A stretch of 36,850 nt of DNA from Thermoplasmatota archaeon (GTDB lineage: Archaea > Thermoplasmatota > Poseidoniia > Poseidoniales > Thalassarchaeaceae): positions 1 to 36,850 of the forward strand of contig JAURCP010000013.1 of NCBI GenBank assembly GCA_030828405.1. Reading direction: 5' to 3'. The notes beneath the pieces are model-generated. The model ran no database searches and was not told the DNA's origin. It saw nothing but the letters and a program-made list of their open reading frames with translations. How positions within the stretch are numbered: position 1 is the stretch's first letter; the number at the start of each line of letters is the position of its first letter. This document shows, one piece after another, positions 1-36,850 of the stretch. The position numbers and the translations under genes were made by a program.

Positions 1-6
1 TACCAC

Positions 7-267
7 ATGGCTACTATTTCATCTTGGAATTACAACAGTGGTGAATATACTATAGAATCAAATGAAGATTATGAGCTTGTTCCAATGTGGGAAGTGTTCG
101 GTGAAGAAATTGGAGAGGCTGTGGGTGGCTTCTTTGCGGCAGCTGGAGGAGTAGGTGCAGCTTGTTGCGGGATATTGTTCATGCTGCTAGGCGGGATTTT
201 CGCATTGGTCTTGAAGGAGCCTAAGAAAACACAAATTACAGGCCCTAGTAGCTTTACTACCGAATAA
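7..267 (+). CDS. small membrane protein, possibly N-terminally incomplete
   Basis: Unrecognised 86-residue protein. A polar, acidic N-terminal half (about residues 1-33) is followed by one long Gly/Ala-rich hydrophobic stretch (about 34-69, with a Cys-Cys pair) and a short polar tail, so a single membrane segment or tight hairpin is likely. The reading frame has no stop before the ATG within the six bases available upstream, so the true start may lie outside the window. It ends about 55 bases before the M28 peptidase lipoprotein on the same strand and could share its transcript. No enzymatic motif is visible; a role in the membrane is all the sequence supports. Confidence 0.5.
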   Translation: MATISSWNYNSGEYTIESNEDYELVPMWEVFGEEIGEAVGGFFAAAGGVGAACCGILFMLLGGIFALVLKEPKKTQITGPSSFTTE

Positions 268-322
268 TTATTCTGATTCTTGAAACCGTTTAGTTCAACA
301 AGATGCTGTGGTTCCGGGTAAT

Positions 323-2041
323 ATGGAACGAACCGGCGTCGCCAGTTTACTTGTGCTGCTGATGTTGTCAGCACCACTAACTGGATGTTTTGCTGATTCA
401 GAAAATATGCCAAGAGAAGGAGATTTAGAAGTTGGAATAGCTGCTATGGAAGGGGGCTTTTTCCAAAATATGGAATTATCTGCTTCTAGTTCTATGTCTG
501 TTTTTATTCCTTACTTAATCATCGAAGATGGTAATAATTACGTTCAGAACTCTACAATTATTGATTTGGCTAAAGGGGATTCCATCACATTGTCAATATT
601 GGCACCACCAAGAGCTGAAAATGTGGTTTTCATAATCGGAGAATTTGGGCGAGACTTTTGGCCGATTCGAGACCAAGGGGAATCTTGGATGACTTGGATA
701 AGTAGAGGAGGAGATATAGATAATTCGAATAATGGAATTGAAAGAGTACCGGCTTCCGAAAATAGTACATTCGATACAGTAAACCACAGTTCTGAAACTG
801 GTGGTTCAGTAATTGTAAAAATCATACCAATTAATCGGGCAATGACTCTGTCTAAAGATGAAGGAGGAGTTCATTCTACTGGGATTATAGATGGAAGAAG
901 CGTGTATAATCGATTGTATGAAATTACAGATCCTACGAATACTTTTGATATTATAGATGGGAAAGAGGGTTATTACGATAGATGGGCCGGTCAAGGAAAT
1001 ATTGCTTACGAAGATGCCGCTCAATACTTAATTGGTGAAATGTCATCTTTTGGTTTGGAAGTAATTAGCCATAGGTTTGAATTTACAGACATTACAGGCT
1101 CTCAAAATCCAGAAGCATACAATATATGCGCATACAAATGGGGTACGGAGGTTCAAAATGAGTGGTTAGTTTTTGGAGCTCATTTTGATGTTGCCCCCCC
1201 AGTCAATGCGGTGCTTCTAGACCCTCATATCATTGGTGAAAGAACATATGGGACTAGAGTTGGAGCATATGACAATACAGCGGGCACCTCAATGGTGCTA
1301 GAAACTGCGAAGGCTCTAGCTAATTTTGAGAGTAGGCGAACTATGGTGTTCTGCCTATGGTCTGGTGAAGAAGGAGGAAAAAGAGGTTCTGATTATTGGA
1401 CAGAATATTATGTTGGTGAAGATAATCCAGATGTAATCGTTACCAATTACATCAATTTGGATATGGCGGGAGTGAATTGGCCTGGCGGCGGTGGCGCCCC
1501 ACACGGTGATCCTGATCCTGTGATTGACGAAGATGGATATCCAAAAGATGCCGAAGTATGGCCTATGAGAGTCTACATTGGCCCGGGCCCTAATCATGAC
1601 CGATTAGATCAACCAGGGATGGTTGGACTGTCAAATTGGATTGGTTCGGATGCTTTAGGTTTAGAAGAACAGATGGGGACCCTTGTAGGAACTAACTATT
1701 CTGCTGATACATGGAAAACCAGTGTCTGGTTGGAAATGGAAAGACCCGAAATTATAGTCTATGAAGATACTACAGCAAGGAGTGATCACGCTAGTTTCCA
1801 AGATAATTTAGATGTAGTAACTATTGGTTTCGGAGGATTGGTGGATGGTTATTGGTGTTATCACCAAGTCTGTGATACTTTGGATGAAATGGAGGCATGG
1901 ATGGATACCATGGGGAAAAACTATGGTGAAGAAAATACAGGTGTGGCTAATTTGGTTAATAGCCTAGATATGATTACTTGGTGGGCTCTAATGACTTTCT
2001 TCCATTGTGATGAAAAGCCTATTACGAATGCTTTGCTCTAA
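323..2041 (+). CDS. M28 family zinc aminopeptidase-like lipoprotein
   Basis: Probable secreted, lipid-anchored metallopeptidase. Using ATG at 323 rather than the GTG at 308, it starts with a basic-hydrophobic signal peptide ending in a lipobox (LTGC, Cys about residue 22). A poorly recognised region of about 250 residues precedes the peptidase domain. All M28 zinc/catalytic motifs are present in order: GAHFD (His, Asp), GAYDNTAGTS (bridging Asp), WSGEEGGKRGS (catalytic Glu and ligand Glu), NLDMAG (Asp) and SDHASF (final His). M28 enzymes remove N-terminal amino acids from peptides; an extracellular lipoprotein form fits scavenging of dissolved protein. The next gene begins 21 bases downstream, suggesting shared transcription. 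The start choice rests on the signal peptide beginning right after ATG 323. Confidence 0.9.
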   Translation: MERTGVASLLVLLMLSAPLTGCFADSENMPREGDLEVGIAAMEGGFFQNMELSASSSMSVFIPYLIIEDGNNYVQNSTIIDLAKGDSITLSILAPPRAENVVFIIGEFGRDFWPIRDQGESWMTWISRGGDIDNSNNGIERVPASENSTFDTVNHSSETGGSVIVKIIPINRAMTLSKDEGGVHSTGIIDGRSVYNRLYEITDPTNTFDIIDGKEGYYDRWAGQGNIAYEDAAQYLIGEMSSFGLEVISHRFEFTDITGSQNPEAYNICAYKWGTEVQNEWLVFGAHFDVAPPVNAVLLDPHIIGERTYGTRVGAYDNTAGTSMVLETAKALANFESRRTMVFCLWSGEEGGKRGSDYWTEYYVGEDNPDVIVTNYINLDMAGVNWPGGGGAPHGDPDPVIDEDGYPKDAEVWPMRVYIGPGPNHDRLDQPGMVGLSNWIGSDALGLEEQMGTLVGTNYSADTWKTSVWLEMERPEIIVYEDTTARSDHASFQDNLDVVTIGFGGLVDGYWCYHQVCDTLDEMEAWMDTMGKNYGEENTGVANLVNSLDMITWWALMTFFHCDEKPITNALL

Positions 2042-2062
2042 ATATTCTAATGAGGATGAATT

Positions 2063-2818
2063 ATGTCTTCTGGGAAATACGGTAATAGTAATGCAAAAGA
2101 TTTGTCAGACTGGGGTAGACCATTTGCTCGTCTTGCTGCGAACTTCCTGAAAGATACTAGAATTAGTGTATTAATGGTCACTAATTTTCATCTTTTATTG
2201 TCAATTTTCTGTGCATGGTTAATTTTACAAGAGTATATTGTCGAAAGTTGTGTTCTACTTGTGATAAAAGGTGTTGTGGATGCCGTAGACGGTGAATTGG
2301 CAAGGATTAGAGAAAGACCATCACATGTAGGAAGATATTGGGATACAATCGCAGATACGATTGGATTGATTCTAGTAACATATGCATTTGGCCAATATCT
2401 TGGATGGAGTGGAGTATACATTTCAGCAATTGTAGTTGCCGTATTGTTTCAATACTCTCTTTTCAATCATTTCTCTGTTAGAGCAAGGGGGCTCGGTTTA
2501 GGTGATGATACAAGTCGGATTGACGAAAAAATCTGTCCTGTGGCAAAACCTTGGGAAAAACAGATTCATGTTGATTTTCTACATAAAATATACTTGGTTG
2601 GTTTTTCTTGGCAGGACCAAATAATAGATCGGATGACTGGCAAAGGAAGTAAAAATTTATCCTTTGAATTAACAATATCTTCAATGTTAGGTTATGGCTT
2701 CCAATCAATTATTATTCTAATTTTGGGATTATCGATGAAGATAGATTTATTGGATGATTTGGTATTATATGTGAATAGTATGGTTATGATCATCGTTATA
2801 TTAAGAAGTTGTTTTTGA
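2063..2818 (+). CDS. CDP-alcohol phosphatidyltransferase family protein
   Basis: Membrane enzyme that transfers a phospho-alcohol headgroup or lipid from a CDP-activated donor, as in phospholipid synthesis. The diagnostic motif DxxDGxxARx8GxxxDxxxD is perfect: D73, D76-G77, A80-R81, G90, D94 and D98, just after a transmembrane helix. Several hydrophobic helices follow (about residues 105-135 and 210-250). Length (251 aa) is normal to slightly long for the family, with a polar insertion around 150-205. The archaeal substrate cannot be read from the sequence: archaetidylserine, archaetidylinositol-phosphate or archaetidylglycerol-phosphate synthase are all possible. A GAGG ribosome-binding site lies at about 2052-2055, eight bases before the ATG. 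Confidence 0.85.
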   Translation: MSSGKYGNSNAKDLSDWGRPFARLAANFLKDTRISVLMVTNFHLLLSIFCAWLILQEYIVESCVLLVIKGVVDAVDGELARIRERPSHVGRYWDTIADTIGLILVTYAFGQYLGWSGVYISAIVVAVLFQYSLFNHFSVRARGLGLGDDTSRIDEKICPVAKPWEKQIHVDFLHKIYLVGFSWQDQIIDRMTGKGSKNLSFELTISSMLGYGFQSIIILILGLSMKIDLLDDLVLYVNSMVMIIVILRSCF

Positions 2819-2862
2819 CTGATGACGGCTCAAACTTAAAATGTTAAACATAGAATGGTTTC

Positions 2863-2926
2863 TTGTACCGTAACGACTCTTGTGCTAACATTGCAACTAG
2901 TTTTCTATTCATCTGTTACGGTACAA
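2863..2926. repeat. 12-bp perfect inverted repeat in intergenic region
   Basis: TTGTACCGTAAC at 2863-2874 is matched by its exact reverse complement at 2915-2926, with a 40-bp spacer. The arm centres are 52 bp apart, close to five helical turns. The rest of the 204-bp gap (2819-3022) is AT-rich and shows no RNA gene or ORF; TATA-like stretches lie near 2954-2965 and 2990-3000, ahead of the gene at 3023. A regulator-binding pair or a long-loop RNA hairpin are both possible. Confidence 0.6.
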
Positions 2927-3022
2927 AATATTATTCTGGGCATATTCACTAAACTACTTAAAAATATTATTTTAGGAAAATAAATAGTAAAATTTTATAA
3001 TACAAAAAATTAAGCAAAGGAT

Positions 3023-3718
3023 ATGTCAGATGACAGTGAAAAAAGTTTAACGCCGTACATGTTGGTTGGTGGACCATTACTTCTACTAGGGGCATTCTTT
3101 AATTGGCCTGCCTCCGATTACATAGGAGAAAGAGGGGTGCAATCGCTTGTTGATGAAGCAGACACCCTAATGCCTTTGATGATTATGGCCTCACTTGGAA
3201 CAATAATTATGTTCGGAGGATTATATCTTCTAAACTCTGAAATGATAGAAAATGCAAAAGGAATGAATAAACAATTACTAACTGTTGGTAGTATTCTTAT
3301 CGTTGCTTCATTAGTTGGTTTCATAATAGGAATGGGTAGTAACGTAAATGTCATTAGTGCCGAAATGACTGATGTTGACGAAATCAACGAAGAACAAACA
3401 TGGGCCTCAGAACTTGACCGAACAACCTCGCAAGAAAATTTCTTTGATACAGGCGCTACAGCTTGGGCGCTTTCTCCAGTAACTTGGGGATTAGCGATGA
3501 TTATAATCGGACTGGTTGCATTTACAACTCAACGCCCTGAAGCAGCCATGGATTGGTTTCTACCTGCTTGGATGCCTTTAGGGACTGCCTTCCTCGCAGC
3601 GCCAATTCTGAATGATCCTAGTTATTTTGATATGATATTCCCCGTAACTATATTGGCTCATATCCTATTGGGTGCCTTAATGATGGGTGGAAAAATTGTG
3701 TTGCCTAAGTGCCCCTAA
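3023..3718 (+). CDS. multi-pass membrane protein of unknown function
   Basis: 231-residue protein not assigned to a family. Six hydrophobic segments are visible (about residues 12-30, 49-70, 82-104, 147-168, 178-197, 204-226), with a polar loop of about 40 residues between the third and fourth that is rich in Asp, Glu, Thr and Ser. There are no catalytic motifs and only one Cys, near the end. It is preceded by a 204-bp AT-rich gap with TATA-like sequences and an inverted repeat, so it probably has its own promoter. Its 3' end faces the M50 protease gene with an 18-bp gap (convergent). A structural or sensory membrane role is possible but unproven. Confidence 0.65.
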   Translation: MSDDSEKSLTPYMLVGGPLLLLGAFFNWPASDYIGERGVQSLVDEADTLMPLMIMASLGTIIMFGGLYLLNSEMIENAKGMNKQLLTVGSILIVASLVGFIIGMGSNVNVISAEMTDVDEINEEQTWASELDRTTSQENFFDTGATAWALSPVTWGLAMIIIGLVAFTTQRPEAAMDWFLPAWMPLGTAFLAAPILNDPSYFDMIFPVTILAHILLGALMMGGKIVLPKCP

Positions 3719-3736
3719 TACGTCACTAAACCCCAT

Positions 3737-4573
3737 TTACCCCATTAGGCCATTTAGTTCAGTTAGTGTGAACCATACCATACTACCACAGACTATTGCC
3801 CAAAAGTAGAACATAGTATGTGACCATGTTTTGATTTTTTTACCGTCGAGAGGGCCCCATGGAATCATGTTGAATGTACCAAGGATTGCATTCCCCCACA
3901 TCCACGGGACAATAATTATCTCTACAATACTATATTGTGCAAGTCCTAAAAGGATAATCATTAGACCTAACAACCAAAGTACTACATTAGTTACTGGACC
4001 TGCTAAAGCGATTTTTCCAAATTGAGATTTTGTTGTATTACCTGCGACCATTACTGCCCCGGGTGCCATGAATACTATACCGAATGCAGCAGCTAATATT
4101 ATTCCAAATCTAAGACCTCCAGAATCCGCTCTAAATTCTGCCCAGCATCCATAATTTCTTGCAGCAAATTTATGTGCCAGTTCATGTAAAACAAATGCAG
4201 GAGATATGGCAATGAAATATATTACTCCACCAATAAGAAATGATGAGGGGGAAGAAAGGGCTCCAAAAATTCCTCCTGTTGACATGAAGGCCAAAGCTAT
4301 CGTAAATGCAACCGTCGCTCTAGTTAAGTGCTCTACTTCAGTTTTAGAAAAATGCCATATTGACCCTTTATGTACAGGAATTCTTTGATTTTCAGAGGGA
4401 GAATTAAATGCTCTAAAAAAGGGTTGCCCGGCACTTCCAGTGACCACTCTTATGTGTGGTTTACGCCAATTGCCATCATCTCTAGCGCGCGTATGAGTCT
4501 TAGAATTGTTATTCATTTTTTCAAATGGATCATCATCTAACCAATTAGCGCGAGGGTCCCGTTTTCCCGACAT
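3737..4573 (-). CDS. site-2 protease-type (M50) membrane metalloprotease
   Basis: Intramembrane zinc protease homologue. The hydrophilic N-terminus (about 85 residues) is followed by membrane helices; the zinc motif HELAH is at residues 130-134 within a hydrophobic helix. The second signature, an NxxPxxxLDG-like segment (N235, P238, LDG 242-244), supplies the third ligand Asp. The 278-residue length and helix layout match archaeal and bacterial M50B peptidases. Family members cut membrane-bound regulators or signal-peptide remnants; the substrate here is unknown. It is co-oriented with the Cys-rich protein 42 bp upstream (start at 5131), so the two may form a unit. The ATG at 4573 gives a continuous product and is the natural start. 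Confidence 0.88.
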   Translation of the reverse strand: MSGKRDPRANWLDDDPFEKMNNNSKTHTRARDDGNWRKPHIRVVTGSAGQPFFRAFNSPSENQRIPVHKGSIWHFSKTEVEHLTRATVAFTIALAFMSTGGIFGALSSPSSFLIGGVIYFIAISPAFVLHELAHKFAARNYGCWAEFRADSGGLRFGIILAAAFGIVFMAPGAVMVAGNTTKSQFGKIALAGPVTNVVLWLLGLMIILLGLAQYSIVEIIIVPWMWGNAILGTFNMIPWGPLDGKKIKTWSHTMFYFWAIVCGSMVWFTLTELNGLMG

Positions 4574-4615
4574 TGTAATATCCCCATAGATTCATCTTGT
4601 TTGAATGCTCGTAAT

Positions 4616-5131
4616 TCAATCTTCATCTAAGAGTTCATTCACGTCTTCAAGTAATTCTTCCCAATAAGATTCGCTAGCTTCTGGATTTTTATCACTAATT
4701 TTCAATAATAATTCTTCTATTTCTTCAGAATTAAGTACATGAGTGCTTTTTTTCCGGTTACTGGCTACATCACGAATCAAAGATCTTTGAGGTTTATTTC
4801 TTTGTGCCTCAAATCTCTCTTGGACTTCTTCAGCAGTTTTGGGTTGCGACTTTCCCTGATGCTTGTCTATCAATGATTTGTAGTATGTCATAGTTTCTGA
4901 ATGTACTGTATTTTCTATGAAATCTGCAGGATTGGCGAGCATGGTTACAAATTCTCTTGACAATCTATCTGCTTTAGATGTCGCAACGCCTGAAGATATT
5001 TTGTCACGTACTTTTACGTGCAATGAGATACAGCCTCTACACCTCTGAGACCCGGCAATATCTGGTGCATCACAAGACAAGCAGCAAACGGAAAATCCCA
5101 TCTGCTCCATGGCCCGCCTTGGTAAAGACAT
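4616..5131 (-). CDS. hypothetical protein with N-terminal CxxC zinc-binding pair
   Basis: Unrecognised 171-residue soluble protein. Close to the N-terminus are CCLSC and, about 13 residues later, CRGC, which together look like a four-Cys zinc knuckle or ribbon. The rest is helical and strongly charged, with a basic middle (about 95-125) and a very acidic C-terminal tail rich in Glu, Asp and Leu. No enzyme motif is visible. A zinc-ribbon plus helical tail could suit a nucleic-acid or protein-binding adaptor, but this is a guess. It lies just upstream of the M50 protease on the same strand and is divergent from the NUDIX gene. Internal ATGs at residues 8 and 11 are alternative starts that would keep all the cysteines. 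Confidence 0.6.
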   Translation of the reverse strand: MSLPRRAMEQMGFSVCCLSCDAPDIAGSQRCRGCISLHVKVRDKISSGVATSKADRLSREFVTMLANPADFIENTVHSETMTYYKSLIDKHQGKSQPKTAEEVQERFEAQRNKPQRSLIRDVASNRKKSTHVLNSEEIEELLLKISDKNPEASESYWEELLEDVNELLDED

Positions 5132-5184
5132 GCTATGAAGGAAACATACTCCGGCAATGAATCCTACTAATGATTGAGCGCTTT

Positions 5185-5200
5185 TTACTGAAAACAGTAA
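5185..5200. promoter_or_regulatory. 16-bp palindrome between divergent genes
   Basis: TTACTG and CAGTAA flank AAAA, giving a perfect 6-bp inverted repeat 31 bp before the NUDIX start and 54 bp before the divergent Cys-rich gene. An AT-rich stretch that could hold the NUDIX TATA box follows (5201-5220). It may be an operator; a chance palindrome cannot be excluded. Confidence 0.35.
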
Positions 5201-5230
5201 TTCATAAATGAAATATTACATTAAAATGGT

Positions 5231-5692
5231 ATGAGACCGGTTACAACGGACTTGGGTGTTGCTGCTTGTTTAGTTGAAAAGAATAAAATTCTCTTGGTCA
5301 AAGAGGGTAAAGGGCCTCAAAATGGCCTCTGGGGTTTACCTAAGGGTTCAGTTGATGAAGGCGAATTACCACAATTAGCGGTAAAACGTGAATTAAAAGA
5401 AGAATGTGGAATTGATGTGGAAGTTCTGGGTTTAGTTGGCCTTAGAGAATGTCTGATTAAAGAAACGCCAGCTATTTTTATCGCTTATCTTGTCAATTCA
5501 ATAAATCCGGTTATTGAGATTGATAATGATGAAATTACAGATTACGGTTGGTTCGAATTACAAGATTTTGAAGATCTTTCTTGGATTAGTGAAGCTATGA
5601 AAGAACTTGCAAAAAGGGCTGTAACTAATTATGACGGGGAAATGATTGATTACACAGAGAAAAGAGGAAGGAATTATTTCTTATATCTCTAA
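5231..5692 (+). CDS. NUDIX hydrolase
   Basis: Small pyrophosphohydrolase that cleaves a nucleoside diphosphate linked to another moiety. The NUDIX box Gx5Ex7REUxEExGU is perfect: G39, E45, R53-E54, E57-E58, G60 and I61, binding the catalytic magnesium. The N-terminal strand pattern and 153-residue length are typical. The substrate cannot be fixed; NTP-sanitising MutT-like or Ap4A/ADP-ribose hydrolase roles are all possible. The gene is divergent from the Cys-rich protein and convergent with the S15 hydrolase, whose stop is one base away. An ATG at 5226 is out of frame and closes at once, so ATG 5231 is the start. Confidence 0.92.
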   Translation: MRPVTTDLGVAACLVEKNKILLVKEGKGPQNGLWGLPKGSVDEGELPQLAVKRELKEECGIDVEVLGLVGLRECLIKETPAIFIAYLVNSINPVIEIDNDEITDYGWFELQDFEDLSWISEAMKELAKRAVTNYDGEMIDYTEKRGRNYFLYL

Positions 5693-5693
5693 T

Positions 5694-7508
5694 CTAATTA
5701 TTAGCCGCATCAGGATTTTGAGGAGTGATTAGAACTGTTCCTGAATCACTAGTAATGTGTGGAATTGATAACTGCGAAATTGAAGGAATTATGTGGATAG
5801 TACAACTTGGTCCGCATGCAGGTGCAAGATAATCTTCTCCTGATTCTGTAAATACAATATTAATTCCGTGGCCCGCAGGGAGTATGGCATCAATCGCTTG
5901 GAATTCCATCATCATTGTTACTTGTTCGGAAGGCAATACCGTTTGTGGCTCATAACCTCCTGCATGATACCTGATATCCATAGTTGCATGGCCCAATCTA
6001 ATACCGGTTTGGGAATCTCTTAACTCTGCAAATATCTGCCCACCATCCATTGTTGCTACCGCTTCTAAATGCAACCTAATTAATCCTGAAATTAAAATGT
6101 CTTCTGTCTCGGAAAGTGCAGAACATGTAGTTGTAACAGTCTGCCCTCCTCCAACAACCGGTGCCCCACCTCCAGTAAATGCTCCTGAACTAGAACAATC
6201 AGATAATGGTAAATCAAACCATTCGATGTTTTCAGGAGGCCATGTTTCTTCAATACGCCACTGGCCATCGTTTCTTTGTACTTGAGCAGTAAGATCTGGT
6301 TGTGTTCCAATGCCTTTCAGATAATATTCATACCATTCAAACAAATCTTGAGCCCAATCCCAACGAGTCATATTGTGAATTGCCTCTCCACCATATCCAC
6401 TATCTTGAGCATTATGCTTTGTCCATTGATCTGGATAATTATGTTCCCATTGGCCTAATATTCCTCTAATTTCAAACCCTGCATCGATATAATCTTGATA
6501 CCAATTTACTCCGATTGGCCCTCCAAATACTTGATGGGGATCAACATTCCAGTCTTGTAATCCTTGAACCCAATAAACACTTCCATTCCAATTTTCGAAT
6601 GCTTTGTCAATATGGCTTCTTTCGTCATAATAATTTGACATATATGGATCTAGTTCTCCGGCCCCGTAAGTAACAGGTCCTGCGAATAGTCCCTCTACAA
6701 TGTCTGGACATACATTATCTAAATCATCCTCATTATAATCAACGGTGCTAGAAAAATAATTCATATGCATAACTTGGCTTCTAGCTTCTGCACTACCATT
6801 TTTGTACAATAATGGATGTAAAGCTGTTGTACCAGATATCGGGACTATAGTCTTGAGATATTCGCTGCCTAAGGCTGCAGCTTCCCATTGTGTTGCTCCT
6901 TCATAGGATTTACCATAAAGTCCGACATGTCCGTTAGACCAGTTCTGTGAACCAAGCCATTCTACGGCATTATGAATTCCTAAACCTTCTCCTGCACCAC
7001 GATAGTCAAAGCATCCACTGGAAAGCTCAGTGCCGAATACTGCTACCTGAGCGAAAGCATATCCATGAGGGACAAAATTTTCGAAAATAAACTCGCCTCG
7101 ACCAGCGCTTACAATATTGGTTGGAGTCGATTCATCTCCCTGAGTACCATATGAGAAATAAGGACTAATTACTGCAATTACAGGAACTTGTTCTCCCTCC
7201 AAAGTATTGCTTGGAAGCCAATACGAAAGATGTACTTCTGATGTGTCGGGACCTGTTTCCCAGATTTCAGAGGTATCTACTTCGATGAAGGCTTCTTGGA
7301 CATCAAGGGAATAATATGGTCCTTGTTCCAAAGTGTAAGAAAATGTGTGATTATCTTGCCAGGTGAGAGTATATCTATCATAAATGGAAGGATATTCGCC
7401 CTCTTCTGGTATCTTATCGGATGTTGAAGTGTCTGAAAATATACAACCTGACATACTGACTAATACGAAAATTAATGCGATTGAGAGCGCATGTAGGCGA
7501 TTAGCCAT
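5694..7508 (-). CDS. S15/CocE-type serine hydrolase lipoprotein
   Basis: Probable extracellular X-Pro dipeptidyl-peptidase or CocE/NonD-family acyl hydrolase. The N-terminus is a lipoprotein signal (hydrophobic to about residue 20, lipobox SMSGC, Cys22). The alpha/beta-hydrolase domain carries the nucleophile elbow GKSYEG (Ser201), the expected acid in GLQDWNV (Asp319) and the catalytic His in GQWEHNYP (His356). The C-terminal portion (about 400-595) is beta-rich and fits the PepX C-terminal jelly-roll. Length 604 aa is normal for the family. With the M28 lipoprotein it points to surface breakdown of peptides. The gene diverges from the exporter at 7575 with a 66-bp shared promoter region. 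True substrate (peptide or ester) cannot be read from sequence. Confidence 0.88.
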   Translation of the reverse strand: MANRLHALSIALIFVLVSMSGCIFSDTSTSDKIPEEGEYPSIYDRYTLTWQDNHTFSYTLEQGPYYSLDVQEAFIEVDTSEIWETGPDTSEVHLSYWLPSNTLEGEQVPVIAVISPYFSYGTQGDESTPTNIVSAGRGEFIFENFVPHGYAFAQVAVFGTELSSGCFDYRGAGEGLGIHNAVEWLGSQNWSNGHVGLYGKSYEGATQWEAAALGSEYLKTIVPISGTTALHPLLYKNGSAEARSQVMHMNYFSSTVDYNEDDLDNVCPDIVEGLFAGPVTYGAGELDPYMSNYYDERSHIDKAFENWNGSVYWVQGLQDWNVDPHQVFGGPIGVNWYQDYIDAGFEIRGILGQWEHNYPDQWTKHNAQDSGYGGEAIHNMTRWDWAQDLFEWYEYYLKGIGTQPDLTAQVQRNDGQWRIEETWPPENIEWFDLPLSDCSSSGAFTGGGAPVVGGGQTVTTTCSALSETEDILISGLIRLHLEAVATMDGGQIFAELRDSQTGIRLGHATMDIRYHAGGYEPQTVLPSEQVTMMMEFQAIDAILPAGHGINIVFTESGEDYLAPACGPSCTIHIIPSISQLSIPHITSDSGTVLITPQNPDAANN

Positions 7509-7574
7509 GGTTATCGGGAGTGGTTTTGATATTGTAACCTATGTTTTGAAAAGTATCTATTTATCCGTAATGTT

Positions 7575-9101
7575 ATGAGCGAGAATATTGGGCATGAGAA
7601 AAGATGGCTTATACTTGGAATTATGAGTCTAAGCCTAGTTATCGTGATGTTAAATAATGTTACTTTGAATGTAGCGTTGCCTGAAATGTCTAAAGATTTG
7701 CAGGCTGATAATAGTGATTTACAATGGATTGTTGATTCTTATGCTCTAATCTTTGGAGGTATGCTATTAGTTATGGGCGCATTAGGAGATCGGTTCGGAA
7801 GAAAAAGAGCTTTGCAATTGGGATTAATACTACTAGGGGCTGCTTCTGCTGCTGCAGCATTCTATGCTGATTCATCAAATGATGTAATTTTGGCTAGAGC
7901 GGCTATGGGATTTGGGGCTGCCTTAGTTATGCCCGCTACTCTATCTATTGTGATTGTGGTTTTTCCCAGAGAAGAGCGAGGGAAGGCAATTGGAATATGG
8001 ACGATGATGGCTGGCATTGGGGCTCCAATCGGATTACTAGTTGGAGGGTGGGCTGTAGAGAATTATGATTGGCAAATGGTATTCCTGATTAATGTCCCAA
8101 TAATCTTACTAGCTCTAATATTAGGGCTAGTTTTTGTTCCAAACTCAAAAGACAGTAAAAAAACTCCATTAGATCCTATGGGTGCGTTTTTGTCAGTAGC
8201 TGCTCTTGGAACTGTTTTGTATGCAATAATCGAAGCCCCTACACTAGGTTGGACTAGTCCTGAAATTCTAACTATTAGCGCATTAGCAATTATCATGACT
8301 TATTTATTTGTAAATTGGGAAAGGAAAGTCGAGTACCCGATGTTGCCAATTGGATTTTTTAAATTCAAAGGTTTCTCTCTAGGGTTAATTGCAATAATGT
8401 TGGCTTCATTCGTAATGTTCTCTTTCATGTTTACACAAATGTTGCATTTCCAACTAGTAAGAGGTCATACCGCTCTTGAAGCTGCAGTTAGATTTCTTCC
8501 ACTACCATTAGGATTAATGCCTGCTGCTGCAAATAGTGATAGGCTATCTACTAAATTTGGAAGTAACAATGTTATCTCTGTAGGGTTGGTATTGATGACA
8601 ATTGCAATGGCTATATTCACTACCGTTGAAATAGATTCGGAATATATCCGATTAGCATGTATTTTCTTATTACTTGGATTTGGAATGGGGCTAACATTAG
8701 CTCCGGCCACAACCGTGGTAATGGATTCTGTACCCTCCAATAAAGCAGGGGTAGGTAGTGCCACGAATGATGCAAGTAGAGAGGTTGGTGGAGCCCTGGG
8801 GATAGCAATTGGAGGTAGTGTTTTGAACGAATACTATCAAAGAAATATGATTATACCTGAGGGATTAGATTTGGGCGCTGTTCCACTCGAGTCGTTTCCG
8901 GCTGCAATGCAAATCGGAGCTGAGATGTTAGAGAATGGTAATATGTTAGGCGCGGATTTGATTGAAAATGCACAACTCGCATTTATGGAAGGAATGATCG
9001 CTTCAGCAACAGTAATGGGAATAATTGCTATGTTGAATGCTATTTTGGTTAAATTATACATGCCTAGGAAAATAATCAACATGTCCATAGAAGAAGAATG
9101 A
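7575..9101 (+). CDS. MFS exporter, DHA2 (EmrB/QacA) family
   Basis: Proton-coupled drug or metabolite exporter. The 508-residue chain has about 14 hydrophobic helices, the number typical of the DHA2 family, and the MFS motif A after helix 2 (GALGDRFGRKRAL). An antiporter-type helix 5 region with GAPIGLLVGGW and a TM4-5 arrangement typical of QacA-like proteins are also seen. Natural substrates may be toxic organics, bile-salt-like or other amphiphiles; none can be assigned. It starts 66 bp from the divergent hydrolase gene, with an AT-rich TATA-like segment around 7551-7562, and its stop abuts the stop of the pseudouridine synthase gene. Confidence 0.9.
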   Translation: MSENIGHEKRWLILGIMSLSLVIVMLNNVTLNVALPEMSKDLQADNSDLQWIVDSYALIFGGMLLVMGALGDRFGRKRALQLGLILLGAASAAAAFYADSSNDVILARAAMGFGAALVMPATLSIVIVVFPREERGKAIGIWTMMAGIGAPIGLLVGGWAVENYDWQMVFLINVPIILLALILGLVFVPNSKDSKKTPLDPMGAFLSVAALGTVLYAIIEAPTLGWTSPEILTISALAIIMTYLFVNWERKVEYPMLPIGFFKFKGFSLGLIAIMLASFVMFSFMFTQMLHFQLVRGHTALEAAVRFLPLPLGLMPAAANSDRLSTKFGSNNVISVGLVLMTIAMAIFTTVEIDSEYIRLACIFLLLGFGMGLTLAPATTVVMDSVPSNKAGVGSATNDASREVGGALGIAIGGSVLNEYYQRNMIIPEGLDLGAVPLESFPAAMQIGAEMLENGNMLGADLIENAQLAFMEGMIASATVMGIIAMLNAILVKLYMPRKIINMSIEEE

Positions 9102-10046
9102 TTATCCTAAACGTCTTTTCAATTCGGAAATCAATTGTCTGGGTATTGGACTTTCGACTTTCATTAATTTACCATTAGGATGCATGAAGCCGAGAGAGGT
9201 TGCGTGTAAACAGAGTCTGTTAATACTAGCTTTACCGAATCCATGCCTCGTGTCTCCTATCACCGGACAGCCCAGGTTTGCCATATGAAGACGAATCTGT
9301 GCACGGCGGCCTGTGTCTATCTTGATTCGGATTAAGCTATGCTCAGGCCCTGTGTCTTCTAACCACCAGTTAGTAATTGCTGATTTACCGGCACGACGCC
9401 CTTCGGGAACAAGCCTCATTCTCTTGTCTTTCATTTCTTGAATACGTCCTGTTTCAACACCTGAATTAGTAGGTGGTTTACGATGAACTACAGCATGATA
9501 TATTCTTTCAATTGACCGGTCTTTGAATTGTTCTTGTAACATATCACGGATTTCTGTTGAACGCGCGAAAATTATGCACCCTGATGTTTCTCTGTCTAAT
9601 CTATGGACAAGATGGGCTCTAGTGTTTCCATTTTCCCATGCCCAAGCAAAAACTCGAGAAAACATAGTGTCTGCCTCTCCCCGGTCGGTCGCTACAGAAA
9701 GAAGACCTGCTGGTTTATTAACAATAATTATTGATTTGTCCGAATATACCACTTCTGGTTCAGGAATTGTGGTTTTATATTTACCAGTGGTTTCGTCACC
9801 ATCTGATTTTGAAAGTACTGTAATCGTGGTACCAGGAGAAATTTTTGTATTCCCCCTATTTACTTTAACTCCGTCTGCGATTACACGGCCGTGGTCTACC
9901 ATTCTTCGTAAAGAATTCTTTTTTGCATCGGGATGCAATAATGATAAGATCTCGATCACAGTTGCTTCTTCTTGAACTGTGATGTTTGGGTCAGTCATGG
10001 CCTTGGGAAATCGTTCAAACCATTCAAGTTTCTTGATTGAAGGCAT
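9102..10046 (-). CDS. RluA-family RNA pseudouridine synthase with S4 domain
   Basis: Isomerises uridine to pseudouridine in rRNA or tRNA. An S4 RNA-binding domain occupies about residues 24-80, followed by a short linker and the RluA catalytic domain. The catalytic motif HRLDRETSG contains the nucleophilic Asp151; downstream RAQIRLHMANLG and an IGDTRHG-type motif are also family hallmarks. Length 314 aa matches RluC/RluD-type enzymes. This family is mainly bacterial and eukaryotic, so a bacterial origin by transfer is plausible, but base composition looks like that of its neighbours. Target site is unknown. Confidence 0.92.
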   Translation of the reverse strand: MPSIKKLEWFERFPKAMTDPNITVQEEATVIEILSLLHPDAKKNSLRRMVDHGRVIADGVKVNRGNTKISPGTTITVLSKSDGDETTGKYKTTIPEPEVVYSDKSIIIVNKPAGLLSVATDRGEADTMFSRVFAWAWENGNTRAHLVHRLDRETSGCIIFARSTEIRDMLQEQFKDRSIERIYHAVVHRKPPTNSGVETGRIQEMKDKRMRLVPEGRRAGKSAITNWWLEDTGPEHSLIRIKIDTGRRAQIRLHMANLGCPVIGDTRHGFGKASINRLCLHATSLGFMHPNGKLMKVESPIPRQLISELKRRLG

Positions 10047-10125
10047 CTTTGAAGAAAAGGTATATACACTAGTTGGGACGGTGTAAGTTCAAGAGCATGT
10101 TATGCATAAAATGGAGAAAAAATAT

Positions 10126-10548
10126 ATGGAAATAAAGGAAATACTAGACCCTCAAAAATTGATGATTGCAGTAGGAACTATGGTGGTAATTATGTCGCTT
10201 ATGGGAATGACTAGTGGAGAAGAATGGGCAGCAGTAGGCTGGGGAGGAGAAGAAAATGTCCTAGCTCACGATGCAGCATATGAAGAAATGTGGGCTCTTC
10301 ATCTCATGCCATTGGGAGTAATGGCAATAGCAACTGGATTATTTGTAACCGGAAAGGGACTTGCAAAGATGTCAATGATGGCCCCTCTAGTGATTGTTAT
10401 CATCATGGGAGGAATGGGTGCTTTAACAGGAGATAGCGGATATGGGGCAGAGGCTCCACCAATGGATATGTTTGCACCTGCTTTGATTACAATCCTTCTA
10501 ACAGTAATGCTTGGAATCTCAGGATATCTACACAAGGATGGTGAATGA
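10126..10548 (+). CDS. small membrane protein (first of a coupled pair)
   Basis: Unrecognised protein of about 140 residues with four hydrophobic segments, an acidic loop containing several Trp (GEEWAAVGWGG) after the first, and Met-rich helices. In-frame ATGs lie at 10102, 10111 and 10126; I prefer 10126 because a GGAG sequence sits at 10113-10116 and because the downstream remnant at 10932 starts with the same kind of sequence (MDIKDTL versus MEIKEIL). The stop at 10548 is one base before the ATG of the next membrane protein, so the two are translationally coupled and probably form one complex or are paralogues. No function can be assigned. Confidence 0.7.
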   Translation: MEIKEILDPQKLMIAVGTMVVIMSLMGMTSGEEWAAVGWGGEENVLAHDAAYEEMWALHLMPLGVMAIATGLFVTGKGLAKMSMMAPLVIVIIMGGMGALTGDSGYGAEAPPMDMFAPALITILLTVMLGISGYLHKDGE

Positions 10549-10549
10549 C

Positions 10550-10927
10550 ATGGATTTGAAGACTGAGGCACTTAACCCAAAGTGGTGGCTCATCATAACA
10601 GCCTTCATCCATACATTCGTTGGTATGTTGTCCACTTATGATTCATCGAACGATAACGAGACAATGGTTCTCGGCATCATGCTCATCATTCCAGTATACA
10701 TGCTCTATGCAGCCTTCATGACCGAAGGTCAGGCACAAGCTCGCCTTGCAGCAGTTATCGCTGGACCCATCGTAGTATGGTTCCTAGTTTGTGCAGCTAT
10801 GGGATTGGAAGTCACTTATGCTACCGAGAACGTGACATGGGAGTTATCTGCAGATCTTATTCCTCCACTGCTATTCTGGGGTATGACCGCACTGACTGGC
10901 GTTTTAGGTTGGAACTCGGAGGACTGA
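10550..10927 (+). CDS. small membrane protein (second of a coupled pair)
   Basis: 125-residue protein with four hydrophobic segments, similar in length and layout to the preceding protein: a short polar N-terminus ending in a P-K/W motif (NPKWWLIITAF, compare DPQKLMIAVGT), a first helix, an acidic loop (STYDSSNDNE) and three further helices. The two could be distant paralogues. ATG 10550 directly follows the upstream stop; longer in-frame starts at 10511 and 10538 would overlap it. Codon choice here is visibly richer in C at third positions (atc, ttc, gcc) than in the neighbouring gene, which may reflect high expression. Function unknown. Confidence 0.7.
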   Translation: MDLKTEALNPKWWLIITAFIHTFVGMLSTYDSSNDNETMVLGIMLIIPVYMLYAAFMTEGQAQARLAAVIAGPIVVWFLVCAAMGLEVTYATENVTWELSADLIPPLLFWGMTALTGVLGWNSED

Positions 10928-10931
10928 TTTG

Positions 10932-11042
10932 ATGGATATTAAAGACACACTCAGTCAACCAAAAACCTGGATGATACTGTTGAAGAAAAATTTCAGTCTT
11001 TGCGACCATAAATTGCTAATGTCCCTACAAATCCTGACTTGA
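10932..11042 (+). pseudogene. 5' remnant of a third small membrane protein gene
   Basis: Immediately after the second membrane protein an ATG at 10932, preceded by a GGAGG at about 10918-10922, opens a 36-codon frame. Its first 15 residues (MDIKDTLSQPKTWMI) resemble the start of the protein at 10126 (MEIKEILDPQKLMIA), but hydrophobicity is then lost and the frame runs into the 3' end of the convergent methyltransferase gene before stopping at 11042. The simplest reading is a third tandem copy cut off after about 17 codons. A very short functional peptide is less likely. Confidence 0.5.
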
Positions 11043-11607
11043 TACCTACGCGTCTTGTTTCAACATCAGTGAATCCGGCATCAACCATACCTTGTCTCCA
11101 TTGTTCTTCACTCAGTGTTGTCATATGTACATTGAGAGATTTTGGCCACTCGTGACTTTCTACATTTTCCAAATAATGGTCAACTCCTGCAATCAGAACC
11201 CCTTTATCATTCAGCCATTCGTTGAAGAAAATTTTCAACATTTCTAGAGGGTCTTTCAAGTAATATAGAAATTCCATTGAATGTATGAAATCAAACTTCT
11301 GTGAGGGAGTCCACTCCGGAAGTTTTGCTAAATGAAAATCGCCTCCTCCTTTTTGTTTGGCCTTGGTAATCATTTCAATGGATCCGTCAATTCCGACTAC
11401 CTTACTACAATTATCATTTGATTGTAATTTACGACACACCCAACCGTTTCCACAACCCACATCTATCGCTGAAAATGGTTCTACAAGCATTGGAATTGCA
11501 ATATTTAACATATCATTGACTGAATTTGCGTGTCCACTTTCCATTCCCTCATCTCTGTTTCTTAGAGCCCATTCAGAGAATAATTCTGTAGCATCACGAG
11601 TTGTCAT
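10993..11607 (-). CDS. class I SAM-dependent methyltransferase
   Basis: 204-residue methyltransferase with a Rossmann-like SAM site: motif I FSAIDVGCGNGWV (about residues 42-54), the acidic end of strand 2 in VVGIDGS, and motif for strand 4 around FDFIHSMEFLYY. The overall pattern is that of UbiE/Methyltransf_11-type small-molecule methyltransferases, but the substrate cannot be read. It is convergent with the small membrane protein genes and its 3' end overlaps the remnant at 10932. The upstream neighbour is purQ on the same strand with a gap of 40 bp, so read-through from the purine genes is possible. Confidence 0.85.
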   Translation of the reverse strand: MTTRDATELFSEWALRNRDEGMESGHANSVNDMLNIAIPMLVEPFSAIDVGCGNGWVCRKLQSNDNCSKVVGIDGSIEMITKAKQKGGGDFHLAKLPEWTPSQKFDFIHSMEFLYYLKDPLEMLKIFFNEWLNDKGVLIAGVDHYLENVESHEWPKSLNVHMTTLSEEQWRQGMVDAGFTDVETRRVGIKSGFVGTLAIYGRKD

Positions 11608-11647
11608 AATAATGCCGATAGATGTCTATTGGATGAATATTTTCATT

Positions 11648-12466
11648 TTAATTATCGAAATTTTCTGTAACATAATTTACAGCATTTCTGAATATTATCA
11701 TACCTTCTCCTTCACCATGTTCTATATCTTCTCTAGTCCAAGTTGCGCCTAACCATGTTGAATGATTTGCTTCGGGGTGGGGCATTAAACCGAATACTAA
11801 TCCCGATGGATCGCATACACCTGCAATATTTCTCCAACTTTGATTGGGTGAAATTGGATATGGCAATACTTCATCACTTGAGGACGGATATTCGCTTGAA
11901 GGATCTACATATTTTACAACTAGTTGTCCTGCTTCACGCCAGTCATCAAGGAGACTTTTGTCAGCTGTTACGAATTTCCCTTCACCATGGCGTACGGGAA
12001 CTCGAATTCTTGTCATTCCTTTAGTCCAAATGCAGTGGCTTTGGGAATCGAACTCTAACGTAGCCCAACGATTCTCATAATGGCCCGAATCATTCAACGC
12101 TAAGGATGCTGTTTGAGTTAAACTGACATCATCATCACCAGGTAATAATCCCATTTTCACAAGTACTTGAAAGCCATTGCATATCCCAATTACTGGTTTA
12201 CCGGATTTAACAAAATTTCTCACTTGTTCACGCAGTCCGAAACGTAGCCTATTGCCCATCAATCTGCCACTTCCCAAATGGTCGCCGAAGGAAAAGCCTC
12301 CAGGTACAGCCATAATGTGGTAATCTTCTAGATTTAATTCTCCATTGACCAGTCTATTCACATGGACTCTGTCTGCTTTGGCCCCTGCCATTTCGAAAAC
12401 CGCCATTGTTTCCGTCTCACAATTAATTCCAAAACCAGAAAGAACTGCCACTCTAGGTATCATCAT
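11648..12466 (-). CDS. purQ: phosphoribosylformylglycinamidine synthase, glutaminase subunit
   Basis: Class I glutamine amidotransferase that supplies ammonia for the fourth step of purine synthesis (FGAR to FGAM). The N-terminal strand VAVLSGFGINCE is typical of PurQ; the nucleophile lies in GICNGFQVL and the catalytic His/Glu in MPHPEAN near the C-terminus. At 272 aa it is at the long end for PurQ. The start overlaps the last base of the purL stop (TAATG), and a GGAGGT ribosome-binding site (complement of 12475-12480) sits inside the purL tail, so the two subunits are translationally coupled. Two tandem ATGs (12466 and 12463) are equally usable. Confidence 0.95.
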   Translation of the reverse strand: MMIPRVAVLSGFGINCETETMAVFEMAGAKADRVHVNRLVNGELNLEDYHIMAVPGGFSFGDHLGSGRLMGNRLRFGLREQVRNFVKSGKPVIGICNGFQVLVKMGLLPGDDDVSLTQTASLALNDSGHYENRWATLEFDSQSHCIWTKGMTRIRVPVRHGEGKFVTADKSLLDDWREAGQLVVKYVDPSSEYPSSSDEVLPYPISPNQSWRNIAGVCDPSGLVFGLMPHPEANHSTWLGATWTREDIEHGEGEGMIIFRNAVNYVTENFDN

Positions 12467-15400
12467 TAATTTCTACCTCCGTTCAAGGTACCTTTCCAAG
12501 AGTCTCTAAGTTCAGACATTGAAGCAGCCAAAACAGGACTATTTGAGTTTGCAATTGTTATTTCATCGTTAGAGCTAACTTTACCTAAGTAATTACATTC
12601 ATGTCCTTCCATAGAAGCCTCAAAAAGTTTAGAATTTTCTGGTTTTACGCTAACTAAAATCCTACCAAGGCTCTCTCCGAATAGAGCCCCCCAGTCATTC
12701 AAATTAATATCTGCATGGAATATATCTGAAATATCTAAATCGGCACCTGAGTCACATCCAAAACAACATTCTGCTACTGCGGCCGCAAGTCCGGCATCAC
12801 TACAATCATGAGCACTTGAAACTAATTCATTTGACATGGCTTTCGTCAGACTATGATAGAGTGATAAATTCCTAGATGTGTCAATCTGTGGAACTCGTCC
12901 TCCGATCCCACTCTCTCCATTTGATTCATCACGTAACATGAAAGCTAATTCGCTAGCACCCAGCTCTTGGTGAGTTTCTCCGACAAGATATATCATGTCT
13001 CCAACTTGTTTGAAGTCACTGGACACCGCCTTTCTCACATCTGAGTGATTGCCAATTAAGCTGAATAAAAGCGTGGGAGGAACACTGATTTTTTCACCAT
13101 CTAATGTAGCATCATTTTTCATAGAATCTTTACCACTTATACATGGTAGGTTATACGCTCTACATACTTCATCTAATGCTCTGTTTGCTCTAACTAATTG
13201 TGCTAATTTATAACGTCCATCGGGTGTTTTTGCGGATTCTACAGGATCTGGCCAGCAAAAATTGTCAAGGCCGGCGATTAAATCTAAATCTACACCTACA
13301 CATACTGCATTTCGTAACGCCTCATCTATACTGGCTGCCGCCATAGCATACGAATCAATGTCTGAATATCTTGGAACAATTCCGTTTGAAATCACCGCTC
13401 CTTGTGTTTTTCCTTGAATTGGCGCGATTACCGCTGCATCTCCCGGAGCATCGTGATTTACTCCACAAAATGGTTTGATGACTGACTGGGCAATGACTTC
13501 GTGATCATATGACCTTACCCACCATTCTTTACTGGCAACGTTAGGCCTCGCCATCAATCTCGATAGGATTTTTCCCATCTCAACTGCATCTGCGGATGGG
13601 AATATAATTGGACGATGTTTTGGTTCTTGCCATTCTGATTCCAATTGTAATTGAGGGCAGCCATCATGTAAGAACGAGATTGGTAAATGAGCAACTGTTT
13701 CAGCACCATAACGTACAACAAACGCGCCTGAATCTGTAAATTTGCCTACTGCAGTGGCTTCAACTTCGTGTAACCTTGCTAATTTTTCAAATGCTTCACA
13801 GTCTTCGGGGTTGATGCCGATTGTCATCCTCTCTTGAGATTCTGAAACTAATATCTCCCATTTGCTCAATCCCGGTTGTTTCAAAGGCACTGCTGCTAAA
13901 TCTAAATCGGCACCGCCAGTTAATTCTGCTAATTCACCTACACTACTAGATAGTCCGCCTGCACCATTATCGGTGATTACCTGTATTAATCCTAGGTCTC
14001 TAGCTTCCAAAACCATATCTATCATTTTCTTTTGAGTGATTGGGTCTCCTATCTGAACTGCAGAGGAAGGGCTATCTTCTGTCAATTCAAGACTGGAAAA
14101 TGTTGCCCCGTGGATTCCATCGCTGCCAACTCTTCCACCAACCATGTAAATGATATTGCCCGGTTTTGGAGTTTTATCATGGCTCTGTCTTCCATCGGGT
14201 AGTTTCCTAGGCATTATGCCAACGGTTCCGCAGTAAACTAATGGTTTACCTAAATATCTCTCATCAAAAACAATTGCCCCATTTACAGTTGGAATCCCTG
14301 ACTCGTTACCGCCTGCTCGTACTCCAGCGTGTACTCCTCGGAATACCCTAGAAGGATGGAATAAGCCTTCAGGCAAGTAACCAGAATAATCTGGTGGGCC
14401 GAAACAAAATACATCTGTATTAGCTATTGGTCTTGCACCTAACCCAGTACCCAAGATATCTCGATTTACTCCTACTATCCCTGTCATTGCACCTCCATAA
14501 GGGTCTAGGGCACTTGGAGAATTATGAGTCTCTGCTTTGATACAGAGGCTCCATGAATCATTCCAAGCAATTACTCCTGAGTTGTCATGAAATATACTCA
14601 GCAACCAATCAACTTCTGATTGTATATCCAATGTTGGTTTCATAATATGAGTTTTGAATAATGAATCTATGTAAGTATCTTCACCGGTCTCATGATCTAC
14701 ATGATGGATGTTGGCTGCAAATATTTTGTGACAGCAATGTTCTGACCAGGTTTGGGCAAGGCACTCAAGTTCTGCATCCGTTGGAGCGTTTTCTGGAAGA
14801 CCTAATTTCTTTCTTGCAGAACGCACTGTAGGTTTTCTATAATTGGCTTGTATTGCTTTCATTTCTTCTAAATTTAAAGCTAAGAGTCCCTTTTCGCTAA
14901 TTTCAATTAATTCTTCATCGCTAACTTCTAGATTGACTGTTGCCGATGGTTGTTCCATCAACGCCGGCCTCTCTGGGAAATCTAATTTTGGCCAGTTTGA
15001 ATTTAAACATTCTTTTCTATCAGAAATACTTGCTCGTTCAATCATTTGATTGTGCAACTTACTGGCTAACCACCTTGGTGTAACATCGTTCGGAACACCC
15101 CAAAATAAATACGTCATAGTTGTAGAAACTTGAGATTCTTCCGTGACTTCTGGAAAAATTGTTGTTAAACCGTCTAAACCTGCTTGGCCTGCATTGTCTG
15201 TAACGCCCGGTTTGAATCCAACGGTGATTGCTATTTCAGGAGATTTCGGAAATAATTTTTTATTGTCTATTAATGATTGATTCAAAGCACCGAACTCAAT
15301 AATAGGGTCTGCGAATAAGTCGTATATCGCGCGTTCTGCTTCTTTCTCAGAAATATTTGATTTTACCTGATAACCTAATATCACCCTTACAGAATTTACT

Positions 15401-15513
15401 AAAATAGAATAATCTGATTTCAACATTGCTTTGATTGATTCCCCGCGAGCATCGGTCAAACCTTCTATGTCTCGAGTGGCAACTTGAAAGTTGAAAAATT
15501 GTACTTGGCCCAT
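12466..15513 (-). CDS. purL: PurS-PurL fusion, FGAM synthase synthetase subunit
   Basis: ATP-dependent synthetase converting FGAR to FGAM using ammonia from PurQ. At 1015 aa it is about 280 residues longer than stand-alone archaeal PurL. The extra N-terminus (about 1-180) contains two PurS-like modules: VATRDIEGLTDARG and the clearer VGFKPGVTDNAG. The synthetase core follows, with active-site EHCCHK (258-263), ETHNSPSALDPYGGA, GGRVGSDGIHG and, in the second half, CVGVDLDLI, ISGKDSMKN and HDCSDAGLA. The glutaminase is a separate gene (purQ), so this is a two-gene arrangement. It is divergent from pyrF across a 125-bp region that should hold both promoters. Confidence 0.95.
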   Translation of the reverse strand: MGQVQFFNFQVATRDIEGLTDARGESIKAMLKSDYSILVNSVRVILGYQVKSNISEKEAERAIYDLFADPIIEFGALNQSLIDNKKLFPKSPEIAITVGFKPGVTDNAGQAGLDGLTTIFPEVTEESQVSTTMTYLFWGVPNDVTPRWLASKLHNQMIERASISDRKECLNSNWPKLDFPERPALMEQPSATVNLEVSDEELIEISEKGLLALNLEEMKAIQANYRKPTVRSARKKLGLPENAPTDAELECLAQTWSEHCCHKIFAANIHHVDHETGEDTYIDSLFKTHIMKPTLDIQSEVDWLLSIFHDNSGVIAWNDSWSLCIKAETHNSPSALDPYGGAMTGIVGVNRDILGTGLGARPIANTDVFCFGPPDYSGYLPEGLFHPSRVFRGVHAGVRAGGNESGIPTVNGAIVFDERYLGKPLVYCGTVGIMPRKLPDGRQSHDKTPKPGNIIYMVGGRVGSDGIHGATFSSLELTEDSPSSAVQIGDPITQKKMIDMVLEARDLGLIQVITDNGAGGLSSSVGELAELTGGADLDLAAVPLKQPGLSKWEILVSESQERMTIGINPEDCEAFEKLARLHEVEATAVGKFTDSGAFVVRYGAETVAHLPISFLHDGCPQLQLESEWQEPKHRPIIFPSADAVEMGKILSRLMARPNVASKEWWVRSYDHEVIAQSVIKPFCGVNHDAPGDAAVIAPIQGKTQGAVISNGIVPRYSDIDSYAMAAASIDEALRNAVCVGVDLDLIAGLDNFCWPDPVESAKTPDGRYKLAQLVRANRALDEVCRAYNLPCISGKDSMKNDATLDGEKISVPPTLLFSLIGNHSDVRKAVSSDFKQVGDMIYLVGETHQELGASELAFMLRDESNGESGIGGRVPQIDTSRNLSLYHSLTKAMSNELVSSAHDCSDAGLAAAVAECCFGCDSGADLDISDIFHADINLNDWGALFGESLGRILVSVKPENSKLFEASMEGHECNYLGKVSSNDEITIANSNSPVLAASMSELRDSWKGTLNGGRN

Positions 15514-15611
15514 CTGGTTCCGCCGCCTATGAGTAGTTCCCGTAACAACTCGTCAATAATCAAAGTGGTGCGAAGCATAGGCTTAATCTCATAAAAATAG
15601 GCGATGAGTTA

Positions 15612-15628
15612 ACATACCTATGGTATGT
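15612..15628. promoter_or_regulatory. perfect palindrome at the predicted pyrF transcription start
   Basis: ACATACC and GGTATGT flank TAT, a perfect 7-bp inverted repeat ending 10 bp before the pyrF ATG. A TATA-like CATAAAAAT lies at 15590-15598, which in archaea would place the start of transcription about 25 bp downstream, inside the palindrome. This is the position expected for a repressor operator. Confidence 0.45.
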
Positions 15629-15638
15629 GTTTGGAAAC

Positions 15639-16439
15639 ATGGAGGCTCAGACAGTATGGGGTTCAAGATGGGAAAATTGCGCAAATCCTTTGGCTCATCG
15701 TATTATGGAAGTCGCTACAAAAAAGAAATCGCTTGTATGTCTAGCAGCAGACATGGAATCTATCTCTGATTTAATTGAATTAATTACGGAAGTAGGACCA
15801 TATATTGCGGCTTTGAAGACTCATGTAGACATGGTAAAGGATTTCAATAGAGATGATTGGAAGAAATTAACAGAATTAGCAGCTTCCTTAGATTTATTAC
15901 TCTTTGAAGATAGAAAATTTGCCGATATTGGAAAAATATCACAAAATCAAATGGCCGGAATTTATGATATTCGTTCTTGGGCAGATATTGTAACAGCACA
16001 TCGAATTTCGGGCCCAGACATTGTAGATGGGATTGCAGCGGGTTGGGCAGATGTAGAACGGATTGGGGGTATTTTGCTATTAGCACAAATGTCAAGTCGT
16101 GGTAACCTTCTAAGTCCCGATTACACAAAGAACACTATTGAAACAGGAAAAGGCTCACCTCATGTAATTGGATACATTGGTAACGGAAGTTCTACTGAAG
16201 AAATAATTCAATTGAGGGCTTTAGTAGGAGAGGGTCAAATGATTTGGACACCAGGTATTAACCTAGATTCTGGAGCGGGAAAAATGGGTCAGAGATATGG
16301 AAATCCTAGAGATAGTATAACATCGGGAGCAGATATCATTATTGTTGGTTCAGGGATTCATGGTCAAAGTGATCGTGTTACGGCTGCAAAGGCATATGCC
16401 GATGCTTCATGGGAAGCAATTCTTGAACGAGGAAAATAA
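15639..16439 (+). CDS. pyrF: orotidine 5'-phosphate decarboxylase, eukaryote-like type
   Basis: Final step of UMP synthesis, decarboxylating OMP. Catalytic residues lie in LLFEDRKFADIG, the FEDRKFADIG form characteristic of eukaryotic URA3/UMPS-type enzymes, and the N-terminal strand LVCLAADMES with ALKTHVDMV matches that group too. The phosphate-binding region is GADIIIVGSGIHG near the C-terminus. The product has 266 residues, longer than the roughly 210-230 of common archaeal OMP decarboxylases. I prefer ATG 15639 to the GTG at 15627. It is divergent from purL, so purine and pyrimidine genes share one intergenic region. The stop is directly followed by the next start (TAAATG). Confidence 0.93.
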   Translation: MEAQTVWGSRWENCANPLAHRIMEVATKKKSLVCLAADMESISDLIELITEVGPYIAALKTHVDMVKDFNRDDWKKLTELAASLDLLLFEDRKFADIGKISQNQMAGIYDIRSWADIVTAHRISGPDIVDGIAAGWADVERIGGILLLAQMSSRGNLLSPDYTKNTIETGKGSPHVIGYIGNGSSTEEIIQLRALVGEGQMIWTPGINLDSGAGKMGQRYGNPRDSITSGADIIIVGSGIHGQSDRVTAAKAYADASWEAILERGK

Positions 16440-16691
16440 ATGTCTACACCAATTGAAGAACTTGCCCTGTATGCTACATACTGGTTTGCTGCAATTGGGA
16501 TCTCGCTTCTTACAATATTCATTCTTGCAAGAGAAATTCTAAAACGCTGGCGACTTAATTATCGACTAGACAATAATGATGAAACGTTGTTGAACGACTC
16601 TTCAGTAAAAATTGAAGTCCTAACTAGTGCTCCAAAAGGAAGCTCATTTGTAGATTCTGTACCTGCTATTCTAGTTGAAAATCCCGAATAA
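16440..16691 (+). CDS. small single-pass membrane protein
   Basis: 83-residue protein with one transmembrane helix (about residues 10-31), a basic stop-transfer segment (REILKRWR) and a polar tail, so the N-terminus probably faces outwards and the tail the cytoplasm. The ATG follows the pyrF stop without a gap, which implies translational coupling, although no link with pyrimidine synthesis is obvious. Its last 21 bases overlap the 3' end of the convergent receiver-like gene. Not recognised as any family. Confidence 0.55.
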   Translation: MSTPIEELALYATYWFAAIGISLLTIFILAREILKRWRLNYRLDNNDETLLNDSSVKIEVLTSAPKGSSFVDSVPAILVENPE

Positions 16692-17342
16692 ATTGTCATA
16701 ATACTCTTGAATATCAATATATTCCAAATAGTGAGCTATACCTAATCCTGAACCAATAAGTATGGTCGATAAGATTAGTAACTTTAATTTTCGTCCACGT
16801 TTTTTCTTTGGCTTATCAGTTAGAGTTGGCGGCTCCGCAGGTAATAGAGGCAGAGGAGGTAGTTCGGGAAGAGGGGGCAATACTGGCTCTGGTTCTTCTA
16901 AGTCCGGATACAAGGCATCCAAATCAGGAAGACCCGGAGCTTCGGGAATCTCTCCCATAATTTCTTCCCATTTTTCATCTACATCACTAAATGCGACTGG
17001 TGTGACAAGTGTAAGGACCGCCCCTGAAGAATATGCTGCGTCCTGAGTTTTGGATAATCTCGTTTTGCTGGAAACAAAGATGATTCGAGCTTTAGGATCT
17101 GTCTCTCTCATTTCAAGTGCGGCAATATGTCCGTCCATTGTTGGTAAATCTAGTGTGAGAAATACCAATTCAGGCTTTAAACGAACATATTCGTCTACCG
17201 CTTTATCTCCATCATGACAGATTTCAACGCTCCAGCCTCTCCGGGACATTATGTTCCTTAGCCTGCCCTCCAAGATAGAATTGCCAACTACAACAAGAGC
17301 TACACGTGACATCTCAAACCGCACACAAGGGGCATGATACAT
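16671..17342 (-). CDS. degenerate receiver-domain protein with C-terminal membrane anchor
   Basis: N-terminal CheY-like fold (about 120 residues), then a Pro/Leu/Glu-rich linker, a basic KPKKKRGRK patch, one transmembrane helix (LKLLILSTILIGSGLGIAHY) and a short tail. Aligned without gaps to the receiver phosphorylation motif PDLVLLDxMMPxMDG, the sequence PELVFLTLDLPTMDG has Thr in place of the phospho-acceptor Asp. The acidic pair after strand 1 is replaced (VVVGN) and the conserved Lys before Pro is Thr (LVTPVAF). It is therefore a pseudo-receiver, unlikely to be phosphorylated in the usual way. The second in-frame ATG at 17312 (MSRVALVVVG) is the more typical domain start. It lies 20 bp (or 50 bp from the second ATG) downstream of ftsY on the same strand. 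Confidence 0.75.
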   Translation of the reverse strand: MYHAPCVRFEMSRVALVVVGNSILEGRLRNIMSRRGWSVEICHDGDKAVDEYVRLKPELVFLTLDLPTMDGHIAALEMRETDPKARIIFVSSKTRLSKTQDAAYSSGAVLTLVTPVAFSDVDEKWEEIMGEIPEAPGLPDLDALYPDLEEPEPVLPPLPELPPLPLLPAEPPTLTDKPKKKRGRKLKLLILSTILIGSGLGIAHYLEYIDIQEYYDNLFGIFN

Positions 17343-17361
17343 GAAAGACGCGGTGCGGAAG

Positions 17362-18636
17362 TTATTCTAAGATTGAGTCTAAGAACCATTCTGGATCAAA
17401 ATCTTTCAAATCATCATAGCCTTGTCCGATACCTGCTAAAACGATTGGTCGGCCAGTAGCGTGTGCTATAGAAAGTGCAGCACCACCCTTGGCATCAGTG
17501 TCTAATTTACATAACGCGACACCATCAAAATTTAATATTCTTTGAAATTCTTTAGCCTGGGTCACCGCATCATTTCCTGCTAATGCATCAGCAACGAACA
17601 ATACTAAATGAGGTTGGGTAATTCTATGGACTTTTCTGAGTTCCTCCATTAGATTTGTTTTATTCTGCATTCTTCCTGCAGTATCAATTATCACAATGTC
17701 ATCTCCCTTGGCGTTTGCACTTTCTATGGCGTCTCTAGAAACAGCTGCTGAATCGCCTCCTCTCTGACTTTTGATACATCTAACACCGATATTTTCGGCA
17801 TGGGCTGCAAGTTGATCTATGGCTCCTGCACGGAATGTATCTGCTGCTGCTAAAACCACAGAGTAGCCTTGTTGAGTAAGCCTATGCGCAATTTTGGCCG
17901 TTGTAGTTGTCTTGCCAGTGCCATTGACTCCTACTATCATTATCGAGACAGGGGTTCCTTCAGTTACAAAGGAATGAATTGTTCTATCAAAATCCCAATA
18001 TCCTGCCTCAAGTAAATTTTGTAACGATTTGTAAACTATCTTTTCTACGATTGTGTCTAATCCTACACGCATATTGATTCTTGAACCGATTAAATTGGCC
18101 TTCAATGTGCTTATCACTTCCATGACTGCTGAATGCCCCATATCAGACTGTAACAGTTCTTCTTCAAGTTCAAACAGGATTTCGTCTAAAACGGGCCCTC
18201 CACGAATTATTTGACCGCCCTTAGTTACTTTAGCATCTGATAAATCGATTTCAAATTCCTTTACAACTGGTATCAATTCTCTTCCTGTAGTTGTTTTCAT
18301 ACGATCAATAGGTTTGATTTGTGTTGGTTTAATTGATTTTATACGGCCGGTTTTCTCGGCCTGTTGAGCTATTTTTCTAGTTTTTTTATCCATTTCTTTG
18401 GAAAATGGATTTTTGAGTTCGTCGTTTGAAAAATCATCCCAATCCTCTTCTTTTGTTTCTACCAATTGCGTATTGTCAATAGGAGCGTCTTTGGTTTTTG
18501 ATTTCTCTATGGATAACAATAACTCTTGTCTTTTCTGAAGAATTTCCTCTGCCTCATTTGTTCCCTCTTCAACTGTGATTTCGTTTCTATCGACAGCGTC
18601 TTTGGTTTTTTTCTTGAATCGGTCGAATAATCCCAT
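17362..18636 (-). CDS. ftsY: signal recognition particle receptor FtsY
   Basis: SRP receptor GTPase that docks SRP-ribosome complexes at the membrane for co-translational insertion. The product begins MGLFDRFKKK, has a charged A-domain of about 110 residues, then the NG domain with the P-loop VGVNGTGKTTTTAK, the insertion-box motif DTFRAGAIDQL, G3 DTAGRMQN, G4-like LCKLDTDAKGG and the closing GIGQGYDDL. Length 424 aa is normal with an extended A-domain. The longer frame from 18648 would need a TTG start; ATG 18636 is preferred. It follows prefoldin alpha by 8 bp, the usual archaeal neighbour. Confidence 0.96.
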   Translation of the reverse strand: MGLFDRFKKKTKDAVDRNEITVEEGTNEAEEILQKRQELLLSIEKSKTKDAPIDNTQLVETKEEDWDDFSNDELKNPFSKEMDKKTRKIAQQAEKTGRIKSIKPTQIKPIDRMKTTTGRELIPVVKEFEIDLSDAKVTKGGQIIRGGPVLDEILFELEEELLQSDMGHSAVMEVISTLKANLIGSRINMRVGLDTIVEKIVYKSLQNLLEAGYWDFDRTIHSFVTEGTPVSIMIVGVNGTGKTTTTAKIAHRLTQQGYSVVLAAADTFRAGAIDQLAAHAENIGVRCIKSQRGGDSAAVSRDAIESANAKGDDIVIIDTAGRMQNKTNLMEELRKVHRITQPHLVLFVADALAGNDAVTQAKEFQRILNFDGVALCKLDTDAKGGAALSIAHATGRPIVLAGIGQGYDDLKDFDPEWFLDSILE

Positions 18637-18644
18637 ATTATCAC

Positions 18645-19175
18645 TCAATCATCAAGGGTTAGTTCTGTACCACGCTTTCTCTTTTTACGAGGATTTTTAT
18701 TCGGTGTATTTGCTTGCAGTTGAGTGTTTTTTTCCGGTATTTCTTCATTTATTTCTGGCTGTAAAGAGGCTATCTGTTCGTTGAAAACATTCGCTAATGA
18801 AATTGTAGTTTCTTCGATTGAACTAAATTCAATTTTCATTTTATTCATTATATCGAGGATTTCTTCTGTTCTTTTTGTTAAAATTTCGATGGCTTCTTCT
18901 AGGGGTTTTTCGGCTTGTACTCTACTTCCGATATCAATTACTGCTCCGGTCTTGGGAGGAATGTCTGCGACAATCTGGACGCCTGAGCCTAAAGGGATCA
19001 TTGCACCTTTAGCGCCACTATCTGGAATTGCAGATAATGTTTCAATTGTTTGGAGTTGGTCGAGTCTGATTTGTTCTAAGCGAGACATCTGTTGTTCTAT
19101 AGATTCCATCCGTTGGCGATTGAGTTCGACTTGTTGCGCAATACGTTGCAATTCTGCCTTATCTACTCCACTCAT
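18645..19175 (-). CDS. pfdA: prefoldin alpha subunit
   Basis: Subunit of the hexameric prefoldin chaperone (alpha2-beta4), which captures unfolded proteins for the thermosome. Two coiled coils (about residues 5-50 and 100-145) flank the beta-hairpin region MIPLGSGVQIVADI and VIDIGSRVQAEKPLEEA, which is diagnostic of the alpha class. The C-terminal tail (about 25 residues) ends in a basic patch NPRKKRKR and is unusual for the family. The longer frame to 19202 would start with TTG; ATG 19175 is preferred. It lies directly upstream of ftsY, as in many archaea, but the ribosomal L18a gene that normally precedes it is more than 4 kb away here. Confidence 0.93.
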   Translation of the reverse strand: MSGVDKAELQRIAQQVELNRQRMESIEQQMSRLEQIRLDQLQTIETLSAIPDSGAKGAMIPLGSGVQIVADIPPKTGAVIDIGSRVQAEKPLEEAIEILTKRTEEILDIMNKMKIEFSSIEETTISLANVFNEQIASLQPEINEEIPEKNTQLQANTPNKNPRKKRKRGTELTLDD

Positions 19176-19227
19176 CGAACTGCCGAAGTTGTCGTCTGTC
19201 AAGAATGCGTCGCAAACGCAATAGAGA

Positions 19228-21117
19228 TTATTCTAAAATAAATTCAATTATTTGGTTGGCAGCTGCCTCAGCAGATAGTTTAGTAGTGTCTATTCTAATT
19301 TCGGGTTTTTCTGGCGGTTCATAAGGACTAGATATTCCAGTGAAGTTAGGAATTTTTCCCGAACGTGCCTTTGCGTACAGGCCTTTCACATCTCTCTCTT
19401 CACATACTGATAATGGGGTGTCGATGAATATTTCAACAAACTCATCTTCTGAGACTAATGAGCGCGCCATTTTCCTCTCTGACTCAAAAGGAGAAATAAA
19501 TGAAGTGATGCAAATTAAACCACTGTTTATCATTAACTTTGCAACTTCTCCTACTCTCCTAATGTTTTCAACTCGGTCGGCTGCAGTGAAACCTAAATCT
19601 CTGTTGAGCCCGTGCCTCATATTATCGCCATCGAGAGTGATTGTGTGTTTTCCTAGTGCCTGTAATTTCTTCTCTAGAATATTTGCAATAGAAGATTTTC
19701 CTGAACCAGATAACCCTGTAAACCATATTATTTTCGGGGTTTGTGATTTTTGTTCCGCCCGCGACTCCTTGGAAACATCCATTTTTTGCCAATGAATATT
19801 TTCTGAACGACGAAGTGCGAAATCAATAAGACCCATTCCAACAGTATTGTTCGTAAGTCTATCAATTACAATGAATCCCCCCAGAGTTTGGTTATCACCA
19901 TAGGAATCGTATGCTATTCTCTTATCTAGTGAAATATTACAAACTCCAATTTCGTTCAATTCCAGCGTTTTGGCAGGTAAATGATCCAAGGTGTTTACTT
20001 CTATTCTATGTTTTAATTTCCCCAACGTTAGAGTTGCGGACTGGGTATTTGATTTGAAAATATACTGTCTACCAGGGATCATAGCATCCGCACTCATCCA
20101 TAATATACGAGATTGGAATTGGTCTGATTCACCACAAGGGTCTGTAGGTGTTGCAATGACATCGCCTCTCGAAACATCGATTTTATCATTCAATGTTATC
20201 GTGACAGATTGTCCAGCGGATGCTTGTTGTAATTCTCCTTCCCATGTAACAATACTTTCTATTGTCGATTCTTTGCCTCCTGGGTGTACGCGAACTTTGT
20301 CGCCTATTTTCGTTTCGCCGCTAGCGATTAATCCGGAAAATCCCCTAAAATTTGGATTCGGGCGGTTAACCCATTGTACAGGCATCCGGAAAGAAGCCTG
20401 TTTTCTTTGATTTTGAACTTCAATATTTTCGAGATATTGCATGATAGTTTCGCCATTGTACCAAGGTGTGTTCTCGCTTTTATCTACGACATTGTCACCT
20501 AATAATGCAGAAATCGGAACTGCTGTAATTGATTCTATGTCGAGTGCGTTTTCTGCAAAATCGGAATAATCAGATACTATTTGCCTGTAAATCTCTTCTG
20601 AATAATCAACTAAATCTAATTTGTTAACCGCTAATAATACTTTTTTGACGCCCACCATTGATACAATGAACGAATGCCTTCTTGTTTGTGTAAGGACTCC
20701 TTGCTTAGCATCGATTAGAATGATGGCGACGTCGGCAGTAGAAGCTCCAGTTGCCATGTTTCGAGTATATTCTTCATGACCTGGTGTATCTGCTACGATA
20801 TATTTTCTTTTTTCTGTAGAAAAGAATCTGTAGGCGACGTCAATCGTAATCCCTTGCTCTCTCTCAGCGGCTAGACCATCTACTAATAATGCGAAATCAA
20901 TTCCATCGCCTTGTGTTCCTAATTTTTTTGAGTCGTTTTTTAATGCGGATAATTGATCATCGAAAAGCATCTGAGATTCATATAACATACGGCCAATTAA
21001 TGTCGATTTGCCATCATCTACAGAACCGCAAGTGATGAATCGAAGGAGACTTTTTTCTTCATGTGATTTGAGATATGAATCAATATCTGTAGAAATTAAT
21101 TCGCTGACATGAACCAT
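19228..21117 (-). CDS. cysNC: bifunctional ATP sulfurylase GTPase subunit / APS kinase
   Basis: Activates sulfate: the N-terminal half is the EF-Tu-like GTPase subunit that drives adenylyl sulfate formation with CysD, and the C-terminal part (about 463-629) is APS kinase, making PAPS. Seen motifs: G1 GSVDDGKST (31-39), G3 DTPGHEEYT, G4 NKLDLVD, and the kinase P-loop GLSGSGKSS (468-476) with LDGDNMRHGLNRDLGF and the lid region. Length 629 aa matches NodQ/CysNC fusions of bacteria. The start overlaps the cysD stop by one base (TAATG) with an AGGAGGG ribosome-binding site in the cysD tail, so the two subunits are coupled. Confidence 0.96.
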   Translation of the reverse strand: MVHVSELISTDIDSYLKSHEEKSLLRFITCGSVDDGKSTLIGRMLYESQMLFDDQLSALKNDSKKLGTQGDGIDFALLVDGLAAEREQGITIDVAYRFFSTEKRKYIVADTPGHEEYTRNMATGASTADVAIILIDAKQGVLTQTRRHSFIVSMVGVKKVLLAVNKLDLVDYSEEIYRQIVSDYSDFAENALDIESITAVPISALLGDNVVDKSENTPWYNGETIMQYLENIEVQNQRKQASFRMPVQWVNRPNPNFRGFSGLIASGETKIGDKVRVHPGGKESTIESIVTWEGELQQASAGQSVTITLNDKIDVSRGDVIATPTDPCGESDQFQSRILWMSADAMIPGRQYIFKSNTQSATLTLGKLKHRIEVNTLDHLPAKTLELNEIGVCNISLDKRIAYDSYGDNQTLGGFIVIDRLTNNTVGMGLIDFALRRSENIHWQKMDVSKESRAEQKSQTPKIIWFTGLSGSGKSSIANILEKKLQALGKHTITLDGDNMRHGLNRDLGFTAADRVENIRRVGEVAKLMINSGLICITSFISPFESERKMARSLVSEDEFVEIFIDTPLSVCEERDVKGLYAKARSGKIPNFTGISSPYEPPEKPEIRIDTTKLSAEAAANQIIEFILE

Positions 21118-22010
21118 TAAAAATAACCCTCCTGCTTTTTCTTCTCCATCGAAGCATTGGTGTCGTGGTCTATTGTCCTTCCCTGTCTCTCTGAGGTTGT
21201 GGTGAGAAGCATTTCTTGAATTATTTCAGGTAGTGTGTCGGCCTCGGATTCTACCGCCCCGGTTAGAGGGTAACACCCCAAGGTCCGAAATCTAACACTC
21301 TTCATCATAGGCCGTTCATCTTCTTTGAGAGGGAGGCGTTCGTCGTCCACTAATATCAAACTCCCTTCTCTTTCTACTACAGGTCTTTCCTTGGAAAAGT
21401 AAAGAGGCACTATTGGAATTTTTTCTAAATGAATATATTGCCAAATATCTAATTCTGTCCAATTTGACAAGGGAAATACTCTTATTGATTCTCCTTTATT
21501 TTTGCGTGAATTATACAGATTCCAAAGTTCTGGCCTCTGATTTTTAGGATCCCATCGGTGTTTAGATGTCCTGAATGAAAAAATTCTTTCCTTGGCTCTA
21601 GATTTTTCCTCGTCTCTTCTAGCACCACCAAAAGCAACATCAAACTGATGTATGTCTAGTGCCTGTTTTAATCCGTCTGTTTTCATTACGTCGGTGTGTT
21701 TAGAAGAACCATGGATGAATGGGTTCATTCCCATTTTTTTCCCTTCGGGATTGATATGAACGATTAGATCTACGCCCAAATCTTCGGCTGTTTTGTCTCT
21801 GAAATCTATCATTTCTGAAAATTTCCACATTGTATCAATATGCATTATTGGGAATGGAATTTTACCAGGGTGAAACGCTTTTCTGGCCAAATGAAGCATT
21901 ACTGAAGAGTCTTTGCCGACTGAATATAACATGACGGGATTTTCCGCTTCAGCGACTACCTCTCTCATAATATGGATGGCTTCTGCCTCCAAAGCGTCGA
22001 GGTGGGACAT
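21117..22010 (-). CDS. cysD: sulfate adenylyltransferase subunit 2
   Basis: PP-loop ATP pyrophosphatase subunit of ATP sulfurylase, forming APS from sulfate and ATP with CysN. The PP-loop [12 protein letters not shown] is near residues 29-40; [21 protein letters not shown] and [16 protein letters not shown] are family signatures, and the [14 protein letters not shown] and [11 protein letters not shown] segments are typical of CysD. Length 297 aa is standard. It is preceded by an 86-bp AT-rich gap after cysQ that may contain a terminator and a new promoter. No APS or PAPS reductase or sulfite reductase is in the window, so whether the PAPS feeds assimilation or sulfation is not shown. Confidence 0.96.
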
Positions 22011-22069
22011 GTGTTTGCGTAAGACAGGGGCTATTTCACTTCGACGGGTTTTGGTCTGTTTAGGTAATG

Positions 22070-22096
22070 TAAATAAAACATAAAAAATAATTTAAT
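22070..22096 (-). terminator. possible T-tract terminator after cysQ
   Basis: Read on the minus strand, the bases just after the cysQ stop are T-rich (including a run of six T), which is the kind of signal used for archaeal intrinsic termination. The same AT-rich stretch could instead be the TATA region of cysD. No hairpin is seen. Confidence 0.3.
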
Positions 22097-22888
22097 CTAC
22101 TGTAATTTAACCCAATCTTCAGTCCAACGATTATCCGCTGCGACTAGAAAATACGGATTTAGGACATTCTCTACTAAATCATAATCCAAATTTTTCCCAG
22201 ATGGCCCTACTACAATGCCTCCTGCCCCGGAAACTACTGCGTGAGCTGCGGCGATATCCCAACATGATGTTAGTCCGAATCTTGGGTACAAATCGGCGGA
22301 GCCTTCTGCCACTATGCATGCCTTCAAGGAAGACCCCATTCTCACAAGGTCATAATGCCCTAATTTCTGAGCAAATAATTCGTCTTTTTCGCCCCTATGA
22401 GTTCCACTAGCTACTAAGCGTACAGGAAGTGGTGGAGATGATGGATTTACCATCATCAAACCGGTACCATCTGGACCTCTGCGTTCTGAAGGCACTATTA
22501 CTCCTCCAAACCATGTGGTTTTGGTAACAGGAGCGTGTACTACGCCGAAAAGTGGCGCCCATCGGTTTTTTTTTCGAGTCATTAATGCTATATTTACGGT
22601 AAACATCCCATTCCTTTTGATAAATTCTTTTGTTCCATCTAATGGATCTACCAGCCAGCAAGTGGCGGATGAAAGTGGGTCTCCCTCATTTCCTTCCTCG
22701 GATACAATGGGGGTATCGTCAATTTTCTTTAATTCTTCTACAATAATATTATGCGCAGCCAAATCTGCTTCAGTCAAAGGAGAGTTGTCTCCTTTATGCT
22801 GAATCTTGATATTACCAGATTTATTATAAATTTCAAGTATAGCTTCACCTGCTAACTCGGCTATTTGGACTATTTTTTCAAAATTCAA
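22097..22888 (-). CDS. cysQ: 3'(2'),5'-bisphosphate nucleotidase (CysQ type)
   Basis: Inositol-monophosphatase-fold enzyme that removes the 3'-phosphate from PAP (and PAPS), recycling the by-product of PAPS use. Metal-site motifs are visible: EEGNEGD-type Glu region, DPLDGTKEF (the diagnostic WxxDPxDGTxxF-like motif) and CWDIAAAHAVVSGAGG near the C-terminus. At 263 aa it has the expected length. Its position beside cysD and cysNC supports PAP/PAPS rather than inositol phosphate as substrate. The start appears to be TTG at 22888, preceded by a GGGGGA ribosome-binding site; the nearby ATG is out of frame and stops after three codons. Confidence 0.9.
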   Translation of the reverse strand: MNFEKIVQIAELAGEAILEIYNKSGNIKIQHKGDNSPLTEADLAAHNIIVEELKKIDDTPIVSEEGNEGDPLSSATCWLVDPLDGTKEFIKRNGMFTVNIALMTRKKNRWAPLFGVVHAPVTKTTWFGGVIVPSERRGPDGTGLMMVNPSSPPLPVRLVASGTHRGEKDELFAQKLGHYDLVRMGSSLKACIVAEGSADLYPRFGLTSCWDIAAAHAVVSGAGGIVVGPSGKNLDYDLVENVLNPYFLVAADNRWTEDWVKLQ

Positions 22889-22903
22889 AGTTGCATCCCC
22901 CGA

Positions 22904-23458
22904 TTAGAAATCTTGCATATCTTTGGCGGCAGTTTCTAATTTTTCTCTTGATTCCGGTGAAAGATGGTACAGATATGGGTCATCATCCCCCACTATTTCT
23001 TTCCAAGATGACATTGTTCTTGCCCATATTTCTTGTTCAGAGTTCCATTCTAACCACCTATCAACGAAATCACAGTGGCGATTTATTTCTTCATCATCTT
23101 CTGATAATTTTCGTAAAATAGTATTTGTTTGGGCTAATAACATTCCGAAAGGAGCGTTTACTTTGTATGTTGTGAATGGGTTTCTTTCCTGTACGACTGT
23201 TAGATGCTCTCTCCATAGCCCGAGAAATACATCATATACCCATCCAATTATTAATACTATTAATAATACGGAAAATGCGATACCGCCAAGACCCCAGTAT
23301 GTCATAGGTATAGCTAGCATTTCATTATCAGATTCGAATCTCCAGCTGACATATGGCCACATCAACAGAGTCAGTGTTGTAATCCAAAAACCCATAGAAA
23401 TCAGAGTTTGGCTTTGCTGAATACGCCAATATTGACGCATGAATGTTTTCTTCAACAC
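22904..23458 (-). CDS. two-TM membrane protein of unknown function
   Basis: 184-residue protein with two hydrophobic helices (about 20-38 and 53-78) and a polar, mainly helical cytoplasmic domain of about 100 residues rich in Trp, Glu and Asp. The GTG start at 23458 is supported by an AGGAAGG sequence a few bases upstream; an ATG at 23440 is the alternative. It lies between ribosomal L18a and cysQ on the same strand, with 48 and 15 bp gaps, so it may be co-transcribed with either. Not recognised; no catalytic motif seen. Confidence 0.6.
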   Translation of the reverse strand: MLKKTFMRQYWRIQQSQTLISMGFWITTLTLLMWPYVSWRFESDNEMLAIPMTYWGLGGIAFSVLLIVLIIGWVYDVFLGLWREHLTVVQERNPFTTYKVNAPFGMLLAQTNTILRKLSEDDEEINRHCDFVDRWLEWNSEQEIWARTMSSWKEIVGDDDPYLYHLSPESREKLETAAKDMQDF

Positions 23459-23506
23459 GACCCTTCCTAGAGACTATCTGATTTCACCGTTACGTGTTAA
23501 AGTCGA

Positions 23507-23734
23507 TTATTTGTCACGAAAATGAGATACTACGACAGAGGCGGAAGATTCTGAAGGATCGATAATACTAATTGAGTTAATTGTTATATATCTTCTTTTA
23601 GCACCATGACGGCTACCAAAATGTGAGTATACCTTTTCTCTAACTTGGTCTTCATTTTCTGCGACTAAGTCTATACAGAAATCTTGGTTTGTCTTTCCTT
23701 GGCGAACTACCCCGTCTATCCGGTATGCTTGCAT
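23507..23734 (-). CDS. rpl18a: ribosomal protein L18a/LX (eL20)
   Basis: Small archaeal-eukaryotic large-subunit protein. From ATG 23734 the product is 75 residues, the usual LX length: MQAYRIDGVVRQG start, the VAENEDQVREKVYSHFGSRHGAKRRYITINSI core with the conserved GSRH.xKRR element, and a short tail. The frame extends 21 residues further upstream to 23797, but that part is not typical of the family and is better left out. In many archaea this gene directly precedes prefoldin alpha and ftsY; here about 4.3 kb of sulfate-activation genes and an unknown lie between. Confidence 0.85.
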   Translation of the reverse strand: MQAYRIDGVVRQGKTNQDFCIDLVAENEDQVREKVYSHFGSRHGAKRRYITINSISIIDPSESSASVVVSHFRDK

Positions 23735-23869
23735 ATTGCGCCCGAACTTCGACTTTGATATAAACGCCACGAAAACGGCGATGCTGAAAATATTCAAATT
23801 TCGACAGATAATCCGCTAGTATTACTCAAGGTTCAAGAACATGTTAGTTGCGATGTTTATTGATTATTG

Positions 23870-24328
23870 ATGAGTACCCCTTCAACTGTCGATTCTTCCA
23901 CAGAAAAAGATGAAGATACATTGGAAGAGCGGTTGGCTAAAATCTCTCATGAAAAACTAGTTCATGAAGTAATTTCTGTTTGGGATGAGGTTATGAAAAT
24001 GGAGCAGGAGTTAGTGATTTCGAGACAACGGACCAGAGCGCTGGAACTAGAATTAGCATCTCTAGATTTAGAACATGAAGATACGGCTTCTATATCCGAT
24101 CTTGAAGAGCAATTGCGTGTAATGAAAATTAGATATAATCAGTTAGAGAATAAATTGGAAAATGAAAAAATTCGGAGGATAGATGGAGGAGGCCTTTCAG
24201 AGAGCCGCGCTAAAGAATTACAAGATGAAAACGCTAGATTGCTCAAAGTAGAAGAAGAACAAATGATCTTAATTCTAGATATGGAAGCTCAAATAGACCG
24301 ATTGCTTGCTACAATAAAGAATAGTTAG
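23870..24328 (+). CDS. coiled-coil protein
   Basis: 152-residue, highly charged protein made mostly of two long predicted coiled coils (about 13-100 and 108-148) with heptad-spaced Leu/Ile and a Gly-Gly-Gly break near residue 109. There is no signal peptide, membrane segment or enzyme motif. The ATG at 23870 is preferred to TTG at 23867. It is the only plus-strand gene between 16.7 and 27.3 kb, divergent from ribosomal L18a, and its last four bases overlap the 3' end of the GGGP synthase gene. A structural or scaffolding role is possible; family unknown. Confidence 0.65.
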   Translation: MSTPSTVDSSTEKDEDTLEERLAKISHEKLVHEVISVWDEVMKMEQELVISRQRTRALELELASLDLEHEDTASISDLEEQLRVMKIRYNQLENKLENEKIRRIDGGGLSESRAKELQDENARLLKVEEEQMILILDMEAQIDRLLATIKNS

Positions 24329-25155
24329 TCATTCATTTTAGATATGAATTCTGTCAATGTATTCTGTAGGGCGTTTGCATCATCAAAAGATTCTGTCAAA
24401 TTACCAGTTATTACCCAATCCGCTCCGGCATCGGATGCTATTTTTGCTGTTTCTCCATCTCTAATTCCTCCTCCGACAACGATGGTCAGATTACACGAAT
24501 CTCTCGCTGCTTTGATTAGTTCTGAAGATACCGGAGTTTGGGCGCCACTTCCTGCTTCTAAATATATAATTTTAAATCCATAATATTCCGCTGTTGTCGC
24601 GTATGCAGAAATTCTTTCTGTCTGATTGGAGAGAATTAAATCCGCCTGTCCGACTTCTCCAGCTTTACCTCCTGGTTCACAAATGATGTATCCCATCGGC
24701 AAAGGCGAAATTCCTGCTTTTTTGATAAATAGTGACCCTGCGACTTGTTCTTCTATCAAATATCTCGGAGATTTACTGTTCATTAGCATCATGAAAGTAA
24801 TTGCATCGGCTGCTGGTGAAAGTGCAGCGGCACCTTGGGGAAATAATACAACCGGCACCTTCCAGGTTTTTTCTTCTAAACTGGAGTCTTGAGATGAGGC
24901 CCAAGTTACTAATTCTAATGCTTCTTGAATTGCGACTACGGTGTCATTCACATTATCCATGTCGGTATCGCTCGAGCCTCCCACAAGTACCATTTTACTA
25001 CCTGCAGCAACTGCTGCAACCGCTCTTTTGGCCGCAGTATCTGGAGTTTGGTCGGCTGGATCTATCAGAATTGCATGTCTTGTACTTTTTGTCTTGTCAC
25101 AAACATATTCCAATGTCTGGCTCTCTACGCCGCCCATATTGGTCCCTAGATACAT
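24325..25155 (-). CDS. geranylgeranylglyceryl phosphate synthase
   Basis: Makes the first ether bond of archaeal membrane lipids, joining sn-glycerol-1-phosphate to geranylgeranyl diphosphate. Hallmarks of the TIM-barrel family: HAILIDPADQT near the N-terminus, KMVLVGGSSDTD, VPVVLFPQG, the YLEAGSGA motif and the phosphate-binding loops VVGGGIRDGE and WVITGNLTE. The 276-residue length is normal for the archaeal enzyme. This is one of the clearest archaeal markers in the window. It is followed upstream (25 bp) by a short Rossmann-fold protein on the same strand. PcrB-type heptaprenyl variants are possible in principle but not expected in an archaeon. Confidence 0.93.
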   Translation of the reverse strand: MYLGTNMGGVESQTLEYVCDKTKSTRHAILIDPADQTPDTAAKRAVAAVAAGSKMVLVGGSSDTDMDNVNDTVVAIQEALELVTWASSQDSSLEEKTWKVPVVLFPQGAAALSPAADAITFMMLMNSKSPRYLIEEQVAGSLFIKKAGISPLPMGYIICEPGGKAGEVGQADLILSNQTERISAYATTAEYYGFKIIYLEAGSGAQTPVSSELIKAARDSCNLTIVVGGGIRDGETAKIASDAGADWVITGNLTESFDDANALQNTLTEFISKMND

Positions 25156-25180
25156 TAAGCATCTAATATTTTACAAAGAA

Positions 25181-25795
25181 CTATTCAGATTTGGTCGATT
25201 CTGCTGCGTCAATGCCCTTATTGATCCTGTCAATTAAAGCGCGTTGTGGGTCAATTCCTCTCCATTCCATTTTTTGTATGAAATTACCCTCGATATTCTC
25301 TTTTTTACTCCAAACTTCTATTGTCTGATCTGGTCTAATTCCAAAAATTTCAATATTTGTTTTTGAGGTTGTTACTCCTCCGTACCAAACTTCATTGGAG
25401 TCATTGTCTCTAAAGTCGATAATATCATCAAACTTCATCTGTCCGGCCGCCAAATAACCGGCGCCGTAGAAATCAATTATTCCACTATCTATATTTTTAA
25501 CTACGGATTTTAAATGTAAATTTGCTCCTCTCTCTGCAAGAGATATTGAAAGAGCCTTGACAAACCAAGAATATCGAATAGCGGTGGATTTTTCATTCGG
25601 TTGTTGACTAAATAGACTCCCTACCCAATCAATTGGAGTTAGTGGCCATTCAGCGAATAACCCTGGTTCTTCACCATACATTCCGGACTCGGCTTTTTCA
25701 TCAAAAATATGAATCTCTAAGTTAGAATTTTTATCCAATAATCTATGCCCGCATGTAAAAACTTCTATTCCGGAACCTATTATGGCGATTTTCAT
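25181..25795 (-). CDS. short Rossmann-fold (FAD/NAD-binding-like) protein
   Basis: 204-residue protein starting with a dinucleotide-binding beta-alpha-beta unit (MKIAIIGSGIEVFTCGHRLL, then an acidic residue at the end of strand 2 in IHIFDEK). The GxGxxG motif is altered: the third Gly position is Val (GSGIEV). A middle segment (SISLAERGANLHLKSVV) resembles FAD-dependent oxidoreductases, but the protein is about half the usual length and lacks an obvious substrate domain. It may be a reduced or inactive flavoprotein. It sits between GGGP synthase and the M20 amidohydrolase, all minus strand with gaps of about 20-25 bp, so they are likely one transcript. No function is assigned. Confidence 0.6.
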   Translation of the reverse strand: MKIAIIGSGIEVFTCGHRLLDKNSNLEIHIFDEKAESGMYGEEPGLFAEWPLTPIDWVGSLFSQQPNEKSTAIRYSWFVKALSISLAERGANLHLKSVVKNIDSGIIDFYGAGYLAAGQMKFDDIIDFRDNDSNEVWYGGVTTSKTNIEIFGIRPDQTIEVWSKKENIEGNFIQKMEWRGIDPQRALIDRINKGIDAAESTKSE

Positions 25796-25815
25796 GCTAT
25801 CTTCTCTTTGTAGTA

Positions 25816-27006
25816 TTATATCGTTAAATTCTCTAATGCTTTGATTGCTGTATTGACATGTACGGCGGTACCTAGAGACAGCGCTTCTTCATCTACTTTG
25901 AACATTGGATGGTGTACATCATAGACAGCGTCTATTTCTGGGTTTCCTACACCAAGGAAAGAGAAGCACCCAGGGATCTCTTCTGTATAATACGCGAAGT
26001 CTTCGCCCCCCATTATTGAATCCATTTCAGAAACTTTTTCTTGGCCTAGTATGTCCTTTGCTGCAGCTTTTCCTAACTCCCAGCAACCAGCATCATTCAC
26101 TGTTGGGGGATAGTCGTTTCCTGGAAATGAAACTTCTGCTTCACAGCGATTTGCTATGGCTATTGACTCTGCAACCTCTTTGACTCTGTTTTGTAATTTC
26201 GATATTCCTTCGCTAGTTAGTGACCTTATGGTGCCTTGCAACTCCATAGTTGAAGGTATGACATTTGTCGCACTGCCTGCATTTGCCATTGTTATGCTTA
26301 TTACGCCGGATTCTAAGGGGCTCAATTCACGAGAAATCAATGTCTGCAGTTCCACTACTATCTTCGATCCCGTAACTACAGGATCTATTGTGTGATGGGG
26401 CGCGGCCGCATGACCTCCGTTACCCTTGACTAGAATTTTTATTGATGATGTTGCTGCCAATAATGTTCCTTCCTTCGATGCGAGTGTCCCCATTGGCATT
26501 GTTCCGGCTACGTGCAACGCAAAAATTTGCCTTACTTTGGGCTTTTCTAAAACTCCTTGCTCTCTCATCATTTTTCCTCCCGCTCCTCCTTCTTCTGCAG
26601 GTTGAAAGATCAATTTGACTGTTCCTTCTATTTTGTCTTCATTTTCTTTTAAAATTCTAGCTGCTCCGAGAAGCATGGCGGTATGGCAGTCGTGACCACA
26701 TGCATGCATTTTACCATTTATCTGGCTTTTGAAATCAACATCAGTTTCTTCGTGAATTGGTAGTGCATCCATATCAGCTCTCAAAGCGATGCAAGGCTCC
26801 TCACCACTTCCAATAATTCCTACAACGCCTGTAATAGCGATATCTTTTTGAAATGGGATTTGTAGATCTTTCAAAGTTTCTTGAACTAATTTACTAGTTT
26901 TAAATTCTTCATACATTAGCTCTGGATGGCGGTGGATTGTTCTTCTTTTTTCTACTATCCATTGGTGAATTTCTTTAGACTGGGAAATTATCTCACTGAT
27001 TTCCAT
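25816..27006 (-). CDS. M20 family amidohydrolase (IAA-amino acid/hippurate hydrolase-like)
   Basis: Zinc hydrolase that cleaves N-acyl or amide bonds of amino-acid conjugates. M20D hallmarks in order: RRTIHRHPELMYEE, ALRADMDALPI, the metal-binding MHACGHDCHTAMLLG, FQPAEEGGAGG with the catalytic Glu, the dimerisation-domain GNGGHAAAPHHTIDP, MGGEDFAYY and the C-terminal ligand His in VHHPMF. Length 396 aa is standard. Substrates in this group include N-acetyl amino acids, hippurate and indole-acetyl amino acids, so the specificity is open. It leads a short minus-strand group and starts 78 bp from the ferredoxin gene. Confidence 0.92.
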   Translation of the reverse strand: MEISEIISQSKEIHQWIVEKRRTIHRHPELMYEEFKTSKLVQETLKDLQIPFQKDIAITGVVGIIGSGEEPCIALRADMDALPIHEETDVDFKSQINGKMHACGHDCHTAMLLGAARILKENEDKIEGTVKLIFQPAEEGGAGGKMMREQGVLEKPKVRQIFALHVAGTMPMGTLASKEGTLLAATSSIKILVKGNGGHAAAPHHTIDPVVTGSKIVVELQTLISRELSPLESGVISITMANAGSATNVIPSTMELQGTIRSLTSEGISKLQNRVKEVAESIAIANRCEAEVSFPGNDYPPTVNDAGCWELGKAAAKDILGQEKVSEMDSIMGGEDFAYYTEEIPGCFSFLGVGNPEIDAVYDVHHPMFKVDEEALSLGTAVHVNTAIKALENLTI

Positions 27007-27084
27007 ATACTCTGTGAAAGCACCATATTATTAGAATGATGTTAAACAAGGGGATTTGGTGATTACAAATATCATAGAAGATGC

Positions 27085-27288
27085 TTAGGTACTAATTTTT
27101 ACAATAGAGAGAGCGTGGACTGGACAAAATGGGATGCAATAGTTACAATGTGTACAGGATGGTTCGTCCACTACAGCTAATATATCTTCGAGAACTAAGG
27201 CGTTTACAGGGCATAGTGAAACACAAGCAGCACAGCCAAAGCAACGATCATTATCTACAACGAATGTTGAATGGGGTACTCTTGCCAT
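27085..27288 (-). CDS. 2x[4Fe-4S] ferredoxin
   Basis: 67-residue electron carrier with two complete CxxCxxCxxxCP motifs, CFGCAACVSLCP and CTHCNYCIPFCP, each to hold a [4Fe-4S] cluster. Length and spacing are those of bacterial/archaeal clostridial-type ferredoxins. Partner enzymes are not indicated: the neighbouring M20 hydrolase needs no electrons. The gene starts at 27288, at the left edge of the intergenic region that carries the candidate origin, and is divergent from the beta-CASP nuclease gene. Confidence 0.93.
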   Translation of the reverse strand: MARVPHSTFVVDNDRCFGCAACVSLCPVNALVLEDILAVVDEPSCTHCNYCIPFCPVHALSIVKIST

Positions 27289-27544
27289 GCTTACATGAAG
27301 AGGTCTTAGTTCTCAATTTATCCCCCCGACCCCTTTATTTCCACTGGAGACAAAACAAGATAGATTTCATTAAGATATATTCTATAAATCAAGTGATTTC
27401 AATATACAATCATACTATAAAATCGGTAAGACATAAACATTCTGAAGACATCTCAAACAAATTACTAACAATATGATATTTCTACTGGAAATATAGGGGA
27501 TGGAGTTCCAAAGACCTCATCATGTTAACCATTGTCGGTAATGT
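27289..27544. other. candidate replication origin (paired ORB-like elements around an AT-rich core)
   Basis: Intergenic region of 256 bp with no ORF or RNA gene. On the minus strand (complement of 27322-27348) it contains CCAGTGGAAATAAAGGGGT followed by more G; on the plus strand at about 27478-27503 it contains CTACTGGAAATATAGGGGA. Over 22 aligned positions about 17 agree, and both fit the archaeal origin recognition box, a dyad around TCCASTGGAAA followed by a GGGG string, which binds Orc1/Cdc6. The two copies are inverted, with the G-strings pointing outward. Between them, 27351-27477 is about 77% A+T, as expected for an unwinding element. A weaker half-match (TTAAACAAGGGGAT) lies at about 27042-27055. 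The region also must hold promoters for the divergent ferredoxin and nuclease genes. Confidence 0.6.
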
Positions 27545-28855
27545 ATGGTACTATACACTCCCGGCCAATCTTCAGGATATCCTAGAACTGAAGTAAAGGA
27601 AGGGATCCGGTTTCATTTTTTAGGTGGAGGAAATGAAGTTGGTAATGTTGGCTGTGTAATTGAAGACAATACAGGGACACGGGTGTTAATTGATTATGGC
27701 TTAGCTCCAACACGCCCCCCAAAATATCCAGATCAATGTCCACCCATAACGGACGCAATAATAACTCATAGCCACATTGATCATATTGGAATGGTTCCGT
27801 GGTTAACACAGTTCAACAATGTCAAATTCCACGGTACAAGCTTAACATCTGCAGTTTCAGAAATAATGTGGAGAGATACCTACAAAGTTTCCAAAATAGA
27901 GGGTTATCCACTTACATGGGATAAAAGAGATTTAGAATATGCACTTGAGTCGTGGGTTACTCATGATTATCAAGAATGGTTTATTATTGGAGAATGGAAA
28001 TGTAGACTACACAGAGCCGGCCACATGCCTGGTGCTGCAATGGTAGAAATAGAAACACCTACTCACCGTATTTTATGGTCCGGAGATCTTGATACAAGAG
28101 ATAGCCCTAATACAATCGGAGCCAAACCAATTAAATGCGACATTCTTTGTTTAGAAGCTACATATGGCGGTAAAATCCATCCAGATAGATCCGATGAAGA
28201 GGCTAGATTTGTATCCACAGTAAAGGAAATAGTGCAAAGAGGAGGAGTGGCTTTAATCCCAGCTTTCGCTTCGGGGCGTGGGCAAGACATTCTTCGTATA
28301 TTGTATAGAGAAGCCCCACATCTCAACGTTCATTACGATGGAATGGGGACAAGATTAACAAGAAAGTGGTTTGAAAATCCAGAACATATCAAAGACGTAG
28401 AGGATTTTGAAAAAGTATGGAAATGGACTAGAAAAGTCTCAAGTAAATCCGATCGTAAAAAGGCATTACAAGCAGACGTTATTGTCACAACCAGTGGGAT
28501 GTTAGATGGTGGTCCCGCGCTCTGGTATCTAAATCGTCTAAGGGCAGATATATCAAATGGAATTTTATTGACCGGCTACCAAGCCGAGAATTCGGGAGGC
28601 AGGAAATTACTTGAAGAAGGAAAAATAAGTATTTTTGGAAACCTCACCAAGATAGATTTAGATGTTTCACAATTCCAATTATCTAATCATGCCGGACATA
28701 CTGAATTATGTAACTTTGCTAAGGATTGTAGCCCAAAAAATATGATTTTATTCCATGCCCCGGAGGAAAGTAGAAGTGTTATTTTTTCCGAATTAGGGGA
28801 AAAAATAGATATTCACTTACCTGTTAATGGCACCCCAATCCACATAAATTCTTGA
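27545..28855 (+). CDS. beta-CASP metallo-beta-lactamase ribonuclease (aCPSF2-like)
   Basis: RNA-processing nuclease related to CPSF73. The metallo-beta-lactamase part has HSHIDH (75-80), the HMPGAA His and GDLDTRDSP Asp zinc ligands; the beta-CASP part has AFASGRGQD, the VVTTSGMLDGG loop, LLTGYQAENSGG and the closing His in SNHAGHTEL. At 436 aa without N-terminal KH domains it fits aCPSF2 rather than aCPSF1; aRNase J is the other candidate. Family members mature or degrade mRNA 3' or 5' ends. ATG 27545 is the natural start; one ORB-like element ends about 42 bp upstream. Confidence 0.88.
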   Translation: MVLYTPGQSSGYPRTEVKEGIRFHFLGGGNEVGNVGCVIEDNTGTRVLIDYGLAPTRPPKYPDQCPPITDAIITHSHIDHIGMVPWLTQFNNVKFHGTSLTSAVSEIMWRDTYKVSKIEGYPLTWDKRDLEYALESWVTHDYQEWFIIGEWKCRLHRAGHMPGAAMVEIETPTHRILWSGDLDTRDSPNTIGAKPIKCDILCLEATYGGKIHPDRSDEEARFVSTVKEIVQRGGVALIPAFASGRGQDILRILYREAPHLNVHYDGMGTRLTRKWFENPEHIKDVEDFEKVWKWTRKVSSKSDRKKALQADVIVTTSGMLDGGPALWYLNRLRADISNGILLTGYQAENSGGRKLLEEGKISIFGNLTKIDLDVSQFQLSNHAGHTELCNFAKDCSPKNMILFHAPEESRSVIFSELGEKIDIHLPVNGTPIHINS

Positions 28856-28885
28856 ATCAAGTGTTCCGAACAATTCATAGACCTC

Positions 28886-30406
28886 ATGTCTAATGGTAAC
28901 CTATCTGGACAGAAGTCTGGGATGAATGAAAAACAGGAGATGAAAAAAAATATGGACGCATTAGACAAACAATTTGGAATAACAGAAGCGGGTAGTACCG
29001 TGAATGGTGAACTTAGAGCAGGATTGACAACTTTCCTGACCATGGCATACATTCTCGTAGTCAACCCTTCGATGTTGAGTAACTTCGGGCAAACGGGTAT
29101 ACCTTTTGACGACGCATTATTCGCAACGGCTGTAGCCGCCTTTATCGGTTGCTTAGTAATGGGGCTTTGGGCTAACTTACCGTTCGCATTGGCACCAGGA
29201 ATGGGACTCAATGCTTACTTCACATTCGCAGTAGTTGGCGCAATGGGTGTAGCATGGGACGTAGCCCTAGCTGCAGTATTGGTTGAGGGTATTATCTTCA
29301 TGATAATGTCGCTGCCTCAAGTAGGGTGGAGAACTGCGATGATTAATGCAATCCCAACAGACTTGAAAATTGCTACAGGAGCAGGTATTGGCATGTTCCT
29401 TGCTATCATCGGACTAAGAGAAATGGGATGGATCCAAGACGATGGCGCAACATTAGTAAATCTTGCAACAACAGAATCTTTTGGATATGATCACGGAGCA
29501 TTAATCTCTATGGTTGCTTTAATTGCAATTGCAGTGATGATGGCCCGCGGTATTAAAGGCGCTATAATTTATGGAATTGCAGTTGCATCAATTTATGGTT
29601 GGGCAGTAGATGCTTACGACCCATACAACGATTTCCTTGCAGGAGGAGCGGGCTGGGCATCACCAACAGCAACATGGCCTTCTGCAGACTTCGGCTTCGT
29701 CGGATTACCTGAGGAAACACTGGGTGCAGCATTGGGGGCATTAGGAGACGTCGGTTCAGCAGAGGGAACCTCAATGGGGGCATTCTTGTTAGTAATGATT
29801 ACTTTCTTATTCGTTGATATTTTTGATACAGCTGGCACACTTTATTCAGTTGGTCGTCAAGCAGGGTATGTTGACGAAAATGACGAATTAATGAATTCAG
29901 ATGAAGCATTTATGTCCGACGCAGCAGCGACAATTGTTGGGGCACTAACAGGAACAAGCACAACAACAACCTACATCGAATCAGTAGCAGGTGTTGAAGA
30001 CGGCGGTAAAACCGGATTGACAGCAGTTACTGTAGGTGTTTTGATGCTCACAGGACTTTTCTTTTCAAACATATTCCAAGCTATACCTACTTTCGCAGCA
30101 GCATGCGCATTAGTCGTAATTGGTGCTATGATGATGAGACAAGCAGCAGATATCGATTGGAATAATGGTGAAGTGGCTCTACCTGCCTTCTTGACAATGG
30201 TCATGATGCCATTCACTTATTCTATTGCAGACGGCATTGCATGGGGTGTAATCTCATATGTTGCTATTAAAGCAGGAATGGGTAAGTTTGATGAAATCAA
30301 CAAAATCATGGGTACTCTAGCTATACTTATGATAATGTTCTACCTCGGCCCTGGAGATACATCAACGTTTGATTGGATCTTCGAGCAAATCGGATTAAAC
30401 GATTGA
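28886..30406 (+). CDS. purine permease, AzgA-like (NCS2 superfamily)
   Basis: Proton symporter for hypoxanthine, guanine or adenine. The 506-residue protein begins with a charged cytoplasmic segment of about 45 residues, then 12-14 helices. AzgA/PbuG-type motifs are visible: RAGLTTFLTMAYILVVNPSM in the first helix, PFALAPGMGLNAYFTF (the half-helix binding region) and the FVDIFDTAGTLYSVG segment with TGTSTTTTYIESVAGVEDGG, both diagnostic. It is followed 66 bp downstream by adenine phosphoribosyltransferase, which would trap imported adenine, so the pair is a purine-salvage unit. Third codon positions are C/A-rich, suggesting strong expression. Confidence 0.92.
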   Translation: MSNGNLSGQKSGMNEKQEMKKNMDALDKQFGITEAGSTVNGELRAGLTTFLTMAYILVVNPSMLSNFGQTGIPFDDALFATAVAAFIGCLVMGLWANLPFALAPGMGLNAYFTFAVVGAMGVAWDVALAAVLVEGIIFMIMSLPQVGWRTAMINAIPTDLKIATGAGIGMFLAIIGLREMGWIQDDGATLVNLATTESFGYDHGALISMVALIAIAVMMARGIKGAIIYGIAVASIYGWAVDAYDPYNDFLAGGAGWASPTATWPSADFGFVGLPEETLGAALGALGDVGSAEGTSMGAFLLVMITFLFVDIFDTAGTLYSVGRQAGYVDENDELMNSDEAFMSDAAATIVGALTGTSTTTTYIESVAGVEDGGKTGLTAVTVGVLMLTGLFFSNIFQAIPTFAAACALVVIGAMMMRQAADIDWNNGEVALPAFLTMVMMPFTYSIADGIAWGVISYVAIKAGMGKFDEINKIMGTLAILMIMFYLGPGDTSTFDWIFEQIGLND

Positions 30407-30427
30407 GTAGAATAACGTAAAAGGAAC

Positions 30428-30450
30428 TCTCGGGCCCTAGTGGCCCGGGA
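30428..30450 (+). terminator. GC-rich hairpin between purine permease and APRT
   Basis: TCTCGGGCC and GGCCCGGGA can pair over nine positions (one G-T) around a 5-base loop. It is 21 bases after the permease stop and 22 before the APRT ATG and is the most GC-rich stretch nearby. There is no T-tract after it, so an RNA stability element, attenuator or processing site in the shared transcript is at least as likely as a terminator. Confidence 0.45.
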
Positions 30451-30472
30451 GCCTCCTCTCAAAGGTGCTATA

Positions 30473-31024
30473 ATGCCAATTTTTGATAAAGAAACAATTA
30501 AACAACTTCAACAACAAATCCGAACAATTCCGGATTTTCCTATAGAAGGAATTATGTTTAGAGACATCACTCCTTTACTTAATACGGGTGAATATTTGAA
30601 CAAGGTCACAGATATGTTTGTACAAATTTGCAATCATAATAACTGGGTCCCAGATTATATTGTTGGCCCAGAAGCCCGCGGATTTATTTTCGGACCAATG
30701 CTTGCTGCCGAGCTAGGAGTAGGTTTCATTCCTATCCGAAAACCTGGCAAATTACCGTCATCAACCATAAAAATAGAATATTCTTTAGAATACGGCTCCA
30801 ATATTTTAGAGATGCATGACGACGCCATGCCTCCCGGTGCAAAAATAATAATTATTGATGATCTACTTGCAACAGGCGGAACTGTTGATGCATGTGTAAA
30901 ATTATGTCAACAGCAAGGAGCAGAAGTAATAGGCAATTTATTTGTAATAGAACTTGAAGGCTTGGGTGCAAGGGAAAAATTACTTCCAATACCTTGCGAA
31001 TCACTTTTATCATATCCTGCTTAG
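30473..31024 (+). CDS. apt: adenine phosphoribosyltransferase
   Basis: Converts adenine and PRPP to AMP. The type I PRTase PRPP motif IIIIDDLLATGGT is present, with the APRT-specific upstream part VGPEARGFIFG and IPIRKPGKLP, followed by IKIEYSLEYGSNILEMHDDAM typical of bacterial/eukaryotic APRT. From ATG 30473 the product is 183 residues, the usual length; the frame extends upstream to GTG 30440, but that part runs through a strong hairpin. It follows the AzgA-like permease on the same strand and completes a purine-salvage pair. Confidence 0.93.
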   Translation: MPIFDKETIKQLQQQIRTIPDFPIEGIMFRDITPLLNTGEYLNKVTDMFVQICNHNNWVPDYIVGPEARGFIFGPMLAAELGVGFIPIRKPGKLPSSTIKIEYSLEYGSNILEMHDDAMPPGAKIIIIDDLLATGGTVDACVKLCQQQGAEVIGNLFVIELEGLGAREKLLPIPCESLLSYPA

Positions 31025-31093
31025 TTTAAGGAAAAAGATACCATACTCCCGATTCTTTCAAAGAGTCCCCCGGGTTGCCAATAGAAGATAGTC

Positions 31094-31642
31094 ATGGCAG
31101 ACAAGGTTCCACCGCCACCGCCAAAACCTCCACAGAGGCCAAGTAAAGCACCTCCTGCTAAGCCTCCAATGCCTCCAGCGAAAGCACCACCGCCCCCTGG
31201 GAAACCTCCAGCACCGCCGGGAAAACCTCCAGCACCGCCTGGTAAGTCTAAGCCCAAGGGAAAACCTAAGCCCAAGGGAAAACCTAAACCTAAGGGAAAA
31301 CCTAAACCTAAGGGAAAACCTAAACCTAAGGGAAAACCTAAACCTAAGGGAAAACCCACAAAAAAGAAGAAAAAGAAAGGGCGCAGAATCAACATCAAGT
31401 TAAATTTGAGACAAAAGAAAATTACTGATGAAGATGATTCATATTCAGATCAAATTGGTTGGACTTCGATGGCAGAAGATTTCGAAGATTTTGAAGACCA
31501 AACTCCTCAAGAACCAGAAATCGTCACCCATCAATGTACGATGTGTGGTGCAATGATGCGAATTCCTCGCCCAAAAAGAGAAAGATACAAGGTAATTTGT
31601 GCTCATCCAGAATGTGGGCATTCAGACTTCATAGGAATATAA
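31094..31642 (+). CDS. Pro/Lys-repeat protein with C-terminal zinc ribbon
   Basis: 182-residue protein in three parts. Residues 1-52 are Pro/Lys/Ala low complexity (PPPPKPP, PPGKPPAPPGK). Residues about 53-88 are six tandem KPKGKP hexapeptides, followed by a polylysine stretch, so the N-terminal half is strongly basic and unstructured. After an acidic linker (FEDFEDQTPQEPE) comes a zinc ribbon, CTMCGAMMRIP with CAHPECGH about 20 residues later. The design resembles a nucleic-acid or ribosome-associated protein, basic arm plus zinc ribbon, but no family is recognised. It has its own 69-bp upstream gap and its stop abuts the convergent exporter gene. Confidence 0.7.
   Translation: MADKVPPPPPKPPQRPSKAPPAKPPMPPAKAPPPPGKPPAPPGKPPAPPGKSKPKGKPKPKGKPKPKGKPKPKGKPKPKGKPKPKGKPTKKKKKKGRRINIKLNLRQKKITDEDDSYSDQIGWTSMAEDFEDFEDQTPQEPEIVTHQCTMCGAMMRIPRPKRERYKVICAHPECGHSDFIGI
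31250..31357 (+). repeat. six tandem 18-bp coding repeats
   Basis: Six contiguous copies of an 18-bp unit (AAACCTAAGGGAAAACCT; the first two copies are AAGCCCAAGGGAAAACCT, the last ends in CCC). Each encodes KPKGKP. The near identity of the DNA copies, not only the peptide, points to recent expansion by slippage or unequal recombination; the copy number may vary among relatives. Confidence 0.95.
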
Positions 31643-32407
31643 TCATATCATTAGATAAGATATTCTTTTCAGAGAAGCTACGATTAATACAATTATCAAT
31701 AATTTTCTAATCAAAGACTGATGAGCATTTTCTGAACCATATTTCGCCCCTATATACCCTCCAAGTAGTGCCGCTAGGATAAAAGGAAATAGAACATCCA
31801 TTTGGATGACTAGCTGCCCTGAAATTCCAGCCCCAACTAATCCTGCCATTGAATTAACCCAGATAAAAAGTGCAGCAGTTGCTGCAGCAGTTTTGGGATC
31901 TGCCCATTTTTTAAGTAAAAGGATTGGCGATAAGAAAATACCCCCTCCTACGCCTATTACACCACTCATTAAACCAACCCCTCCTCCAATGGGGATTGCA
32001 TACAGAAAGCCAGGGGCCTCAATTTTTGTCGCAGAATAAACTTCGTTTATTTGTAATAATTTATATGCAGCCCAAACCAAAGTTATCGATAGCAGGGTAT
32101 CATAAAAAAATCCATCAACTCTCAAATAACCACCGATAACAGCGAATGGAATACTCCCTAGAATAAACGGGAAAGTCAATTTTAGATTGAAAAAACCTGC
32201 CTTTTTATAATGATAAAAAGCAACTGCGGCAACTACTAAATTTAAGGTCCATGCATGCTGTTTTAACCACCCACTATCATATTCTGCATAAATTGTTAGA
32301 GATAAAATTGCGAGATACCCTGATGCCCCTCCATGCCCAACACTGGAATATAGCAAAGCAATCAGAAACAATAGAAGTAGAATCAAAAACTCTCCTTCTA
32401 TAAACAT
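31643..32407 (-). CDS. TauE/SafE family sulfite/anion exporter
   Basis: Membrane permease with about eight helices in two repeated halves. The first half has LLYSSVGHGGASGYLAI and the second VGLMSGVIGVGGGIFLSPILLLKKWADPKTAAATAALFI, the paired SxxGxGG-type motifs of TauE/SafE (formerly DUF81). Family members export sulfite, sulfoacetate or other small organic anions, so a link with sulfur metabolism in the window (cysD, cysNC, cysQ) is possible but the genes are more than 8 kb apart. At 254 aa it has the usual length. It is the only minus-strand gene right of 27.3 kb; its stop abuts that of the zinc-ribbon gene, and it is divergent from moeA across 65 bp. Confidence 0.9.
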   Translation of the reverse strand: MFIEGEFLILLLLFLIALLYSSVGHGGASGYLAILSLTIYAEYDSGWLKQHAWTLNLVVAAVAFYHYKKAGFFNLKLTFPFILGSIPFAVIGGYLRVDGFFYDTLLSITLVWAAYKLLQINEVYSATKIEAPGFLYAIPIGGGVGLMSGVIGVGGGIFLSPILLLKKWADPKTAAATAALFIWVNSMAGLVGAGISGQLVIQMDVLFPFILAALLGGYIGAKYGSENAHQSLIRKLLIIVLIVASLKRISYLMI

Positions 32408-32472
32408 AATAAGGCGTCATATTAGTAATATTTGAATAACACTCTCTAAGAATCAACGCATAATTCATTTGT

Positions 32473-33705
32473 ATGAAGCGCCTCGTTGATTGCATGGAGG
32501 TCGGAGTAAGCATTGAAAGAGCTAAAGAATTGATATCTGCCTGTAAATTAAATCTATCTTCAGAGACTATCCATCTCGACAAAGCAAACGGAAGAATACT
32601 TGCAAAGGGGCTAATATCCAAGGTCAATGACCCCCGATTTGATAATTCTGCTATGGACGGATGGGCCGTAAAAGAAGAGGACTGCTCTTCAACTACTACT
32701 ACAATTTTAAGAATAGTGGGGGCAATTCAAGCAGGATCAGAAAGTGTCCTTACTATAGAATCAGGAGAGGCTTGTAAGATTACGACAGGCGCCCCAATAC
32801 CCGAAGGAGCAGATGCGATAGTAATCGTAGAAAACAGTAGAATAGAGGGAGAGAATGTAATAATCACAGGTCAAGCTAAAAAATCCTTTATTCGTATTAA
32901 GGGAGAAAATTTATCTAAAGGAAAATTAGCTATTCCCGAGGGAACCTGTATGGGTTCTTCCACAATTTCACTCGCTGCAACAATGGGTTATGATGAAATT
33001 TCAGTTTTCCGAAAACCTACAATTGGAATAATCAGTACTGGTGACGAACTAGTAATGCCAAATTCTGAAATCAAAGACTGGCAAATCTTTGAATCCAATT
33101 CTTTCGGAATCGCTGCTTTAGTAGAAAGAATGGGTGGTAAACCGGTCCGTTATGGCATAGTTACCGATTCCGTAGACCAATTACGAGAGACTATGAATGA
33201 TGCAGTAGAGAATTGTGATGCATTGATAACGACAGGAGGAGTATCTATGGGAGATTGGGATATAGTAAGAAAAATTATGGAAACAGAGGGTATCATTAAT
33301 TTTTGGAAAGTAAATATGAGGCCAGGAGGCCCTCCAATTTTTGGTAAATGGAAGAATAAGCCACTATTTGGTCTACCTGGAAATCCTGTCAGTAGTCATT
33401 TAGTATTCTTGATGTTAGTTTGTCCATGGTTCTCTGCTACTTACCGAATCGAAGAAACTGCACCGCCTAATTTGGGAAGAAAAGTAAGAGTGAAAATGAA
33501 AAATAGTGTTAAAGGAGCAGAAAATAAACTTTGTTTGCGACGAATCAGAATAGTTAGTGAAAAAGACGGCCTTCAGGCATCAACACACACTCATCAAGGA
33601 AGCGGGAACATACATAGTATGGTTGCACATAATGGAGTGACATTACTGCCTCCGAATACAAATGCGGAAATGGGCGATATAATTGATGCATTTTGGTTTA
33701 ATTGA
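32473..33705 (+). CDS. moeA: molybdopterin molybdenumtransferase
   Basis: Inserts molybdenum (or tungsten) into adenylated molybdopterin, the last step of Moco synthesis. Seen in order: DPRFDNSAMDGWAV, the GEACKITTGAPIPEGADAIVIVE domain, FESNSFGI, the MPT-binding TTGGVSMGDWDIVR, KVNMRPGGPP, GLPGNPVSSHLVF and a C-terminal beta domain (about 330-410). Length 410 aa is typical of single-domain-set MoeA. ATG 32473 is the longest start; the ATG at 32494 is possible. No other Moco gene or molybdoenzyme is in the window. The 68-bp gap to uvrA has a strong ribosome-binding site, so uvrA is probably co-transcribed or starts nearby. Confidence 0.94.
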   Translation: MKRLVDCMEVGVSIERAKELISACKLNLSSETIHLDKANGRILAKGLISKVNDPRFDNSAMDGWAVKEEDCSSTTTTILRIVGAIQAGSESVLTIESGEACKITTGAPIPEGADAIVIVENSRIEGENVIITGQAKKSFIRIKGENLSKGKLAIPEGTCMGSSTISLAATMGYDEISVFRKPTIGIISTGDELVMPNSEIKDWQIFESNSFGIAALVERMGGKPVRYGIVTDSVDQLRETMNDAVENCDALITTGGVSMGDWDIVRKIMETEGIINFWKVNMRPGGPPIFGKWKNKPLFGLPGNPVSSHLVFLMLVCPWFSATYRIEETAPPNLGRKVRVKMKNSVKGAENKLCLRRIRIVSEKDGLQASTHTHQGSGNIHSMVAHNGVTLLPPNTNAEMGDIIDAFWFN

Positions 33706-33773
33706 TAAAAAAAAGAATACATTTCTTCAATAGCGACCAACATTCCGTTAAGTATAGTTAGGAGGGGGCGCTA

Positions 33774-36749
33774 GTGACTCGTAAACAGACAAAAACATCT
33801 TTCGATCAAGGTTGGATAGAGGTTAAAGGAGCAAGAACCCACAACCTACAAGATATTGATGTAGAAATACCAAGAGGTAAATTTGTAGTTATTTCTGGAG
33901 TTTCGGGTTCAGGAAAATCAAGTTTGGCATTCGATACTCTATACGCTGAGGGACAAAGAAGGTATGTAGAAAGCCTTAGCTCATATGCCCGCCAATTTTT
34001 AGGCCAAATGAAGAAGCCAGATTGCGATTCTATAGAAGGCCTCTCTCCTGCAATAAGTATTGATCAGAAACAGGGTAGCCACAATCCAAGGTCAACGGTT
34101 GCCACTGTTACTGAAATTATGGATTATATGCGATTACTTTGGGCAAGAGTAGGGACTCCTCATTGTCCAGACTGTGGGCGTGAAGTCGCCAGAAGAACAG
34201 TTCAAGAAATTGTAGATGATATAATGTGGCGTTTTGAAGAACATGCCATAGCTATTTGGAGCCCTACAATTAGAAATAGAAAAGGAACACATGTAGATTT
34301 ATTCAAAGGCTTGATTGAACAAGGATATTTGGAGGGGAAAATCAATGGTCGAGAGGCAAACTTCGAACAACCTCCTAATTTAGAAAAGAATCTCAGGCAT
34401 GATATCGATATTAGAATTGATAGATTGAAATTGAACAGAGCAAACAGACAGAGATTAACCGAAGCAATTGAAGCAGGACTCCGTCTTGGTGGAGGGACAA
34501 TAGCTATCGAAAGCCTCAAGAAAAACAAAACAATTATTCGTAACGAAGAGGCAGAAAAAACAGAAAAAGGACAAATTATTCCTTATTCTGAAGAGTTTGC
34601 ATGCCCGGAGCACGGAGCGTTCTTACCAGAAATGTCTCCTAGAGTGTTTTCTTTCAATAATCCACTCGGGGCTTGCCCTAATTGTCAAGGATTAGGTGTA
34701 AAAAGAGAATTTTCTTCAGACCTAGTAATTGATAGAACCGCCTCCGTTGAAGATGGCTGTATTAGGCCATTTAGATCTTCTATGATGTCTGGTTGGTACA
34801 AGAGCCAAATGAGGCAGGTTTGCGAGCACTATGGGATACCTACGAATTTAGAATTTGGAAGCCTTAACGATGACGAGCAAGACATTCTTCTTCACGGCTC
34901 TGGAGGCACAGCAATATCCTTTGAATTTACTTCTGAGAAAGGCTCTTCATACCAGATGCTAAGACCTTGGGAGGGTGTATTTAGTAGAATCCGTAGAACT
35001 TACAACGAAACTTCTTCGGATAGAACAAGGTCTAGGATGGCCTCATATATGAACGATGAACCATGTCCAGATTGTAAAGGCCAAAAATTGAATGATGCTG
35101 TTAGTAAAGTGATAGTAGGGGGGATATCCCTGCCCGCTATTTCCTCTTGTAGTGTCTTGGAAGCATTAGCAGTTGTACAATATTGGAGAGCAGGAGAACT
35201 CGATCAAACATGGGATAAATTAGGTAGAGATAAACCAAACACAGAGATTATTTCTAAAACCTTACAATTATCTGAGAGGTCAATTTTTATCGGTACCGAA
35301 ATAATCAAAGAAATTGAAGCGAGATTAAGATTCCTTGCACTAGTTGGATTGGATTATCTTACGTTAGATAGACGAGCAAGCACGCTTTCTGGAGGAGAAT
35401 CTCAAAGGATTAGATTAGCAACTCAAATTGGTACAAGATTGACAGGAGTGATGTATGTTCTCGACGAACCAAGTATTGGCTTACACCCTAGAGACAACGG
35501 CCGCCTTTTGGAAACCTTAAGAGAACTAACTGAACTAGGGAATACCTTGCTTGTAGTTGAACATGATGAAGCAACTCTAAGACAGGCTGACTGGCTTGTT
35601 GACATAGGCCCTGGTGCAGGTAAAGAAGGAGGAAAGGTGCTGGTGAGTGGTGAATTAGATGAATTACTTTCCAATGATGAAAGTATTACTGGAGCGTATC
35701 TTTCTGGTAAAGAAAACATCTCCATACCTGCAGATAGGAAAACACCAGAAGATGGTAAATGGATCCATATCATAGGTGCGAGAGAGAATAATCTCCAAAA
35801 TATAAACGTATCAATTCCTTTAGGTTGTGTAGTTGCTATTACTGGTGTTTCAGGCTCTGGAAAGTCATCCTTAGTAGCCTCAACATTAGCCCCTGCATTA
35901 TTGCGTGAAATACATGGTAGCGACACTTCTCCCGGACGACACGATAAGATGGAAGGATTCGAAGCTGTAGACAAAACCATAGTCATAGATCAATCTCCTA
36001 TAGGTAGAACACCTCGTTCAAACGCTGCGACATATACCGGGGCATTTGGACACATCAGAAATCTATTTGCAGCATCTGTAATTTCTAAAGAACGAGGATA
36101 CCAACCAGGACAATTTTCTTTCAATGTTAAAGGTGGAAGATGTGAATCTTGCAAAGGCGCAGGATCTATAAAACTAGAGATGAATTTTTTACCTGACGTA
36201 TGGGTCACATGCGATGTCTGCAAAGGAAAAAGATATACTAGAGAAACTTTGGAAGTTGAATGGAAAGGAAAAAACATCCAAGAAGTTCTAGATATGTCTG
36301 TTGATGAGGCAGTTGTATTTTTCCAAAATCAAAAGTCATTAAGTCGTATTCTTACAACTCTGAAAGATGTAGGACTGGGTTACATACGGCTTGGCCAACC
36401 AGCAACCACTCTATCGGGCGGAGAAGCGCAACGAGTAAAATTAGCATCGGAATTACACAGACCGACCCGAAGTCACACAGTTTACATCCTTGATGAGCCA
36501 ACAACAGGACTTTCTATGTTTGATGTACATCAATTAACAGAGGTAATGTTACGTCTTAGAAGAAACGGACATACCGTAATTGTAATCGAGCATCATTTAG
36601 ATGTGGTTAAATGTGCAGATTGGGTAATTGACCTCGGGCCAGAAGGGGGAGAATTGGGTGGACTTATAGTGGCAGAAGGCCCACCAGAAAAGATTGCTAA
36701 AGTTAAGGACAGCTATACAGGATTACATTTGAAAGAACTTCTAAACTAG
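33774..36749 (+). CDS. uvrA: excinuclease ABC subunit A
   Basis: DNA-damage sensor of bacterial-type nucleotide excision repair, acting with UvrB and UvrC. Two ABC ATPase modules: first Walker A GVSGSGKSSLAFDTLYAEGQ and signature LSGGESQRIRLA, second Walker A GVSGSGKSSLVAST and signature LSGGEAQRVKLA, with YVLDEPSIGLHPRD and YILDEPTTGL Walker B regions. Zinc modules: CPDCGREV, CPEHG with CPNCQGLG, and CESCKGAG with CDVCKGKRY. At 991 aa it is slightly longer than typical (about 940). Start is GTG 33774, supported by a strong AGGAGGGGG ribosome-binding site at 33759-33768. UvrABC genes in archaea are bacterial acquisitions; composition here is like the neighbours. Confidence 0.97.
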   Translation: MTRKQTKTSFDQGWIEVKGARTHNLQDIDVEIPRGKFVVISGVSGSGKSSLAFDTLYAEGQRRYVESLSSYARQFLGQMKKPDCDSIEGLSPAISIDQKQGSHNPRSTVATVTEIMDYMRLLWARVGTPHCPDCGREVARRTVQEIVDDIMWRFEEHAIAIWSPTIRNRKGTHVDLFKGLIEQGYLEGKINGREANFEQPPNLEKNLRHDIDIRIDRLKLNRANRQRLTEAIEAGLRLGGGTIAIESLKKNKTIIRNEEAEKTEKGQIIPYSEEFACPEHGAFLPEMSPRVFSFNNPLGACPNCQGLGVKREFSSDLVIDRTASVEDGCIRPFRSSMMSGWYKSQMRQVCEHYGIPTNLEFGSLNDDEQDILLHGSGGTAISFEFTSEKGSSYQMLRPWEGVFSRIRRTYNETSSDRTRSRMASYMNDEPCPDCKGQKLNDAVSKVIVGGISLPAISSCSVLEALAVVQYWRAGELDQTWDKLGRDKPNTEIISKTLQLSERSIFIGTEIIKEIEARLRFLALVGLDYLTLDRRASTLSGGESQRIRLATQIGTRLTGVMYVLDEPSIGLHPRDNGRLLETLRELTELGNTLLVVEHDEATLRQADWLVDIGPGAGKEGGKVLVSGELDELLSNDESITGAYLSGKENISIPADRKTPEDGKWIHIIGARENNLQNINVSIPLGCVVAITGVSGSGKSSLVASTLAPALLREIHGSDTSPGRHDKMEGFEAVDKTIVIDQSPIGRTPRSNAATYTGAFGHIRNLFAASVISKERGYQPGQFSFNVKGGRCESCKGAGSIKLEMNFLPDVWVTCDVCKGKRYTRETLEVEWKGKNIQEVLDMSVDEAVVFFQNQKSLSRILTTLKDVGLGYIRLGQPATTLSGGEAQRVKLASELHRPTRSHTVYILDEPTTGLSMFDVHQLTEVMLRLRRNGHTVIVIEHHLDVVKCADWVIDLGPEGGELGGLIVAEGPPEKIAKVKDSYTGLHLKELLN

Positions 36750-36797
36750 TAATTGCAGTGCCAAGATTTGAGTATGTCTACCCTTTGAGGCGTTACA

Positions 36798-36850
36798 ATG
36801 TACCGTTCAAGGAACCCAACACTATCAGACTCAACTTTCGATAAGTCGAA
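36798..36850 (+). CDS. 5' end of a further gene, possibly Bax inhibitor-1/YccA-like
   Basis: An ATG at 36798 preceded by a TTGAGG ribosome-binding site (36784-36789) opens a frame that stays open for 17 codons to the window edge. The start MYRSRNPTLSDSTFDKS resembles the short N-terminal NPxLSxxTF segment found in some Bax inhibitor-1/YccA membrane proteins, but that is a weak match on very few residues. It is 48 bp downstream of uvrA on the same strand and probably co-transcribed. Confidence 0.4.
   Translation, partial: MYRSRNPTLSDSTFDKS

Follow-up and report, generated by a model that had tools for sequence, protein, structure and literature searches.

A probable chromosomal replication origin of the Poseidoniales, unlinked from the orc1/cdc6 initiator genes

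An initiator gene beside the origin is usual in archaea rather than strictly required. According to a review, all of the archaeal origins that had been characterised by then depend on an adjacent initiator gene, and a cis location of the initiator is unnecessary for plasmid replication or ARS activity (PMC4010727). According to another, one copy adjoins a predicted origin in genomes with two core copies of orc1/cdc6 (PMC5333045). At Sulfolobus oriC1, which is of the Orc1-1/ORB type (PMC12141716, PMC4010727), inverted origin recognition boxes (ORBs) surround an A+T-rich unwinding element, which contains a further motif, ucm, that is bound by the protein UBP (PMC12141716). The predicted origins of the Methanomassiliicoccales, a related lineage, have a nearly identical ORB consensus to the one described here, and their ORBs are mostly paired (PMC4153887).

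The locus that we describe, from the order Poseidoniales, shares with Sulfolobus oriC1 both the inverted ORBs around an A+T-rich segment and an Orc1-1-type initiator. However, it has two ORBs only and no adjacent initiator, whereas oriC1 lies by cdc6-1. Similarly, the ORB pairs of the Methanomassiliicoccales flank orc1/cdc6.1, but the Poseidoniales pair lies between genes for a ferredoxin and a beta-CASP nuclease (PMC4153887). We propose that this gap is the main chromosomal, bidirectional origin (oriC) of the archaeon (probability roughly 0.9), because the pair is conserved and near-unique, because strand composition switches there, and because gene co-directionality in a closed genome peaks there. 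The origin appears to be of a known kind (Orc1/Cdc6-ORB), and what would be new is the arrangement, unlinked from the initiator genes across the order.

The ORB pair and its conservation

The window (the whole stretch of DNA that was analysed, 36,850 nucleotides) comes from a Ca. Thalassarchaeaceae archaeon (MGIIb, Poseidoniales) whose genome is 81% complete. Among named records, its beta-CASP gene has its closest orthologues in Ca. Thalassarchaeaceae, Ca. Poseidoniales, and unclassified Euryarchaeota bins. Between the ferredoxin gene (start at 27288, minus strand) and the beta-CASP gene (start at 27545, plus strand), which diverge, there is a gap with no likely gene inside it. The left ORB element (minus strand, 27351-27330) reads GTCTCCAGTGGAAATAAAGGGG, then TCGGGGGG, and the right element (plus strand, 27478-27499) reads ATTTCTACTGGAAATATAGGGG. 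They are inverted, face outward, and are identical at 17 of 22 positions. The left ORB agrees with the archaeal ORB consensus CTTCCAGTGGAAACGAAAGGGGT (PMC4153887); relative to TCCASTGGAAANNNNGGGG, a dyad plus G-string, it has no mismatches and the right ORB has one. The 126 bp between the elements is 77% A+T (versus 60% across the window), and this layout of inverted ORBs around an A+T-rich segment is kept in relatives (Table 1).

The original prediction, made from the letters of the window, had described two inverted, outward-facing 22-bp elements with about 17 matches, in a gene-free gap between divergent genes, and had recognised the layout of ORBs and an unwinding element; all of this holds at the verified coordinates. 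It gave the A+T content of the spacer correctly but its length as about 128 bp, and of the two TCCASTGGAAA-like dyads that it reported, the left one is exact and the right one departs by one base (TCTACTGGAAA). It was also right that the window contains no orc1/cdc6 gene: the genome's two copies are on other contigs (C56 and C38).

Table 1. Features of the proposed origin and of ORBs elsewhere in Poseidoniales genomes
Feature	Position	Strand	Description
Left ORB	27329..27351	minus	dyad TCCAGTGGAAA + TAAA + GGGGT; G-string towards ferredoxin
Second G tract (TCGGGGGG) beyond left ORB	27320-27328		
A+T-rich inter-ORB segment	27352..27477	none	77% A+T; presumed duplex-unwinding element
Right ORB (TCTACTGGAAATATAGGGG)	27478..27500	plus	G-string towards beta-CASP; start codon 64 bp on
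Ferredoxin (4Fe-4S) gene	27085..27288	minus	Pfam Fer4; the flank retained beside the origin where relatives are rearranged (synteny)
Beta-CASP metallo-beta-lactamase-fold nuclease gene	27545..28855	plus	Pfam Beta-Casp, Lactamase_B; orthologues in relatives; flank only
mcm-promoter ORB	G000:C5:30697-30716 (L014, L178; L161-L187)		points into mcm
Intragenic ORB in winged-helix gene	G000:C56:39740-39759 (L213; L196-L215)		near orc1/cdc6-A

When the outward pair is searched for with a strict pattern, 112 of 219 Poseidoniales genomes match, nearly all of them at a single place, while the reversed pattern, used as a control, matches none of the 219. (Among the listed cases, genomes that were counted twice mostly reflect overlapping registers of a C run, and one, G109, has one extra place.) Given these numbers, the pair is not due to chance. 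Because the pattern is strict, a genome without a match is not a genome without the pair, and indeed the pair is present in all 30 genomes that we read directly. It adjoins the beta-CASP gene at 27 of 30 beta-CASP loci. In the other three genomes (G017, G027, and G015), it lies beside the ferredoxin gene and is parted from beta-CASP: in G017 and G027, a 6.6-kb block, which corresponds to the genes at 9.1-16.7 kb of the window, inverted, separates the pair from beta-CASP, and in G015, the pair and the ferredoxin gene are on a contig without beta-CASP. As the order ferredoxin - pair - beta-CASP is found in both families, it is probably ancestral to the Poseidoniales. None of the three MGIII genomes, which represent the sister order, matches the strict pattern. 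An inverted ORB pair does occur at another locus in one MGIII genome (G303:C7:30134-30246; L224/L226), with a 73 bp gap of 77% A+T and on a different contig from that genome's single orc1/cdc6; this is a further candidate for an unlinked origin. Separately, contig DDKW01000003.1 (L195), which is filed as Dehalococcoidia bacterium UBA2588, carries an archaeal beta-CASP gene that is 96% identical, and it is probably a misbinned Poseidoniales contig.

In many relatives, the inter-ORB gap contains a pair of direct repeats, mostly 27-36 bp apart (e.g., L039, L053, L051, L059). The repeated sequence varies between lineages and agrees within a genome (TTGTAATAGATTTTrATA; AACAACAAAA; GTGAGTATG). The repeats are individually significant relative to shuffles in 11 of 27 cases, which come from related genomes and hence are non-independent; no direct repeat pair in the window's own gap was significant by this comparison. 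These lineage-specific repeats are possibly the site for a second origin-binding protein. The Sulfolobus ucm motif is a functional precedent for them rather than a homologue, and no homologue of ucm was recognised in the Poseidoniales gap. In family f2, a block that contains TCGCG is also partly conserved inside the gap.

Two orc1/cdc6 genes are present in each of the 20 Poseidoniales genomes that we searched. Orc1/Cdc6-A is closest to 2v1u and 2qby_A (Cdc6 homologue 1, E about 1e-86), so by similarity the genome encodes an Orc1-1-type initiator of the ORB-binding kind; Orc1/Cdc6-B is closest to 1fnn. Neither gene adjoins the pair in any Poseidoniales genome examined. The coordinates in the closed genome (G037) are 203.8 kb for the pair, 1829 kb for orc1/cdc6-A, and 701 kb for orc1/cdc6-B, which places the two genes about 0.44-0.50 Mb from the pair (A about 0.44 Mb round the circle). 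Conversely, no ORB with three or fewer mismatches was found within 1.5 kb of either orc1/cdc6 gene in the loci scanned.

ORBs at mcm and in a winged-helix gene

Across 13 genomes, the ORB pattern with up to two mismatches gave 62 matches, versus 10 for the reversed pattern. By our assignment, 24 of these are at the proposed oriC, 11 at mcm, 9 in a single winged-helix gene, and 18 elsewhere, so three loci account for most of the excess over the control. In genus g15, an additional ORB-like site lies 70-74 kb from the origin, at a locus that G048 and G059 share (L236, L237; G048:C18, G059:C6).

To collect mcm loci, we used membership in the MCM family alone, blind to ORBs. An ORB (three or fewer mismatches) is upstream of mcm in 26 of 28 loci and is always directed into the gene; shuffled sequence of the same length usually gives 5-7 mismatches. 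One of the two loci without it is an over-extended frame in G205. The other is in G080, which has strong MCM genes on both C10 and C16; it is the second of these, on C16 (L160), that has no ORB upstream. When the promoters are anchored on the ORB, most have a second dyad, without a G-string, about 53 bp upstream, and there is a TTATA-like box about 35 bp downstream. In other words, the ORB has a fixed place, conservation beyond chance, and constant spacing to the dyad and the TATA-like box. The A+T content is not elevated at the mcm promoter, which makes the site unlike an origin. In the five genomes that have both on one contig and that we compared, mcm is about 80-102 kb from the pair. No ORB was found at mcm in the three MGIII genomes.

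The winged-helix gene is near orc1/cdc6-A. In all 18 genomes with enough sequence, an ORB (three or fewer mismatches) lies about 4-5.5 kb on the 3' side of orc1/cdc6-A, on the opposite strand, inside a gene for a protein of 760-880 amino acids with an ArsR/MarR-like N-terminus (weak Pfam matches). This intragenic ORB is always in the same frame, within an otherwise variable stretch of the protein, and in 17 of 18 cases its serine codon is TCC. Another element, TTCTCCANTGGAAATATGTAACTAAATGTAACTA, lies about 490-530 bp upstream of this ORB and some 85-95 bp ahead of the gene's likely start codon; it consists of a dyad and then two TGTAAC repeats, which are spaced by one helical turn.

The ORB at mcm and the ORB and dyad of the winged-helix gene are candidate sites for the same initiator, with a presumed regulatory role, and one initiator protein may control both the origin and mcm. 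A broader proposal is that, in the Poseidoniales, the initiator doubles as a transcription factor. Its regulon would be minimal, at roughly four strong ORBs in each genome: the oriC pair, the ORB at the mcm promoter, and the ORB in the winged-helix gene. The level of initiator would then set helicase supply and origin firing together, which would replace the usual cis link between the origin and orc1/cdc6; we hold this tentatively, at slightly below even odds. A precedent for a transcription regulator in the Orc1 family is the DNA-damage regulator Orc1-2 of Sulfolobus, although Orc1-2 is a non-initiator paralogue (PMC9738581), whereas in the Poseidoniales the candidate sites are ORBs of the initiator type, with mcm as the presumed target. 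An alternative is that the extra ORBs titrate the initiator, as in Haloarcula hispanica, where an ORB cluster outside of the origin (oriC2D) controls initiation, probably by titration (PMC3936714). However, that cluster has 11 ORBs directly downstream of cdc6E, while the Poseidoniales have single ORBs at mcm and in the winged-helix gene. Another alternative is that the extra ORBs are a relic of an ancestral origin that was linked to orc1/cdc6.

Strand composition, gene orientation, and alternative explanations

In the closed genome, we scored 104 candidate origin positions on a sample of 40 stretches, which cover 0.8 of the 2.06 Mb and contain 580 ORFs; the terminus was assumed to be opposite. 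Gene co-directionality is maximal (0.617) at 203.8 kb, which is the ORB pair. It is also at the pair that leading and lagging genes contrast most in third-position GC; the corresponding AT3 extreme is 60 kb away. Raw GC skew in this genome was too weak to interpret; it was the third-position, strand-separated analysis that gave a signal.

For two other genomes, G048 and G022, we divided about 60 kb to either side of the pair into 10-kb bins, on one contig each, and third-position skews reverse sign at the pair in both. In G048, GC3 skew is positive in all six bins on the left (0.09 to 0.20) and negative in all six on the right (−0.04 to −0.19), and AT3 skew has the inverse pattern. G022 shows the same switch in sign for GC3 and, in 11 of 12 bins, for AT3. 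For both measures in G048, and for A-T in G022, an unconstrained search placed the change point in the pair's own gene interval; the G-C change point of G022 was 1.7 kb away (p = 0.0005, the lowest value that the permutation test allows). In the window, the interval with the gap holds the A-T change point (p = 0.0025), and the one for G-C is 6 kb away (p = 0.012). The search found nothing significant in G011 or G031. To control for coding-strand effects, genes were compared on their own strand: the third-position difference between leading and lagging genes had p = 9e-11 in G048, 7e-4 in G022, 6e-3 in G031, and 0.11 in G011. G048 shows the strand effect far more strongly than does the genus to which the window belongs. 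Also, in G037, G048, and the window, more genes point outward from the pair than point towards it.

The original prediction had called the gap an origin, possibly a secondary one, and had suggested a genome-wide search for other pairs and a comparison with relatives. Those checks came out in favour of an origin: there is essentially one such place per genome, the elements are retained even where one flanking gene has parted from them, and composition and orientation switch at the site. It is improbable that the pair is a secondary or dormant origin, with some other site (such as mcm or the ORB near orc1/cdc6-A) as the main one, because the best single position by co-directionality in the closed genome is the pair. 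Several origins are possible in archaea, and a single conserved ORB is indeed present at both mcm and the orc1/cdc6-A region, but at mcm there is one full ORB and no A+T enrichment, and the ORB near orc1/cdc6-A is intragenic.

A second possibility, which we rate slightly lower still, is that there is no origin and the palindromes are operators through which an ordinary regulator acts on ferredoxin and beta-CASP, the two divergent genes. The site does lie in a divergent intergenic gap, and in relatives the right element precedes the start of beta-CASP by 57-92 bp. However, the motif is the archaeal ORB with its G-string, and strand composition switches at the site over tens of kilobases. A regulator linked to beta-CASP in particular can be rejected because the pair persists apart from beta-CASP in three genomes (G017, G027, and G015).

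Finally, it is hardly credible that the switch marks a replication terminus: third-position G-C skew does go from positive to negative across the site, as at a terminus in bacteria, but ORBs that flank an A+T-rich segment are elements of initiation, and more genes point away from the site than towards it. If the pair is the origin, third codon positions in G048 and G022 have more C and more A on the leading strand (L246-L257). This sign is opposite to the bacterial rule and is a caveat, but given gene co-directionality and the ORBs, we still read the site as an origin.

Proposed mechanism and significance

We propose that an Orc1-1-type Orc1/Cdc6, encoded on another contig, would bind each ORB via its dyad and G-string, so that two outward-facing initiator complexes bracket the A+T-rich segment. 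That segment would melt, and MCM would be loaded there, leading to bidirectional replication. As both orc1/cdc6 genes are unlinked from the pair, the initiator would act on the origin in trans. With less confidence, we suggest that the same initiator binds the ORB at the mcm promoter and the ORB and dyad of the winged-helix gene near orc1/cdc6-A, and that the level of initiator is thereby coupled to helicase supply.

We know of no cultured representatives of the Poseidoniales. The order (MGII) comprises the most abundant planktonic archaea in ocean surface waters (PMC6461757). In the literature that we searched, we found neither a published replication origin for MGII nor an archaeal ORB at mcm. 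An order-wide origin that is unlinked from its initiator would depart from the pairing of replicator and initiator at characterised archaeal origins. The ORB at the mcm promoter provides a simple, testable hypothesis, which is that initiator and helicase are controlled in coordination. And with a known oriC, in situ growth of these archaea could be estimated from coverage ratios.
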